Origin: Natronomonas marina
GTDB taxonomy: Archaea > Halobacteriota > Halobacteria > Halobacteriales > Haloarculaceae
Assembly (NCBI RefSeq): GCF_024298905.1
Contig: NZ_CP101154.1
Span: 1,674,001-1,738,000 of the forward strand
Reading direction: 5' to 3'
Length of the DNA: 64,000 nt
Every line of letters starts with the position of its first letter. The first letter of the stretch is position 1. Made by a program: the position numbers and the translations under genes. Below the pieces are notes generated by a model. It had not been told where the DNA came from. It did no database searches and saw only the letters and a list, made by a program, of their open reading frames with translations. This document shows, one piece after another, positions 1-64,000 of the stretch.

Positions 1-29
1 TCGGCATCGTCCGCAGTTCTATCGGCCAT
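1..29 (-). CDS. Start of a further gene of the element, cut by the window edge
   Basis: An ATG lies at 29-27 and shares one base with the stop codon of the upstream gene (TAATG). Only about nine residues are visible, beginning MADRTADDAD. The spacing matches the tight overlaps of the preceding minus-strand genes, which is the only reason to call it. Nothing can be said about its function. Confidence 0.35.
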
Positions 30-550
30 TACGCATCCCTCCTGGCGAAACGAAGTCCTGGCTGTTTCGAGGGCTCGTCCTCGTGGTCGAGTTGCGGCGT
101 CGTATCGACCAGCGCGCCGTCCTCGACGGCGGACTGGATAGCCCGCCCCGCGCCGCCGCGGCCGAAGCCGGTGTGGTCGGAGACCTCCAGGGCCAGCTCC
201 AACTCAGTCCGACTGACGTGCGTCTGGAGCGAGAATTCGTCCCAGATCGTCACCCACTCCACCTCGGTCGGCTCCCAGCCGTCGACGGGCTCGCTGTCCT
301 CGGTGCCGGTCGTCCGCTGCCGGTCAGGCACCTCGTCGGCGGCCTCGCGGACGGCCTCGCGGAACGCCTCCTCCTCACCGTCGGCGAGCTGCTGGCCGTC
401 GTCGAGGCGGCCCGCCAGGGACACGTCCTCGAGGCGGAGCGTCCCGTCCGAAACCATCCGAGCCGCTTCGGTCCGGAGCCGCTGGAGTTCGTTCTCGCGG
501 AACGCCTCCTCGCGAGAGACGGTTTCCGTGCCGGTCTCGTAGGTGCTCAT
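29..550 (-). CDS. Hypothetical acidic protein of a provirus-like operon (173 aa)
   Basis: I do not recognise a family. The protein is strongly acidic and Glu/Asp-rich, with a charged helical N-terminal half (to about residue 75), a low-complexity linker, and a C-terminal half containing EWVTIWDEF and a segment TELELALEVSDHTGFGRGGAGRAIQ that reads like a small winged-helix or DNA-binding module. There are no signal peptide, membrane segments or cysteines. The ATG at 550 overlaps the stop of the upstream zinc-finger gene by four bases (ATGA), so the two are translationally coupled. It is the largest gene of the minus-strand run downstream of tRNA-Trp and is probably virus- or element-borne, an inference from context only. 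Confidence 0.7.
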   Translation of the reverse strand: MSTYETGTETVSREEAFRENELQRLRTEAARMVSDGTLRLEDVSLAGRLDDGQQLADGEEEAFREAVREAADEVPDRQRTTGTEDSEPVDGWEPTEVEWVTIWDEFSLQTHVSRTELELALEVSDHTGFGRGGAGRAIQSAVEDGALVDTTPQLDHEDEPSKQPGLRFARRDA

Positions 551-666
551 CGGCGACCGACCCCCTCGCCGCGCGCGGTGTCCTGGCTATCCTCGAAGAG
601 CTTGCCGCACTCCGAGCAGCGCCACGAGTACTCGCTGTCGGCGCCGCAGATCGAGCACTCTGTCAC
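547..666 (-). CDS. Tiny double-CxxC zinc-finger protein (39 aa)
   Basis: A GTG at 666 opens a 39-residue frame that overlaps the previous gene by four bases and the following one by four bases. It contains CSICGAD and CSECGKLF, a CxxC-CxxC pair about 13 residues apart, as in a rubredoxin-like zinc knuckle, followed by a short acidic tail. Mini zinc-finger proteins of this size are typical of haloarchaeal viruses and proviruses and have been linked to regulation. No specific target can be inferred. The start is chosen because of the coupled overlap and because nothing upstream is in frame. Confidence 0.6.
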   Translation of the reverse strand: MTECSICGADSEYSWRCSECGKLFEDSQDTARGEGVGRR

Positions 667-956
667 CGTCCGTCACCTCCTGATTGCTGACCGTCGAAAT
701 CTCTCGGGTCGCCGTACCACCGAATCCGCGAGTATTCGGCGGGGTCGAAGCGGTGTGCTGTGATGTCGCCGCCGCAGCTACACCTGGAGACGGGCGCCGG
801 CGGGTTGCACCACCGCTTGCCACACTCGAGGCAGGTGAACAGCCAGGTCTTGCAGTCGTTCTCGAGGTCGTGTTCTTTCTCGGGGTTCGGCGGAAGCCCC
901 TCGCCACCCTCTCGGATGAAAGCGGGATCAGAACGCTGGTGCGACCTGCGGTTCAT
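663..956 (-). CDS. Zinc-ribbon protein of provirus-like operon (97 aa)
   Basis: The ATG at 956 overlaps the upstream stop codon by four bases, which favours it over an in-frame start further upstream. The protein has two cysteine pairs, CLECGKRWC and CSCGGD, separated by about a dozen residues, fitting a zinc ribbon, and ends in a glycine- and glutamine-rich tail. The sequence between the start and the first pair is charged (residues 1-35). There is no signal peptide or membrane segment. It belongs to a five-gene run of overlapping minus-strand genes downstream of tRNA-Trp. Function is unknown; nucleic-acid binding is the reasonable guess. Confidence 0.65.
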   Translation of the reverse strand: MNRRSHQRSDPAFIREGGEGLPPNPEKEHDLENDCKTWLFTCLECGKRWCNPPAPVSRCSCGGDITAHRFDPAEYSRIRWYGDPRDFDGQQSGGDGR

Positions 957-1087
957 CCTGAAATCACCTCGCAGCCGCACTCGCCACACTCGTAGACGCA
1001 GTTGTGATGGCCGTTCGCGGTGACGGTCGACCGACGCTCGACGAAGGCGAGCGAGCCGCCGCAGGTCGGACAGTCGTCGAGCGTCAC
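953..1087 (-). CDS. Tiny zinc-ribbon protein (44 aa)
   Basis: A GTG at 1087 starts a 44-residue frame overlapping the preceding gene by four bases (GTGA). The protein is VTLDDCPTCGG ... YECGECGCEV: two CxxC knuckles about 27 residues apart, a classic zinc ribbon. A longer upstream reading in the same frame is open but would run across the preceding gene, so the coupled GTG is preferred. Proteins like this are common in haloarchaeal proviral early regions. I cannot assign a role. Confidence 0.6.
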   Translation of the reverse strand: MTLDDCPTCGGSLAFVERRSTVTANGHHNCVYECGECGCEVISG

Positions 1088-1203
1088 GGCTGACACCTCC
1101 CGTCGTGGAGCGCCGGACAGTCCTGAGTGTCGTCCTGAATCTCCCGGCCGCACCACTCGCAGATGTGTGTCAGGAATGTGGTGGTATCGCTCTCAACTGC
1201 CAT
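1084..1203 (-). CDS. Tiny cysteine-containing protein, first gene of the run (39 aa)
   Basis: The ATG at 1203 is preceded at 1209-1216 by GGAGGTGG on the minus strand, a strong Shine-Dalgarno sequence at good spacing, unusual among the mostly leaderless genes here. The 39-residue product contains ICEWCGREI and two further cysteines (QDCPAL, GRCQP), so it could form a small zinc-binding fold. It is the promoter-proximal gene of the overlapping minus-strand operon running off the left edge. Too short for family assignment. Confidence 0.55.
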   Translation of the reverse strand: MAVESDTTTFLTHICEWCGREIQDDTQDCPALHDGRCQP

Positions 1204-1208
1204 GCGAA

Positions 1209-1264
1209 CCACCTCCATAACCTGCGGTAAGCGGACGGAAGAAACCCTGAGAAAGGTTTATAGT
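1209..1264 (-). promoter_or_regulatory. Promoter and ribosome-binding site of the zinc-finger operon
   Basis: Read on the minus strand, a TATA-like ATAAACC lies at about 1257-1263 and the Shine-Dalgarno GGAGGTGG at 1209-1216, followed by the ATG at 1203. The gap between tRNA-Trp and the first gene is only 67 bases, so the element genes may be read from their own promoter or from tRNA read-through. Confidence 0.45.
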
Positions 1265-1270
1265 CGGAAT

Positions 1271-1449
1271 GGGGACGGAGGGATTTGAACCCCCGATCTA
1301 CTGATATCTCCGGTGTGCGCCTCGGTCCTCCAGAGGGTCGTCAACGCGGCGCGATGATCAGTCGGCCGCTCGGTATATCAGTCTGGAGTCTCGTCACCGG
1401 GCGCGTGGCCTCTGGAGTCAGCCGCCATGCCTGGCTTGGCCACGTCCCC
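1271..1449 (-). tRNA. tRNA-Trp (CCA) with an intron of about 104 nt
   Basis: On the minus strand the gene begins GGGGACGTGGCCA at 1449 and ends with the T-arm GGGGGTTCAAATCCC and acceptor CGTCCCC at 1271. The acceptor strands pair perfectly. The anticodon stem GCTGA leads into CTCCA, placing anticodon CCA at 1415-1413; the matching strand TCAGT comes only after an insertion of roughly 104 nt. In Haloferax volcanii the tRNA-Trp intron is about the same size, is cut at a bulge-helix-bulge and acts as a C/D-box guide for methylation of the tRNA itself. CTGA and GTGACGA/TTGACGA segments in this intron fit D and C boxes. Confidence 0.93.
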
Positions 1450-1530
1450 GCACCCGTGAGTATTTCCGTTCCCCTCAAAGGGGTTTCGGTTCGCCGGACC
1501 CCACTTGTGTCCGGCGCCCGAAACGGCGGT

Positions 1531-1860
1531 ATGGACGAGGCGATTCCGGTGACGGTTCTGGACGGCGGGACCGAGACGACGCTCCGGGTTTCGGAGGGGG
1601 CCGTCCTCCGGGACGCGCTCCTCGATACGGGATTCGATGTCTACGGACGAGTCTCGCGCCGTGTCAACTGCGGCGGGCGGGGTCTGTGTGGTACCTGTGG
1701 CGTCCGGGTTCGAGAGGGGACGCCGGCGCCCGAGCAGTGGCACGACGCGGCCGCCGAGCGGTGGGGCTACCCGCGGCTGTCGTGTCAGGTCAGAGTGACC
1801 GAACCGATGACCGTGGAGTTGGTCGAGAAGGTGGTCTGGGGCCAGTTGCTGCCGGACTAG
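1531..1860 (+). CDS. 2Fe-2S ferredoxin-like protein (109 aa)
   Basis: The protein carries NCGGRGLCGTCG followed about 45 residues later by LSCQV, the Cys-x5-Cys-x2-Cys ... Cys arrangement that holds a [2Fe-2S] cluster in ferredoxins of the adrenodoxin/bacterial type. The N-terminal strand VTVLDGGTETTLRV and the helix AVLRDALLDTGFDV complete the beta-grasp fold. It would act as a cytoplasmic one-electron carrier; the partner enzyme is unknown and no oxidoreductase is adjacent. The ATG at 1531 is chosen because the upstream open frame runs into tRNA-Trp. Its TAG stop overlaps the stop of the convergent downstream gene in a shared CTAG. Confidence 0.85.
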   Translation: MDEAIPVTVLDGGTETTLRVSEGAVLRDALLDTGFDVYGRVSRRVNCGGRGLCGTCGVRVREGTPAPEQWHDAAAERWGYPRLSCQVRVTEPMTVELVEKVVWGQLLPD

Positions 1861-2081
1861 CGGTCGGTGTCACTCCAGGCGCACTCCTGACACTTGTAGC
1901 CGGTGACGAACTCCGTGACGCTGGGCATGTAACCGACCGAGAGGACGTCCCCGCCGCAGTCCGGACAGTCGCGGTCGGCGTCCTCGATGCCCTCGGTGTC
2001 CATCACGGAGTCGCCCTCGACGAGTTCGGCGAGCTTTCCGGGCGTTACCATACGCCCCTCGACGACGCGGTTGTCGGCCAT
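1857..2081 (-). CDS. Conserved haloarchaeal zinc-ribbon protein (74 aa; DUF5795-like)
   Basis: A small acidic protein with one CPDCGG knuckle and a second pair KCQECAW about 28 residues later, which together form a zinc ribbon. The N-terminal part (MADNRVVEGRMVTPGKLAEL) is highly conserved in haloarchaea in my recollection and is annotated as DUF5795; this name is from memory. No function is known. It is convergent with the ferredoxin gene, and both stop codons share the CTAG at 1857-1860, leaving no room for a separate terminator on either side. Confidence 0.75.
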   Translation of the reverse strand: MADNRVVEGRMVTPGKLAELVEGDSVMDTEGIEDADRDCPDCGGDVLSVGYMPSVTEFVTGYKCQECAWSDTDR

Positions 2082-2125
2082 ACCGGAGGAGGGACGCCGA
2101 GGCCCCTAAGCCTTTGCTGACCGGC

Positions 2126-3043
2126 TTACAGCCACGGCGCGCGGTCGCCGTCGGAGACGCCGGGGGAGCCGTCGTCGCTTTCGTCGATCGACTGGACGGC
2201 CTGTTCGGCGTCCTCGAAGATGTCCTCTTCGTCGCCGTCGTCGGGAGCGCCGCCGTCGGCCGCCGCGGGTGTGGCGTCGTCGCCGGGCACCTCCTCGTCG
2301 GCGGTCGCGTCGGCGCCCTCTGGGTTGAACGCCAGCAGGCCGGTCACGGCGAGGACCGCCAGCGCGAGCGGGGCTTCCGAGGGGATGACACGGAGGATGG
2401 TCAGCGGCAACACGCCCAGCGCGACCGCACTGCCAAAGCGAAACCGGTCGATGTCGACGTTACCGCGGAGCCACGGCGCGAACACCGCAATCGAGAGCGC
2501 GAAGGCGACGCCGACGGCCGCCGCACCCGTTCCGTAGACGACGTACATCGGCTCGGTGACGAGGGCGAACTCGAAGCCGCCGGGGCGGAAACTCGCTATC
2601 ATTCCGAGGCCGATGATGATGCCGGGACTCGGGAGGTACTCGCCGATGGAGGCGCTCGCGGTCTTGGCGGCGACGGCGAGGATGACCAGCGCCGCGAACC
2701 GCTCGAAGATGGGCATCGCCAGCACGGACTCGATGGTCGGCGCGATGGCCGCCTGGAGGGCGGCGAGCGGGACGACGACGGCACCGACCAGCAGGACGTT
2801 CTTGATCTGCTCGGGGCGGGTGCCCTCCATCTCCGCGAGCACCACAGCGAGGGTGGCGCTGCCGCCGAAGATGAGCAGACCGACCTCGATCATCCCGAGC
2901 ACCGTCGAGACGGCGCCGGCCAGCACCAGCGCGGCGAAGATGCCGTCGAGAAGCGGCAGGGCCATGACGGTCGCCAGCAGGCGGGTACCCTCGCCAACCT
3001 GTCGCTCGAGGCGTAACGCTATCGGGTGGCGTGATGCACTCAT
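2126..3043 (-). CDS. Conserved haloarchaeal membrane protein (305 aa; DUF5794-like)
   Basis: Residues 1-230 form about six or seven hydrophobic segments (for example LLATVMALPLLDGIFAALVL, TVLGMIEVGLLIFGG, FAALVILAVAAKTA, IIIGLGMIASF, AVGVAFALSIAVFA and AVALGVLPLTILRVI). The last 70 residues are a highly acidic Asp/Glu-rich tail that should lie in the cytoplasm. I recall this family as DUF5794, restricted to haloarchaea and of unknown function. It lies 45 bp from the small zinc-ribbon gene on the same strand, so the two probably form an operon. No transporter motif is visible. Confidence 0.75.
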   Translation of the reverse strand: MSASRHPIALRLERQVGEGTRLLATVMALPLLDGIFAALVLAGAVSTVLGMIEVGLLIFGGSATLAVVLAEMEGTRPEQIKNVLLVGAVVVPLAALQAAIAPTIESVLAMPIFERFAALVILAVAAKTASASIGEYLPSPGIIIGLGMIASFRPGGFEFALVTEPMYVVYGTGAAAVGVAFALSIAVFAPWLRGNVDIDRFRFGSAVALGVLPLTILRVIPSEAPLALAVLAVTGLLAFNPEGADATADEEVPGDDATPAAADGGAPDDGDEEDIFEDAEQAVQSIDESDDGSPGVSDGDRAPWL

Positions 3044-3464
3044 GCGTCAGGCTGACGGACCCTCACCGTGGGCGCGGTGGTAGGTGTCGCGGTACCCTCT
3101 GGAGCGTCGAAGGGAGAGCCATCGGGTGGCGACGTTCTCCGCTTTGATTGTCCCATTAGCGAATGTAAATTTGGCGCCGGTTGCGGAACTGGGTCGTCCG
3201 GCGGTGCGCTTCGCAATGGGACCAGCGGAGTCCATACTTCATGCAAGCGTTGATCGAAGCATAAGTGTTGTGTGAGGCGTGTCCCCACACACCCGACGAC
3301 CAGCCACCACACGGCGGAATACGTTTCGGAACGAAAAAATCTGGCCACCGATGACGACGAACGTCCATCGACGGACGGTATGTACGGCCACGGCTGGGTA
3401 CCACCCCGTGACCGCAAGCGGTCGCTCTCGCAACGCTTTTGGGCGGGGCCACCCCACGGTTTAC
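3044..3464. other. 421-bp intergenic region between divergent genes
   Basis: No convincing gene. It separates the divergent membrane-protein gene and guaB and must carry both promoters. A TATA-like CTTTTGG at about 3435-3441 is 24-30 bases before the guaB ATG, as expected of a leaderless transcript. The stretch 3150-3360 is richer in A+T than its surroundings, including GTAAATTTGG at about 3167 and a run of six A near 3335. Short frames here lack recognisable domains. A small RNA cannot be excluded. Confidence 0.4.
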
Positions 3465-4943
<1,479 letters not shown>

Positions 4944-5080
4944 GCGTACCGGTCCGTTGACTTTGGCAGTCGACGACAGGCTTCGGCGGGTCGAGGATAC
5001 GTTTCGGCAACCGTACTGAATACAGGGCGTGAGTCTCTCAGTGCAAACGACGGGCGACCTCGTAGGCGCTGGTCACAGGA

Positions 5081-5143
5081 GTGACATCCTCCTCGCCGGT
5101 CACGGCGAGGCGTCCCGTCCCGCAGGGTGGGATATTTGCCGGT
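5081..5143 (-). ncRNA. Putative TnpB guide-RNA scaffold / right end
   Basis: Directly downstream of the tnpB stop lies a structured GC-rich segment with a perfect 8-bp stem at 5091-5098/5103-5110 and a second CCC/GGG-rich foldable block at 5111-5135. In IS605-type elements the right end doubles as the scaffold of the omega RNA, and the sequence just beyond the border (minus strand, below 5081) would be the guide. Inferred by analogy; no transcript evidence. Confidence 0.5.
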
Positions 5144-6394
5144 CTACGATACGGCCTGTTCTCTCGTGGTGAACGTCCCGCTCTCGCGGTCGAACAGGCG
5201 TACCGAGGGCTGTGCCACACAGCCGTTACTCCTATCCTCGCCGTGAGGACTCGGAGTTATCTTCTGCCGCATATTCTCCGCCCCGTTACAATCCGCGTTC
5301 GCTACCAACTCACACGACGAGCAAACATACAGGCCGCGTTCGACACGGTTCGACTTCCTGTTGTCACCACACCGTGAACAGGTCTTCGAGGTGTCCCACT
5401 CGTTCTCCTTCAGCACCTCAACGCCACGTATTTCGCCTTTGTATTCGAGGTACTGGTAGATGCGGTCGAATGCCCACGAGTGCAGTTTCTTGTTGCCGGT
5501 CTTTCCCCAGTCAGACTCTCGTACGTCTTCGGGCCAACTCACCGCGAGCGTGCCAACACCACGTTCGACACACTCGGTGATGATGGTGTCCGTAAGCGTG
5601 TGGAAGAAGTGCGTCTCGCGGTCTGCGAGTTTCCGGCGCGCCCACATCGACGTCTCCGAGGGGCCGTTCTTACCCTTGGTGTCGTACTCTGCTCGGGTGA
5701 AGTAGTGCTTGTCTTCTGTGAGCGTGTTTCCGGGGTAGAGGATGTATTCGTCAGGGAACGCAACCGTGGCGATGTTCGTGATGCCGAGGTCAATCCCCGC
5801 AACTTTGTCACCTACGAAGTCGTTGGTTTCGAGTTCGACTTTGCAGACGAAGTGCAGTTCCCACTCGTCGCCGTTCCAGACTGCGCGAACGTTCTGCACC
5901 GTCTCAACTTCTGAGAGGTCAACGTCGGGGCGCGTCTGGTACTCGCAGAGCAGGAAGTCCGACCAATACTCTTTGAGGTTCGAGCCTTTCGAGAGGCGGA
6001 CGCGGTTGTTCTCGGGGTCGTGTTTGAACCCGTCTTCTTTGAACGTGACCGTACTCTTGGGGCGTGTGTCGCCGTGTTTGCGGTAGCCGGGTGGATTCGC
6101 CTCTGGGTCTTTCTGTCGCAGGTCGAACCACGACTGGAAAGCGTCGGAAAGTTCTTCGATGACTTTCTGACTGGATTGCGCATTCAGGTCTTTCCAGCAC
6201 GACTGGTTCTTCATGTACGATTTCAGCACGCCTTCGTCCGGGATCTCGCCGGTTGCATCCCAGATGCGGTCGGCTGTCCAGCGTGCGACGTTCCAGATTT
6301 TTGAAGCGGCGTCTCCGAGCGAGTCGAGGCCATCGCAGACCTGTCGGTGGTTCTGGATGGAACCAACGTAGGTGCGAGTGACCTCAACCGCCAT
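5144..6394 (-). CDS. tnpB: TnpB, RNA-guided nuclease of IS605-type element (416 aa)
   Basis: OrfB/TnpB proteins are RNA-guided DNA endonucleases, ancestors of Cas12, that help IS elements persist. The RuvC-like residues look intact: GIDLGITN carries the first Asp, TLAVSWPED the Glu, and NADCNGAEN the last Asp. The zinc ribbon is CSRCGDNRKS ... YVCSSCEL. The N-terminal region (MAVEVTRTYVGSI) and the middle helical part are complete, and the tail DRESGTFTTREQ is the usual end of this haloarchaeal type. The ATG at 6394 is preferred to one eight codons upstream because MAVEVTRTY matches the family start. Length is normal, so the enzyme may be active. Confidence 0.92.
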   Translation of the reverse strand: MAVEVTRTYVGSIQNHRQVCDGLDSLGDAASKIWNVARWTADRIWDATGEIPDEGVLKSYMKNQSCWKDLNAQSSQKVIEELSDAFQSWFDLRQKDPEANPPGYRKHGDTRPKSTVTFKEDGFKHDPENNRVRLSKGSNLKEYWSDFLLCEYQTRPDVDLSEVETVQNVRAVWNGDEWELHFVCKVELETNDFVGDKVAGIDLGITNIATVAFPDEYILYPGNTLTEDKHYFTRAEYDTKGKNGPSETSMWARRKLADRETHFFHTLTDTIITECVERGVGTLAVSWPEDVRESDWGKTGNKKLHSWAFDRIYQYLEYKGEIRGVEVLKENEWDTSKTCSRCGDNRKSNRVERGLYVCSSCELVANADCNGAENMRQKITPSPHGEDRSNGCVAQPSVRLFDRESGTFTTREQAVS

Positions 6395-6484
6395 ACATAG
6401 CCTATATAGAGTAACCAACTTAATGGTATGGATGAACGTGGAATATCCGGCCTCTCATCGGCGGTGGTCGGCGTCCGCGTTGTC

Positions 6485-6520
6485 GGATTCACTCCCACCG
6501 TAAACGGCGGGATTCTCTCC
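6485..6520 (+). repeat. Isolated IS605-type right-end hairpin
   Basis: GGATTCACTCCCACCG, loop TAAA, CGGCGGGATTCTCTCC: the stem CCCACCG/CGGCGGG at 6494-6500 and 6505-6511 has one mismatch. From memory, this motif ends many haloarchaeal OrfB elements. Here it points in the plus direction, opposite to the adjacent tnpB, and no plus-strand tnpB precedes it, so it looks like a solo right end left by another copy. Confidence 0.45.
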
Positions 6521-6590
6521 TCGTTAAAAGATAGAGAGTGGATCGGTCGGGGGCGCCCACCTCGTTCGCGCCGCTCGTCGGCTTGCTGCA

Positions 6591-6664
6591 CGGGCCGAGG
6601 GGGATTTGAACCCCCGACCGACGGCTTAAGAGGCCGTCGCTCTCCCTGACTGAGCTATCGGCCC
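6591..6664 (-). tRNA. tRNA-Lys (CTT)
   Basis: The 74-nt gene reads GGGCCGATAGCTCAG from 6664 and ends CCCCCTCGGCCCG at 6591. All four arms pair: acceptor GGGCCGA/TCGGCCC, D stem GCTC/GAGC, anticodon stem ACGGC/GCCGT with loop CTCTTAA giving anticodon CTT, T arm GGGGG-TTCAAAT-CCCCC. CCA is not encoded. There is no intron. A TnpB element ends about 180 bp away on the 3' side. Confidence 0.96.
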
Positions 6665-6785
6665 AGCGAATCCACGTAACCGTGGTCGGTTCAAATAGGT
6701 TGCGTTCCCGTCACGGCGGGACGGCGTCGCGCGGTTCGGAGAGTACGGGCCTATTAAGTACGTTCCGTTCCTCGGGCCGCCTAAC

Positions 6786-8243
6786 ATGAACAGCACCGTC
6801 TCGATGGCATCGATGTCCTCGTACGCCATCCTCGGGTGCGGCAGCGTCGGTCACGCCGTCGCCGAGGAACTGGTGGCAGGCGAGAAGGACGTCCTCATTC
6901 TGGACCGCGACGAGGGGCGGGTCGAGGCGCTGCGGGATCAGGACCTCAACGCCAGGACCGCCGACATCCGGGAGGCGGCGGCCGTCGAGGCGGTCGCCGA
7001 CCGCGACGTCATCCTCATCCTCTCGTCGGACGTCGAGGCCAACCGGGTCGCCGTCGAGAACATCCGCGAAAACGCCGAGAACAAGTTCATCATCGCCCGC
7101 GCGTCGGACCCCGTCACCGCCGACGAACTCCGCGAGGACGGCGCCGACGTGGTCATCAACCCCTCGGCGGTCATCGCGGACTCGGCGCTGCGGGCGCTCG
7201 AACAGGGCGAACTCGAGTACCGGGCCGCCAAACTCGCCGAGGTCATCGACGGCGGCGAGACGCTGGCCATCCTCGCACACCGCTCGCCGGGTCCCGACTC
7301 CATCGCCTCGGCGGTCGCGCTGCAGGCCATCGCCGACTCCCGCGGCGTCGAGGCCGACATCCTCTACGAGGGTGAGATCGGCCACCAGGAGAACCGCGCG
7401 TTCGTCAACCTGCTCGGCATCGAGTTGACCTCGCTCGACGACGCCGACCTCGAGGCCTACGACACGCTCGCGCTGGTCGACTGTGCGAAGGCCTCCGACC
7501 CAGTCGTCGAGAAGGACGTCGACATCTTCATCGACCACTTCGAACCCGAGGTCGACTACAATGCGACCTTCCAGGACATCCGGCCGAACGTCTCCTCGAC
7601 GTCGACCATCCTCACGAAGTACGTCCAGGAGTTCGACCTCAGCCTGCCCGAAGCCGTCGCCACGGCACTCCTGTACGGTATCCGAGCGGAGACGCTGGAC
7701 TTCAAGCGCGACACGACGCCGGCGGACCTGACCGCGGCGGCGTACCTCTATCCGTTCGCCGACCACGACACCCTCGAACAGGTCGAGTCGCCGTCGATGA
7801 GCCCCGAGACGCTGGACGTGCTGGCGGAGGCCATCCGGAACCGGCAGGTGAAGGGGTCGCATCTGGTCTCGAACGCCGGCTTCATCCGGGACCGCGACGC
7901 CCTCTCGCAGGCCGCCCAGCACCTCCTGAACCTGGAAGGAATCACCACCTCGGCCGTCTTCGCCATCGCCGACGACACCATCTACCTCGCGGCGCGCTCG
8001 AAGGACATCCGCATGAACATCGGCAAGGTGCTCGGGGACGCCTTCGACGACGTCGGCGAGGTGGTCGGTCACTCGACGGACGCCTCCGCGAAGATACCGC
8101 TGGGCATCTTCACGGGGCTGGAGATATCGGGCGACAACCGCGAGACACTACTGCAGTTGACCGAGGAGGCGGTGCGTTCGAAGCTGTTCGAGGCGATGGG
8201 CGTCGAGAGCGGCAGCGGCGGCGAGGGTTCCAACGGGAACTAG
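6786..8243 (+). CDS. DHH/RecJ-like phosphoesterase with N-terminal TrkA-N domain (485 aa)
   Basis: Residues 10-125 form a Rossmann-type TrkA-N domain with AILGCGSVGHAVAEEL and LILDRDEGRVEALRD, which should bind a nucleotide cofactor. Residues 155-300 are DHH-like: LAHRSPGPDSIASA, ALVDCAKA and IDHFEPE correspond to the metal-binding motifs, but the signature reads DHF rather than DHH and motif I is altered. The C-terminal DHHA1-like part has GSHLVSNAGF and the GG-type end KIPLGIFTGL. This architecture is widespread in archaea; the substrate is unknown, with oligonucleotide or cyclic-dinucleotide hydrolysis being guesses. It overlaps the stop of the convergent PRC-barrel gene by four bases. Confidence 0.85.
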   Translation: MNSTVSMASMSSYAILGCGSVGHAVAEELVAGEKDVLILDRDEGRVEALRDQDLNARTADIREAAAVEAVADRDVILILSSDVEANRVAVENIRENAENKFIIARASDPVTADELREDGADVVINPSAVIADSALRALEQGELEYRAAKLAEVIDGGETLAILAHRSPGPDSIASAVALQAIADSRGVEADILYEGEIGHQENRAFVNLLGIELTSLDDADLEAYDTLALVDCAKASDPVVEKDVDIFIDHFEPEVDYNATFQDIRPNVSSTSTILTKYVQEFDLSLPEAVATALLYGIRAETLDFKRDTTPADLTAAAYLYPFADHDTLEQVESPSMSPETLDVLAEAIRNRQVKGSHLVSNAGFIRDRDALSQAAQHLLNLEGITTSAVFAIADDTIYLAARSKDIRMNIGKVLGDAFDDVGEVVGHSTDASAKIPLGIFTGLEISGDNRETLLQLTEEAVRSKLFEAMGVESGSGGEGSNGN

Positions 8244-8527
8244 ACGTCCTCGTCGTCGGTCTCCGTCATTTGCTCGATAGCGTCGTTGATGAGAACCACG
8301 TCCCCGACCGCCCGGACCCACCGATAGGGGACGAGAACGCCCTTCGAGCCGTCGACGCGGGCGTCGAACAGTTCGCGGTTGATCTCCCCGAGTGCGAGGC
8401 CGGTGACGCGTTCGGCGTCCATATCGAGGCGGAGGTCTTCGACCTCCCCGACGAACACGCCGTTGTTCGAGTAGACCTCGCGACCGACGAGCGACGTGAT
8501 CTCCTGTGGGACGGACTCTGACTCCAT
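8240..8527 (-). CDS. PRC-barrel domain protein (95 aa)
   Basis: The sequence ITSLVGREVYSNNGVFVGEVEDLRLDM, with later GVLVPYRWVRAVGDVVLIND, is a single PRC-barrel, a small beta-barrel found in photosynthetic reaction centre subunit H, in RimM and in many stand-alone archaeal proteins. Two haloarchaeal proteins of this size, CdpB1 and CdpB2, link FtsZ rings to the membrane protein CdpA in cell division. This protein has the right size and fold to be one of these, but I cannot tell which paralogue it is. It is convergent with, and overlaps by four bases, the DHH gene. The ATG at 8527 gives a complete barrel. Confidence 0.88.
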   Translation of the reverse strand: MESESVPQEITSLVGREVYSNNGVFVGEVEDLRLDMDAERVTGLALGEINRELFDARVDGSKGVLVPYRWVRAVGDVVLINDAIEQMTETDDEDV

Positions 8528-8881
8528 AGCGGCCGGTGGAGTGGGCTCCCCTTAACTGTTGGCGGTATTCACCACGCCGGCCGGTCGACTGTCCCCCGCT
8601 GCGAGACCGCCGCCGGTCCCGGGACCGACGCCGCGGACGCTATGTAACGTAAGTTAACCTCATTTTATCTATCACAGACGGTCAGTGTCATACAACTGCT
8701 CCTTACGATCGAGTAATACAGGAAGAGATGAACTGAAGTATTTCGAGTCGTGAAAGAAACGTGCCGGGGTGCCTCTGACAGTTCCGGCAGTCGGCGACGG
8801 TTCGCCCGGACCGTCGCCGTCGTCGCGTCCGCCGTGCAGTTCCCCGAAGGAATTAACCCCGACAGTCCGCTATATTCGCCC
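8528..8881. other. 354-bp intergenic region upstream of trxA
   Basis: No gene recognised. It contains an AT-rich block at about 8641-8745 (for example GTAACGTAAGTTAACC at 8645) within GC-rich flanks, and an AATTAA at 8851-8856 that lies 26-31 bases before the trxA ATG and so is its likely TATA box. An open frame in phase with trxA begins at a GTG at 8750, but its translation looks random, so I do not extend the gene. Confidence 0.4.
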
Positions 8882-9271
8882 ATGAGCGACGCCGAAGACA
8901 TCGACGACATCCGGGAGAAGAAGAAGGAAAAACTCCGGAGCATGGCGGGGGCGCCCGACGAACCCGTCCACGTCGAGGGCGGGACTCACCTCGAGGAACT
9001 GCTCTCGGAGAACCGACTGCTGCTCGTGGACTTCTACGCCGACTGGTGTGGGCCCTGCAAGATGCTCGAACCGACCGTCGAGGAAATCGCCGCCGAGACC
9101 GATGCCGCCGTCGCCAAGGTCGACATCGACGCCCACCAGGACCTCGCCCAGCAGTACCAGGTCCAGGGCGTCCCCACGCTGTACCTCTTCGTCGACGGCG
9201 AACCGGCCGACCGGATGGTCGGCGTCCAGGACAAGAGTACCCTCGTCGAAAAGATCGAAGCCCACGCCTGA
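8882..9271 (+). CDS. trxA: Thioredoxin (129 aa)
   Basis: A classical thioredoxin fold with the redox motif DFYADWCGPCKML and the cis-proline strand GVPTLYLFVDGE. Relative to the usual 105-110 residues it has about 25 extra charged residues at the N-terminus (DDIREKKKEKLRSM), a common haloarchaeal extension. It reduces protein disulfides in the cytoplasm using a thioredoxin reductase; a thioredoxin reductase gene ends the window at 63.8 kb but is not linked. The ATG at 8882 is 26-31 bases after an AATTAA box, indicating a leaderless message. Confidence 0.95.
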   Translation: MSDAEDIDDIREKKKEKLRSMAGAPDEPVHVEGGTHLEELLSENRLLLVDFYADWCGPCKMLEPTVEEIAAETDAAVAKVDIDAHQDLAQQYQVQGVPTLYLFVDGEPADRMVGVQDKSTLVEKIEAHA

Positions 9272-9311
9272 GACGGCCCCTTCGTCTCGCGCCCCGGCCG
9301 GTGATACCCTC

Positions 9312-9343
9312 CCGTAAACTCAGAATCGGCACTAGGTTTACAA
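9312..9343 (+). promoter_or_regulatory. BirA-type biotin operator, distal copy
   Basis: CCGTAAACT, 14 bases, GGTTTACAA. The reported archaeal and bacterial BirA signal is TTGTAAACC-N14/15-GGTTTACAA: the right arm here matches 9 of 9 and the left arm 6 of 9, with exactly 14 bases between. It lies about 70 bp upstream of the bioB TATA box, so it could act with the proximal site by looping. Confidence 0.65.
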
Positions 9344-9414
9344 CACTGGACGTTCTGTCGATGGTACGTGCCTCCCGCGAGCCGCAGCAGGCGAAAACTC
9401 CCAACTCCCGGTAG

Positions 9415-9420
9415 ATTTAT
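9415..9420 (+). promoter_or_regulatory. bioB TATA box
   Basis: ATTTAT lies 26-31 bases before the GTG start of bioB, the spacing expected when transcription begins at or next to the start codon. The proximal BirA-type operator begins five bases downstream, so repressor binding would block transcription initiation. Confidence 0.55.
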
Positions 9421-9424
9421 TTTG

Positions 9425-9456
9425 CTGTCAACCGCGTAGACTAGCGTGGTTTACGA
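9425..9456 (+). promoter_or_regulatory. BirA-type biotin operator overlapping the bioB start
   Basis: CTGTCAACC, 14 bases, GGTTTACGA. Against TTGTAAACC-N14-GGTTTACAA the arms match 7 of 9 and 8 of 9. The right arm covers the bioB start codon region and the left arm lies between the TATA box and the presumed start of transcription. This placement fits repression of the biotin operon by a BirA with a DNA-binding domain when biotin is plentiful. Confidence 0.72.
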
Positions 9457-10561
9457 GACAGGCAACCGAACGGTCGACGACGCCGTGAGTCGGGTGCTGG
9501 ACGGGGAGACCCTCGACCGGACCGACGGACTGGCGCTCATCGCCCAGCCACCCGACGCGCTGGCGGCCGGCGCCGACATCGTCCGGCGGCACTACTCCGA
9601 CGGCACGGTCGACGCCTGCAGCATCGTCAACGCGAAGGCGGGCGACTGTGCCGAGGACTGCGGCTTCTGTGCGCAGTCGGCCCACTTCGACACCGGCATC
9701 GACACCTACGGCTTCCTCGGACCCGAGAAGGTACTGGAGGCCGCAAAGCGGGCCGAGGCCGACGGCGCCCAGCGGTTCGGCATCGTCGTCGCCGAGAAGG
9801 GCGTCTCGAAGGAGCACCGCCCCGAGGAGTGGTCGGAGATACTCGAGGCCATCCGGCTGGTCCGCGACGAGACCGACGTCGAGGTCGACGCCTCGCTCGG
9901 CCTCCTGACCGAGGAGGAGGCCGAGATACTCTCCGCGGAGGGACTCAACCACTACAACCACAACATCGAGACCTCCCGGCGCTACTTCCCGGAGGTCGTC
10001 GGCACCCACGACTTCGAGGACCGCCTGAAGACGCTCCGGCGGGCGAAGGCCGCCGGCATGGACCTCTGTGCCGGCGTCATCCTCGGGATGGGCGAGTCGC
10101 CGACGGACCGCGTCGACGCCGCAATCGAGTTGCAGGATGTCGGCGTCTCCTCGCTGCCGGTCAACATACTCAACCCCGTCGAGGGGACGCCGATGGGCGA
10201 CCAGGAACACGCCGCCATCTCGAAGACGGAGGTGCTGAAGACCATCGCCGTCTACCGATTCCTGCACCCCGAATCGCGGGTCCGGCTGACCGGCGGCCGC
10301 GAGGTCAACCTCGCGCCCGACGAACAGCACCTGCCGTTCGAGGCCGGTGCCGACGGCCTGCTGACGGGCGACTACCTCACCACCGAGGGCCAGGACCCCG
10401 GCGACGACATCGAGATCATGGAGCGAGCGGGACTGGAGCCCAACCGCGAGGTCAACGAGTTCGACCCCGAGCGGGTGAAGGCCGACCACAGCGACGAACC
10501 GGCGCCCGACACCGCCGTCGGGACCGCGACCAGCAACGCGGCGACCGAACTGGACGACTGA
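9446..10561 (+). CDS. bioB: Biotin synthase
   Basis: Radical-SAM enzyme inserting sulfur into dethiobiotin. The cluster motif is GDCAEDCGFCAQS (Cys-x3-Cys-x2-Cys), followed by YGFLGPEKVLEAAK, the substrate region HNIETSRRYFPEV and the ILNPVEGTPM and RLTGGREVNL motifs conserved in BioB. Length 371 aa is slightly over the usual 330-350 because of an acidic C-terminal tail. The GTG start at 9446 is fixed by the TATA box and the leaderless spacing. It is the first gene of bioB-bioU-bioF-bioD and is flanked upstream by two BirA-like operators. Confidence 0.96.
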   Translation: MVYETGNRTVDDAVSRVLDGETLDRTDGLALIAQPPDALAAGADIVRRHYSDGTVDACSIVNAKAGDCAEDCGFCAQSAHFDTGIDTYGFLGPEKVLEAAKRAEADGAQRFGIVVAEKGVSKEHRPEEWSEILEAIRLVRDETDVEVDASLGLLTEEEAEILSAEGLNHYNHNIETSRRYFPEVVGTHDFEDRLKTLRRAKAAGMDLCAGVILGMGESPTDRVDAAIELQDVGVSSLPVNILNPVEGTPMGDQEHAAISKTEVLKTIAVYRFLHPESRVRLTGGREVNLAPDEQHLPFEAGADGLLTGDYLTTEGQDPGDDIEIMERAGLEPNREVNEFDPERVKADHSDEPAPDTAVGTATSNAATELDD

Positions 10562-10579
10562 CCGACAATACACACGACA

Positions 10580-11662
10580 ATGAACGAAATCAACTTCGCA
10601 GTTCTCGGAACCGGAGGCATCGGACGGCGAGCGCTCGACCTTTCCAAGGAGAAGGACGCACTCACGCCCGTCGCGGCCTGTGACCGCCACGGCGTCGCCG
10701 TCGACCACGACGGCCTCGACGTCGACGAACTCATGGCCGCCACCGAAGGCAATGTAGCGAGCGAGGCGCGACGCGCCTCGGACGACGTGAGCGGCGAACA
10801 CCGCGAGCCGCGAACGGATGGAGGAGCAACGGCCGTCAAGCAGTCCGGCGAGATGAGAGGCGTCGCCGCATCGGTACAGGCCGACCCGACCGACTCGCCC
10901 ATCGACGACGTCGTCGCCGAGGCCGATGCCATCGACGCGGTTCTCATCGCGCTGCCGAACCTCGAACACGACTTCATCCCGAACGTCGCCGAGCGGTTCG
11001 CCGAGGCCGATTACGAGGGCGTCCTCGTGGACGTCCTCAAGCGTTCCCGGGTCATCGGCCACCTCGACGACCGCGAGGACGTCTTCGAGGAGTCCGGCAT
11101 CACGTTCGTCTGCGGCGCCGGCGCCACGCCCGGCTTCCTCACGGGGGCCGCGGCGCTGGCGGCCCAGTCGTTCGTCGAGATAGAGGAGGTCGAAATCTGG
11201 TGGGGCGTCGGCCTCAAGTCGGGTTACGAGGACAACCGCGGCACCGTCCGGGAGGACATCGCCCACCTCGACGGCTACGACATCGAGACGGCTCGGAACC
11301 TCACCGACGAGGCAATCGAGGACATCGTCGAGGAGCACGACGGCCGCATCGAGTTCACCGACATGGAGCACGCCGACGACGTGCTGCTGGAGCGGGCCGG
11401 CATCTGTGACGCCGAGGACGTCACCGTCGGCGGGATTCTCGACGTCCGCTCGGACGAGAAACCCACCACCACGACGGTCAGCGTCACCGGCCGGACCTTC
11501 GACGGCGAGCGCGGCACCAACACCTTCCGGCTGGACGACGACACGAGCATGGAAGCCAACGTCAACGGGCCGGCGCTGGGCTACCTGAAGGCCGGCGTCC
11601 GCCGGAACCGCGCCGGCGAGTACGGCGTCTTCGGGCCCGCCGATCTGATGCCCGGCTTCTGA
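10580..11662 (+). CDS. bioU: BioU-like (S)-8-amino-7-oxononanoate synthase partner: lysine-dependent DAPA/carboxy-DAPA enzyme
   Basis: The N-terminus FAVLGTGGIGRRAL is an NAD(P)-binding Rossmann fold, and VDVLKRSRVIGHL, FVCGAGATPGFLTGAA, WWGVGLKSGYEDNRGTVRED and TTTTVSVTGRTF follow, as in saccharopine-dehydrogenase-like proteins between bioB and bioF in haloarchaea. No bioA is present in this cluster. BioU replaces BioA: in cyanobacteria it is a suicide enzyme donating a lysine amino group, and the Haloferax mediterranei enzyme is reported to use free lysine catalytically. Assignment rests on gene order and fold. Residues about 58-90 are an in-frame insertion of low-complexity Arg/Glu sequence over a DNA palindrome. 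The stop overlaps the bioF start (TGATG). Confidence 0.75.
   Translation: MNEINFAVLGTGGIGRRALDLSKEKDALTPVAACDRHGVAVDHDGLDVDELMAATEGNVASEARRASDDVSGEHREPRTDGGATAVKQSGEMRGVAASVQADPTDSPIDDVVAEADAIDAVLIALPNLEHDFIPNVAERFAEADYEGVLVDVLKRSRVIGHLDDREDVFEESGITFVCGAGATPGFLTGAAALAAQSFVEIEEVEIWWGVGLKSGYEDNRGTVREDIAHLDGYDIETARNLTDEAIEDIVEEHDGRIEFTDMEHADDVLLERAGICDAEDVTVGGILDVRSDEKPTTTTVSVTGRTFDGERGTNTFRLDDDTSMEANVNGPALGYLKAGVRRNRAGEYGVFGPADLMPGF
10752..10850 (+). repeat. Palindromic in-frame insertion inside bioU
   Basis: About 100 bp whose translation (GNVASEARRASDDVSGEHRE and onward) is unlike the rest of BioU. It contains a perfect inverted repeat CGAGGCGCG-A-CGCGCCTCG at 10762-10780. Runs of GCGAG/CGCGAGC-type sequence of this kind are dispersed in haloarchaeal genomes. 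Borders are approximate. Confidence 0.5.
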
Positions 11663-12861
11663 TGTCGCTGCAGCACGCCCACGGCTTCGACCTCGAGGCG
11701 CGGCTCCGGGAGCGCGAGCGGGCCGGTCTCCGGCGACACCTCGACCCGGTCGACGCCGTCGCCGGCCGCGCCCGGACCGCCGACGACCCCGGCGGAGACC
11801 CGCCCGAGTTCGGCGAGGAGCGGGTCGTCTTCGCGGCCAACAACTACCTCGGGCTGGCGGGTGACGAGCGGGTCGCCGGGGCGGCCGCCCGCGCCGCCCG
11901 CGAGGTCGGTGCCGGCGCCGGTGCCTCCCGACTCGTCGTCGGCGACACCCCAATCCACCGGTCGCTGGAGCGCCGCCTTGCCGAGGAGAAGGGCACCGAG
12001 CGCGCGCTGGCGTTCTCGTCGGGCTACGCCGCCAACGTCGGCACCATCACGGCACTGGACCCCGACGTAATCTACTCCGACGAACTGAACCACGCGAGCA
12101 TCGTCGACGGCGCCCGACTCTCCGGCGCCGACGTCGAGGTGTACGACCACTGCGACGCCGCCGACCTCGCGGCGACGATGGCCGCCCGCGCCGAGGCGGC
12201 CGACGCCGGGGAGTCGTGGCTCGTCGTCACCGACTCGGTGTTCTCGATGGACGGCGACGCCGCGCCGCTGGCGGCGGTCTGTGACGCCGCCGAGGAGTTC
12301 GGCGCCTGGGTGATGGTCGACGAGGCCCACGCCACCGGCGTCTACGAGGGCGGCCTCGTCGGCGAGCGTGGCCTCGCGGACCGCGTCGACGTCCAGCTAG
12401 GGACGCTGTCGAAGGCACTCGGCGCACAGGGCGGCTTCGTCGCCGGCGACGAACCGCTCGTCGAGCACCTGCTGAACGCGGCCCGGTCGTTCGTCTTCTC
12501 GACCGGCCTGGCGCCGCCGGCAGCGGCCGCCGCCGAGCGCGCGCTGGAACTGGCCCCGGAGCGCCGCGAGTCGCTGTGGCGTAACGTCGACCGGCTCCGG
12601 GACGGCCTCGAGACGCTGGGTTACGAGGTGTGGGGCGACACCCACGTCCTGCCGGTCGTGGTCGGCGACCGGGCCGACGCGCTCGCGCTCGAAGGGCGGC
12701 TCAGCGAGGCCGGCGTCGTCGCGCCGGCCATCCGCCCGCCGACGGTGCCCGAGGGGACGAGCCGAATCCGGCTGGCACCGCAGGCGACCCACACCGACGC
12801 CGACGTCGACCGCTGTCTGTCGGCCTTCGAGGCCGCCGCCGAGGAGGGCGACTTCGCGTGA
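11662..12861 (+). CDS. bioF: 8-amino-7-oxononanoate synthase (or glycine C-acetyltransferase-like)
   Basis: A PLP-dependent alpha-oxoamine synthase, 399 aa, condensing pimeloyl-CoA or ACP with alanine to KAPA. Visible motifs: FAANNYLGLAGDERV, GAGASRLVVGDTPIHRSLE, LAFSSGYAANVG, DELNHASIVDGARLSG, the aspartate motif MVDEAHATGVYEG and the PLP lysine in GTLSKALGAQGG. The related 2-amino-3-ketobutyrate ligase has similar motifs, but position between bioU and bioD decides for BioF. The start shares a base with the bioU stop, and its own stop overlaps the GTG of bioD by four bases, so the operon is translationally coupled. Confidence 0.93.
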   Translation: MSLQHAHGFDLEARLRERERAGLRRHLDPVDAVAGRARTADDPGGDPPEFGEERVVFAANNYLGLAGDERVAGAAARAAREVGAGAGASRLVVGDTPIHRSLERRLAEEKGTERALAFSSGYAANVGTITALDPDVIYSDELNHASIVDGARLSGADVEVYDHCDAADLAATMAARAEAADAGESWLVVTDSVFSMDGDAAPLAAVCDAAEEFGAWVMVDEAHATGVYEGGLVGERGLADRVDVQLGTLSKALGAQGGFVAGDEPLVEHLLNAARSFVFSTGLAPPAAAAAERALELAPERRESLWRNVDRLRDGLETLGYEVWGDTHVLPVVVGDRADALALEGRLSEAGVVAPAIRPPTVPEGTSRIRLAPQATHTDADVDRCLSAFEAAAEEGDFA

Positions 12862-13538
12862 ACGTCGCCGTCGTCGGCACCGACACCGGCGTCGGCAAGA
12901 CCGTCGTCACCGCAGCGCTGGTCGCACGGCTTCGCGGCCGCGGCGTCGACGCCCGTGCCGTCAAGCCCGCCCAGACCGGCTTCCCGGAGGACGACGACGC
13001 CGGTTACGTTCGGGATGTCTGCTCGACCGAGGGGGCAGCCACCCGGCTCCGCACGTTCGGCGAACCGCTCGCCCCGGCCGTCGCCGCACGCCGGGGCGAC
13101 GACCCGATACGGTACGAGGAACTGCTGTCGGAGACCCGGGCGGCGCTGGCCGACGCGGAGGTCGGCGTCGTCGAGGGGGCCGGCGGCCTCCGGGTGCCGC
13201 TGTCGAACGACCCGCGGCGCGAAATCGTCGACCTCGTGGCCGACCTGTCGGTGCCCGCACTGGTCGTCGCACGCTCGGGACTCGGCACGCTGAACCACAC
13301 GGCCCTGACAGTCGAGGCCCTGGAGAATCGGAGGGTACCCATCCTCGGCGTGGCGCTCAATCGTCACGAGGGCGCGACGGTCGCCGAGCGGACCAACCCC
13401 GCGGAACTGGAGCGGATGTGCGAGACGCCGGTGTGGACGCTACCGGAGCGGTCGCTGGACGGCCGCCAGGCCCACGAGGAACTCCTCGAATCCGTACCGC
13501 CGTTGCACAAACAGATGGGGGAGGAGCCCCCACTGTGA
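12858..13538 (+). CDS. bioD: Dethiobiotin synthetase
   Basis: ATP-dependent ring closure of diaminopelargonate to dethiobiotin. The P-loop VVGTDTGVGKTVVTAAL, KPAQTGF, VEGAGGLRVPLS and LNHTALTVEAL are the standard BioD motifs; length is 226 aa. The GTG at 12858 overlaps the bioF stop by four bases and begins VNVAVVGTDTG, exactly where BioD should start, while the frame stays open upstream only because of the base composition. If BioU delivers a carboxylated product, BioD would do only the second half of its usual reaction, as proposed for organisms with BioU. Confidence 0.95.
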   Translation: MNVAVVGTDTGVGKTVVTAALVARLRGRGVDARAVKPAQTGFPEDDDAGYVRDVCSTEGAATRLRTFGEPLAPAVAARRGDDPIRYEELLSETRAALADAEVGVVEGAGGLRVPLSNDPRREIVDLVADLSVPALVVARSGLGTLNHTALTVEALENRRVPILGVALNRHEGATVAERTNPAELERMCETPVWTLPERSLDGRQAHEELLESVPPLHKQMGEEPPL

Positions 13539-13615
13539 CACTACGGAGCCCGTGAGGCTCCACCCCGTGTAGGAGCGCGAGCGACATAATTCTGTGGTCG
13601 GCCGGTAGCACCCGC

Positions 13616-14326
13616 CTACCGGTCCAAAACGAGGTAGTACCGCGCTCCCTCGCCCGCTATTATCTCGGTGACCGACCAGGGAGTCGGCGCGACGACATCG
13701 CGTACCGCCTCGGGAGTGAGACAGAGCAGCGACAGCCACGGACCCGCCAGGTCGCGGTACTCCGTTCGCATCCGCCGGCGGGCGACGCCGGTCTCGCGGT
13801 CGAAGGCCACGAGTTCCTCGCTACCCGCGAGGTGGTGCTCGGCGACCCCGAAGGGGTCCTTCAGGTCGCCGACGACGCGGCCGCCCTCGGCCGTGGCCGC
13901 CGAAAGCGACGCGAGCGTCGACCGCAGCGCCGGGACGGTCCCGCCGACGCCGAGTTGCGTCCCCGAGAGGAAGACGCAGTCGGCGACGACCGGCGGCGAC
14001 CGCAGGTCCGCGCGGGCGAGTCGGTCGACGCCGCGGGCCCGCGCCACCGCCAGCGCCCCCGGACTGACGTCCGTGGCGACGACGTCGAGACCCGCCCGCT
14101 GGAGCGCCAGGGCGTGCTGGCCGGCGCCACACCCGGCGTCGTGGACGAGGCCGTCGACCGCCCGGACCCGCTGGAGCGCCGCCTCGGTCTCGTCGTCGAA
14201 GGAGTCGCCGAAGTACCACTCCGGGTGCCCCGGCCGGGTGTCGCCGGTGTGGCTCCGGTAGACGCCGCTGCCGTCGTACTCGTCCCGCCAGTAGTCGAGC
14301 ACCATCCGGCCGAAGGCGTCGTCCAT
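13616..14326 (-). CDS. SAM-dependent methyltransferase (236 aa)
   Basis: A class I methyltransferase: motif I is LVHDAGCGAGQHALALQRAG, motif II VVATDVSPGAL, and later RADLRSPPVVADCVFLSG and GGRVVGDLKDPFG. The N-terminus (YWRDEYDGSGVYRSHTGD) and EWYFGDSF are conserved in haloarchaeal relatives of unknown substrate. It is cytoplasmic and monomeric-looking, with no added domain. It is convergent with the biotin operon (77 bp gap), so it is not part of it. The ATG at 14326 gives a complete domain. Confidence 0.85.
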   Translation of the reverse strand: MDDAFGRMVLDYWRDEYDGSGVYRSHTGDTRPGHPEWYFGDSFDDETEAALQRVRAVDGLVHDAGCGAGQHALALQRAGLDVVATDVSPGALAVARARGVDRLARADLRSPPVVADCVFLSGTQLGVGGTVPALRSTLASLSAATAEGGRVVGDLKDPFGVAEHHLAGSEELVAFDRETGVARRRMRTEYRDLAGPWLSLLCLTPEAVRDVVAPTPWSVTEIIAGEGARYYLVLDR

Positions 14327-14405
14327 GCGGGAACCAGTCGGCGGGCAGGTATGTGAGTTATTGTGACACGGTAACGGACGGCAAGCACGGAGGCGAGGGC
14401 GACCG

Positions 14406-14690
14406 TCACGCCCGGCGCCGAACCTCGACGGCCGTCCCCTCGCCGACCGCAGTGCCGCCGTCCAGACCCTCGACGCGCAGGGTCACCTCCACCGGAACGC
14501 CACAGCCCTTCGAGACGGCCTCCACGAGGGTATCGCCCTCGGCGACCGCTCCGTACGTCCGGCGGACCCGCCCCTCGAAGGACTCCCCCGACAGTTCGTC
14601 CTCGACCCAGTACCGCGAGAGGTCGTCTATCGCCTCGGGATCGTATGAGAGGACCACCCGCGTTGCGGTTCCGGTCGTGGCGTCGCTCAT
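14406..14690 (-). CDS. Small conserved hypothetical protein (94 aa)
   Basis: I do not recognise a family. The product is a beta-rich acidic protein with TRVVLSYDPEAIDDLSRYWV, GVPVEVTLRVEGLDGGTAVG and a basic C-terminal EVRRRA; it resembles small haloarchaeal proteins with no assigned role. A Cys-containing SKGCGVPVEV is the only cysteine. The ATG at 14690 is preferred because the frame upstream is nonsense. It lies 79 bp upstream of the methyltransferase on the same strand and could be co-transcribed with it. Confidence 0.6.
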   Translation of the reverse strand: MSDATTGTATRVVLSYDPEAIDDLSRYWVEDELSGESFEGRVRRTYGAVAEGDTLVEAVSKGCGVPVEVTLRVEGLDGGTAVGEGTAVEVRRRA

Positions 14691-14776
14691 GTCCGGTGGA
14701 CGGGTGCCAGCGTAAAAACGCCCGCGGCGAGCGTGTGGCGTCGCCGCACCACCGACGGTCGGACCTCGCTTGCAGC

Positions 14777-15853
14777 CTACCCGTCGGGCGCGTTCCCCGC
14801 GTCCAGCATCGCGTCGACGTCGGCGTAGTCGGCCAGTAACTCGCCCATCCGGGCGACGGTGTCGGCGTTTCTGGTCCGGCCCGAGGAGACGACAGCCTCG
14901 GCGCGGTCGATGGCCGTCTTCGTGTCCGTCTGCACCAGGAGGACCGGCACGCCGGCGGACTCGGCGCGGCCGAGGACCGCACCGGGCGGGCGCAGGCCCC
15001 CGGTCAGGACGAAGCACTCGATGCCGGAGGCCTCGAGGGCGGCCGTCAGTACGTCGCCTCGGTCGCCGCCCGTCACCAGGGCGGCGTCGCGGACGCGGCG
15101 GAGCTGGCCCAGCGCCTCGTTCGCGGTCATCGCGCCGACGACGAACCGCTGGATGCGGCCGTCGGTCGGTGCCTCCGTCGTCAGCAGTTCCGCGCCGAGT
15201 TCCTGGCGCAGTTCCGCGACCGTGACGCCGGCGAGTTCCTCGTCGAGCGGGATGGAGCCGAACACCCGGACGCCGCGACCCTCCAGGAACGGGACGACGT
15301 CGCTGGCGAGCGCGTCGAAGGCCGCGTCGGGAACCTTGTTGAACAGGACGCCTCCGAGGCGGTCCCCGAGCAGGTCGGCGGCGGCCAGCACCTCGTCGAC
15401 GTCCCCCGGTTCCTCGTAGGGGACGACGAGTACGACGGTGGCGTCGAGCAGTTCCGCGACGTCGGCGTCGGTCAGGTCGACGATGCCGCCCGTCGTCAGT
15501 TCGCCGCCGCCCTCAATCACCATCGTGTCGGCGTCGGCCGCCAGGCGGTCGAAGGACTCCCGGACCTGGTCGGCGAGGGCGTCGGGGTCCTCTCGTCCCC
15601 GAATAGCCTCCTGGACGAAGGTCGGCGAGTAGACCACCGGCTCCATCTCGTGGGTCTCGGCGTCCAGCCCCAGCAGTTCGCGGGCGAGCATGGGGTCCTC
15701 GTCCAGCGTCTTGCCGACCGCCGACTGCAGCCGGGTGCCGACGGGCTTCATGTAGCCGACCATGCGGCCGCGGTCGGTCGCCGCTCGCGCCAGCGCCAGG
15801 GCGACGGCCGTCTTGCCTGTGCTCTGCTCGGTGGATGTGACGAGTACGGTCAT
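14777..15853 (-). CDS. P-loop/DRTGG domain protein, phosphotransacetylase N-terminal-like (358 aa)
   Basis: The N-terminal half is a BioD/CobQ-like P-loop domain: LVTSTEQSTGKTAVALALAR, MKPVGTRL and MVIEGGGELTTGGIVDL. The C-terminal half (about residues 215-330) is a DRTGG domain with RFVVGAMTANEAL, AALVTGGDRGDVLTAAL and CFVLTGGLRPPG. The same pair forms the N-terminus of long bacterial phosphotransacetylases, but the Pta catalytic domain is absent. Its ATG overlaps the stop of the ADP-forming acetate-CoA ligase gene by four bases, so a regulatory role in acetate metabolism is likely, as in other haloarchaea where the pair is conserved. Confidence 0.85.
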   Translation of the reverse strand: MTVLVTSTEQSTGKTAVALALARAATDRGRMVGYMKPVGTRLQSAVGKTLDEDPMLARELLGLDAETHEMEPVVYSPTFVQEAIRGREDPDALADQVRESFDRLAADADTMVIEGGGELTTGGIVDLTDADVAELLDATVVLVVPYEEPGDVDEVLAAADLLGDRLGGVLFNKVPDAAFDALASDVVPFLEGRGVRVFGSIPLDEELAGVTVAELRQELGAELLTTEAPTDGRIQRFVVGAMTANEALGQLRRVRDAALVTGGDRGDVLTAALEASGIECFVLTGGLRPPGAVLGRAESAGVPVLLVQTDTKTAIDRAEAVVSSGRTRNADTVARMGELLADYADVDAMLDAGNAPDG

Positions 15854-17955
15854 GGGTTGTGTGGTAGCCGTTCGGGGTCGACGGTGAGTCGGAGGTCGAT
15901 TGCGGCCACGCCGTCGGGCGTCGCCACCAGCGGGTTGACATCCAGTTCCACGATGGCCGGGAAGTCGGTGACGAGCTGGGAGAGCCGCTGGATGGTCTCG
16001 ACGACGGCGTCCTCGTCGACCGGTTCGCGGCCCCGGGCGCCGCGAAGCAGCGGCGCCGCGTCGATGTCGTCCAGCATGCCGGTCGCTTCCGGTTCGGAGA
16101 CCGGCGCGACGCGGACGGTCGTGTCCTCCAGCACCTCGACGAAGACGCCGCCGAGACCGAAGAGCACGAGCGGGCCGAACTGCGGGTCCCGGTTCGTCCC
16201 GACGATGGTCTCGACGCCGGCCTCGAGGTCGACGGTCTCCTGGACCTGGACGCCGAGGACCCGTGCGTCCGGCTGGTAGGTCCGCGCCCGGGTGACCAGC
16301 GACTCGAAGACGTCCTCGACGTCGGCGGTGGCGACCCCGACCTCGACGCCACCGACGTCGGTCTTGTGGAGGATGTCCGGCGAGACTATCTTCATCACGA
16401 TGTCGCCGTCGAGCCGTTCGGCGACCTCGCGGGCTGCCGCCGGGGAGTCGACAACCTCGCCGTCCGGCGTCGGGATGCCGTACGCCTCCAGCAGGTCCAT
16501 CGACTCGATGCCGAGGTTGTTGTCCGGCGTCGTCTCGACGCGGCCCAGTATCTCCCGGGCGGCCTCGCGGTCGACGTCGAAGGTCGCCGGTTCCTCGTAG
16601 CGACGGTCGCGTATCGCCCGGTACTCGTAGAGGGCCGCCAGCCCCCGGACCGCCCGCGCGGGGTCGAAGTACGTTGGGACGCCGACCTCCCCGAGGGCGG
16701 CGGCGGCCGCCGCCGTCGAGGTCCCGCCCATGAGACAGGCGGACAGCGGTTGCTCGCGGGTCTCGGCCATCGAGGCCAGCGTCTCGCCCAGCGCCTCGAA
16801 GGACAGCACCGCACTCGGACAGGCGATGACGACGGCCGAGCCGACGTTCGGGTCCGCGAGGACCACCTCGAGTGCGTCCTCGAACCGCTCGACGGGGGCG
16901 TCCCCGATGACGTCGACCGGGTTGTAGGGGTCGGCGCTGTCGGGCAGTACCGCGGCGAGCGCCTCCCGGCTGTCGTCGGTCAACTCGGCCAACTCGGCGC
17001 CGGAGTCGCCGACGGCGTCCGTCGCCATCACGCCGGGACCGCCGGCGTTCGTGACGACGGCCACGCCGCCGTCGTCTGGGACCGGCTGGCCGGAGAGCAT
17101 CGCGCCGAAGTCGAACAGTTCGCTCACCGAGTCCGCCCGGATGACGCCCGCCTTCCGGAGCCCGGCCTCGTAGGCACGCTCGCTGCCGGCGATGGCGCCG
17201 GTGTGGGAGGCCGCCGCGCTGGCGCCGGCCTGGGTCCGCCCGGACTTGACGACGACCACCGGCGTCCCGCGGGTCACCTCGCGGGCCGTCCGGACGAACG
17301 AGACGCCGTCCTCGATGCTCTCGAGGTAGCCCAGCACGACGTCGGTGTCGGCGTCGTCGCCCCACGACTCGACGAAGTCCGTCTCGTCGAGCACCGCCTT
17401 GTTGCCCAGCGAGACGATGTCGTTGAAGCCGACCTGCCGGTCCTCGGCCCAGTCCAGCACCGCCGTGACGAACGCGCCCGACTGGCTCATGAACGAGATG
17501 CCGCCCGGCCGGGCGTTCGTCGGGCCGAACGTCGCGTTGAGTCCGACCGGCGTCGAGATGACGCCCAGCGAGTTCGGGCCGACGAGGTTCAGGTCGTACG
17601 TCTCGGCGGCCTCGACCAGCCGTTTCTCGCGGGCGGTGCCCTCGCTGCCCGTCTCGCCGAAGCCGGCCGTGATGACGACCACGTTCCGGATGCCGGTCTC
17701 GCCGGCGTTCTCGACGACCTCGACCGCCGTCTCGGCCGGCACGACGACGACCGCCAGGTCCGCCCCGGTCTCGGCGACGCTGTCGTAGCAGGGCCGGTCG
17801 AAGACGCGATCGACGTTCGGGTTGACCGGAAGCACCTCGCCGTCGAAGTCGGCGAGCAGGTTCTCGAAGACCGCCCGCCCGACGGACCCTTCGCGCTCGG
17901 TCGCGCCGACGACGGCGACCACCTCGGGGGCGAACAGCCCCGATAGTTCGCTCAT
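15850..17955 (-). CDS. acd: ADP-forming acetate-CoA ligase, fused alpha-beta (701 aa)
   Basis: Converts acetyl-CoA, ADP and phosphate to acetate, CoA and ATP, the main route of acetate formation in haloarchaea. Residues 1-450 are the alpha part: CoA-binding VAVVGATEREGSVGRAVFEN, GPNSLGVI, SQSGAFVTAVLDW and the phospho-histidine loop AASHTGAIAGS. The C-terminal 220 residues are the beta ATP-grasp part with MKIVSPDILHKTDVGGVEVG and VELDVNPLVA. Haloarchaeal enzymes have this alpha-beta fusion. The ATG at 17955 begins MSELSGLFAPEVVAVVG. It overlaps the DRTGG gene by four bases downstream. Confidence 0.95.
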   Translation of the reverse strand: MSELSGLFAPEVVAVVGATEREGSVGRAVFENLLADFDGEVLPVNPNVDRVFDRPCYDSVAETGADLAVVVVPAETAVEVVENAGETGIRNVVVITAGFGETGSEGTAREKRLVEAAETYDLNLVGPNSLGVISTPVGLNATFGPTNARPGGISFMSQSGAFVTAVLDWAEDRQVGFNDIVSLGNKAVLDETDFVESWGDDADTDVVLGYLESIEDGVSFVRTAREVTRGTPVVVVKSGRTQAGASAAASHTGAIAGSERAYEAGLRKAGVIRADSVSELFDFGAMLSGQPVPDDGGVAVVTNAGGPGVMATDAVGDSGAELAELTDDSREALAAVLPDSADPYNPVDVIGDAPVERFEDALEVVLADPNVGSAVVIACPSAVLSFEALGETLASMAETREQPLSACLMGGTSTAAAAAALGEVGVPTYFDPARAVRGLAALYEYRAIRDRRYEEPATFDVDREAAREILGRVETTPDNNLGIESMDLLEAYGIPTPDGEVVDSPAAAREVAERLDGDIVMKIVSPDILHKTDVGGVEVGVATADVEDVFESLVTRARTYQPDARVLGVQVQETVDLEAGVETIVGTNRDPQFGPLVLFGLGGVFVEVLEDTTVRVAPVSEPEATGMLDDIDAAPLLRGARGREPVDEDAVVETIQRLSQLVTDFPAIVELDVNPLVATPDGVAAIDLRLTVDPERLPHNP

Positions 17956-18011
17956 CGGTTCGGAGTTGGGCGGCACGGTCCTAATAGGTGGCCGTCGCCG
18001 CCCGCTCCGGG

Positions 18012-18488
18012 TCACTCCGCGACGTCGGCGACCGTCGCGCCCGACAGCGCTGCCAGTCGGTCTGGCGCGATGGGAAAGACCGCCTCCGGCGTCCCCGCGG
18101 CGGCCCACACCTCCTCGTGGCCGGAAAGCGTCTCGTCCATGAACACCGGCACGTCGGCCTCGTGACAGAACGGCGGCACGCCGCCGATGGACCACCCCAG
18201 TGTCGCCTTGATCTCGTCGGCGTCGCCCATCGACACCGCCGCGGCGTCGACGCCGACCAGTTCGGCTACCTTCGCCTCGTCGACCCGGTTGGCGCCGCTG
18301 GTGACGACGACGACCAGTCCGTCCCCGGCCGACAGCACGATGCCGCTGGCTATCTGTGCGACGTCACAGCCGACGGCCGCCGCGGCGTCGGCCGCCGTCT
18401 TCGTCCCCTCGGGGAACTCGTGGACGTCGACCTCGAAGCCGTGTTCCTCGGCCGCCCGGCGCGCGAACTCCTCGGCGCGTGGATGCAT
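18012..18488 (-). CDS. YbaK/EbsC-family aminoacyl-tRNA deacylase (158 aa)
   Basis: The protein has the YbaK/ProX fold: VDVHEFPEGTKTAADAAAAVG, CDVAQIASGIVLSAGDGLVVVVTSG, VGVDAAAVSMGDADEIKATLGWSIGGVPPF and VFMDETLSGHEEVWAAAG. Family members hydrolyse mischarged aminoacyl-tRNA such as Cys-tRNA-Pro. The conserved Lys that contacts substrate is probably in the segment GANRVDEAKV. It is a single-domain, trans-acting enzyme. The ATG at 18488 is chosen because the sequence MHPRAEEFARRAAEEHGF starts the domain normally. Confidence 0.88.
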   Translation of the reverse strand: MHPRAEEFARRAAEEHGFEVDVHEFPEGTKTAADAAAAVGCDVAQIASGIVLSAGDGLVVVVTSGANRVDEAKVAELVGVDAAAVSMGDADEIKATLGWSIGGVPPFCHEADVPVFMDETLSGHEEVWAAAGTPEAVFPIAPDRLAALSGATVADVAE

Positions 18489-18642
18489 GCGGTGTCGGTG
18501 TCCGCGCCCGATCAAGAATCCCCCGGTGCCGGGACTCGCCGCCGGAACACCGAGCGGCCGATCGACGGAGAACCGCCAACGATATTTGGGTCCCGGGACC
18601 ACCGGCTTTCAATGTTCGTCCGCACGCCCCGGAGTGGTCGCG

Positions 18643-19743
18643 GTGGCTGACCCGCTCGTGCTCGTCGTCGTCGCGTTCGCCGGCGGGGCGTTCGGCGCCG
18701 CCGTCGGCGGACTCGAGGCGTTCTCGGTCGCGGGCCTGCTCGTCGTGGTCGGCGAGGCGGTGAACCTCGCGAGCGAATCCGTCCCCGACCCGAGCGGCGT
18801 CACGGCCGCGCTGGGGTCGTCGGGCCTCACGGCGACGCTGGGACTGGGCCCGCTGTTCGGTCCCCACGTCGCCTTCGCCGGCGGGGCGGCCGCCGCCGCC
18901 TTCGCCGCCCGGCAGGGCTACCTCGACACCGACTTCCGGTACCACGAGGCCAAGAACGTCACCTACGCGCTGGGGCCGCGGGCCGACGTGATGGCGGTCG
19001 GCGGCGCCTTCGGCGTCGTCGGCGTCGGTCTCGCCTACGGGTCGGCCGGCCTGGGACTCCCCTGGGACCCCATCGCGTTCAGCATCGTCGTCTCCGGCGT
19101 CCTCCACCGCGTCGCGCTCGGCTACCCGCTGATCGGGACGGTTCGCGGCGACGGCGTCCTGGACATGACGCCGTTCGAACGCCGGATCCGGCGCTCGCCG
19201 CGGGCCGACGGCGGCGTCGTCGACCGGTCGGGCGTCGACTCCGAGGGGACCACCGGCGGCGAGCGCCGCTTCGCCGTCGAGCCGTGGCTCCCCCACCAGT
19301 ACGAGTGGGGGCAGGTCGCCGTCCTGGGCGCGGTGGTCGGCGTTCTGGGCGCCTTCGTCACCTACCGGACCGCGAGTCCGTTCCTCGCGTTCGGCGTCGC
19401 CGCCACGACGCTGCTCTTCCTCTGTGTCGGCGTCGAGCGGTTCCCCGTCACCCACCACGTCGCGCTGGTCTCCTCGCTTGCGGTCGTCGGTCTCGCGGGC
19501 GGCGCGACGACGTCGGCGGGACTGTCCGCCGACGTGAACCTGCTCGTCGCGCTGCTCGTCGGCGCGGTCTTCGGCGTCGTCACGGCTCTCGTCGGCGAAC
19601 TCGCACAGCGACTCCTGTACGCCCACGCCGACACGCACCTCGACCCGCCGGCCGTCGCCATCGTCGTCGGAACGGCGTTGATCGCGCTGCTGGACCTCGT
19701 CGGCGTCTTCGAGCAGGCGCTGGTGCCGACGCTGGGACTCTGA
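18643..19743 (+). CDS. Polytopic membrane protein (about 366 aa)
   Basis: I do not recognise the family. Hydrophobic segments alternate throughout: VLVVVAFAGGAFGAAVGGL, AVGGAFGVVGVGLAYG, AFSIVVSGVLHRVALG, VAVLGAVVGVLGAFVTY, FGVAATTLLFLCVGV, SSLAVVGLAGGATTS, LLVALLVGAVFGVVTAL and VAIVVGTALIALLDLV, about nine to ten spans with a charged loop at 190-215. The conserved DFRYHEAKNVTYALG lies in a loop. The start could be the GTG at 18643 or one nine bases upstream; both give the same first span. No transporter signature is evident. Confidence 0.75.
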   Translation: MADPLVLVVVAFAGGAFGAAVGGLEAFSVAGLLVVVGEAVNLASESVPDPSGVTAALGSSGLTATLGLGPLFGPHVAFAGGAAAAAFAARQGYLDTDFRYHEAKNVTYALGPRADVMAVGGAFGVVGVGLAYGSAGLGLPWDPIAFSIVVSGVLHRVALGYPLIGTVRGDGVLDMTPFERRIRRSPRADGGVVDRSGVDSEGTTGGERRFAVEPWLPHQYEWGQVAVLGAVVGVLGAFVTYRTASPFLAFGVAATTLLFLCVGVERFPVTHHVALVSSLAVVGLAGGATTSAGLSADVNLLVALLVGAVFGVVTALVGELAQRLLYAHADTHLDPPAVAIVVGTALIALLDLVGVFEQALVPTLGL

Positions 19744-19784
19744 GACGGGCGGCCGCAATCGACCTCACACGGCCGTCCTCGGGG

Positions 19785-20087
19785 CTACTCGACGCTTTCC
19801 TCGACCCACTCGGCGAACGGCTCGAAGGCGTCAGTCTCCTCGAAACGCTCGATACACGGCACGTCGTGGGGATGGAGTTCGACGACCCGCTCGCGTAACT
19901 CCTCGTATCGGGTCGCGGTCGTCTTCGCCAGCAGGACGACCTCCGAGTCGTCGACCACCTCGCCCTCCCAGCGGTAGGTCGACCGGCAGTCGAGGCGGTT
20001 GACGCAGGCCGCCAGGCGCTCCTCGACGAGCGCGGTCGCTATCTCGTCGGCCGCCGACGGCGGCGCGGTGACGTAGGCCGTCGCCAC
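19785..20087 (-). CDS. cutA: CutA-like divalent cation tolerance protein (100 aa)
   Basis: The sequence TAYVTAPPSAADEIATALVEERLAACVNRLD with TYRWEGEVVDDSEVVLLAKTT, ELHPHDVPCIERFE is a complete CutA1, a trimeric ferredoxin-like-fold protein. Family roles in copper tolerance remain uncertain in archaea. The start GTG at 20087 places the first strand correctly. The gene lies 5 bp after the stop of the HEWD gene on the same strand, so the two form an operon. Confidence 0.92.
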   Translation of the reverse strand: MATAYVTAPPSAADEIATALVEERLAACVNRLDCRSTYRWEGEVVDDSEVVLLAKTTATRYEELRERVVELHPHDVPCIERFEETDAFEPFAEWVEESVE

Positions 20088-20092
20088 GGCGG

Positions 20093-20302
20093 TCAGCCCC
20101 CGTCGGGGTCGACGTCGGGCTTGCCCGCGACCGGGTTGTACTGCCCGTTTATGTCCCACTCGTGGATGCAGTGTCTGTTGCCGACCTGTCGTTCGCCGTC
20201 CTCGGTTGCGATGACCCAGTTTTCGGTCTCCTCGTCCCAGATGTCGGTCCGGCCGCAGCGCTGGCAGGTCCTCCGCTCCGGCGGAACGATTTCGGCGCCC
20301 AT
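20093..20302 (-). CDS. HEWD-family small zinc-finger protein (69 aa)
   Basis: The protein starts MGAEIVPPERRTCQRCGRTDIWDEET and contains the motif HEWDINGQYNP, from which I recall the family name HEWD. CQRCG plus NRHCIHEW suggest a small metal site of one CxxC pair and a Cys/His pair. No function is known. The ATG at 20302 is preferred over one 17 codons upstream since the extra residues are not conserved-looking. It is followed by cutA with a 5-bp gap. Confidence 0.72.
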   Translation of the reverse strand: MGAEIVPPERRTCQRCGRTDIWDEETENWVIATEDGERQVGNRHCIHEWDINGQYNPVAGKPDVDPDGG

Positions 20303-20384
20303 ACTCGCACGGACGGCGGCCAGCGTAATCAACCGCACGGCGTCGAACCGCATCCGTCTTTACGCCCGACTCCGAACCGTCGGT

Positions 20385-20939
20385 ATGCGCCGGCGAGCGT
20401 TGCTTGCCTCGATCCCCTCGACCGTCGCGGCCGCCAGCGCGGGCTGTACCATCGGCGGTGAACCACCCGACGGGACGGGGCTGTCGATCTCCTCGCCGGC
20501 CTTCGAGGCGTCGATACCCGTCCGGTTCACCTGCGACGGTGCCGGCGAGTCCCCGCCGCTGACAGTCTCGGGGGTGCCGCCCGAGACCGAGTCGCTGGCC
20601 GTCGTCGGCGAGTGGCTCCGGAGCTACGACCCGGGAACCATCTGGACGCTGTGGAACCTCCCGCCGGAGGACCCCCTGCGGGTGCCCGCCGACCGACCGA
20701 ACGAGCATCGCTTGGAGTCCCCCGCCGGCGCTCGCCAGGGGCAGAACGGCGAGGGAACCGTCGGCTATCGCTCGCCCTGTCACGAGACGCCGGGCGAAAA
20801 CGAGTACCGTTTTACCGTGTTCGCCCTGGAGTCGGCCCCCGACCTCGAACCGGGCGCCGACCGGGACGCCTTCGACGACGCCGTCGAACCGCTGATCGCC
20901 GCCAGTAACGCATTCACTGCGACGTACGATCGGTTCTGA
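20385..20939 (+). CDS. YbhB/YbcL-family (PEBP-like) lipoprotein (184 aa)
   Basis: The N-terminus MRRRALLASIPSTVAAASAGC has a twin-arginine start and a lipobox ending at Cys21, so the protein is probably exported and lipid-anchored. Residues 30-180 are a PEBP-like domain: LSISSPAFEASIPVRFTCDG, SPPLTVSGVP, IWTLWNLPP and SPCHETPGENEYRFTVFAL. Bacterial YbhB/YbcL have no settled role; a regulatory or ligand-binding role is inferred. The DPDAP motif of the family is degenerate here (SYDPGTIW). The ATG at 20385 starts the signal peptide. Confidence 0.85.
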   Translation: MRRRALLASIPSTVAAASAGCTIGGEPPDGTGLSISSPAFEASIPVRFTCDGAGESPPLTVSGVPPETESLAVVGEWLRSYDPGTIWTLWNLPPEDPLRVPADRPNEHRLESPAGARQGQNGEGTVGYRSPCHETPGENEYRFTVFALESAPDLEPGADRDAFDDAVEPLIAASNAFTATYDRF

Positions 20940-21010
20940 CGACCGAACCGGGGTCCCGGCCGCCGTGGCCGGGACGACACGGTTATTCCTCGGGTGGCCG
21001 AACCTCGGGT

Positions 21011-21469
21011 ATGACGCTCGACGTGGACCCGCCGGACCCGCCCGAACTGGAGGAGATCGACCCGAACAACTACGAGGACGCGGAGGTGGTCGGCGACACC
21101 GACTACAAGCGCGAGGAGATCGAGGCGCTGCTGGCGGAGGGCGCCTGGGAGCAGGCCTTCTACGAGTGGGCCGAGAGCACGGACCTCGACGAGGAAGCGT
21201 TCGCCATCGTGACCGACCTGGGGATGCTCCAGCGGTTCGACTTCTTCTGGGACGCCTTCGCCGACCGGGTCGGCTACCACGCCCCCGGCCTGCCGGAAGA
21301 CTGGAAGGAACGGGCGGTCCACCCCGATCTGGACTCCTGGGAGACGGTTTCGGGCATCAACGCCGCCCTCGCGGAACTGGGCGATACGGTCAGTCGGACG
21401 CTCAAGGCGGACTACATCGACTGGGAGACCGACTACGAGGCGCCGGACGACCTGCCCGACTTCGAGTGA
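21011..21469 (+). CDS. Acidic hypothetical protein (152 aa)
   Basis: I do not recognise a domain. The product is very acidic and mostly helical, with no cysteines, membrane segments or signal. Notable segments are YKREEIEALLAEGAWEQAFYEW, EEAFAIVTDLGMLQRFDFFW and INAALAELGDTVSRTLKADY. Similar proteins occur across haloarchaea as far as I recall, without function. It stands alone between a lipoprotein gene and a Usp gene with gaps of about 70 bp. Confidence 0.65.
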   Translation: MTLDVDPPDPPELEEIDPNNYEDAEVVGDTDYKREEIEALLAEGAWEQAFYEWAESTDLDEEAFAIVTDLGMLQRFDFFWDAFADRVGYHAPGLPEDWKERAVHPDLDSWETVSGINAALAELGDTVSRTLKADYIDWETDYEAPDDLPDFE

Positions 21470-21537
21470 CCGGGGACCACCCCTGACGCCCTCCTCCGGC
21501 GACCACTCTTAACACCCTGCCCCGGGTAGACCACTGT

Positions 21538-21957
21538 ATGCGCGTGCTGGTCCCGTACGACGGCTCCGACCTCTCGGAGAAGGCGGTCGAACACGCGATC
21601 GAACGCTACGACGACGCCGAAATCGTCCTGCTGTACGTGCTGGACTTCGTGGGCGCGGGCTACGACGCGCCACCGGAGGCGTCGCTGCCGGGCTACTGGG
21701 CCGACTGGTACGAGGACGCCGAATCGTCCGGCCGGGAGATGCTCGAGGCCGTCCGGCAGCGGTACGACGCGAACGTCGAGACCGAGACGGTCCTCGGTCG
21801 TCCCGCGCGGGCCATCGTCGAGTACGCCGAGGACAACGACGTCGACGCGGTCGTGATGGGGAGCCACGGCCGGGAGGGCGTCAGCCGTGTGCTTCTCGGT
21901 AGCGTCGCCGAGACGGTCGTCCGCCGGTCGCCGATCCCCGTGACCGTCGTCCGGTAG
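21538..21957 (+). CDS. Universal stress protein, UspA family (139 aa)
   Basis: The N-terminus MRVLVPYDGSDLSEKAVEHAI and the C-terminal ATP-binding motif GSHGREGVSRVLLGSVAE (G-x2-G-x9-G-S) define an ATP-binding UspA. The Asp in VPYDGS is the usual adenine-pocket residue. It is soluble and probably a dimer. Haloarchaea carry dozens of these genes, and the particular stress cannot be named. Neighbours give no hint: a thioesterase gene converges from the other side. Confidence 0.92.
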   Translation: MRVLVPYDGSDLSEKAVEHAIERYDDAEIVLLYVLDFVGAGYDAPPEASLPGYWADWYEDAESSGREMLEAVRQRYDANVETETVLGRPARAIVEYAEDNDVDAVVMGSHGREGVSRVLLGSVAETVVRRSPIPVTVVR

Positions 21958-21981
21958 CATTCGCGCCCGGGAGGGGCCGTC

Positions 21982-22458
21982 TCAGGACTCTTCGAGCCGG
22001 TCGGCGACCTCCCGGAGCTGTTCGCGGCGCTCCTCGATGGCCTCGTCCCGGAGCGCCGCCTCCGCCTCCGTCGGACACTCCAGGTCGGGTACTTTGGCGG
22101 GCCGGCCGGACTCGTCGAGGGCGACGAAGGTGAAAAACGACGACGTCGCAAGTCGCTGTTCGCCTTCCCTGGGATCCTCGGCGTGGACCTCGACCTTGAC
22201 GTCGATGCTGGTCCGCCCGGTCGAGAAAACGTACGCCTCGATGACCGCGACCTCCCCGAGGTCGATGGGACTGACGAAGTCGACGTTGTCCATCGAGGCG
22301 GTCACGGTCTGTCGGCCGGCGAACCGCATGCTCGCGATGGCCGCACAGATGTCCATCCAGTGCAACACCTCCCCGCCGAGAGCCCGACCGAGCGTGTTGG
22401 TGTCGTTCGGGAGCAGCATCTCGGTCATCTCCGTCCGCGAGTCGGCTAGCGTCGACAT
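21982..22458 (-). CDS. Acyl-CoA thioesterase, hotdog fold (158 aa)
   Basis: The sequence LPNDTNTLGRALGGEVLHWMDICAAIASMRFAGR is the signature of the YciA/BACH acyl-CoA hydrolases: the Asn and the Asp in the central helix are the active-site residues. Strands VTASMDNVDFVSPIDLGEV, IEAYVFSTGRTSIDVKVEV and SSFFTFVALDESGR complete the hotdog, and a charged C-terminal helix follows. The ATG at 22458 is the only good start. An IS element begins 120 bp upstream of it. Confidence 0.92.
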   Translation of the reverse strand: MSTLADSRTEMTEMLLPNDTNTLGRALGGEVLHWMDICAAIASMRFAGRQTVTASMDNVDFVSPIDLGEVAVIEAYVFSTGRTSIDVKVEVHAEDPREGEQRLATSSFFTFVALDESGRPAKVPDLECPTEAEAALRDEAIEERREQLREVADRLEES

Positions 22459-22577
22459 GGTCGAACGGACACGACAGCGGCGGAAGGACGCTTCGATCCC
22501 GGCCTCGAGGGGTCGTGATCCACGCGGTGTCGGCCCCGATCGGAGCGAGCCAGCGGGTTTAACTTTTGCAGGCTAAG

Positions 22578-22624
22578 TCCCCGTCCTCAAGGAGCGACCA
22601 CCGGGAGCGAGTAGGGCGGGGATA
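22578..22624 (+). repeat. Right-end-like hairpin upstream of TnpB element
   Basis: CCCCGTCCTCAAGGAGCG ... GCGAGTAGGGCGGGG: the arms at 22579-22587 and 22613-22621 pair with one mismatch. It is a direct repeat of the hairpin at the real right end of the adjacent tnpB element (23962-24004), sharing the CCTCAAGGAGC and GCGAGTAGG blocks. It lies on the 5' side of tnpB, where a right end is not expected. Confidence 0.6.
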
Positions 22625-22684
22625 CAGCCGTGCGCTCCTTTAGTTCCCGAATGTTCAAGTGATAGGTAACCCAATAAGTCAGTA

Positions 22685-24007
22685 GTGGTTAAGGAGACGT
22701 TCAAGTACGCTGCAACGCCGGAAGACGCCGAGACAGCCACGGCTGCATGGGGCGATATTCAGACGTGTCGGGAAGTGTACAACCACGCTCTCACACAAGA
22801 ATACCGGCCACGCCCGGACTCCAATAAACCGTCGTACACGGAGATGCAGAACAAACTCACTGGCCCAACCGGGTGGAAAGAACAGTGGCCGGAGTGGAAG
22901 GATGTGTATTCCAAGTGCCTGCAAATGGCTATCCGGCGCATCAAGCAAAGTGAAACAGTGCTTGAGTCTCTGCAAGACCAAGGGTACGACGTTGGGCGGA
23001 TGAAGTGGAAGCCCCCGCGAGAGTTCCGCAGCATCGTGTACAACCAATCCGGTTTCGACGTGGATCATAACACGGACCGGACGGATCACGCGATTGTGAA
23101 CTTCTCGAAAATCGGTGACTTCCACCTCACCTACCACCGCCCACTCCCCGACGACGGAGACATCACACAAGTCATCCTGAAAAAAGAGAAAACCGGTGAT
23201 TGGACTGTCAGCATCGTCGTCGAGTACGAACCCGGCTACCCGGAGAAACCGGCTGTCGAGGATATTGACCCGGCAGATACAGTCGGGATTGATCTCGGCA
23301 TCACGAAGTTCATTCACGACTCAGACGGTCGGTCGTTCGAATCACTTGATGAGCAGCGTGACCGCGACCGTATTGACCGCCGACACCGTGCTCTCTCCCG
23401 GAAAGACCGCGGGTCGAACAACTGGGAGCAAGCCCGGCAGCAACTCGCTCAGGCATACGACCGGGTGCAGAACCGTCGTGAAGATTACCGGGAGAAGCTC
23501 GCCCACGAATACACGACTCGGTACGACGCAGTGTTCCTCGAAGATCTGGACGTGAAAGCGATGACAGAAGATGATGGGAACAGTCGGACCATCGCAGCGA
23601 TGTCGTGGCGGCAAACGATTCAGGCATTCAAACGCCACGGGAAGAAAAACGGGTGTCACGTGATCGAAGTGCCACCGGAAGGCACGACGAAACGCTGCTC
23701 ACAGTGTGGCTGTGAGACGGAGAAACCTCTCTGGGTGCGTGAACACTCGTGCCCCTCGTGTGGGTTCGAAGCTGACAGGGACTACAATGCAGCCTTAGAA
23801 ATCAAGCGTCTGGGGGTGGAGAAAATTGGAGTTGAAACAACTATGCAGACAGTAGGTCAGGGCATGGCCGAATCAACAACGCCTGCGGAGACTGCGCTCC
23901 CTGGGGAGACTGAGGCGACAGCCGATGAGGTGTCTCCAAAGCGCGTCGTTGAAACAGGAAGCCCCTGCCTCAAGGAGCCGCCGAAGGCGGCGAGTAGGCA
24001 GGGGTAG
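22685..24007 (+). CDS. tnpB: TnpB, RNA-guided nuclease (440 aa)
   Basis: A complete TnpB with intact RuvC residues: Asp in GIDLGITKFIHD, Glu in VFLEDLDVKAM and the final Asp in EADRDYNAALEI. The zinc ribbon is RCSQCGCETEK ... HSCPSCGFE. The C-terminal tail (AESTTPAETALPGETEAT and SPKRVVETGSPCLKEPPK) is encoded within the right-end hairpin, so coding and scaffold sequences overlap, as is usual for this group. The GTG at 22685 begins VVKETFKYAATP. The protein could be an active nuclease guided by the RNA from its right end. Confidence 0.92.
   Translation: MVKETFKYAATPEDAETATAAWGDIQTCREVYNHALTQEYRPRPDSNKPSYTEMQNKLTGPTGWKEQWPEWKDVYSKCLQMAIRRIKQSETVLESLQDQGYDVGRMKWKPPREFRSIVYNQSGFDVDHNTDRTDHAIVNFSKIGDFHLTYHRPLPDDGDITQVILKKEKTGDWTVSIVVEYEPGYPEKPAVEDIDPADTVGIDLGITKFIHDSDGRSFESLDEQRDRDRIDRRHRALSRKDRGSNNWEQARQQLAQAYDRVQNRREDYREKLAHEYTTRYDAVFLEDLDVKAMTEDDGNSRTIAAMSWRQTIQAFKRHGKKNGCHVIEVPPEGTTKRCSQCGCETEKPLWVREHSCPSCGFEADRDYNAALEIKRLGVEKIGVETTMQTVGQGMAESTTPAETALPGETEATADEVSPKRVVETGSPCLKEPPKAASRQG
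23962..24004 (+). ncRNA. Putative guide-RNA scaffold at the right end
   Basis: Outer stem CCCCTGCCT/AGGCAGGGG (9 bp, perfect) encloses the inner hairpin GCCGCC-GAA-GGCGGC (6 bp, perfect). It lies at the 3' end of tnpB and overlaps its last codons. By analogy with characterised TnpB systems it would be the scaffold, and the guide would start after TAGTTCAC at about 24012. No expression evidence. Confidence 0.5.
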
Positions 24008-24055
24008 TTCACTTGTTCGGACGAAAGAGATACCAACAGAGTGACGCGTGGAGCG

Positions 24056-24595
24056 ATGGAGACGGGCGTCGACATCGTCGACGACCACCTCGGCGGCGGC
24101 ATCCCGAAGGGGTCGCTCGTGGCGGTCGTGGCCCCGCCACAGACACAGAGCGAGCTCCTGCTGTATCGTATCACCGCCCAGCGACCGACGCTGTACCTGT
24201 CGACGCTGCGGGACGAGGCGAGCGTGAAACGGGCCTTCGACCGTTCCAGCATCGACATCGGGAACCCGATGGTCGCCTACGCCGGCCCCGGAATCGGCTT
24301 CGACGAGATCGGCGACGTCGTCGGGCGGGCGGGGACGGGAATGAACCTCATCGTCGACACCGCCGACACCCTCGAACGGCGCGACCCCGACGACTACCAG
24401 TCGTTTCTCAACAAACTCCACACCTACGTCCGACGGACCGGAAGTATCGCGCTGCTGCACTGTCAGGACCCCGGCCCGGAAAGCGGGCGCGGGATCACCC
24501 TCGGGATGGCCGACATCGTCTTCGAACTGCAACGGACGGTCACCAGCAGCGACATCGAGACCTCGAGTTCGACACCTATCTCAGGAAGCCGGTAA
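24056..24595 (+). pseudogene. RAD55/RecA-superfamily ATPase-like gene, 3' end replaced
   Basis: Residues 1-165 match haloarchaeal RAD55-family ATPases: GVDIVDDHLGGGIPKGSLVAVVAPPQTQSELLLY, RPTLYLSTLRDEASVKRAF, MNLIVDTADTLERRD and GMADIVFELQRTVTSSDIE. The Walker A region is degenerate (APPQTQSELLL), normal for this subgroup. After DIE the usual C-terminal strands are missing and a foreign tail SSSTPISGSR ends the frame. The junction at about 24561 is followed in another frame by a receiver-domain remnant. An IS lies 50 bp upstream. The start could be the GTG at 24041. Probably non-functional. Confidence 0.65.
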
Positions 24596-24702
24596 CGGGA
24601 GCCGAGATAGTCTCGGTCGTCGAGGAGCTGACCAAGGCGGGCGAGTGCCCCGAGCCGTCGGGTGACTCCTCGTGGCCGTCGGGTGGCGGACGGCCGGGCT
24701 GA
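24562..24702 (+). pseudogene. C-terminal remnant of a response-regulator receiver domain
   Basis: In the frame beginning at 24562 the sequence reads LEFDTYLRKPVTGAEIVSVVEELTKAGE. This is the end of a CheY-like receiver: FDxYLxKP is the beta5-alpha5 segment with the invariant Lys-Pro. Nothing of the rest of the domain, including the phospho-accepting Asp, is present. It lacks a start codon and follows directly on the truncated RAD55-like frame. A deletion joining two genes is the simplest explanation. Confidence 0.55.
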
Positions 24703-24810
24703 TCGCGGGCGGTTGGCGTGTCGACACCGGTGGCGTCGCTCGGTCCCCCCGGACCCTTCCCCTCGTCGCGTCCCGATACACGTAAACGCCTCGACCGACA
24801 GGTCCCGACA

Positions 24811-26316
24811 ATGAGCGACAACGTCGAGGAGGGCTCCGTGCGGGTCGTCGGCACGGCGCACGTCTCCGAGGCGAGCGTCCGGGAGGTCGAGTCGGTCGTC
24901 GAGGAGGAATCACCGGACGTCGTCGCGGTCGAACTCGACGAGGGACGCTACCGGCAGCTGAAAGGCGAGACGCCCGACGACCTCGACGCGAGCGACCTCC
25001 TCCGGGGTAACACGGTCTTTCAGTTCCTCGCGTACTGGATGCTGTCGTACGTCCAGGCCCGGCTCGGCGACCGCTTCGACATCGAGCCGGGCGCCGACAT
25101 GAAGGCGGCCATCGAGGCCGCCGAGGCGCAGGGAACCGACGTCGCGCTCGTCGACCGGGACATTCAGGTCACGATACAGCGGTTCTGGGCACGGCTCTCC
25201 TTTTTGGAGAAGCTGAAACTCGTCGGGAGCCTGGCCGTCAGCCTCGGCGACCCCCGCGAGGTGGGCATGGGTGTCGGGCTGGGTATCGCCCTGATGGTCA
25301 CCGTCGCCGGGAGCGCCTTCGGGGGGCCCTTCCTCGTGCCGACGGCTCTCGGTCCCGGTATCCTCGTTACGGTTCTGGATGCGGTCCTGGTCTGGCTCAC
25401 GCTCGGCCTCCTCGTCGGGACGCTCCTCGTCGTCGCGCTCGTTCGAATCACGCCGGAAGAGGAAGCCGTCGACGAGTTCGACATCGAGCGGATGACCGAC
25501 ACCGACGTCGTCGGCGCGATGATGGAGGAGTTCCGCCGCTTCTCGCCCGGCGGCGCGGAGGCGCTCATCGACGAACGGGACGCCTACATCGCCCACCAGC
25601 TCGTCTCGCTCCGCGACCAGGGCCACCGCGTCGTCGCCGTCGTCGGTGCCGGTCACCGGGAGGGCATCGAGAAGTACCTCGAGACGCCTGCGAGTCTGCC
25701 GCCGATGTCGGAGCTGACCGGCCGGGCATCGAGCCGTCGGTTCTCGGTGTACAAACTGTTCGGCTACCTGTTCACGCTCGGCTTCCTGGTCTTCTTCGTC
25801 CTTCTGGCGATCGCGACGTACACCGGCGTCGAAGGCACCTCGAGCCGGCTGCTGTTCGAGCTGTTCGCCGCGTGGTTCCTCGTCAACGGCATCATCGCGT
25901 TCGCCCTGGCGAAGCTGGCGGGCGCCCACTGGCAGTCGGCCGGCGTCGGGGGCGGCGTCGCCTGGCTGACGAGCGTCAACCCGCTGCTCGCGCCTGGGTG
26001 GTTCGCCGGCTACGTCGAGTTGCGGTACCTCGACGTCAACGTCGGCGACATCTCGACGTTGAACGAAATCGTTTCCGACGAGGAGGCTCCGCTCCGGGAG
26101 CTTTGGCGCGACCTCACGGAGGTCCCACTGTTCAGACTGATCATGATAGTCGCACTGACGAACGTCGGTAGCTTCATCGGTAGTGTCGTCTTCGCAGCCG
26201 TCCTGCTCCCGTACCTGTTTGCGGGATCCGGTATCGAGGGCGCGAGCGGGATCGTCCGGCTGATGCTGGCCGGGGCGGAGAACAGCGTCGACCTCATCGT
26301 GGAGGCGGTGACGTGA
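24811..26316 (+). CDS. TraB-family membrane protein (501 aa)
   Basis: The soluble N-terminal part has the TraB/GumN motifs: RVVGTAHVSEASVREVE with the GTxH, VVAVELDEGRYRQL, and GHRVVAVVGAGHREGIEKYL with the GxGH. These resemble a metal-dependent protease-like fold related to the ChaN/EreA group. Hydrophobic segments occur at about residues 160-215 (AVSLGDPREVGMGVGLGIAL onward), which interrupt the domain, and four or five more fill the C-terminal 190 residues. Function in archaea is unknown. The ATG at 24811 starts MSDNVEEGSVRVVGTAH. The stop overlaps the GTG of the M50 protease gene by four bases. Confidence 0.9.
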   Translation: MSDNVEEGSVRVVGTAHVSEASVREVESVVEEESPDVVAVELDEGRYRQLKGETPDDLDASDLLRGNTVFQFLAYWMLSYVQARLGDRFDIEPGADMKAAIEAAEAQGTDVALVDRDIQVTIQRFWARLSFLEKLKLVGSLAVSLGDPREVGMGVGLGIALMVTVAGSAFGGPFLVPTALGPGILVTVLDAVLVWLTLGLLVGTLLVVALVRITPEEEAVDEFDIERMTDTDVVGAMMEEFRRFSPGGAEALIDERDAYIAHQLVSLRDQGHRVVAVVGAGHREGIEKYLETPASLPPMSELTGRASSRRFSVYKLFGYLFTLGFLVFFVLLAIATYTGVEGTSSRLLFELFAAWFLVNGIIAFALAKLAGAHWQSAGVGGGVAWLTSVNPLLAPGWFAGYVELRYLDVNVGDISTLNEIVSDEEAPLRELWRDLTEVPLFRLIMIVALTNVGSFIGSVVFAAVLLPYLFAGSGIEGASGIVRLMLAGAENSVDLIVEAVT

Positions 26317-26954
26317 GCGCGATTCGCCTCGGTGGCATCCGGTTTTACCCCGACGAGCTCCGAGACCTGGCGGTCGCGTGGGTCGCTCTGGGGATCGCGT
26401 TCACCCTCTTCATCTTCGATCCCCCGATCTCCCCGGAGTTGGGACCGACACTCACCTCACCGGAGTTCGTCCAGGTGCTGCTCATCAGCATGCTGACGGT
26501 CGGCGTCGGCTTCCTGCTGCACGAACTCGCCCACAAGGTCGTGGCCGTCCGGTTCGGTCAGATGGCCGCGTTCAGGGCCGAGTACGGGATGCTCGCGCTG
26601 GCCATCGGCGCTGCGCTGGCAGGCTTTCTCTTCGCCGCGCCCGGCGCGGTCTACCACCGGGGCCGGATCACCGAACGACAGAACGGGCTGGTCGCTATCG
26701 CGGGCCCGCTGACGAACGTCGCTCTCGTCGTCGTCTTCCTCCCCTTCCTCCTCTTCGATGGTTTCCTCGGGGGTGTCGGGGAGTTCGGCGTCGTGATCAA
26801 CGCCTTCCTGGCCGCGTTCAATATGATTCCGTTTGGCCCGCTCGACGGACGCAAGGTCAGGGACTGGGACCTTCGGATCTTCGCCGTCGCCTTCGTCGGG
26901 ACAGTCGCGCTCGGGGTGCTGGCGCTGTACGTCATCGGCTTCCCGAGCGTCTGA
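26313..26954 (+). CDS. Site-2-protease-like M50 metalloprotease (213 aa)
   Basis: A small polytopic membrane protein with the zinc motif FLLHELAHKVVAVRFGQ (HExxH) in a transmembrane helix and the third ligand in NMIPFGPLDGRKV. Further spans are VAWVALGIAFTLFIF, MLALAIGAALAGFLFAA, LVAIAGPLTNVALVVVFLPFLL and IFAVAFVGTVALGVLALYVI. Such proteases cut membrane substrates. It is coupled to the TraB gene through a four-base overlap (GTGA), so a common membrane quality-control or signalling role is an inference from the pairing. The GTG start at 26313 is set by this overlap. Confidence 0.92.
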   Translation: MSAIRLGGIRFYPDELRDLAVAWVALGIAFTLFIFDPPISPELGPTLTSPEFVQVLLISMLTVGVGFLLHELAHKVVAVRFGQMAAFRAEYGMLALAIGAALAGFLFAAPGAVYHRGRITERQNGLVAIAGPLTNVALVVVFLPFLLFDGFLGGVGEFGVVINAFLAAFNMIPFGPLDGRKVRDWDLRIFAVAFVGTVALGVLALYVIGFPSV

Positions 26955-27029
26955 TCGGACGGAAGCTACGACTCCGTCGAGGCGGAAGTAACCGACGCGC
27001 TTTTGCTCCGGTCGGACGGCCGTTCGTGT

Positions 27030-28010
27030 ATGACCGACGACAGCGACGAGGAGGGACTCACCTACGCCGAGACGGGGGTCGACATCGAGGCCAGCGAGGC
27101 GGCGACGGCCGCACTCATCGGCGCCGTCGGGGAGTTCGAGGGCGACTACGCGGGGCTGGTCGACATCGGCGACCGGTACCTCGCGCTGGCGACCGACGGC
27201 GTGGGGACGAAACTCCTGGTCGCGGAGGCGCTCGACGACTACTCGACCATCGGCATCGACTGCATCGCAATGAACGCAAACGATCTCATCGCAGCGGGCG
27301 TCACGCCGGTCGCCTTCGTCGACTACCTCGCCGTCGAGGCGCCCGACGACCGCACCGCAGAGCAGGTCGGCGACGGGCTCTCGGCCGGCGCGGAGCGGGC
27401 CGAAATCGCACTGGTCGGCGGCGAGACGGCCGTGATGCCGGACGTGATTCGGGGGCTGGACCTCGCGGGCGCCTGTGCGGGGCTGGCGACGGACGCCGAA
27501 CTGTTCGACGGCACCGCACACGAGGGGGACGCCCTCGTCGGCCTGCCGTCGTCGGGCATCCACTCCAACGGGCTGACGCTGGCGCGGGAGGCGGCGACGC
27601 GGAACCACGAGTACACCGACCCCTTCCCGTACGACGACGACCGGACCGTCGGCGAGGTCCTGCTGGAGCCGACGCGCATCTACCGGGAGGTGCTGGGACC
27701 GCTACACGACGCAGAGACGCACGCCGCCGCCCACGTCACGGGCGGCGGGTGGACGAACCTCTCGCGGATGGGGGAGTTCCGCTACGTCGTCGAGGAGCCG
27801 TTCGACGCACAGCCGGTCTTCGAGTTCGTCCAGGAGGGGGGCGACGTCACCGACGAGGAGATGCACCGCACGTTCAACATGGGCACCGGCTTCGTCGCCG
27901 CCCTGCCGGAGGACGACGCCGAGACCGTTGCCGACACCCTCGAGGACGCCCGCGTCATCGGTCGCGTCGAGTCGGGCGATTCCGTCGCCGTCCGCGGCCT
28001 GGAACTGTAG
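27030..28010 (+). CDS. purM: Phosphoribosylformylglycinamidine cyclo-ligase
   Basis: AIR synthetase, step five of purine synthesis: FGAM + ATP to AIR. The sequence LTYAETGVDIEASEAA, LALATDGVGTKLLVAE, GIDCIAMNANDLIAAGVTPVAFVDYLAV, LVGGETAVMPDVI, GLPSSGIHSNGLTLAREA and HVTGGGWTNLSRM contain all the ATP- and substrate-binding loops. Length of 326 aa is normal. The ATG at 27030 is chosen because the family starts just before the TYAETGVD motif; an in-frame ATG further upstream is less likely. Confidence 0.96.
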   Translation: MTDDSDEEGLTYAETGVDIEASEAATAALIGAVGEFEGDYAGLVDIGDRYLALATDGVGTKLLVAEALDDYSTIGIDCIAMNANDLIAAGVTPVAFVDYLAVEAPDDRTAEQVGDGLSAGAERAEIALVGGETAVMPDVIRGLDLAGACAGLATDAELFDGTAHEGDALVGLPSSGIHSNGLTLAREAATRNHEYTDPFPYDDDRTVGEVLLEPTRIYREVLGPLHDAETHAAAHVTGGGWTNLSRMGEFRYVVEEPFDAQPVFEFVQEGGDVTDEEMHRTFNMGTGFVAALPEDDAETVADTLEDARVIGRVESGDSVAVRGLEL

Positions 28011-28191
28011 GGGCGAGCAGGCGGGACGTGGGCGCTGGAGCCGCCCGGTCCGGCGGCCGGTCCTGTCCCGCACTGCCGCCCTGGGGACCGGCCGCTGCTG
28101 TTCGACGGACGGGTCCTCTGGCCGCGGCTTCCCACTTCAACGCTCGGGGAGAAGGCTTTTGTATAACTCCAGGTTATTGGAGGGCATGGGA

Positions 28192-28734
28192 ATGGACCTT
28201 CCGACGCCAGCGGACCTACACGAGCGGCGGACGGACCTCGAGCTGACCCAAAGCGAGCTGGCGGAACGGGCCGACGTCTCCCAGCCGCTCATCGCCCGCA
28301 TCGAGGGCGGGGACGTGGACCCGAGGCTCTCGACGCTGCGGCGCATCGTCAACGCCTTAGACCAGGCCGAGAGCGCCGTCATGCACGCCGAGGACATCAT
28401 GCACGAGGGCGTCGTTTCTGTCGCGCCGGACGACAGCGTCCGGAAGGCAATCGACGTGATGGTCAAGGAGAGCTACTCGCAGTTGCCCGTCGTCCGGGAC
28501 GGCCGGCCGCAGGGTATCATCTCGAACTCGGACATCCGCCAGCTCGATTCGGAGAACGCCGGCGAGCTACCGGTGGCCGACGCGATGCGGGAGGCGATAA
28601 CGACCGTCGAGCCGGACGCGACGCTCGACGAACTGAACGCTCACCTCAACCACCAGGACGCGGTGATGGTGGTCGACGACGGCCGGTTGGTCGGCATCAT
28701 CACCGAGGCCGACATCGCGGCCCACATGTCCTAG
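28192..28734 (+). CDS. HTH-CBS regulator (180 aa)
   Basis: Residues 8-60 are an Xre-type helix-turn-helix, LHERRTDLELTQSELAERADVSQPLIARIEGG, followed by two CBS domains (about 68-122 and 127-180) with IMHEGVVSVAPDDSVRKAIDVM, SQLPVVRDGRPQGIIS and VMVVDDGRLVGIITEADI. Archaeal proteins of this form sense adenosine nucleotides through the CBS pair and regulate transcription. The ATG at 28192 is preferred to the one at 28186, because it lies 26-30 bases after TATAA (28162-28166) and eight bases after GGAGG. The stop overlaps the stop of the convergent gene by four bases. It may be a regulator of purine metabolism given purM next door, an inference only. Confidence 0.9.
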   Translation: MDLPTPADLHERRTDLELTQSELAERADVSQPLIARIEGGDVDPRLSTLRRIVNALDQAESAVMHAEDIMHEGVVSVAPDDSVRKAIDVMVKESYSQLPVVRDGRPQGIISNSDIRQLDSENAGELPVADAMREAITTVEPDATLDELNAHLNHQDAVMVVDDGRLVGIITEADIAAHMS

Positions 28735-29090
28735 GCGTCGTCTTCGGATTCGGTCTCGACGGTCTCGATGATCTTCAGGGGAACGTCCCGGAGGGCGCCG
28801 CCGACCTCGCTCTTTGCGATGCGGGCGGCGTGCTGGGTGCTGTCTGCGTTGAACACCTCCATCTCCAGAAGGAGGCCGACCAGCGCGGTGTCGGCGGCGA
28901 TGAAGGCCGAATCGAATGCCTCCCCGCAGGCCGGACACGGGGTCGCGCCCACCTCGACTTCGACGTAGTCCATCTCGGCGTCGTTGAGGCGCTTGCCCGC
29001 CTCGCTGACGGCGACGCCGATGGCGTCGTCTATCTCCTCGACGTCACGAACGAGCCACGCGGCCTCCATCGCGACGAGGTAGTTGCTCAT
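28731..29090 (-). CDS. UPF0212 (DUF555) family protein (119 aa)
   Basis: MSNYLVAMEAAWLVRDVEEIDDAIGVAVSEAGKRLN is the hallmark of UPF0212, a small archaeal family of unknown function. A single CPACGEAF pair at about residue 52 and ADTALVGLLLEMEVFNADS with the tail GGALRDVPLKIIE are all conserved. The gene is complete and starts at the ATG at 29090. It is convergent with the HTH-CBS gene and overlaps its stop codon. Confidence 0.93.
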   Translation of the reverse strand: MSNYLVAMEAAWLVRDVEEIDDAIGVAVSEAGKRLNDAEMDYVEVEVGATPCPACGEAFDSAFIAADTALVGLLLEMEVFNADSTQHAARIAKSEVGGALRDVPLKIIETVETESEDDA

Positions 29091-29344
29091 GTCTCACCCC
29101 AACGACGGGGGACGGATAGCACTATTGTTTTCGGCCGTCGACCGCCGGGGGCCGCCCGCGCACGTCACCACTGTTATCCTCGTAACTTATGACGATTGAG
29201 CCGACCACATAGCGTTGCTATCCGCCCGAGGGAAAGGATGCTGAAACTCGGCCGACACGTTTCCCTCCCCACCGATAACCGCCGTACTGCGGCGGTGTGA
29301 ATCCACACCATTTATTATACGAGTATTCGAAACGACGGGAAAAG

Positions 29345-29351
29345 TTATATA
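29345..29351 (+). promoter_or_regulatory. TATA box of the small membrane-protein gene
   Basis: TTATATA lies 26-32 bases before the ATG at 29377, the leaderless spacing. It follows an AT-rich block at 29308-29350 in the 286-bp gap between divergent genes; this gap otherwise shows no gene. Confidence 0.6.
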
Positions 29352-29376
29352 CTACCACCCGCTTCGCCAGCCTACG

Positions 29377-29550
29377 ATGGCATCCAGCCCGTACCGGGTC
29401 GCAGTGTTCGTCCTGTACCAGCTCAGCATCGTCCTCGGCATCGCGCTGCTCCCGGTCGCCCTGGCGGCCGAACAGCTAGGATTCCGGCTCCCGCTCGGCC
29501 GGCTCGTCGACCGACTCGGCACCGCCTACGAACGGGCAGCCCCGGCCTGA
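29377..29550 (+). CDS. Small membrane protein (57 aa)
   Basis: A 57-codon frame with a strong TATA box at leaderless distance. The product starts MASSPYRVAVFVLYQLSIVL, and the hydrophobic core through GIALLPVALAA forms one transmembrane helix; the rest is a short amphipathic tail (LGRLVDRLGTAYERAAPA). It lies 40 bp upstream of the proteasome beta gene. No known family comes to mind; proteolipid-like or membrane-anchor functions are possible. The gene may be short enough to be missed in automated annotation. Confidence 0.65.
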   Translation: MASSPYRVAVFVLYQLSIVLGIALLPVALAAEQLGFRLPLGRLVDRLGTAYERAAPA

Positions 29551-29558
29551 CCGGAAGG

Positions 29559-29564
29559 ATTTAT
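29559..29564 (+). promoter_or_regulatory. psmB TATA box
   Basis: ATTTAT lies 27-32 bases before the ATG at 29591, so the proteasome gene is transcribed from its own leaderless promoter just after the stop of the small membrane-protein gene. The distance supports the ATG at 29591 rather than the GTG at 29570. Confidence 0.6.
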
Positions 29565-29590
29565 CAGCGGTGGGTCTCTACCTGGGAGCA

Positions 29591-30310
29591 ATGCGACAGC
29601 CAGATTCCTCCCTGCCGCGCACCGGACAGGACCACACGCTCTCGCCGTACGAACCCGAACTCGGCGAGGTACCGTCCAACGACCTCTCGGCGGAGGACCT
29701 CGAGGACGTGAACAAGACCGGGACGACCACCATCGGCATCTCGACGGCCGAGGGCGTCGTCATCGCAACGGACATGCGTGCCTCGCTGGGCGGCCGGTTC
29801 GTCTCGAACAAGAACGTCCAGAAGGTCGAGCAGATCCACCCGACGGCCGCGCTGACGCTGGTCGGCTCCGTCGGCGGCGCCCAATCGTTCATCCGGTCGC
29901 TCGAGGCCGAGATCAACCTCTACGAGGCCCGCCGCGGCGAGGACATCTCCATCGAGGCGCTGGCGACGCTTGCGGGCAACTTCGCCCGCGGCGGTCCGTT
30001 CTTCGCCATCAACCCCATCCTCGGCGGCGTCGACGAGGACGGCCACCACGTCTACTCCATCGACCCAGCCGGCGGCGTCATGGCCGACGACTACACCGTC
30101 ACCGGGTCCGGCCTGACCGTCGCCTACGGCACCCTCGAACGCGAGTACGAGGAGGACATGAGCAACGAGGAGGCAAAGCGAGTCGCCGCCTCCGGCATCA
30201 AGGCCGCCGTCGAGCGTGACACCGGTTCCGGTAACGGCGTCTACCTCGCCGAAATCACCGGCGAGGGCGTCGACATCCGCGGTCACAAGGACTTCGAGGA
30301 ACTGCTGTAG
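29591..30310 (+). CDS. psmB: Proteasome beta subunit
   Basis: The catalytic subunit of the 20S proteasome. The propeptide of 44 residues ends NKTG, and Thr45 of TTTIGISTAEGVVIATD is the expected nucleophile after autocatalytic cleavage. Other motifs: RASLGGRFVSNKNVQKVEQI with the catalytic Lys, GSVGGAQSFIRSLEAE, YSIDPAGGVMADDYTVTGSG. Total 239 aa, normal for haloarchaea. The alpha subunit is not in the window. The gene is preceded by a leaderless promoter and followed after 73 bp by a secreted-protein gene with its own TATA box. Confidence 0.96.
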   Translation: MRQPDSSLPRTGQDHTLSPYEPELGEVPSNDLSAEDLEDVNKTGTTTIGISTAEGVVIATDMRASLGGRFVSNKNVQKVEQIHPTAALTLVGSVGGAQSFIRSLEAEINLYEARRGEDISIEALATLAGNFARGGPFFAINPILGGVDEDGHHVYSIDPAGGVMADDYTVTGSGLTVAYGTLEREYEEDMSNEEAKRVAASGIKAAVERDTGSGNGVYLAEITGEGVDIRGHKDFEELL

Positions 30311-30352
30311 TCGGACGGGGCCTCGTCGAGGCCGAACCGGGGATGCCAGTGG

Positions 30353-30358
30353 TTTTAT
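30353..30358 (+). promoter_or_regulatory. TATA box of the secreted Ig-like protein gene
   Basis: TTTATA lies 26-31 bases upstream of the ATG at 30384, the leaderless spacing, showing that this gene is transcribed independently of psmB. Confidence 0.6.
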
Positions 30359-30383
30359 AGGTCTCCAACTGCCGTGTGATACC

Positions 30384-32525
30384 ATGTCACGACGGTGGGG
30401 GAGTGCCTCGGTTCGAACAGTGCTGATAGTGATTCTCGTCGTTGGGGGGTGCTGTGCCGCTGCGGGTCTCGCTACCGCGGCGACGACCGACCACGATCCG
30501 GGATGGTCGGTCGAAGAACAATCCCAGGATGGGTCCGCCGATAACGGGTCGACGATAAGCGCACAGACCACGTCCGGGAACGTCCAGGTGGTGGTGACCG
30601 CGTCGCCGCTGGCCGGAACGTATCCGAGCGACGGGACCATCGAGGCGGCGGTCGGCGTTCTCAACGCCTCGGCGGAGCCCCAGCGCCCGCTCCCCGGCGA
30701 GGACGTGACGGTGACGATAACGTCGCCGGACGGCGATACCACGACAGTCTCCGGGACGACCGACGGCAACGGCAGTTTCCTCGCCTCATACGACCTCCAG
30801 AACCGCCCCGACGGTTTCTACGAGATAACCGTCACGCACGGTTCGAGCGACACGTCGTCGTCGATAGAGGTGCCGGTCGGGCCGAGCGTCATCGGAACGA
30901 CGGGCGGGGAGTCGGTGTACCTGGACGAGGAGACGACCCGGTCGTTCCTCGTCCGGAACGGCACGGAAGCCGTCTCCGGTATGCCGGTCACCATGACGGT
31001 CAGACGCGGCACGACCGTCGTCGAGACCAAGACTGCGGAATCCGGCCCGAACGGCTTCGTGAAAATCAGCTTCGTCCCCGAGCAGCCGGCGAGCTATCAG
31101 ATCATGGCGAAAGCCGAGAACGCGACGGTGGCCTCGCCCGGATTCGGTGGGTTCCTCGGGGCGACGGACCTGACCGCGAAGTCACTGCCGTTCAGCGGTG
31201 ACGGGGTTCGACGGGGCGAGAACGCATCCTACAGCGGTCGCCTGATGTCGTCGAGCGGTCCCGTCCCGAACACGAACCTCGACATCGAGTTTACCGACTT
31301 CGATGGCAACAGTATCGTGACGACGGAGGCCGAGACCGACGAGAACGGGTTCTTCGTTGCCGACTACAGGATTCCGAACGACACGGACGTCCAGAGCACG
31401 AACGTGGACATCACGACCGACGGCGGTGCGGAAGTCGCCTCGAGCACTGGCAACGTCTTCGTCAGCGATCAACCCTCCGGGACCACCCAGGACGTCGTGA
31501 TCTCGACTTCCGGCGACCAGTTCCAGTTCCGTGCCGCGCCGGGCGAGACGGTCACGAGGACGTTCACCGCGACGGACAACGGGTCCGCGATCACCAACCA
31601 AGAGATCGAGGTCGTCGTCAGGTACACGAGCGGCGCGCCGGTCTTCAACGGGACCGTCGTCACCAACGACACCGGACAGGCCGAGGTCGCCTTCGAGGTT
31701 CCCGACGACGCCATCGACGGGACCCGCCTGAGCATCCTGAGTGCGATGGAGTACCAGGGCCAGACCTACCGGGGCGGCAGTTCGGTCTCGGTGCGGGCGC
31801 TGAACATACAGGACGCCGCGACGTTCCAGCCCGGCGAGGCGTCCATCGAGGTGACGGACGCGACGACCGGCGACCCCGTCGCCGGCGTGCCGCTGTACTT
31901 CGACGCCCAGTACAGCCAGGTCGATTCGGGCTCCTTCGAGACGGGCGGCCTGGAGACCGACTCGACCGGAACGGCTCAGACCTCGTATCCGGTCCCCGAC
32001 GACGTCGGGTTCTACCACAACAAGAACATCGTCCACCGCTACGAGGAGGCCCGATTCCCCACGTCACTCCTGGCACCGTACCCGGGTGAGCTGTCGGTGT
32101 CGACGACCACCGCGGCACCGGGCGAGACGGTCGAGATTTCACTCGAAAACACCGGCGGCGCCAGCGCCGAAGGAATCGTCTTCGGCGAGGTGGACCGACC
32201 GGAGATTCCGTACGCGACGACCATCAGCACTGACGCGAACGCCACGATCACCGTCCCGGAGAACGCCTCCGACGGCGCCAGAATCAACGTCAACGTGTGG
32301 GCGGTCGACGCCGACGGGAACCGCTACTCCGACTACGGCTTCGGCGCCATCACGGTCGAGAACGACACGGCGGACACCGGCGAGGCGGCCTACGCCAACG
32401 CCTCGGGCGTCATCGACAACGACGGCCTCCGGACGGCCGTCGACGACTGGCGGACCGGCGAGATAGACTCGGGGCTGTTGCGCGACGTCGTCGACGCCTG
32501 GCGGACCGGCGAGCAGGTCGCGTAG
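30384..32525 (+). CDS. Large secreted protein with Ig/transthyretin-like repeats and dockerin-like tail (713 aa)
   Basis: Residues 1-33 are a signal sequence (RTVLIVILVVGGCCAAAG, cleavage likely near ATAATT). The mature part is made of about six beta-sandwich repeats of the MG2/carboxypeptidase-regulatory type, each with a PGE/DGNG turn: LPGEDVTVTITSPDGDTTTV, GTTDGNGSFLASYDL, ETDENGFFVADYRIPND, NDTGQAEVAFEVPDD, TDSTGTAQTSYPVPDD. Many NxS/T sites suit N-glycosylation. The last 45 residues hold two similar halves ending DDWRTGE and DAWRTGE, like an archaeal dockerin-type or calcium-binding tail. There is no C-terminal membrane anchor. It may be a surface or adhesion protein. Confidence 0.82.
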   Translation: MSRRWGSASVRTVLIVILVVGGCCAAAGLATAATTDHDPGWSVEEQSQDGSADNGSTISAQTTSGNVQVVVTASPLAGTYPSDGTIEAAVGVLNASAEPQRPLPGEDVTVTITSPDGDTTTVSGTTDGNGSFLASYDLQNRPDGFYEITVTHGSSDTSSSIEVPVGPSVIGTTGGESVYLDEETTRSFLVRNGTEAVSGMPVTMTVRRGTTVVETKTAESGPNGFVKISFVPEQPASYQIMAKAENATVASPGFGGFLGATDLTAKSLPFSGDGVRRGENASYSGRLMSSSGPVPNTNLDIEFTDFDGNSIVTTEAETDENGFFVADYRIPNDTDVQSTNVDITTDGGAEVASSTGNVFVSDQPSGTTQDVVISTSGDQFQFRAAPGETVTRTFTATDNGSAITNQEIEVVVRYTSGAPVFNGTVVTNDTGQAEVAFEVPDDAIDGTRLSILSAMEYQGQTYRGGSSVSVRALNIQDAATFQPGEASIEVTDATTGDPVAGVPLYFDAQYSQVDSGSFETGGLETDSTGTAQTSYPVPDDVGFYHNKNIVHRYEEARFPTSLLAPYPGELSVSTTTAAPGETVEISLENTGGASAEGIVFGEVDRPEIPYATTISTDANATITVPENASDGARINVNVWAVDADGNRYSDYGFGAITVENDTADTGEAAYANASGVIDNDGLRTAVDDWRTGEIDSGLLRDVVDAWRTGEQVA

Positions 32526-32545
32526 GCGCTCGGCCGATCCGGACG

Positions 32546-32552
32546 TTTTAAT
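32546..32552 (+). promoter_or_regulatory. DNA ligase TATA box
   Basis: TTTTAAT lies 26-32 bases before the ATG at 32578, fitting a leaderless transcript of the ligase gene, 20 bases after the stop of the preceding gene. Confidence 0.6.
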
Positions 32553-32577
32553 CGGGGTTCCGCCCAACCCGCTTTCG

Positions 32578-34224
32578 ATGGAGTTCGCCGAGTTCGCCGC
32601 CCTGGCCGACGAGATCGAAGCCGAGGACGCCGACCTCGAGGTGATCGGACTGGTCGCGGCGCTTTTCGAAACCGCGGGCGAGGACCTCGGGACGGTCACA
32701 CGGGTCGTACAGGGCCGCGTCTTCCCGGCCCACGACGCGACGAAACTCGACGTCGGTCCGTCGCTGTGTCACGAGGCGCTGGCGAAGGCCGCGGGGCCGA
32801 ACGTCTCGGCGGCGGACGTCGAGGAGCGGCTGGCGTCGGTCGGCGAGATCGGTGCCGTCGCGGAGTCGCTGGAACTGGGCGGCCAGCGTGGCCTTGCCGC
32901 TTTCGGCGACGGCGATGAGGCCACGCTGACAGTCGCTGAGCTAGACGGACAGCTCCGCGAGATTGCGGCCGCGGAGGGCGACGGCAGCACCGACACCAAA
33001 CTGGACGTCCTCTTCGGGCTGTTCAACCGGGCCGACCCGCTCGAAGCGCGCTTTCTCGCCCGCCTCGTCCTCGGGGAGATGCGCGTCGGTGTCGGCGAGG
33101 GGACAGTCCGGGACGCCATCGCCGAGGCCTTCGATGTCCCCGTCGAGACGGTCGCGCGGGCGATACAGGTCACGAACGACTGCGGACTGGTCGCGGAGAC
33201 GGCCCGCGAGACCGGCGAGGCCGGACTCGCGGAACTCGGCCTGGAGGTTGGCCGGCCCGTCAAGGCCATGCTGGCACAGACGGGCACCGCCGTCGACGCC
33301 ATCGAGGAGTGGGAGTCCGCGGCCGTCGAGACGAAGTTCGACGGCGCTCGCGTGCAGGTCCACTACGACGGCGGGGAGACACGGCTGTTCTCCCGGAACC
33401 TCGAGGACGTGACCGACCCGCTCCCGGAGGTCGTCGAGTTCGTCGAGCGGGAACTGTCGGTCCCCGCGATACTCGACGGGGAGGTCGTCGCCGTCGACGA
33501 GGGCGGCGACCCGCTCCCGTTTCAGGAAGTCCTCCGCCGGTTCCGGCGGAAACACGGCATCGAGACCGCCCGCGAGGACGTCGCCGTCGAGTTACACGCC
33601 TTCGACTGCCTGCACGCCGACGGCGAGGACCTCCTGGACGCGCCGCTGCTCGAACGACACGAACGGCTCGCGGACCTGCTCGATACGGGAATCTCCGAAC
33701 TCGCGGTCACCGACGACCCCGACGACGTCGCGGAAATCGAGGAGACGGCGCTCTCGGCGGGCCACGAGGGCGTCATGCTCAAGAACCCCGAGTCGGCCTA
33801 CACGCCCGGTAGCCGGGGAAAGAACTGGCTGAAGCGGAAGCCGGATGTCGAGACGCTCGATCTGGTCGTCACCGGCGCCGAGTGGGGCGAGGGCCGACGC
33901 GCGAACCTCTTCGGCACCTTCGAACTCTCGGCGCGGACGCCGGACGGCTACGCGACCATCGGCAACGTCGCCACCGGCATCACCGACGAACGGCTGGCAG
34001 AGCTTCACGAACTGCTGGGACCGCACGTCCGCTCGGAGTCGGGCACCGAGGTCGACGTTGAGCCAGCCGTCGTCTTCGAGGTCGGCTACGAGGAGATACA
34101 GCGGTCGCCGACCTACTCGTCGGGCTACGCGCTCCGGTTTCCCCGGTTCGTCGGCGTCCGTGCCGACCGCGACCCGGCGAACGCCGACACCCTCGAACGG
34201 ATCGAGCGGCTGGCGGGCGACTAG
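32578..34224 (+). CDS. lig: ATP-dependent DNA ligase
   Basis: Seals nicks in replication and repair. The nucleotidyl lysine is in AVETKFDGARVQVHY (KxDGxR) and further ligase motifs are RLFSRNLEDVTDP, ILDGEVVAVD, HAFDCLHADG, EGVMLKNPESAYTPG and SRGKNWLKRKPD. An N-terminal DNA-binding domain (residues 1-240) precedes the adenylation domain, and the OB domain ends the protein. The length of 548 aa is that of archaeal and eukaryotic-type ligases. The TAG stop overlaps the stop of the convergent 83-aa gene in a shared CTAG. Confidence 0.96.
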   Translation: MEFAEFAALADEIEAEDADLEVIGLVAALFETAGEDLGTVTRVVQGRVFPAHDATKLDVGPSLCHEALAKAAGPNVSAADVEERLASVGEIGAVAESLELGGQRGLAAFGDGDEATLTVAELDGQLREIAAAEGDGSTDTKLDVLFGLFNRADPLEARFLARLVLGEMRVGVGEGTVRDAIAEAFDVPVETVARAIQVTNDCGLVAETARETGEAGLAELGLEVGRPVKAMLAQTGTAVDAIEEWESAAVETKFDGARVQVHYDGGETRLFSRNLEDVTDPLPEVVEFVERELSVPAILDGEVVAVDEGGDPLPFQEVLRRFRRKHGIETAREDVAVELHAFDCLHADGEDLLDAPLLERHERLADLLDTGISELAVTDDPDDVAEIEETALSAGHEGVMLKNPESAYTPGSRGKNWLKRKPDVETLDLVVTGAEWGEGRRANLFGTFELSARTPDGYATIGNVATGITDERLAELHELLGPHVRSESGTEVDVEPAVVFEVGYEEIQRSPTYSSGYALRFPRFVGVRADRDPANADTLERIERLAGD

Positions 34225-34472
34225 AGCCGCTCCTCGAGGTCGTCGAGGCGTGCCTCGAGGCGCTGTAGTCTCTCCGCGACTGCGGCCAGGGACTCGGCGC
34301 TGGCCGCCTCCTCCTCGACCTCCCCGATGCGTCTCGCGAGTTCGTCGTGAATCTCGCCGGCCGTCCGTTTGTACTCCTCGAGTTCTTCGTGTTTCGGGTC
34401 CCCACCCGGTCCGATGCTCCCATCGCGCTCCCACCGCCGAACCTGACGTGCGATTTCCTCGTCGCTCGCCAT
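34221..34472 (-). CDS. Small coiled-coil protein (83 aa)
   Basis: A short, very charged helical protein. Residues 1-30 (ASDEEIARQVRRWERDGSIG) end in a Gly-Pro-rich turn, and residues 32-83 form a heptad-like coiled coil (EEYKRTAGEIHDELARRIGE, ESLAAVAERLQRLEARLDDL). No family is recognised. It is convergent with the ligase gene and shares the CTAG at 34221-34224 between the two stop codons. Expression as a real gene is supported by the complete start and the coding character. Confidence 0.6.
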   Translation of the reverse strand: MASDEEIARQVRRWERDGSIGPGGDPKHEELEEYKRTAGEIHDELARRIGEVEEEAASAESLAAVAERLQRLEARLDDLEERL

Positions 34473-34567
34473 ATCACCGGATTGGACCGGTGTATTATAA
34501 AACGTCGGCTCCGGTTAACCGCGCTGAAAACCGCACCCTTGAATCGCCCGGCGACGTACGCGCAGCC

Positions 34568-35260
34568 ATGATAGAGCACGAGGGACTAAAACTGGAGTGG
34601 CTCGGATACGCCACGGTCCGCCTGGCCGCGGCCGGAACGGTCGTCTACCTCGACCCGGGCAGGTACGGCGTCCTCGACGGGTACGAACCGGGCGACGGCG
34701 ACGTGATCTGCGTCTCCCACGACCACCACTACGACTCCGAGGCCGTCCGGTCGGTCGCCGGCGAGGACGCCACCCTCGTCGCCTTCGAGGGACTCAACAC
34801 CCACCGCATCGACCGCGACGTCGAGCGGCCCGTCGACCTCCCTTGCGAGGTCCGTCGCGTCGACGACGAGGCGGACGTCCTCGTCGACGACGCCATCGTG
34901 CGGACGACCGCGGCCTACAACGACCCCGACGGACCCCACGTCGGCCCGGGCGGGAAGCCGTACCACCCCGAGGGGTTCGGCTGTGGCTTCCACGTCACGC
35001 TCGACGGCACGTCCGTCTGCTGGCCGGGCGACACCGACGTGCTGGCGGGACAGGAGCGCCTCGCTGTCGACGTGTTCTGCCCGCCAATCGGCGGGACGTA
35101 CACGATGGATCGGCACGCTGCCGCCGAGTTGGCCGAGGCGATGGCCCCCTCGGTCGTCGTTCCGGTCCACTACGACACCTTCGAGGCCATCGAGGCCGAC
35201 GCCGAGGCGTTCGTCGAGGACTGCCGTTCCAGGGGCGTCAGCGCCGTCCTAGACGAGTAA
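34568..35260 (+). CDS. Metallo-beta-lactamase-fold hydrolase, UlaG-like (230 aa)
   Basis: The protein starts KLEWLGYATVRLAAAGTVVYLDPG and carries the metal motif VICVSHDHHYDSEAV (HxHxxD variant), GFHVTLDGTSVCWPGDTDVL and the C-terminal VVVPVHYDTF. It belongs to the UlaG-like branch of MBL hydrolases, whose substrates vary from lactones to nucleic acids; the substrate here is unknown. The protein is cytoplasmic and of normal length. The ATG at 34568 opens the first strand. Its 3' end overlaps the convergent zinc-ribbon membrane gene by 12 bases. Confidence 0.9.
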   Translation: MIEHEGLKLEWLGYATVRLAAAGTVVYLDPGRYGVLDGYEPGDGDVICVSHDHHYDSEAVRSVAGEDATLVAFEGLNTHRIDRDVERPVDLPCEVRRVDDEADVLVDDAIVRTTAAYNDPDGPHVGPGGKPYHPEGFGCGFHVTLDGTSVCWPGDTDVLAGQERLAVDVFCPPIGGTYTMDRHAAAELAEAMAPSVVVPVHYDTFEAIEADAEAFVEDCRSRGVSAVLDE

Positions 35261-35512
35261 CACGACGGCCAGCGAGACGAGCGCGAGAACCGAGAGGAGA
35301 AAGAGCGCACGGAAGACGAGCCCGACCCGCGGGTCGCCGTCGACGAGGCTCCGGTCGGCCGACCTCGGCTCCAGAAGCCGGCGACGGACCGCCAGCAGCG
35401 AGTACCGGCTCTCGCGGCCGCCGTCGTCGGGTTCGACGTCGGTCGATCCGCAGCGACACGTCTCCGGTGGGTCCTCGTACGTCCGGTCGCACTCCCGGCA
35501 GCGCCAGCCCAT
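35249..35512 (-). CDS. Zinc-ribbon membrane-anchored small protein (87 aa)
   Basis: The N-terminal MGWRCRECDRTYEDPPETCRCGS is a zinc ribbon with CRECD and CRCG pairs. The last 25 residues (VFRALFLLSVLALVSLAVVLLV) make one transmembrane helix. The middle is charged. A start at 35545 is possible, but MGWRCRECD at 35512 is preferred since the domain begins there. Function unknown; the domain resembles rubredoxin-like modules of many haloarchaeal membrane proteins. The 3' end overlaps the MBL hydrolase gene by 12 bases on the other strand. Confidence 0.7.
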   Translation of the reverse strand: MGWRCRECDRTYEDPPETCRCGSTDVEPDDGGRESRYSLLAVRRRLLEPRSADRSLVDGDPRVGLVFRALFLLSVLALVSLAVVLLV

Positions 35513-35593
35513 ACCGTTCGGCAGGCCCGGCAAAGAGAAAAGCATGGGGACGGCGGCCGGGGCCGTCTCGATGCGGAGGTGGCCGGTCGTCGT

Positions 35594-36145
35594 TCAGTCT
35601 AAGATGTCGATAATCCGACCGGGACCCGACCCGTCGTAGTACTCGTCAGGCGCTGCAACTCTGAAGGTGTGTTCCGACTCCACGTCGATGTAGTCGAAAA
35701 ACGCCGTCGGTGCCGCATACCAGTAGTACCCGTCTTCTTCGTCGACTGGTTCGTTATCGTTGATTTCGTCGGGCGTGCTGAGATCGAGTGCAAACACGAC
35801 CCACGTCCTGATGCCGTCCAATTCAGCGGCTATCTCCGAGATCGGGAGTTCGGCCAGCGAAGTCCCAGGACTGATGTCCTCGGTGTCCGCGTCGATGCGC
35901 GGTTCGATCCGTTCGTCGATCCATGCCTCGTCCGGCCAGAAATGGATAACGGATGTCGAGCCGGTTTCTTCACCTTCTCGTTTGTGGCCCATCCATAGTT
36001 GTTTTCCGCCAACGGCTGCGGCCACCGTATCGTCGTCCTTGCTGCCACTGGTGTTTTTCGTGTTCAGCGCCGAACACCCCGCGAGCGAGACCCCTCCGAC
36101 GAGAGCGATACTGCCGAACCCTTGGAGATACCTCCGTCGGTCCAT
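35594..36145 (-). CDS. Twin-arginine lipoprotein (183 aa)
   Basis: The N-terminus MDRRRYLQGFGSIALVGGVS and the lipobox LAGC (Cys24) show a twin-arginine-exported lipoprotein. Mature residues are acidic; GKQLWMGHKREGE, VIHFWPDEAWIDERIEPRID and IRTWVVFALDLSTPDEI are the recognisable strands. I do not recognise a family. G+C is below the genome average but above that of its divergent neighbour. The 86-bp AT-rich gap to the Cys-rich gene could hold both promoters; if that gene is a bacteriocin precursor, this lipoprotein is a candidate for self-protection or export. That is speculation from position. Confidence 0.75.
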   Translation of the reverse strand: MDRRRYLQGFGSIALVGGVSLAGCSALNTKNTSGSKDDDTVAAAVGGKQLWMGHKREGEETGSTSVIHFWPDEAWIDERIEPRIDADTEDISPGTSLAELPISEIAAELDGIRTWVVFALDLSTPDEINDNEPVDEEDGYYWYAAPTAFFDYIDVESEHTFRVAAPDEYYDGSGPGRIIDILD

Positions 36146-36231
36146 GAGAATCCATTACTACCTTGACCAAATAATATTTTCGTCTAAATTTAAACATAAT
36201 ACTTTCAAACAAGCAGGTATAGTACATTATC
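36146..36231. promoter_or_regulatory. AT-rich divergent promoter region
   Basis: About 75% A+T, in a genome near 67% G+C, between the divergent lipoprotein gene and the Cys-rich gene. Several TATA-like blocks occur (AATAATATTTT at 36168, AAATTTAAACATAATACT at 36184, GGTATAGTAC at 36216). For the plus-strand gene, AATACT at 36199-36204 is 28-33 bases before the ATG. Confidence 0.5.
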
Positions 36232-37098
36232 ATGGTCTGGAAATCAATCAAAAGAATCTGGGGAGAGAATGAAAACGATCCAGACGACCCGGAGATTCAG
36301 CGACGTACTGTTCTTCGCACAGCTGCCGGAGCAAGCACAGCCGGCGTAGCGATCAGCTCCGTCAATGGATCTAGCACTTCGGAAAACCCTGAAATAGCTG
36401 ACCCAGTCGCCCGGTACTATACGGAAAACTCTGAACACAGCCCGACAGAAGTACATCTTGCAAATGATGAAGAAAAAGCAATTCTCACCGAACAGTTCAT
36501 GAGATACGGAGAGGACCTAATACAGCTTCTTTCCGAAAAAGGGATTTTTAAAACAGCAGTTGTCGATATGGAGTCTTTTCAAACGGGTGCTGTATTCTCG
36601 AAAATCGGCACGAAAGAAGCCGATACTGAGTCAGCATATGTCGGTTTAAGAGAGGTTGACGTCCGACTCCGTTCGGAATTATATTACAAGATACAAAAGT
36701 CCGCTGACGAGGGAGTGATTGACCAGCCTACTAAATTCATCATTAGCGTGATTCCTGCGACTGGCGACGCGTACGCTCACTCGACCCCGGAGATACAGAG
36801 AGGGACCAAGGCAGAGGTTCCTCAGCGCCTTATCGACCCGGGCCGTAATGTCGCTAGTCTCGCTGAGAAAGAGGGGACGGTGCTCAGCGAGAACGACGTA
36901 ATCCTGTTCGGGCTCTGCTTTATCCGCTGTGAGCGGTACACTGCGTGTCCGCTTAATTGCGCTGAAATTCGAATCTGCTGTCAGGCCGAAAATTGTTCGA
37001 GCCAATATACGGGCTACTGTTGCGGTGGTCGGGAATGTCCGAGTGCATGCTGTATGGGCCCCCGAGACCCATGTCCGGACGGTAGCTGCCCTCAGTAG
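36232..37098 (+). CDS. Tat-exported protein with 14-cysteine C-terminus: halocin-like precursor candidate (288 aa)
   Basis: The N-terminus has a twin-arginine signal (QRRTVLRTAAGASTAGVAIS, residues 24-43). Residues 44-228 contain no cysteine and form an acidic, mixed alpha/beta domain (LTEQFMRYGEDLIQLLSEKG, VGLREVDVRLRSELYYKIQK). The last 60 residues hold 14 cysteines, including three CC pairs, from FGLCFIRCERYTACPLNC to CPDGSCPQ. Halocin C8 has the same plan: a Tat-exported precursor of about 283 aa, an N-terminal immunity domain and a Cys-rich mature peptide. No sequence identity is asserted. Codon use and high A+T point to horizontal origin. Alternatives: a metal-binding or disulfide-rich surface protein. 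Confidence 0.75.
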   Translation: MVWKSIKRIWGENENDPDDPEIQRRTVLRTAAGASTAGVAISSVNGSSTSENPEIADPVARYYTENSEHSPTEVHLANDEEKAILTEQFMRYGEDLIQLLSEKGIFKTAVVDMESFQTGAVFSKIGTKEADTESAYVGLREVDVRLRSELYYKIQKSADEGVIDQPTKFIISVIPATGDAYAHSTPEIQRGTKAEVPQRLIDPGRNVASLAEKEGTVLSENDVILFGLCFIRCERYTACPLNCAEIRICCQAENCSSQYTGYCCGGRECPSACCMGPRDPCPDGSCPQ

Positions 37099-37114
37099 CC
37101 GCACCCAGGACCGG

Positions 37115-38221
37115 CTACAGCACGCCCATCTCGTCGAGCCGTTCGGGGAGGTAGGTGTCGGTCACGAAGTCCAGGCCACGCGAGGCCAGCGCCTGCTGTT
37201 CGGCCTTCTTCTCGATGTCGAGTTGCAACTCGATCTGCTCGGTCCAGAACTCGTCCTGGAAGCGCGGGTCCTCGAGTTCGCTCTCCAGGGCGTTGACGTC
37301 GGAGTCGCTGAGCGGGTCGGTCGGCAGGTCGTAGTCGACGATGTCCTGCGGCCGGATGCCGATGAACTCCGCCTCGGGGGTGGCGAGGTACTCCGAGAGG
37401 TGGGCGGACTTGATGGAGCCGTAGGCGACGGAGCCGTAGATGCGGTACGACCAGGGGTCGCCGTCGGTGAACACCACGACCGGCAGGCCGAGTTCGTCCC
37501 GGAGCCGTTTGGTGAGCCGTCGGGTCGCCCGCGCCGGCTGTCCCTTGAGATGGACGACGACGACGTTGTACTCCTCGTCGAAGCCGTTCTCGACGAGCCT
37601 GTCCCGCATGCCGCCGGTCTCGACGCACAGCACGAAGTCGGCGTCGTGGTCCAGGAACTCGATTGTGTCGGGGTTGTTCGGTATCTGGTAGCCGCCCTCG
37701 CCGACGTCCTTCTGGCAGTGGATCTCGCGTTCGCCGCGGCGGGTCTGCTCGCGGAGGTACAGCGGTCCCATCACCGTCGCGCCGGACTCCTCGGGCCGCA
37801 TGTGGAAGTCCTCGCGGGTGACCTCGCTGACGATCTCGAGGTCCTCGATGAGCTGGTTGGACTCATCCTGATCGTTGAACTGGGCCCGTTCCTCGTCCCA
37901 CGATTCGGAGAGGTAGTACAGTTCACGCAGCGTCGACGAGCGGCCCGCCTCGAGCTGTTCGGCGAGGAATTCGATGGTGTAGACGGCCTTCAGGAGCTTC
38001 TGGGCGCCGCGGACGCTGTTGGCCGACCGCGTCGAGTGGCTGTCGCCGTACACCCACACCTGCTCGTCCTCGTCGAAGACGATGTTGTTCTTCGTCCGGG
38101 TCGGTATCTCCATCCGCGGGACGCTGCCGTCGGCGAACTGGTCGTAGAACTGTGCCGCGAGGTCGATGAGCTTCTCTCGGGCCTCCTCGTCTTTGACGTC
38201 GGGGTTGGTGTCGGTACTCAT
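37115..38221 (-). CDS. top6A: DNA topoisomerase VI subunit A
   Basis: The strand-cleaving subunit of topoisomerase VI, relative of Spo11. The tyrosine pair in [11 protein letters not shown] (Tyr102/Tyr103) includes the DNA-cleaving residue, and the Toprim acidic motifs are in [10 protein letters not shown] and [15 protein letters not shown]. Length of 368 aa is normal. The start at 38221 follows 2 bp after the top6B stop, so the two subunits are made from one message, as in other haloarchaea. It ends 17 bp from the convergent Cys-rich gene. Confidence 0.97.
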
Positions 38222-38222
38222 G

Positions 38223-40616
38223 TCAGGCGTTGACGGTCAGTTTCTCGGCTTCGATGCCCTCGACGGAGACGTCGAACTCGGCGTCGCCGTCGATCTCGTA
38301 GGTCAGCGTCGCCGTCTCGCCCGGCGACACCTCCGGGGTCCACTTCAGGAACCACTCGCCGTCCATCTCGACGACCGTCGCGTCGTCGTGGTCGCCGGGG
38401 TCGGCCGTCACCATCTCGGTGACCTCCCCGGAGACGTTCGTGTCGTCGAAGTTGTGGACGCTGAGTTCGACCGTCGAGCCGTTCACCGTCCGCTCGACGA
38501 GGACGTTGTTCATGATGCGGGCCAGCGAGTCCTCGACGGCCAGCGGCTCCCGGCCGGTCACCTCCGAGAGTTTCTCGGCCATCTCGGGCAGGATGTCGGC
38601 GATGACGTTCTGCTTGCGGCGGCGCTTCTCCAGGGAGCGCCGCTTGTTCAGGTAGGACTTCAGTTCCCGGGCGGCCTCCCGGAGGGCGAGTTCTATCTCG
38701 TCTTCGATGTCGGGGATGTTGGCGACGGCGTCCTTCGACTCGCTGGTGAAGGGGACGTTCGTCGAGGCGACGTGGACCATCAGGACGGCGGGACCGTTCG
38801 GCATCCCGGAGCCGCCGGGCTGGTCGAGTCCGTAGTTGCGCCAGTTGATGTTCTTCACGACGTCGACGGTCGAACAGGCGCCGCGCTGGTAGACCAGCGG
38901 CACCCGGTTGGCGAAGCGCAGCACCTCCACCTGCCCGTCCTCGGGCAACTCGCCCCCGTAGGCGATGCCCGCCTCCACGACGAAGGGGTCGCCGCCGTGA
39001 ACCTCGGCGTCCCGCGTGGCCGCGGCGTAGAAGTCCGCCTCGTACTCCTTGCGGAGGCCGGCGTCGACCAGTTCCTCGGAGATGGGTGCCAGACAGTCCG
39101 TCGGCGGCGAGAGGATGTCCGTCTCCCGCATCGCCTCCAGCAGGCGGGCGGCCGCATCACGGTCGTCCGCGACGGCGCTGACCTTCGGCACCTCGTCGGG
39201 AACCGTCCGGGCCCGCTCCCAGAAGGCGTCGGTGACGTTCTCGCGGGCCGTCTCGCCGAAGGTGGCGTCGTCGTACTCCTCGGTGGCGTCGGCGGCCCGG
39301 TCGACGAACTCCCGAAGTCGTTCCCGAGTCAGGCGGTTGCGGGAATCGTCCTGGCTCTCGAACTTCTCGGCCAGGCGGGTCGAAAGCCCCTCGACGACGG
39401 CGTCGTCCTTCCGCGTCGTCGTCGCCTCGTCGACGAGTTCGTAACAGTCGGCGGCCCGTTCGTCGGTCACCTCACCCCAGGCGGCGTCGACGGCCTTCTC
39501 GCGGACCGTCGTGCCGAACGTCTCGTCGTACTCCTCGGCGACCTCGCCGGCCACGTCGTCGACGATTTCGGCGACCGTCGCGTGTGCGACGCGGTCGTTG
39601 TCGGCGATGCGGTCCGTAATCCGCCGCGCGAAGTCGGCGGTCGCCTCCGAACTCTTGTTGGCGACGGCGCCGCGGACCGCCGGTTCGACGTCGGCCTCTT
39701 CGTGGGTCGCCGGCGGCCGCCAGGCCATCTCCCGGCCGAAGTGACGGTCCCGGAGGTTGTCACAGACGCCGTCGGCGGTCTTCGCGCCGACCCGGGTGAA
39801 CTCGCCCTGGAGGAACCCCGAGATGGAGTACGAGTCCGTCGCCTCCAGCATCTTCAGAAGCGTCCCCAACTCGACGCCGTGGGGGTGGGGCCGTATCTCC
39901 TCGGTCTCCGGCGGGAGTTCGTCGGTCGCACGCTCGAACTTGAACGACTCTGCCGGTTCGTGGAACTCGATGCGGGCGTGGGGGTTGACGACTGCTGTAT
40001 ACTTGATGTAGTCGTGGAGTTGCTGGCGGGCCCGCATGTTGGCCTCCATCTCGAGTTCGATGCGGGTCCCGTGCGGGCGCTCCCAGGAGGCGGCCTCGTC
40101 GACGTCGATTTCGGGTTCGTTCGTGTCGGTGTCGATGGTCAACTCGAAGTAACGGGCGCCGCCGTTCTCGGTCTTGGACGTGATTTTCGCCGGCTTGCCG
40201 GAGGTGAGTTGCGAGTAGAGTACGGCCGCCGAGATGCCGATGCCCTGCTGGCCGCGGTTCTGCTCTCGCTTGTGGAACCGGGAGCCGTACAGCAGTTTCC
40301 CGAACACCTTCGGGACCTGTTCCTTCGTGATCCCGGGACCGTTGTCCTCGACGACCAGGCGGTAGTAGTCGCCCCGGTCCTCGACTTCGACGTAGACGTC
40401 CGGGAGGATGCCTGCCTCCTCGGTGGCGTCGAGGGCGTTGTCGACGGCCTCCTTGACGGCCGTGACGAGCGCCTTCGCGTCGCTGTCGAAGCCGAGCATC
40501 TGCTTGTTCTTCTCGAAGAACTCGGCGATGGAGATGGAGCGCTGGCCCTCGGCCAGTTCCTCGGCGGTGGCGCCGCCCCCACCGCCCTCACCGAGTTGCG
40601 ACTGAAACGAGGTCAT
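38223..40616 (-). CDS. top6B: DNA topoisomerase VI subunit B
   Basis: The ATPase subunit. GHKL motifs are present: [20 protein letters not shown] (N-box), [16 protein letters not shown] (G1) and [15 protein letters not shown] (G2). The Lys-containing switch and H2TH region follow. At 797 aa it is long for the family (archaeal Top6B is often 530-600), because haloarchaeal members have a Glu-rich insertion (about residues 310-470) and a C-terminal Ig-like domain ([20 protein letters not shown]). The gene is upstream of top6A with a 1-bp gap. Divergent mscS and gyrB lie on its other side. Confidence 0.96.
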
Positions 40617-40785
40617 TCACCCGGAGGTAAACCCCCGGGGACGTAAAACCTGTTCGGGAGCAGGGTGAAAGTGGAGGCGGGCGCCGTGACGGAGGAAGGA
40701 CGTGCGTCGGATGCCACCGCACGGGGCGTGGCAGCAGTCGCACTCCCGACAACACTTAACAGCCGTCCGCAAGTCGAGGGACCGT

Positions 40786-41328
40786 ATGGTCGTCGACTAC
40801 TTCCTCGGTGTCCTCGAGAAGACGGTGAACGACATGGCCGCGGGGTTCGAGGCGGCGGTCCCCCGGCTGATTTCCGCCGTCGTCTTCGTGCTTCTCGCCT
40901 ACGCAGGCATCCGCATCGCCTTGGCCATCCTGCGGCGGTTCCTCGACGGAGTGATCGCCGACCGCGAGGCGCTCGTGGTCCAGCTTTTCGTCACGGTCGT
41001 CGGGATATTCCTGTGGTTCGGCGCCGGCCTCGCGACGCTGAAGATCGCCGGTCTCGGAGAGATCGCGGCGAGTCTCGGGACCGCCGTCGGCTTCATCGCG
41101 CTCGGCGTCTCCTACGCGCTCTCGGAAATGATAGAGGACACCGTCGCCGGCGTGTACCTCCTCCGGGACCCGGACTTCGAGGTCGGCGACCGTGTCGAGG
41201 TTGCTGGGATAGTGGGGTCGGTCGAAGCGATCGAACTCCGGAAAAGCCGCTTCGAGCGCGAGAACGGCGACACGACGGTGCTGGCCAACCGAGACGTGGA
41301 ATCGAAGTGGACGAAACGCGCCGACTGA
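40786..41328 (+). CDS. Small MscS-like mechanosensitive channel family protein (180 aa)
   Basis: Hydrophobic segments LISAVVFVLLAYAGIRIALAI, VVQLFVTVVGIFLWFGAGLATL and IAASLGTAVGFIALGVSYALSEMI are the three MscS transmembrane helices; the last is the pore helix, rich in Gly and Ala. A short beta domain (DPDFEVGDRVEVAGIVGSVEAIELRKSRF) follows, but the usual C-terminal cytosolic domain is missing. It may form a pore-like assembly or be a regulatory relative. The ATG at 40786 begins just before the first helix. It sits between top6B and gyrB. Confidence 0.85.
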   Translation: MVVDYFLGVLEKTVNDMAAGFEAAVPRLISAVVFVLLAYAGIRIALAILRRFLDGVIADREALVVQLFVTVVGIFLWFGAGLATLKIAGLGEIAASLGTAVGFIALGVSYALSEMIEDTVAGVYLLRDPDFEVGDRVEVAGIVGSVEAIELRKSRFERENGDTTVLANRDVESKWTKRAD

Positions 41329-41390
41329 GGCGGGTCCGCCGCCGCCACGCGCGGGCGCGTGCGGGGGTTTTTTACCCACCGGGTGGTTAG

Positions 41391-45038
<3,648 letters not shown>

Positions 45039-45039
45039 T

Positions 45040-47541
<2,502 letters not shown>

Positions 47542-47619
47542 CGACCGTCGGGGGCGCGAACCGCCTTCGAGTCCGGGCCACCCCACAACAGTTTTGTGCA
47601 ACAGCGAACAGATTCCACC

Positions 47620-48783
47620 ATGGCAGACTCCGGAGAACACGAGTTCGGCGAGTTCGGCGGCCAGTACGTCCCGGAACCGATGCTGGAGCCGCTCGAGCAG
47701 CTGACGGGCGCCTTCGAAGAGATCGTCCCGACGGAGGAGTTCCAGGCGGAGTTCCGGGCCGTCCTCGAGGAGTTCGCGGGCAGGCCGACGCCGCTGTTTC
47801 ACGCCGAGAACCTCAGCGAAGCCTACGGGGCCGACATCTACCTCAAGCGGGAGGACCTGCTGCACGGCGGCGCTCACAAGATCAACAACTGTCTCGGGCA
47901 GGCGCTGCTGGCAAAGAAGGCCGGCAAGGAGCGGCTCATCGCCGAGACGGGGGCCGGCCAGCACGGCACCGCGACGGCGATGGTCGGCGCCCTGTTCGAT
48001 CTCGATACGGAGATATACATGGGCGAGAAGGACGTCGAGCGACAGAAGATGAACGTCTTCCGGATGCGGCTGATGGGCGCAGAGGTCACCGAGGTGACCC
48101 GCGGCGGTGCGGGGCTGGCCGACGCCGTCGACGCCGCCCTGGAGGACTTCGCGGCCAACGTCGAGGACACCCACTACCTCGTCGGGAGCGTCGTCGGCCC
48201 GGACCCGTTCCCGCGGATGGTCCGGGAGTTCCAGTCGGTCATCGGCGAGGAGGCCAGAGAGCAGTTCCGCGACCGGACCGGCGAGTTACCGGACGCCTGC
48301 GTCGCCTGCGTCGGCGGCGGGTCGAACGCCATCGGCCTGTTCGACGCCTTCCGGGACGATCCGGTCGAGTTCTACGGCGGCGAGGGTGGCGGGAAGGGCG
48401 CCGATTCGACGGAACACGCCGCGCCGCTTTCGGCTGGCGACGAGGACGTCATCCACGGGATGCGGACGCGCGTCATCGACGACGACGTCGACGTCCACAG
48501 CGTCTCTGCAGGGCTCGATTATCCGGGCGTCGGCCCCGAGCACGCCATGTTCCGGGCCGTCGGCCGCTGTGAGTACCGCGCCATCACCGACGACGAGGCG
48601 CTGGCCGCCTTCCGGGACCTCTCGGAACTGGAGGGGATCATTCCCGCGCTGGAGACCGCCCACGGCGTCGCCCTGGCGGGCCAGCTCGCCGACGAGGGCG
48701 ACCACGACACGATCCTGGTGAACCTCTCGGGGCGGGGCGACAAGGACATGCAGCAGGTTTCGGAGATGCTGGACCTCGGGTAG
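47620..48783 (+). CDS. trpB: Tryptophan synthase beta chain
   Basis: Converts indole plus serine to tryptophan. PLP lysine is in HGGAHKINNCLGQALLA; the catalytic Glu is in AETGAGQHGTATA; other motifs are GEFGGQYVPEPMLEPLEQL, YLKREDLLHGG, ACVGGGSNAIGLF and VNLSGRGDKDM. Length of 387 aa is normal. No trpA or trpC follows, so in this chromosome trpB either stands apart from the other trp genes or is a second copy. The ATG at 47620 is preferred over an earlier GTG eight codons upstream. Confidence 0.95.
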   Translation: MADSGEHEFGEFGGQYVPEPMLEPLEQLTGAFEEIVPTEEFQAEFRAVLEEFAGRPTPLFHAENLSEAYGADIYLKREDLLHGGAHKINNCLGQALLAKKAGKERLIAETGAGQHGTATAMVGALFDLDTEIYMGEKDVERQKMNVFRMRLMGAEVTEVTRGGAGLADAVDAALEDFAANVEDTHYLVGSVVGPDPFPRMVREFQSVIGEEAREQFRDRTGELPDACVACVGGGSNAIGLFDAFRDDPVEFYGGEGGGKGADSTEHAAPLSAGDEDVIHGMRTRVIDDDVDVHSVSAGLDYPGVGPEHAMFRAVGRCEYRAITDDEALAAFRDLSELEGIIPALETAHGVALAGQLADEGDHDTILVNLSGRGDKDMQQVSEMLDLG

Positions 48784-48817
48784 GCCGACGGCGGGGGGTC
48801 GGCCGCGCCGTCGCCGG

Positions 48818-50050
48818 TCAGATGTAGCCGAAAAGCGGCAACGCGAGCACGAGCAGCCAGCCGATCAGGCCGACGAGAAGCGGCGCACGGCTCCGGCCTT
48901 CGGCGGCGGTGGCGCTACCGGCGGCCAGGAGACCGACGGCCATCAGGACCGAAAGCCGGTGGAGCGCAAAGCGGATCGGGAGGACGGCGACGCCCATCAG
49001 GACGAAGTCGACCAGGAAGGCCGTCCCGAGCCCGCCGACGGCGTGGGTACCGGCCCACACCGGGGCAGACCCTCGGCCGCCGCGGTAGGCGACGGCTGGG
49101 AGCCCAACCGCCAGAACGAGGTACAGCGGCGCGGCGAGTAGCTTCGGCGAGACGCCGACGAAGGCCCTCTCGAGACCGATACCTGCCAGCCGGGTACCGA
49201 TGTAGATTCCGAACAGGAGCCCGCCGACGGCCGCCTCGCGGCCGTGCTCGATGGCGATCCGCGACAGGAGGCGGGCGACGTCCTGGGCGCGACCGACGGC
49301 TGCAAGCCCGACGAGCGGGGCCACGAAAAGCGCCGTTCGGACGACGGTCACCCAGCCGTCGCCGTCGACCGTCGGGTTGTCGTAGAACCGCCGAGTGACC
49401 TCGCCGACGTAGGGTTCGTCCATGAAGTCCCGCTCGACGGCCTCGCGGGCCTCCGAGATGCCGGTGACCGTGTGGCGGAGCCGGAACCAGTCCCAGTGTT
49501 CGGTGTGGGCCTGCATGGCCGTCCACTCGCCGTGGGGGTCCTCGTAGGCGCGGACGTGGAGCCGCTGGCCGAGGTAGGTCCCGGCGTGCAACTGGTAGGA
49601 TTCGTCCAGCCAGCGGTCCTCGCCGTCGACGGTCACCCGCGTGTAGCGGTTCGCGCCGCGGGCCCCGCCCCAGTCGATGTCGTCCTCGAGTTGCTCGGCC
49701 CGTCGTTCGGGCTCGGACGCGCCGCCCGTTCCGTTGCCGCCGGCAGTCCCGTTCCACTCCAGTTCCGTCCGGGCTACCATCGACCGCCGCACCTCGTCGG
49801 TCGGTCCGACGACGACGAGGTTGACGCCGAGCGTTCGGCCCCCGTGACTCCGCGTTCGGGAGGTGTAGGGCCACAGGCCCGACCCATCCTCGACGGGCCT
49901 GACCGTCGTCGGCTCGGCCGGGTTCTCGATCGGACTCCCGCGGCGGGGCCACTCCGAAAGGACGACGGCGCCGGCCAGCGAGGCGACGAGAAGCAGGGCG
50001 GCCGCCGTCCAGGCGGCACGCTCCCCGCCCGCGTCGGTCCGGTCGGTCAC
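48818..50050 (-). CDS. Membrane protein with LssY-like soluble domain (410 aa)
   Basis: One N-terminal helix (WTAAALLLVASLAGAVVLS) is followed by an extracytoplasmic domain (residues 55-225) whose motifs LGVNLVVVGPTDEVRRSM, RLHVRAYEDPHGEWTAMQAH and VERDF resemble the LssY C-terminal domain. The rest (residues 240-410) forms about six hydrophobic segments, including FVAPLVGLAAVG, AAVGGLLFGIYIGTRLAGI and LLAAPLYLVLAVGLPAVAY. LssY similarity is by memory and tentative. No function can be stated. It lies between trpB and arginase on the minus strand without close partners. Confidence 0.6.
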   Translation of the reverse strand: MTDRTDAGGERAAWTAAALLLVASLAGAVVLSEWPRRGSPIENPAEPTTVRPVEDGSGLWPYTSRTRSHGGRTLGVNLVVVGPTDEVRRSMVARTELEWNGTAGGNGTGGASEPERRAEQLEDDIDWGGARGANRYTRVTVDGEDRWLDESYQLHAGTYLGQRLHVRAYEDPHGEWTAMQAHTEHWDWFRLRHTVTGISEAREAVERDFMDEPYVGEVTRRFYDNPTVDGDGWVTVVRTALFVAPLVGLAAVGRAQDVARLLSRIAIEHGREAAVGGLLFGIYIGTRLAGIGLERAFVGVSPKLLAAPLYLVLAVGLPAVAYRGGRGSAPVWAGTHAVGGLGTAFLVDFVLMGVAVLPIRFALHRLSVLMAVGLLAAGSATAAEGRSRAPLLVGLIGWLLVLALPLFGYI

Positions 50051-50113
50051 GATGAGGTGGCTACGCGAGCGAGGGGCAAGTAACTGATGCGGGTCGAGGC
50101 GAGCGAGTGCCGG

Positions 50114-51013
50114 TCACAGGATGCGGTCGCCGAGCCCGCTCGAGATCAGTTCGACGGCGAGGTCGGCGGTCCGGTTGTGCGAATCGAGGATGGGGTTGAC
50201 CTCGACCACCTCCATGGAGCAGAGCGCGTCGGTTTCCGCGACCAGTTCCATCGCGGCGTGGGCCTCCCGGTAGGTCACGCCGCCGGTGACGGGCGTCCCG
50301 ACGCCGGGCGCTTCGTCGGGATCCAGAAAGTCCATGTCGAGGCTGACGTGGAGGGCGTCGACGCCGTCCAGCGCCGCCTCCAGAGCGTCCTCGACGACGG
50401 GGACGATGCCCCGGGTGTCGACATCGCTCATGGTGTAGGCGGCGACGTCGCTGTCGGTGATGGCCGTCCGCTCCTCGTCGTCGATGGAGCGGAGGCCGAC
50501 CATGGCGACGTTCTCGGCCGCGACGTCGGCCGTCGCCCAGTTCATCTCGCCGAAGACGCCCTGGCCGAGTATTGCGGCGACGGGCATCCCGTGGACGTTG
50601 CCGCTCGGCGTCGTCGCGGGCGTGTTGAAGTCGCCGTGGGCGTCCAGCCAGAGGACGCCGACGTCACGGTCGCGGCTGGCGCCGCCGACGCTGCCGATGG
50701 CGATGGAGTGGTCGCCGCCGAGCACCAGCGGCGTCTCGCCGTCGTCGATGGCGTCGGCGACCGCGCTCTCGACGCGCCTGCAGACCCACCGCGTCTCCTT
50801 GAGGTACTTCGCGCTGCCCTCCTCGGGGCGCTCGGCGTTGGGGTCCCGCCCCTCCGGGTGGGGGACCGGCAGGTCGCCGGCGTCGTCGTAGGAGATGCCG
50901 ACGTCCCGTATCGCCTCGGCGAGGCCGGCGTACCTGATGGCCGACGGCCCCATGTCGACGCCGCGTCGGTCCGACCCCAGGTCCATGGGCGCGCCGATGA
51001 CTCGGACGTTCAT
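50114..51013 (-). CDS. rocF: Arginase/agmatinase family ureohydrolase
   Basis: The manganese motifs are all present: LVLGGDHSIAIG, VLWLDAHGDFNTPATTPSGNVHGMP and VSLDMDFLDPDEAPGVGTP, and the substrate strand MEVVEVNPILDSHNRTA. VIGAPMDLGSDRRGVDMGPSAIRYAGL is the N-terminal signature of arginase rather than agmatinase. It produces ornithine and urea from arginine. Length of 299 aa is normal. It lies alone on the minus strand, about 200 bp from the HTH gene upstream; there is no linked urease or ornithine aminotransferase in the window. Confidence 0.93.
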   Translation of the reverse strand: MNVRVIGAPMDLGSDRRGVDMGPSAIRYAGLAEAIRDVGISYDDAGDLPVPHPEGRDPNAERPEEGSAKYLKETRWVCRRVESAVADAIDDGETPLVLGGDHSIAIGSVGGASRDRDVGVLWLDAHGDFNTPATTPSGNVHGMPVAAILGQGVFGEMNWATADVAAENVAMVGLRSIDDEERTAITDSDVAAYTMSDVDTRGIVPVVEDALEAALDGVDALHVSLDMDFLDPDEAPGVGTPVTGGVTYREAHAAMELVAETDALCSMEVVEVNPILDSHNRTADLAVELISSGLGDRIL

Positions 51014-51211
51014 ACCCGTCCGTCGGCGCTCGCCGCGTTAAAGCCTGCGCCGGGGTCGGTGGTCGGGATGGTCCCGGCGGAGCAGCCGCGAGTTGAACGG
51101 AGGCGAACCGGCCGACTGCACGGTCGATTCGAGGGCTTCGGCAGCCGGCCACGGGCCGCCACGGCTCCGTCCACCGCCGGGTTTAAGACGCGAACTACCG
51201 AATGCTAGTTT

Positions 51212-51751
51212 ATGTCATCAATAGAGCTCACCCCCAGCCAGAAAACGATCCTGCAGGAGCTGGTCAACCTCTTTCGGGAATCGGAGAGTGCAGTAAAGGG
51301 CGAGGACATCGCCGAGAAAGTAGACCGGAACCCCGGCACCATCCGCAACCAGATGCAGAGCCTGAAGGCGCTGCAGCTCGTCGAGGGCGTCCCCGGGCCG
51401 AAGGGCGGCTACAAGCCGACCGCCAACGCCTACGACGCGCTGAAGATACAGGAGATGGACCAGGCGGCCGACGTCCCGTTCCGGCACGACGGCGAGCTCA
51501 TCGAGGGGGCCAACGTCCAGGAGATAGACCTGACGAGCGTCCACCACCCGGAGCTGTGCCGGGCCGAGATCAAGCTCCAGGGCTCCATCGCGGACTTCGG
51601 CGAGGGCGACAGCATAAGCGTCGGCCCGACGCCGCTGTCGAAACTGCTCATCAAGGGGACGCTGGAGGGCAAGGACGACACCAACAACAGCCTCATCCTC
51701 ACCATCGACGAGATGGTGGCTCCGGCGGGCGAGGAAGCCCCCGACCACTGA
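51212..51751 (+). CDS. HTH transcriptional regulator with C-terminal sensing domain (179 aa)
   Basis: Residues 5-72 form a winged helix: LTPSQKTILQELVNLFRESE, VKGEDIAEKVDRNPGTIRNQMQSLKALQLVEGV and GPKGGYKPTANAY. This is a TrmB/Rrf2-type DNA-binding domain with wing. Residues 85-170 are a beta-rich C-terminal domain, with ANVQEIDLTSVHHPELCRAEIKL and SISVGPTPLSKLLIKGTLEG, of unknown ligand. Haloarchaea have many such regulators and the target cannot be inferred. The ATG at 51212 follows TAGTTT, so translation is probably leaderless. Confidence 0.85.
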   Translation: MSSIELTPSQKTILQELVNLFRESESAVKGEDIAEKVDRNPGTIRNQMQSLKALQLVEGVPGPKGGYKPTANAYDALKIQEMDQAADVPFRHDGELIEGANVQEIDLTSVHHPELCRAEIKLQGSIADFGEGDSISVGPTPLSKLLIKGTLEGKDDTNNSLILTIDEMVAPAGEEAPDH

Positions 51752-51844
51752 CCGGCGAAACCGCCCGACACGGCCCGGATCGGAAACTTTTGCCGCGGCT
51801 TTCGTTTCAACAGGTTTGTATCAGTGGACTCCCGAGTTTCCGGT

Positions 51845-53011
51845 ATGACGGACGACGTCGTCGTGCTGGGGTCGGGTTACGCCGGCACTGGCGCGGTCAA
51901 GCGACTTGAATCGGTGCTGGACGACGAGGCCGATATAACGTGGGTGTCGGACGTCGACCACCACCTCGTTCTCCACGAATCGCACCGCTGTATCCGGAAC
52001 CCCGAGGTCAAAGAGAAGATCACCTTCGACGTCGCGGAGATCAAGGCGCCCTCGACGCGGTTCGTCCAGGGGCGGGTCACCGACATCGACGCCGACGAGC
52101 GCATCCTGACCCTCGAGGACGACTCGACCATCGACTACGACTACCTCCTGGTCGGGTTCGGCTCCCGGACCGCCTTCTTCGGCATCGAGGGGCTCGAGGA
52201 GCACTCCCTGACGCTGAAGACCCTCCAGGACGCCCTGGACATCCACGAGGCCGTCACCGAGGCGGCCCGCGAGGCCTCCCGCGAGGACCGCGCACAGATC
52301 GTCGTCGGCGGGGCCGGACTCTCCGGCATCCAGTCGGCCGGCGAAATCGCGTCGTTCCGCGACAAGCACCGCGCACCCATCGACATCCACCTCGTCGAGG
52401 GGCTGGACAACGTTTTCCCGAACAACGACCCCGTCGTGCAGGCGAAACTCCGGAAACTGCTGGAGGAGAAGGACGTCGAGATTCACACCGGCGAGTTCAT
52501 CGGCGAGGTCGACGAGGAAACCGTCTACGTCGGCGACGAGACGGAACTCGACTACGACGTGCTGCTGTGGGCCGGCGGCATCACCGGCCAGGAGGCCGCC
52601 GCCACCGCCGACGTCGAGAAAGACGAGCGCAGCAACCGCATCGAGGCCGCCTCGGACTTCCGGACCTCCGACGAGCGGATATTCGCCATCGGCGACGCCG
52701 CCCTGGTCGACCAGCCCGACACCGACCAGCCGGCGCCGCCGACCGCGCAGGCCGCCTGGCAGGCCGCCGAGGTGGCCGGCGAGAACATCGCTCGCGCCAT
52801 CCGTGGTCAGCCGCTGAAGGAGTGGACCTACGACGACAAGGGGACGCTCATCTCCGTCGGCGAGAAGGCCGTCGCCCACGACGTCAAGGGGCTGCCCGTC
52901 GACACCTTCGGCGGCCCCGCCGCGAAGGCGCTGAAGAAGACCGTCGCCGCCCGCTGGATCAAGAAGGTCAACGGCTTCGCCGACGCCGCCAAGGCCTTCC
53001 CCGACATGTAG
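51845..53011 (+). CDS. NAD(P)/FAD-dependent oxidoreductase, NDH-2-like (388 aa)
   Basis: A two-dinucleotide-binding flavoprotein. The FAD motif is VVVLGSGYAGTGAVKRL, the NAD motif QIVVGGAGLSGIQSAGEIA and the second FAD motif ERIFAIGDAALVD. HHLVLHESHRCIRNPEVKEKI is conserved in haloarchaeal members. It resembles type II NADH dehydrogenases and sulfide:quinone reductases but has no visible C-terminal amphipathic membrane helix beyond AARWIKKVNGFADAAKAF, which may bind the membrane weakly. The ATG at 51845 is better than a GTG seven codons upstream. Electron acceptor unknown. Confidence 0.88.
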   Translation: MTDDVVVLGSGYAGTGAVKRLESVLDDEADITWVSDVDHHLVLHESHRCIRNPEVKEKITFDVAEIKAPSTRFVQGRVTDIDADERILTLEDDSTIDYDYLLVGFGSRTAFFGIEGLEEHSLTLKTLQDALDIHEAVTEAAREASREDRAQIVVGGAGLSGIQSAGEIASFRDKHRAPIDIHLVEGLDNVFPNNDPVVQAKLRKLLEEKDVEIHTGEFIGEVDEETVYVGDETELDYDVLLWAGGITGQEAAATADVEKDERSNRIEAASDFRTSDERIFAIGDAALVDQPDTDQPAPPTAQAAWQAAEVAGENIARAIRGQPLKEWTYDDKGTLISVGEKAVAHDVKGLPVDTFGGPAAKALKKTVAARWIKKVNGFADAAKAFPDM

Positions 53012-53110
53012 ACCGGCGCCGTCCGGAACCCCCTCTTCGGTACCGAACGTCCGCGTCCCTCTCGACGGACGCACCGCTGGTCGTTCGATGTTCGCGAGAA
53101 GACGGCCGGC

Positions 53111-53362
53111 TCAGATGAGGTCCTGTTCCTCGAGGTCGTCCATCACGTCGTCGACGAACGCTTCGGCGGAGTCGTACGGGAAATCCCCGCCGCCGAGCTT
53201 CGTGTTCAGTTCCATCGCAGTCATCGAGAAGTCCCCGGATTCGAACTTCGTGCCCGGCCCGTTGGGAAGTGCCGGGACGAGGTCCATCGGGCTGTTGATC
53301 GGGTAGTCGGCGCCCTCGAAGGCGTCTATCATCTGCTGGCGAAGGTCCTCTTTGTCGACCAT
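53111..53362 (-). CDS. MTH865-family small protein (83 aa)
   Basis: The sequence LRQQMIDAFEGADYPINSPMDLVPALPNGPGTKFESGDFSMTAMEL belongs to the MTH865 family, known from a Methanothermobacter structure with an EF-hand-like helical fold and no known role. It is acidic and has no metal-binding cysteines. The ATG at 53362 is preceded on the minus strand by ATTTTAAATCG, which supplies a TATA-like box. It stands alone between the flavoprotein and DUF63 genes. Confidence 0.85.
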   Translation of the reverse strand: MVDKEDLRQQMIDAFEGADYPINSPMDLVPALPNGPGTKFESGDFSMTAMELNTKLGGGDFPYDSAEAFVDDVMDDLEEQDLI

Positions 53363-53490
53363 GGTCCGTCGGTGAGAAGGACCGTAACGATTTAAAATTA
53401 CCTAAAACTGGTAATCGGATCCCGCATCGAGACTTACCAGACCAATCAATCGAGCTGAAATAGTTTTCAGAGTAAAATCCTCTCCGGGTG

Positions 53491-54633
53491 TCAGATACCG
53501 AGCGTCGCCCGGAGCGTGTCGCGGGTTCCCGGGCCGAGTCCGACCGCGAGGATGGCGATGAGAAGCAGGTACGCGTAGCGGGGGCTCTCGTCGAATATCT
53601 GCTCGTCGAACACCCAGACGACGGCGACGGCGGCGACGACCTTCAGGAGGAGGAACGGCCAGGCGGAACCGATGGTCTCCTCGAGGCCACCGTAGCCCAG
53701 GAACTCGTACGTTGCCTCCGTGATCCGGACCGTCGCCCGGTTGACGACGTGTTTCGAGCCGTAGGACTGGCCGACGAGTTCGGGACCCCAGTCGAGGCTC
53801 AACACGTTGGCGATGCCGTCGACGGAGTGACCCCACACCACGAGAATACCCATCCGACCCGTCCCCTCGTTGATGACGGGCGCGTACCGCTCGGAGACGG
53901 CCCAGAACAGCGCCGCGATGACCGTCGCGCCGACGACGACGAGGGCCAGGAAGAGCGGGTTGAAGGCGATTATCTCGCGGGTCGCGGAGGCGTACGCCAG
54001 GACGCCGAACGTCGCCAGCAGTGCGACCGCCCCTGCCGCCCCGAGCGCCGGTTCGAACCGTTCCAGGGCGCCGCGGCGGTCCAGCGACACCGTCGCCACC
54101 AGCGCCGCGAGCGTGAACCCGAACATCACGAAGTAGATGAACGGGCTGATGATGAGCGCGACCTCTGGGTACGGGATGAACGTGTCCATGCCCGAGGCGA
54201 GGAACGTCGCGTTGACGTCCTCGACGACCCGCAGCGCGCCGCCGAGGAGCATGAACGGGAACAGCGCGAAGTAGAACTCCGGGGACATCTCGATCTCGAG
54301 TTTCCGCAACAGCAGCAGGACGCCGACGAGCATGAACACGAGGACGACGGCGTAGGCGACCGTCGAGACGATCGTGTAGCCCGGTTCGGCGACGATGCCA
54401 TCGGCGGCCCGACAGGCCGACTGGCTGTAGAGCCGTTCGGTGGTGCCGCCGGAGCGGACCGCACACGTCGCTCCGTGGGCGTCGGCGTCGACCGGGCCCC
54501 AGAAGTACCGCCAGAGGAACCCGTCGGCGACGCGCTGCGGGAAGGCGACCGCGGCGGCGACCGTGACGACGATGCCGCCGACGAAGGCCGCCAGCCACGC
54601 CCGAGCGGGGTCGAGGTCGTCGAATAGCTCCAT
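53491..54633 (-). CDS. DUF63 family membrane protein (380 aa)
   Basis: Polytopic, with at least eight hydrophobic segments: AWLAAFVGGIVVTVAAAVAF, IVSTVAYAVVLVFMLVGVLL, FYFALFPFMLLGGALRVVED, VALIISPFIYFVMFGFTLAAL, LGAAGAVALLATFGVLAY, PLFLALVVVGATVIAALFW, AWPFLLLKVVAAVAVVWVF and YLLLIAILAVGLGPG. The motifs GGALRVVEDVNATF and GHSVDGIANVLSLDW are the DUF63 hallmarks. Function unknown, with a conserved WGPV near the N-terminus. The gene is complete, starting at the ATG at 54633, and lies 66 bp downstream of the inositol phosphatase gene on the same strand. Confidence 0.9.
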   Translation of the reverse strand: MELFDDLDPARAWLAAFVGGIVVTVAAAVAFPQRVADGFLWRYFWGPVDADAHGATCAVRSGGTTERLYSQSACRAADGIVAEPGYTIVSTVAYAVVLVFMLVGVLLLLRKLEIEMSPEFYFALFPFMLLGGALRVVEDVNATFLASGMDTFIPYPEVALIISPFIYFVMFGFTLAALVATVSLDRRGALERFEPALGAAGAVALLATFGVLAYASATREIIAFNPLFLALVVVGATVIAALFWAVSERYAPVINEGTGRMGILVVWGHSVDGIANVLSLDWGPELVGQSYGSKHVVNRATVRITEATYEFLGYGGLEETIGSAWPFLLLKVVAAVAVVWVFDEQIFDESPRYAYLLLIAILAVGLGPGTRDTLRATLGI

Positions 54634-54699
54634 ACCGTCCCTCCGGCCACCGCCGGTTTCACGCTTCCGGTCGCGGGCGGAACCCGCACACGCCCGGGG

Positions 54700-55485
54700 C
54701 TACGCCTCGGCCGCCCGGGCCGCCGCCAGGACCACGTCGTGAGCCTCGCCGTTGGAGGCGACCAGTCCCCTGCTGTCGTGTCGCCACGGGTCGCCGTCGA
54801 GGTCCGTGACGGTGCCGCCCGCGGCCTCGACCAGCCCCGCGCCGACGACGCTGTCCCAGGGGTACGCCGCGACGTTCGTCACGACGGCGTCGACCGCGCC
54901 GGCTGCACACAGCGCCAGCGAGTACTGCGCCGACCCGTACCGCCGCATGTCGCCGAACCGCTCGACGATACCGCGACAGATGCCCGCGTACTCCTCGCGG
55001 CGGTCCATCTCCCACCACATCGTCGCCACGACGGTGAACGCCTCGGGGTCGGTTCGGTCGCTGACCGACGCCCGCTCGCCGTTCATGTAGGCCCCCTCCC
55101 CGTCGAGCAGGAAGGTATCCTCGATGGCCGGACAGACCGTCGCGCCGGCCACTGGCTCGCCGTCGACCGTCGCCGCGACGCTCGTCGTCCACAGCGGCAC
55201 GCCCCGGACGAAGTTGTTCGTCCCGTCGATGGGGTCGACTATCCAGGCCGGGCCCTCGTCGGGCACCGCCGTCGCCTCCTCGTCCTCCTCGCCGACTATC
55301 GGCTCGTCGGGGTACGACTCGGCGATGGTCGCCGCGACCTGCCTTTGGGCGTCGCGGTCGGCCTGCGTCACCACGTCCGTCTTGCCCGACTTCGTCTCGA
55401 CGGCGACCCCGTCCCGGAACGACCCCGCGGCGACGGCGCCGCCGGCCTCCGCCGCCCGCAGCGCACAGTCGGCTCGCTCTCCCAT
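54700..55485 (-). CDS. Inositol monophosphatase family protein (261 aa)
   Basis: The FIG superfamily motifs are IVGEEDEE (metal-binding Glu), WIVDPIDGTNNFVRG (metal site DPxDGTxNF) and YPWDSVVGAGLVEAAGG (WDxxxG). The protein therefore hydrolyses sugar or inositol phosphates, such as myo-inositol-1-phosphate or fructose-1,6-bisphosphate; which is not decidable here. Length of 261 aa is typical. The ATG at 55485 begins MGERADCALRAAEAGGAVAA; the frame extends upstream only because of the high G+C. Its 5' side abuts the repeat region next to tRNA-Leu. Confidence 0.93.
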   Translation of the reverse strand: MGERADCALRAAEAGGAVAAGSFRDGVAVETKSGKTDVVTQADRDAQRQVAATIAESYPDEPIVGEEDEEATAVPDEGPAWIVDPIDGTNNFVRGVPLWTTSVAATVDGEPVAGATVCPAIEDTFLLDGEGAYMNGERASVSDRTDPEAFTVVATMWWEMDRREEYAGICRGIVERFGDMRRYGSAQYSLALCAAGAVDAVVTNVAAYPWDSVVGAGLVEAAGGTVTDLDGDPWRHDSRGLVASNGEAHDVVLAAARAAEA

Positions 55486-55611
55486 ACCCGCCGTCGGTCG
55501 GCGTCCCGGAAATCGACACCGGTTCGTGGCGAGCGCCGACGCGTCGCTCGTCGTGTGGCGTCGAGAGAGTCTTTGCGAGGGAAGACGCCCCAGAGAGGCG
55601 GTCTTCCGCAT

Positions 55612-55795
55612 GCGCTCGCGGCGCAGAGCGCCGCTCGCGTTGCCCGAGCCGACGCCCTTCGGTCGCCGGCTCGCCATGCGAGGGAAGGGATTTGAACCAC
55701 GGAAAGACGGTCGGGCTCACTGCGTTCGCCAGCTGCGACTTTCCTGGTCCAAACCCCTTCGAGCATCTTGCCGCGCCGCGGTGAGCGGCGCGGCG
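55612..55795. repeat. Inverted repeats and tRNA-Leu 3'-end copy downstream of tRNA-Leu
   Basis: The tRNA-proximal 180 bp hold an isolated copy of the tRNA 3' end at about 55675-55698 (ATGCGAGGGAAGGGATTTGAA), two strong palindromes, GCCGCGCCGC-GGTGA-GCGGCGCGGC at 55771-55795 and GCGGCGC-AGA-GCGCCGC at about 55618-55634, and a second T-arm-like GGTCCAAACCCCTTCGAGCAT at about 55746-55766. The tRNA 3' end is thus repeated in direct orientation 125 bp away, as after integration. Confidence 0.6.
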
Positions 55796-55799
55796 GCGA

Positions 55800-55883
55800 T
55801 GCGAGGGAAGGGATTTGAACCCTCGGACCTCTACAGGAGCGGATCTTGAGTCCGCCGCCGTTTCCCGGCTTGGCTACCCTCGC
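55800..55883 (-). tRNA. tRNA-Leu (CAA)
   Basis: The 84-nt gene starts GCGAGGGTAGCCAAG at 55883 and ends TTCAAATCCCTTCCCTCGCA at 55800. Acceptor strands GCGAGGG/CCCTCGC pair. The anticodon stem GCGGA/TCCGC encloses CTCAAGA, giving anticodon CAA. A long variable arm of class II type follows (TCCTGTAGAGGTC). Sequence beyond the 3' end is repeated: see the tRNA-end copy at 55675. Confidence 0.93.
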
Positions 55884-55973
55884 ACGCGGTCTGGATTCGG
55901 TGAGGCGACGGGTAAAGCGTTGCGGGTTCGGTCGAAACACGACACCGAAGTACCCTCACCACCTACCACGAGT

Positions 55974-56423
55974 ATGGCGACGCCACCCTACCTCGTCGAG
56001 GAGGCCGGCGAACTGTTCCTCGACGTCTCCGTCGGTAGTCCGGGCCGGAAACAGTTCGCGCTCTCAGAGCGGGCGACGGCGCTTCTGGTCGACGACCTGG
56101 AGTACGGCAACCGGGACGTGGTGCCGTGGCTGACGGCCAAGACGCTCGTTTTGGCGGGCGGGGCCTACCTCCGCGACGAGAAGGCCGACGCCCGCGAGAC
56201 GGCGTGGGCAATCACGGGCGCCGACGGCGGCCGCGAGATTACCGACGAGGAACTCCGGGCGCTCGGGGAGTACCTCACGAGCGTCGAGATCGACGGCCAC
56301 GCCGTCGAGACGGCCAGAGAGCACGTCGAGTCGACGCGGCTCTCGGAGGTCGTCTCGCCCGACGATGTCCGGGGCAACCGCGAGCGCACACAGGGGCTGC
56401 GCGACATCGCAAAGGACCTGTAG
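55974..56423 (+). CDS. Conserved haloarchaeal protein of unknown function (149 aa)
   Basis: No family is recognised with certainty. It is acidic and soluble, opening with [38 protein letters not shown], and later [22 protein letters not shown] and [20 protein letters not shown]. No motif, signal or membrane segment is seen. The ATG at 55974 is in the intergenic region after tRNA-Leu. It lies 31 bp upstream of the truncated DUF309 gene and may once have been co-transcribed with it. Confidence 0.7.
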
Positions 56424-56454
56424 AGTTACACCGCCGGAGCCACAAGCGTCGACG

Positions 56455-56691
56455 ATGGACGACCACACCCGCGACGAGACGGTGGGACCGCCGCGCGACG
56501 ACCCCACGGGCTGGCGGGCCGACGGCCGATGGGAGCACGCCACCCTCTGGCGGGCGACCGAACATGGGGTGCGGCTGTACAACTCCGACGCGTTCCACGA
56601 ATCACACGACTGTTTCGAGAATGTTTGGCCGAGTGTAAACAAATTGTACCGTCAGGGAACCGCGTTCGAGCGGCCAGCAACTAGCCTATGA
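56455..56691 (+). pseudogene. DUF309 gene, 5' fragment
   Basis: Residues 1-55 match the start of DUF309 ([40 protein letters not shown] and HESHDCFEN). After CFEN the frame leaves the family and runs into unrelated sequence up to a stop at 56691, which overlaps the start of a complete DUF309 gene. The missing 3' part is found at 58524-58625. The break is at about 56618. A fragment of this kind cannot make a functional protein. Confidence 0.75.
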
Positions 56692-57182
56692 ACGACCACA
56701 CGCAAGACCCAAACGTAGGCCCACCGATTTCAGGGAACCCGACCGGGTGGCGGCAAGACCGGAGCGTGTCGAATGGGTGGGAACATGGGACCCTTCGGCG
56801 GGCGGTGATTCACGGCGTCCGGCTATACAATTCCGGCGCATTCCATGAATCGCATGACTGTTTTGAATCAGAGTGGTATAATTACGGGAGAGGGACCACA
56901 GAAAGCGCGTTCGCTCACGGAATGGTACAAGTTGCGGCGGGCGCATACAAGCACTTCGATTTCAACGACGACGCCGGGATGCGTAACCTCTTCGAGACGG
57001 CGCTACAGTATCTCCACGGCGTCCCGAATGATTACTACGGGGTTGACGTTCTCGGCGTTAGAACCACGCTCACGAACGCGCTTAATAATCCAACCAGGTT
57101 AGAAGGGTGGCAGATTGAACTTGACGGCGAGCGGCCGGAAGCCCGACCGGAGGATTACGAACACGCCGAAAGCCTGGAATGA
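56688..57182 (+). CDS. DUF309 family protein (164 aa), complete copy in the insert
   Basis: [21 protein letters not shown] opens like the neighbouring fragment, and the family core [38 protein letters not shown] follows, with the C-terminal [28 protein letters not shown]309 members have a small helical fold and no known function. The copy is about 60% identical to the host fragments over the shared parts (estimated by eye). Its start overlaps the fragment's stop by four bases. G+C is lower than in the host fragments, as expected for acquired DNA. Confidence 0.85.
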
Positions 57183-57249
57183 GAGGGTGTCATAGAACGG
57201 TTGGCATACCCAGATACGAATCGGTCGATGTAGGATAGAGAATTAGTCG

Positions 57250-57600
57250 TTTCGTGAAGTGCTTCGGGGTCAAGTGGTTCGAGAATCGAAGATTCTCGTC
57301 ATCACGAGAGAGCTCCGCTCTCTCGAACGACCCCGAGGCTTCCTGTTTCCACGACGCACTTTGCAGATTCCACGGCGGAATCCACAGGGAGCGCAGTCTC
57401 CGCAGGCGTGGATTCGGCCTCTCCCAGACCTGCTTGGTGGCGACGGCGGCGCGTCCGACCGTCCGTGTTTTTGGACTTGAAGCCGGAGGCACGTTGTGCC
57501 GTCACACTCCATCATTCAGCATCTTGCAACATAATGGCTTGTGCCATTACGTGTCGGCTTCATCCACGGGGTCAAGCCCCGTGGCATTCGCCTTGCAATT
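57250..57600 (-). mobile_element. Decayed IS605/TnpB-type element with structured ends
   Basis: Read on the minus strand: left end with hairpins CCACGGGG/CCCCGTGG (57564-57584) and TAATGGC/GCCATTA (57532-57549), a short remnant of the TnpB tail, and a right end with a 7-bp closing stem (57265-57271/57329-57335) enclosing two perfect hairpins at 57280-57298 and 57305-57325. The body of tnpB is missing, so it resembles a miniature element. Confidence 0.65.
57302..57505 (-). pseudogene. Remnant of TnpB C-terminal tail
   Basis: The frame ends with GLGEAESTPAETALPVDSAV and CVVETGS. The TnpB at 22.7 kb ends with ESTTPAETALP and RVVETGS, so this is the tail of a related protein with the catalytic core deleted. 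No RuvC motif or zinc ribbon remains. The tail runs into the right-end hairpins exactly as in the complete gene. Confidence 0.6.
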
Positions 57601-57669
57601 CTGTAAAGGTTGAGACAGGAACTCCAGTACATTCATACCTCCAGTCCGAGAATAACCGATAGTGATTAT

Positions 57670-58245
57670 ATGCTCCTGACTCGGGAATCTCGGGGAGTCT
57701 CTCCGGTTATTGGAGTGATTCTGATGGTCGCTGTGGTGGTCATTCTCGCAGCCGTCATCTCCACGTTCTCGCTCGGGTTCGTCGACGAACTCCGAGACCC
57801 TGGGCCAAACATCGCCCAATCCAGCGGTGAGTTTGTTCCACAGGACGGTAACGACGGTGGTATCGTGTTACTCACGCATGAGGCGGGTGACACCGTTCGG
57901 GTTGAAGAACTTGAAATCGCCGTCCAAGCAGAGTGTGCTGGTGGAACCAGACAAGGTCGTATAGTAAACCTTCCCGCTGGGGCTGGGAATGCGATTCGGG
58001 CGTCTGATGGGCAAATAATGGGCGATAACATCTTCGACGAACGGTCGTTGAACACTATCGATAACGCCGTGAGTCAAGTCAACGACGGAGGTGCATTATT
58101 GAAAACACGGTACACCGCCGGCGAGATACTCCTCTTCCGGATTCCGAAAAATAAGTGCGAACTCACTTCAGGAAGCGAGACAACAGTACGAGTCATTCAC
58201 ACCCCGTCGCAGTCAGTTATTATCAAAAAACAGCTGACAGCGTAG
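57670..58245 (+). CDS. Type IV pilin (191 aa)
   Basis: The N-terminus RGVSPVIGVILMVAVVVILAA is the class III signal of archaeal pilins (DUF1628-type): cleavage by the prepilin peptidase before the hydrophobic helix, RG|VSPVIGVILMVAVV. The rest is a Gly/Asn/Gln-rich globular domain with three or four cysteines (QAECAGG, KNKCEL). Haloarchaea have many pilin genes, often alone as here. It is in the lower-GC insert and may be mobile or strain-specific. The ATG at 57670 is the usual distance before the signal. Confidence 0.88.
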   Translation: MLLTRESRGVSPVIGVILMVAVVVILAAVISTFSLGFVDELRDPGPNIAQSSGEFVPQDGNDGGIVLLTHEAGDTVRVEELEIAVQAECAGGTRQGRIVNLPAGAGNAIRASDGQIMGDNIFDERSLNTIDNAVSQVNDGGALLKTRYTAGEILLFRIPKNKCELTSGSETTVRVIHTPSQSVIIKKQLTA

Positions 58246-58523
58246 TGTTCCAGGGGCAGAATACGCTCAATGCCCCGCCGTTCTGGAAACTGCTATTGTC
58301 TGAATCTGATTCTACTCAAGCCGGTGCGATCGCAGTTGATTTGGGAACTGCTGGCTTTAGAACTGAATTGTGCTTCCCACGATTTGCAGACTAACAGATT
58401 GGGTGATTCACCCAAGTGCTCTGTTGAATAGCGGTGCTGACCGGGCCAGTCGAACGCTGGGTTGATCTATCGGTGAATACTCATCCTGATCTCAAGATCG
58501 GTGTCGATTCATCATGGCTCAGG

Positions 58524-58625
58524 CTGGGGGACCCCTCGGAACTACACGGCCGGGAGATACGACTCGACGGGGAGTACCCCGAGGCCCGAGACGCGGACTA
58601 CGCCTTAGCTGGGGACCTGGAGTAG
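58524..58625 (+). pseudogene. DUF309 gene, 3' fragment
   Basis: The sequence GDPSELHGREIRLDGEYPEARDADYALAGDLE corresponds to the last 30 residues of the DUF309 family, compare [31 protein letters not shown] in the complete copy. It continues the frame of the host fragment at 56455 in composition and codon use. Sequence 58434-58523 in the same frame is unrelated and belongs to the insert. The missing middle part is not present. Confidence 0.72.
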
Positions 58626-58626
58626 G

Positions 58627-59310
58627 CTACCCGGACGACTGGTCGCCGTCCGGGCTCCCGGCCGCCGCGACGACGGCGAGCACGAGTCCGGCCACGAGAC
58701 CGACGGCCGCGGCGAGGATAAGCAGGTCCGACGTGGTGAGCGGCCCGCCGCCACCGCCGTCACCGCCGCCGCCGGCGTCGGGGTCGATGACCTCGTCGTC
58801 GGTGCTGCCGACGGCGACGACGCCCTTCATCCCGACGGCGCGGTGCGGCGAGCAGTAGTACCGGAACGTCGCCTCCTCCTCGAAGGTGTACTCGAAGGTT
58901 GCGCCCGCTTCGCTGATCAGTTCGGTCTCGAAGGCCGGGTCGCCGTCGCCCTCCGGCTGGTGGACCACGTTGTGCGGGACGCCCTCGCCGGTCCACTCCC
59001 AGACGACGGTCGTGCCCGGGTCGACGAGGATGGCCGGCGGGTCGAACAGCAGGCCGTTCTCGCCGGCGCCGACCGAGACGGTCACCTCCTCGTTGCCGGT
59101 GTAGTCCAGCGTTCCCTCGTAGTTGCCGACGTCGCTCATCCATCCGCCGTACGCCTGTGCGGCGGCGGGTGCGGCGGCGCCCACGGCGGCCGCGCCCGCG
59201 GCCGCCCCGGCGCCGGCCCGCAGGAACCTGCGCCGCCCGAGTCCCGTCGTCTCGTCTCCGTCCCCGGCCCGGACCGCGGCCCGGACCGCGGTCGGCGATG
59301 ACTCGCTCAT
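58627..59310 (-). CDS. Halocyanin-type blue copper protein (227 aa)
   Basis: A Tat signal (GRRRFLRAGAGAAAGAAAVG, residues about 25-45) is followed by a plastocyanin-like domain with the copper ligands His in GVPHNVVHQ and Cys, His and Met in YYCSPHRAVGMKG. A Gly/Asp linker leads to a C-terminal transmembrane helix (DLLILAAAVGLVAGLVLAVV), so the protein is anchored at the outer face. It carries electrons to a terminal oxidase or similar. Start at 59310. The gene is divergent from the metal-sensing regulator and CopA, which suggests copper-linked regulation. Confidence 0.92.
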   Translation of the reverse strand: MSESSPTAVRAAVRAGDGDETTGLGRRRFLRAGAGAAAGAAAVGAAAPAAAQAYGGWMSDVGNYEGTLDYTGNEEVTVSVGAGENGLLFDPPAILVDPGTTVVWEWTGEGVPHNVVHQPEGDGDPAFETELISEAGATFEYTFEEEATFRYYCSPHRAVGMKGVVAVGSTDDEVIDPDAGGGGDGGGGGPLTTSDLLILAAAVGLVAGLVLAVVAAAGSPDGDQSSG

Positions 59311-59403
59311 ACCCCGTGGTCGGCCCGCCGGGGGTTTATAGGGTGGGGATTGCCGCCCGCCCCCGCCGCAAGCCGTTAGTGGAGCGCGGCACAAGCGGGG
59401 ACC

Positions 59404-59994
59404 ATGCGCGACATCGACGACACCGACCGCGAACTCCTCCGGTTGCTCCTGGAGGACGCCCGGCGGCCCTACAGCGAGTTGGCCGAGACGGTCGACCTCT
59501 CGCCGCCGGCGGTCAGCGACCGGGTCGAACGGCTGTCCGAACTGGGCGTCATCGAGCGGTTCACGCTCGACATGAGCCGCTCGCGTCTGCTGGAGGGGAT
59601 CCGGCTGGCGGTGACCCTCGAGGTCGAACCCGGCGCGACGGCCGCCGTCCGCGACGCACTGGCGGGCGTCGAGGGCGTCGAACACGTCTTCGGGACCGCC
59701 GACGCCCGCCTGTTCGTGATCGCGACCGTCCCCGACGCCGAGGTCCGCGAGCACCTCGCGCCCGCCTTCGAGACGGGTGCCGTCGAAGGGCTGGACGTCT
59801 CGCCGCTGGTCGCCGACGACCGCTATCCCGGCCTGGGCGAGGCGACGCTCGGGCTGGAGTGCGCCGAGTGCGGCAACACGGTGACCAGCGAGGGCGTGAC
59901 CGCCACCCTCGGCGGCGAAGCCTACGAGTTCTGCTGTGAGTCCTGCGAGACCAGGTTCCGACAGCGGTACGAGGACATGAAGCAGGGCGCCTGA
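59404..59994 (+). CDS. Lrp/AsnC-type regulator with TRASH metal-binding domain (196 aa)
   Basis: Residues 1-60 are an AsnC-type helix-turn-helix ([40 protein letters not shown]). Residues 65-145 are the RAM-like ligand domain. The C-terminus holds a TRASH domain: [34 protein letters not shown], with CxxC and CCxxC as metal ligands. Such proteins sense copper or other heavy metals in archaea and regulate P-type ATPases; copA follows 143 bp downstream. TRASH is a strong clue for CopR-like control, and the palindrome at 60027-60067 is a likely binding site. Confidence 0.93.
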
Positions 59995-60026
59995 GGGACC
60001 CACGGCGGCCGCTTCGGGACGTTGCA

Positions 60027-60067
60027 TTCGAATACGAAACGAGACTCAATCGAGGTTCGTTTTCGAA
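60027..60067 (+). promoter_or_regulatory. Operator-like palindrome upstream of copA
   Basis: TTCGAATACGAA at 60027-60038 and TTCGTTTTCGAA at 60056-60067 are inverted with one mismatch and 17 bases between. It lies 70-110 bp before the copA ATG, between the stop of the regulator and the start of copA. Regulator binding here would control copA; autoregulation would need a second site. Confidence 0.5.
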
Positions 60068-60137
60068 GGTCGGGGGCGGTCTCGACTTCGGTTTCGGAGT
60101 AGCAAACCGCTTGAACCAGGGTCACCTACATCGAGAC

Positions 60138-62705
60138 ATGAACAGGGAACGGCTCGAGATAGGGGGGATGCACTGCTCCAGTTGTGCGGAGACGATCACG
60201 GAGGTGGTCGAGTCGCTCGACGGCGTCGAGTCGGCCAGCGTCAACTACGCGACCGACGAGGCCACCGTCGAGTACGACCCCGGGCGCGTCTCGCTTTCGG
60301 CCATCTACGAGGCCGTCGAGTCTGTCGGCTACGACCCGCGCCGCCAGCACCGGACCGTCGAGGTGGCGGGCATGCACTGTGCGAACTGCGCGGAGTCAAT
60401 CGAGGACGCGCTGGTCGGTCTGCCAGGCGTCGTCGACGCCGACGTCAACTACGCGACCGACGAGGCGACCGTCGAGTACAACCCCGGGGCGTTCTCGCTG
60501 GAAGCGGCCTACGAGGCCATCGAGGCGGCCGGCTACGAACCCGTCCGCGAGGGCGACGACGAGGGGTCGGAGGCGTCGCCCGCCGAGCGCGAACTCGAAA
60601 AGCAGCGCCGCCTCGTCGCCGGCGGCGCGGTCCTGACGGCGCCGTTCGTCTACCTGATGGCGACGATGGTGACGCCGCTGTCGCGCCCGGAGGCCCTGCT
60701 GGGCGTCCCGTTCGGCTGGGTCGAGTTCGCCATCGCCACCGTGTTGATGGCGACGCTCGGCCGCGAGTTCCTCGTCGGCGCCTACACCGCGGGCAAGAAC
60801 GGCTCGCTCAACATGGACACGCTGGTCGCGCTGGGCACGACGGTCGGCTACACGTTCAGCACGGCCGTCCTCGCGTTCGGCGTCCCCGGCGGCCTCTACT
60901 TCGAGGCCGTCGCGTTCATCCTGTGGTTCATCACGCTCGGCAACTGGCTGGAGGCCCGCTCGAAGGCGAAGGCCTCCGACGCACTCCGGGAACTCCTCCG
61001 GATGGAGGCCGACGAGGCGACCGTCCTCCGGGACGGCGAGGAGGTCACGGTCCCCGTCGCCGACGTCGAGGTCGGCGACCGGATGAAGGTCCGCCCCGGA
61101 GAGCGGGTCCCGACCGACGGCGTCGTCCGCGAGGGCGAGTCGGCCGTCGACGAGTCGATGCTGACCGGCGAGTCCGTCCCCGTCGAGAAGGGTCCCGGCG
61201 ACGAGGTGGTCGGCTCGACGGTCAACGAGAACGGCGTCCTCGTCGTCGAGGCGACCGCGGTCGGCGAGGACACCGCCATCCAGAACATCGTCCGCCGGGT
61301 CAAGGAGGCCCAGTCCCGCCAGCCGGACGTCCAGCGCCTCGTCGACGTCGTCTCGGGGTACTTCGTCACCGCCGTCATCGCCAACGCCGTCCTGTGGGCG
61401 GCGCTGTGGCTGGCCTTCCCCGACGCCCTGTACGGCCTGGCGACGGCGCTGCCGCTGTGGGAGCCGGTCGGCGGCGGTCCCGTCGTCGGCGGCGTCCCCG
61501 TCTTCGAGTTCTCCGTCATCGTCTTCGCGTCGGCGGTGCTGGTCGCCTGCCCCTGCGCGCTGGGGCTGGCCACGCCCGCGGCGACGATGGTCGGGTCAAC
61601 CATCGCCGCGAAGAACGGCGTCCTCTTCGAGGGCGGCGACGTCCTCGAGAGCGTCCGCGACGTCGGGGCCGTCGTCTTCGACAAGACCGGCACCCTCACC
61701 GAGGGCGAGATGCGGCTGACCGACGTCGAAGTCGTCGGCGAACGCGGCGACGGCGGCGCCGCACCCGACGGCGGCCTCGCCACGGAGCGAGAGGTCGACG
61801 AGTCGTTCGTCCTCGCGGCCGCGGCGGCCGCCGAATCCGGCTCCGAACACCCGCTCGGTGAGGCCATCGTCACCGGCGCCGAGGAGCGTGGCGTCGACGT
61901 CGGCGGCGTCGAAACCTTCGAGAACGTCCCCGGCAAGGGCGTCGAAGCGACCACCGACCACGGCGAGGTGCTGGTCGGCAACCGCGCACTCCTGGAGCGC
62001 AACGGCGTCGACCCCGCGCCGGGCGAGGCGGCGATGGAACGGCTCGAACGCGAGGGCAAGACCGCCATGCTCGTCGCCGTCGATGGGGCCGTCGTCGGCG
62101 TCGTCGCCACCGCCGACACCGTCCGGGAGAGCGCCCGCCGGACCGTCTCGGACCTGCGCGAGCGCGGCTACGAGGTCCACATGCTGACCGGCGACAACGA
62201 GCGAACCGCCCGCGCCGTCGCCGATGAGGTGGGGATTCCCGAGACGAACGTCCGGGCGGGCGTCCTGCCCGACGAGAAGGCCGACGTCGTCGACGACATC
62301 CAGGCCGACGGGACGCGGGCGATGATGGTTGGCGACGGCGTCAACGACGCCCCGGCGCTTGCGGCCGCCCACGTCGGCGTCGCCATCGGCTCCGGCACCG
62401 ACGTCGCCATCGAGTCCGCCGACGTGACGCTGATGCGGTCGGACCCCGCCGACGTGCTGAAGGCCATCCGGCTCTCGGAGGCGACCATCTCGAAGGTGTG
62501 GCAGAACCTCTTCTGGGCGTTCGCCTACAACGCGGCGCTCATCCCCATCGCCTCGCTCGGTCTGCTGAACCCGGCGCTGGCCGGCGCGGCGATGTCGGCC
62601 TCCAGCGTCTCGGTGATGTCCAACAGCCTGCTGTTCGCCCGCTACGAACCGACCCGCGACTACGTTCCGCTGCCGCTGCGGCCGCTGGCCGCGCTCCGCC
62701 GGTAG
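60138..62705 (+). CDS. copA: Copper-transporting P1B-type ATPase
   Basis: A copper exporter of 855 aa. Two N-terminal heavy-metal domains have [12 protein letters not shown] and [12 protein letters not shown]. Eight transmembrane segments include the ion site [12 protein letters not shown] (CPC). P-type motifs are [12 protein letters not shown] (phosphorylated Asp), [15 protein letters not shown] (nucleotide-binding His-Pro), [10 protein letters not shown] and [14 protein letters not shown]. The ATG at 60138 gives the first HMA domain right at the start. Regulation by the upstream TRASH regulator is likely. The ArfC gene follows after 49 bp and is unrelated in function. Confidence 0.96.
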
Positions 62706-62754
62706 GCCCGCGCCGCTCCCGACCGCTTTTGCCCCCCGGGACCCGACGACGGGT

Positions 62755-63420
62755 ATGCACGTCGTCGTCAACGCCGCCGTCAGCGCCGACGGGAAACTCT
62801 CCTCGCGCCGCCGCGAGCAGATAACCATCAGCGGCGAGACCGACTTCGCCCGCGTCGACCGCCTGCGGGCCGAGGCGGACGCGGTAGCCGTCGGCGTCGG
62901 GACGGTGCTGGCCGACGACCCCTCGCTCGTCCGCCACGACGAGGCCCACCGGGCCGACCGCTACGGCCCGGACGCCGACCCCCCGGCCCGCGTCGCCGTC
63001 GACTCCCGCTGTCGGGCCCCGGCCGACGCCGCGATACTCGCCGACGACCCCGAGACGTACGTCCTGACGAGCGAGGCCGCCCCGCCGGACCGCCGACGGG
63101 CCCTGGCCGACGCCGGCGCGACGCTCCTGACGGCGGGCGAAGACCGGGTCGACCTGCCGGCCGCCCTCGATGACCTGGCGGCCGAGGGCGTCGAGCACCT
63201 GATGGTCGAGGGCGGCGGCGAACTCGTCTTCTCGCTGTTCGAGGCCGGCCTTGTCGACGAGCTATCGGTCTACGTCGGCAACCTCGTCGTCGGCGGGCGG
63301 GAGGCGCCGACGCTGGCCGACGGCGAGGGGTTCGTCGACGAGTTCCCCGAACTGCGTCTCGACGGCGTCGAGCGCGTCGACGACGGCGTCCTGCTGGAGT
63401 GGACCGTCGCCGGGACGTAG
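62755..63420 (+). CDS. arfC: 2,5-diamino-6-ribosylaminopyrimidinone 5'-phosphate reductase (riboflavin)
   Basis: RibD C-terminal-domain-like reductase of archaeal riboflavin synthesis, 221 aa. The N-terminus HVVVNAAVSADGKLSSRRREQITISGETD, AVAVGVGTVLADDPSL, PARVAVDSRCRAPADAAILAD, EHLMVEGGGELVFSLFEAGLVDEL and YVGNLVVGGREAPTL are the NADPH- and substrate-binding motifs. Archaeal enzymes are standalone, unlike bacterial RibD, which has a deaminase part. It follows copA on the same strand without obvious functional link. The ATG at 62755 is the first residue of the conserved strand. Confidence 0.9.
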   Translation: MHVVVNAAVSADGKLSSRRREQITISGETDFARVDRLRAEADAVAVGVGTVLADDPSLVRHDEAHRADRYGPDADPPARVAVDSRCRAPADAAILADDPETYVLTSEAAPPDRRRALADAGATLLTAGEDRVDLPAALDDLAAEGVEHLMVEGGGELVFSLFEAGLVDELSVYVGNLVVGGREAPTLADGEGFVDEFPELRLDGVERVDDGVLLEWTVAGT

Positions 63421-63460
63421 CCGTCGCTGTCGGGGAAGCGAGCGGAGAACCGGGACGGCC

Positions 63461-63745
63461 TCAGTGCTGGTGGCCCGTCAACTCGGCGTAGGAGGCGCCG
63501 AAGCGCTCCTCGAACAGTTCCATCGTCGCCGCCTCGATGTCGCGGTACTGCTCGGTGTCGCCGCCCTCGGCGTGGTGGACGGTCGCGTGAATCCGCTGGG
63601 CACAGGAGAACAGCGCGAGGTCACCGACGATTTCGGCGTCCGACTCCTCCTCTTCCCGCATCAGATCGAGCATCTCGACCGGGAGCGTGACCTCGTCGTC
63701 GTCCTCCTCGCCCTCGATGTACAGCGTGACAGTGTCGTCGGCCAT
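63461..63745 (-). CDS. Small conserved haloarchaeal protein (94 aa)
   Basis: An acidic soluble protein, MADDTVTLYIEGEEDDDEVT, VEMLDLMREEEESDAEIVGDLALFSCAQRI, ATMELFEERFGASYAELTGHQH. A family of this type is widespread in haloarchaea but I know no function. The C-terminal HQH tail and HATVHH in the middle could bind a metal, as a guess. Start at 63745 is chosen over a start two codons upstream (MSMADD). It lies between arfC and the thioredoxin reductase on opposite strands. Confidence 0.7.
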   Translation of the reverse strand: MADDTVTLYIEGEEDDDEVTLPVEMLDLMREEEESDAEIVGDLALFSCAQRIHATVHHAEGGDTEQYRDIEAATMELFEERFGASYAELTGHQH

Positions 63746-63818
63746 GGACACGCGTTTCGCGGCTGCACGGAAGGGGTTTCCGGTCGTGGGCGACCCGGCC
63801 GCAGGACCGCGGCGGCGT

Positions 63819-64000
63819 TCAGTCGTCGGCGGCCGCGGCGTCGGCCGTCTTCTCGGCCCGCTCGCGTTCCTCGAGGTACTCGTCGGCGTCGATTGCGGCC
63901 TTGCTGCCCATCCCCCCGGCGGTGATGGCCTGCTGGTAGTGGTAGTCGACGACGTCGCCGGCGCCGAAGATGCCCGGCACGGCCGTCTCCGTCTGGCCGC
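63819..64000 (-). CDS. trxB: Thioredoxin-disulfide reductase, C-terminal part (truncated by window)
   Basis: The visible part reads ETAVPGIFGAGDVVDYHYQQ, the FAD-binding GxGD motif that ends thioredoxin reductases, followed by AITAGGMGSKAAIDADEYLE and a charged tail. The N-terminal FAD domain and CxxC lie beyond the right end. It would reduce thioredoxin with NADPH. Only about 60 residues are in the window, so the exact family (TrxR or related NAD(P)-disulfide reductase) is not certain. Confidence 0.75.
   Translation of the reverse strand, partial: GQTETAVPGIFGAGDVVDYHYQQAITAGGMGSKAAIDADEYLEERERAEKTADAAAADD

Follow-up and report, generated by a model that had tools for sequence, protein, structure and literature searches.

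A Tat-exported haloarchaeal precursor with a 14-cysteine tail, resembling halocin C8 in plan and placed in a proposed separate superfamily

Can a haloarchaeal gene that follows the plan of halocin C8 but differs from it in sequence encode both an antagonistic peptide and the means of restraining it? Halocin C8 (HalC8) derives from ProC8, a 283-aa precursor that is exported by the Tat pathway and matured into an immunity protein and a peptide (PMC11509114). We analyzed a 64,000-nucleotide stretch of the Natronomonas marina genome (1.674-1.738 Mb of 3.99 Mb, henceforth the window), in which a preliminary description had proposed a precursor of this kind. The features of the locus, in window coordinates, are:

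35249-35545, minus strand: conserved flanking gene for a 98-aa zinc-ribbon-like membrane protein (same-genus locus comparison)
35594-36145, minus strand: divergent Tat lipoprotein gene, 183 aa, in the same insertion as the precursor gene, GC3 69% (ORF, composition)
36189-36194, plus strand: TTTAAA, candidate TATA box 43 bp before the ATG (sequence)
36232-37098, plus strand: precursor gene, 288 aa, stop included (ORF, relatives' alignment, Cys count)
36232-36366, plus strand: Tat signal region, residues 1-45 (QRRTVLRTAAG), kept in both close relatives (sequence)
36367-36846, plus strand: Cys-free acidic N-domain, residues 46-205 (alignments, profile comparisons)
36847-36915, plus strand: junction, residues 206-228, a variable stretch followed by conserved TVLSENDVIxxG; putative processing region (alignments)
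36916-37095, plus strand: Cys-rich tail, residues 229-288, 14 Cys (relatives' alignments, Cys counts)
37115-38221, minus strand: conserved flanking gene for DNA topoisomerase VI subunit A (family matches, same-genus locus comparison)

The precursor ORF runs from an ATG at 36232 to a TAG at 37096-37098, and we consider it coding because full-length homologues occur in two other haloarchaeal families. Its GC content and GC3 are both 51%, whereas GC3 in the flanking topoisomerase VI genes is 92-93%; together with the TTTAAA box, this agrees with the AT-rich gene and promoter described previously. No Shine-Dalgarno sequence is evident upstream of the ATG. The Tat motif (RRTVLR) was recognized by eye, the Pfam TAT_signal match being below cut-off, and the signal region contains no lipobox cysteine. 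The precursor matched no NCBIfam or Pfam family above cut-off.

We recounted the cysteines and recovered the described architecture in full: the protein begins with a Tat signal, residues 1-228 are free of cysteine, and the final 60 hold 14 (residues 229, 233, 239, 243, 249, 250, 255, 263, 264, 269, 273, 274, 281 and 286), including the three CC pairs 249-250, 263-264 and 273-274. With an assumed background Cys frequency of 0.9%, the probability of 14 Cys in 60 aa is about 3e-16. No other 60-aa stretch in the window's 350 stop-to-stop frames of 100 aa or more matches the tail in Cys density; the second-densest contains 10 and comes from an improbable frame. By hydropathy the tail is hydrophilic (GRAVY -0.28), and it contains no CxxC knuckle. 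A structure model of the full-length precursor was unusable (pLDDT 32). The model of the tail (pLDDT 58.5) suggests a three-stranded sheet and had no match in the PDB.

A search across the class retrieved two full-length relatives, one from Halopiger djelfimassiliensis (L002, 36% identity to the window precursor) and one from another genome (L003, 28%). In each, a Tat signal precedes a Cys-free N-part and an 8-Cys C-part. L002 is 33% identical to the window protein over the N-domain and 42% over the C-part; L003 is 22% and 36% identical, respectively. The framework common to the window tail and L002 comprises C233, C243, C250, C255, C264, C269, C274 and C281. Six of these (C233, C250, C255, C264, C274 and C281) are aligned in all three proteins, and C243 and C269 have counterparts in L002. 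Since the whole L002 framework is present in the window tail, six of the cysteines there are extra. The N-domain is best conserved in a helical segment, EEKAILTEQFMRYGEDLIQLLSEKGIFKTAVV, the helix coming from a low-confidence structure model, and in a later strand motif, TKFIISVIPATGDAYA. Other weak single-sequence matches mostly reflected similarity of the Tat signal; out of 20 inspected, only L128 was a Cys-tail precursor, and it is of the HalC8 type. Viral contigs, phages and plasmids yielded no relatives; a HalC8 query does find plasmid copies, which shows that the plasmid search is effective. The 170 genomes searched from a fourth haloarchaeal family yielded none either (a search run without a positive control).

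The alignments also bear on where the tail might be released. Conservation of the C-part begins ahead of the first cysteine, with TVLSENDVIxxGxxF already conserved from residues 216-228 and the pattern [LI][SD]E[NY]D[VA][IV]xxGxxF at residues 218-230. The peptide start near residue 225 proposed previously therefore looks late, and cleavage around residues 205-216 is more likely; the variable part of the junction is the likely processing region.

We asked how far the N-domain extends beyond these three proteins, using profiles from which Tat signals and tails had been removed. Two other precursor types entered this comparison: the G family (L021/L094 and L095-L099), in which a Cys-free N-part stands between a Tat signal and a 10-Cys tail, L098 and L099 being without an evident intact Tat signal; and L137, with a Tat signal, the N-domain and a 4-Cys tail. 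L137 was detected both by the window-family profile (E 6.5e-4, compared with 0.012 for the best among about 2,400 decoys) and by the G-family profile (E 4.6e-5; best decoy 0.086). We then searched a combined N-domain-only profile against 271 genomes. Besides the known relatives and L151/L154, a frameshifted L137 homologue in G364, five new matches passed E 0.01. One (L156) was a false match to a helicase, and the other four (L152, L153, L157 and L158) each have a Cys-rich tail. Because the profile held no information on tails or signals, the recovery of such tails in four of five new matches is strong independent support. L157 (G059) has its Tat motif in another frame and is frameshifted or mis-sequenced. 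The frameshifted copies in G364 and G059 suggest gene turnover.

Leave-one-out hmmsearch recovered the G family (all but L094), L137, L152, L153, L157 and L158. The window family stayed at noise level in this test (L002 0.026, best decoy 0.028; the window protein unseparated), so its link to the superfamily rests on profile-profile comparison. There, hhalign scores between the three-member window profile and the other superfamily members were 34-39, whereas the best of 60 column shuffles scored 19.5 and none of the 60 reached the real scores. The similarity of the N-domain to the superfamily thus exceeds chance, both by hhalign against shuffles and through the L137 bridge. On this evidence from profiles, we propose that the N-domain connects the window family with six or more other types of haloarchaeal precursor, in an unnamed superfamily of Tat-exported precursors with a shared N-domain and diverse tails that are probably disulfide-bonded. 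We found no published description of it in a literature consisting mostly of freely accessible papers.

All checked members have no cysteine between the Tat signal and the tail, and an even number within the tail: 14 in the window protein, then 8, 8, 10 (G family), 4, 8, 10, 12 and 10. One extra Cys in L095 sits upstream of the real Tat start and was not counted. Even counts throughout suit fully paired disulfides. They bear on the reading in which the tail permanently serves as a structural or metal/redox-binding module (a surface adhesin, protease inhibitor or metal scavenger) that is neither cleaved nor toxic. Metalloproteins can be exported by Tat, hydrophilic tails occur in many inhibitor folds, and the C-part is closer to L002 than the N-domain is. 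We nevertheless consider a permanent module rather unlikely: the N-domain persists while the tails differ completely between superfamily members, the even counts fit oxidized peptides, the window tail has no CxxC knuckle, and no match to a metal-binding family was obtained in Pfam, NCBIfam or the PDB.

The same division between a common N-domain and diversified tails makes it improbable that the antimicrobial part is instead an N-terminal fragment set free by a protease. Haloarchaea do have such a system: in Haloferax mediterranei, a helical peptide of 45 aa from the N-terminus of HmHapP (HFX_0892) carries the activity (PMC12893001). The best-conserved part of the window N-domain is likewise predicted to be helical. 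In our dataset, however, what diversifies is the Cys-rich tail, and no homologue of the window protein occurs in the 145 other genomes of its family.

We examined the genes adjoining the precursors. The preliminary description had suggested a survey of homologues for co-occurring transporter or immunity genes; an ABC-2 transporter does adjoin the G-family genes and L152, but the window precursor has no ABC-2 transporter, CxxC membrane protein or protease gene next to it. The nearest NCBIfam models to the ABC-2 ATPase are DrrA and lantibiotic protection, both below cut-offs, and the transporter is a candidate immunity or export system. ATPase and permease occur together at L163:5309-7197 and at L166, L167, L168, L169 and L159, in more than one gene orientation.

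The CxxC membrane protein has an N-terminal CxxC, a YLRGYLVPGTPxLTK motif and a C-terminal ESCC, and belongs to no named Pfam or NCBIfam family. It lies directly 3' of L152 and L158 and about 1.1 kb from L003, and it also adjoins the HalC8-type precursors L043, L059 and L100. The copies are:

L165:9565-10503, L159:8514-9323, L162:6756-7532, L100:415-1383, L043:706-1443 and L059:175-990: CxxC membrane protein

These six neighbors in about 46 loci exceed the roughly estimated expectation of about 0.13, in a comparison made post hoc. The protein is present in 39 of 43 genomes at about 2-3 copies per genome, usually away from precursors, which weakens the case for a dedicated halocin partner. Because most copies lie elsewhere and the window genome's own copy is 1.3 Mb from the precursor, the association is suggestive only. 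A role as a disulfide or immunity factor is possible.

Neighboring genes are also relevant to whether the precursor yields a signaling or kin-recognition peptide and not a killer. Secreted, diversified disulfide peptides can serve as signals, and several loci, that in the window included, are single genes without obvious immunity genes. We judge this very unlikely, as no linked receptor or two-component system was found near members (where annotation is incomplete) and the ABC-2 and CxxC neighbors better match bacteriocin-type loci.

We compared the locus with those of the same genus, where the topoisomerase VI-A locus was recovered in 18 of 20 genomes. In three of them (L077, L083 and L084), the gene for the 98-aa protein almost abuts topoisomerase VI-A, whereas in the window these genes are separated by about 1.57 kb that carries the lipoprotein and precursor genes. 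In L080, L082 and L093, the slot beside topoisomerase VI-A holds other DNA, including a different lipoprotein-like ORF in L080 and L093. The gene content of this slot (35545-37115, between topoisomerase VI-A and the 98-aa gene) varies between species of the genus. The precursor is present in 1 of 146 genomes of its family, that of the window, and in none of the genus-mates. The divergent Tat lipoprotein gene is where it had been described; it was rejected as a conserved partner of the precursor since no homologue is found at the relatives' loci. The precursor and lipoprotein genes form a lineage-specific, low-GC3 insertion that was recently acquired, and we read the variable slot beside topoisomerase VI as having taken up this foreign pair.

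An acquired gene could be decaying without function, as its atypical GC3, its single occurrence in genus and family and the frameshifted relatives in G364 and G059 might suggest. This is hardly credible for the window gene, whose ORF, Tat signal and TATA box are intact and whose framework cysteines and junction motif are conserved.

The reading that we prefer, with a probability of roughly 0.55, is that the window gene has a HalC8-like function in a different superfamily: the tail of a Tat-exported precursor would be released as an antagonistic disulfide peptide, and the N-domain would provide immunity or holding. The two-part plan of L002 and L003, the 8-Cys framework inside the 14-Cys tail, and the ABC-2 and CxxC neighbors of some superfamily members were all counted in its favor. 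We infer the following course. The two-part protein would be exported by Tat, with the superfamily N-domain (about residues 46-205) holding it inactive and/or protecting the producer; the tail (about 206-288) would fold as a disulfide-bonded mini-protein, which an extracellular protease would sever from the exported precursor and which would then act on competing haloarchaea. The maturation of ProC8 and the activation of haloarchaeal precursors by a protease, halolysin (PMC12893001), are precedents for this mechanism. More tentatively, the superfamily may constitute a second system unrelated to HalC8, in which one N-domain is combined with interchangeable tails of 4-14 Cys, genes are transferred, and accessory genes (CxxC, ABC-2) are partly shared with HalC8-type loci.

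Among archaeal antimicrobials, few of which are known at the gene level, halocin C8 has been characterized best. A second family with the HalC8 plan, another sequence and a recognizable N-domain would offer a handle for finding archaeal disulfide peptides, and would allow one to test whether archaea generally encode precursor and self-immunity together in a single gene.

Homology to HalC8 was rejected at the sequence level. TIGR04449, which occurs in 32 of 292 class genomes and is above cut-off in 31 genomes other than that of the window, matched neither the window protein (NCBIfam search) nor anything else in its genome; BLASTP of the window protein against HalC8 gave E 0.24; and hhalign of the N-domain against HalC8 N-domains gave a probability of 0.3%, within shuffled noise, although the heterogeneity of HalC8-family N-domains weakens this as a test of homology to HalI. 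A match of N-domain strands to HalC8 made by eye was not supported. Neither the N-part nor the tail showed detectable kinship to HalC8, and the new family that had been considered possible is borne out. The precursors L031-L060 share the halocin C8 domain, and their N-domain groups are not all connected by hhalign, a hint that N-domains have been replaced or have diverged very fast; a very distant common origin with the window protein is for this reason conceivable. Separately, L103 (G171) is possibly a further precursor type with a halocin-like plan: it is about 290 aa long, has a Tat signal and ends in a hydrophobic C-part that contains Cys, but TIGR04449 does not recover it.

Among known systems, ProC8 offers the closest comparison of plan. 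L034 encodes a 283-aa precursor of ProC8 length, whose last 76 residues we take to fit HalC8. Shared with the 288-aa window protein are the Tat signal, a Cys-poor N-part of similar size (Cys-free in the window protein), a Cys-rich C-part whose mature form has an even number of Cys (10 in HalC8), the single-gene locus and the patchy distribution. The size, the Tat export and the split into two parts had been pointed out in the preliminary description. HalC8, however, is a hydrophobic 76-aa peptide with 10 Cys (GRAVY +0.89). The window tail carries 14 Cys, has CC pairs and is hydrophilic, which does not point to a membrane mode of the HalC8 kind.

Lanthipeptides require lanthionine synthetases. 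Haloarchaeal lanthipeptides (PMC10105419) are likewise Cys-rich peptide products, but the window precursor is Tat-exported and no LanM-type gene was present among the inspected neighbors. Halocin S8, compared by description only, is also a small microhalocin cut from a longer precursor (PMC12893001, PMC11509114) but is a 36-aa peptide of about 3.6 kDa. For HmHapP, again compared by description, no Cys-rich tail is described (PMC12893001); its activation by extracellular proteolysis of a secreted precursor, as with halolysin, is established there and proposed here. The window precursor is thus, by its sequence, not a member of the halocin C8 family, and by analogy of plan it plausibly works like HalC8.
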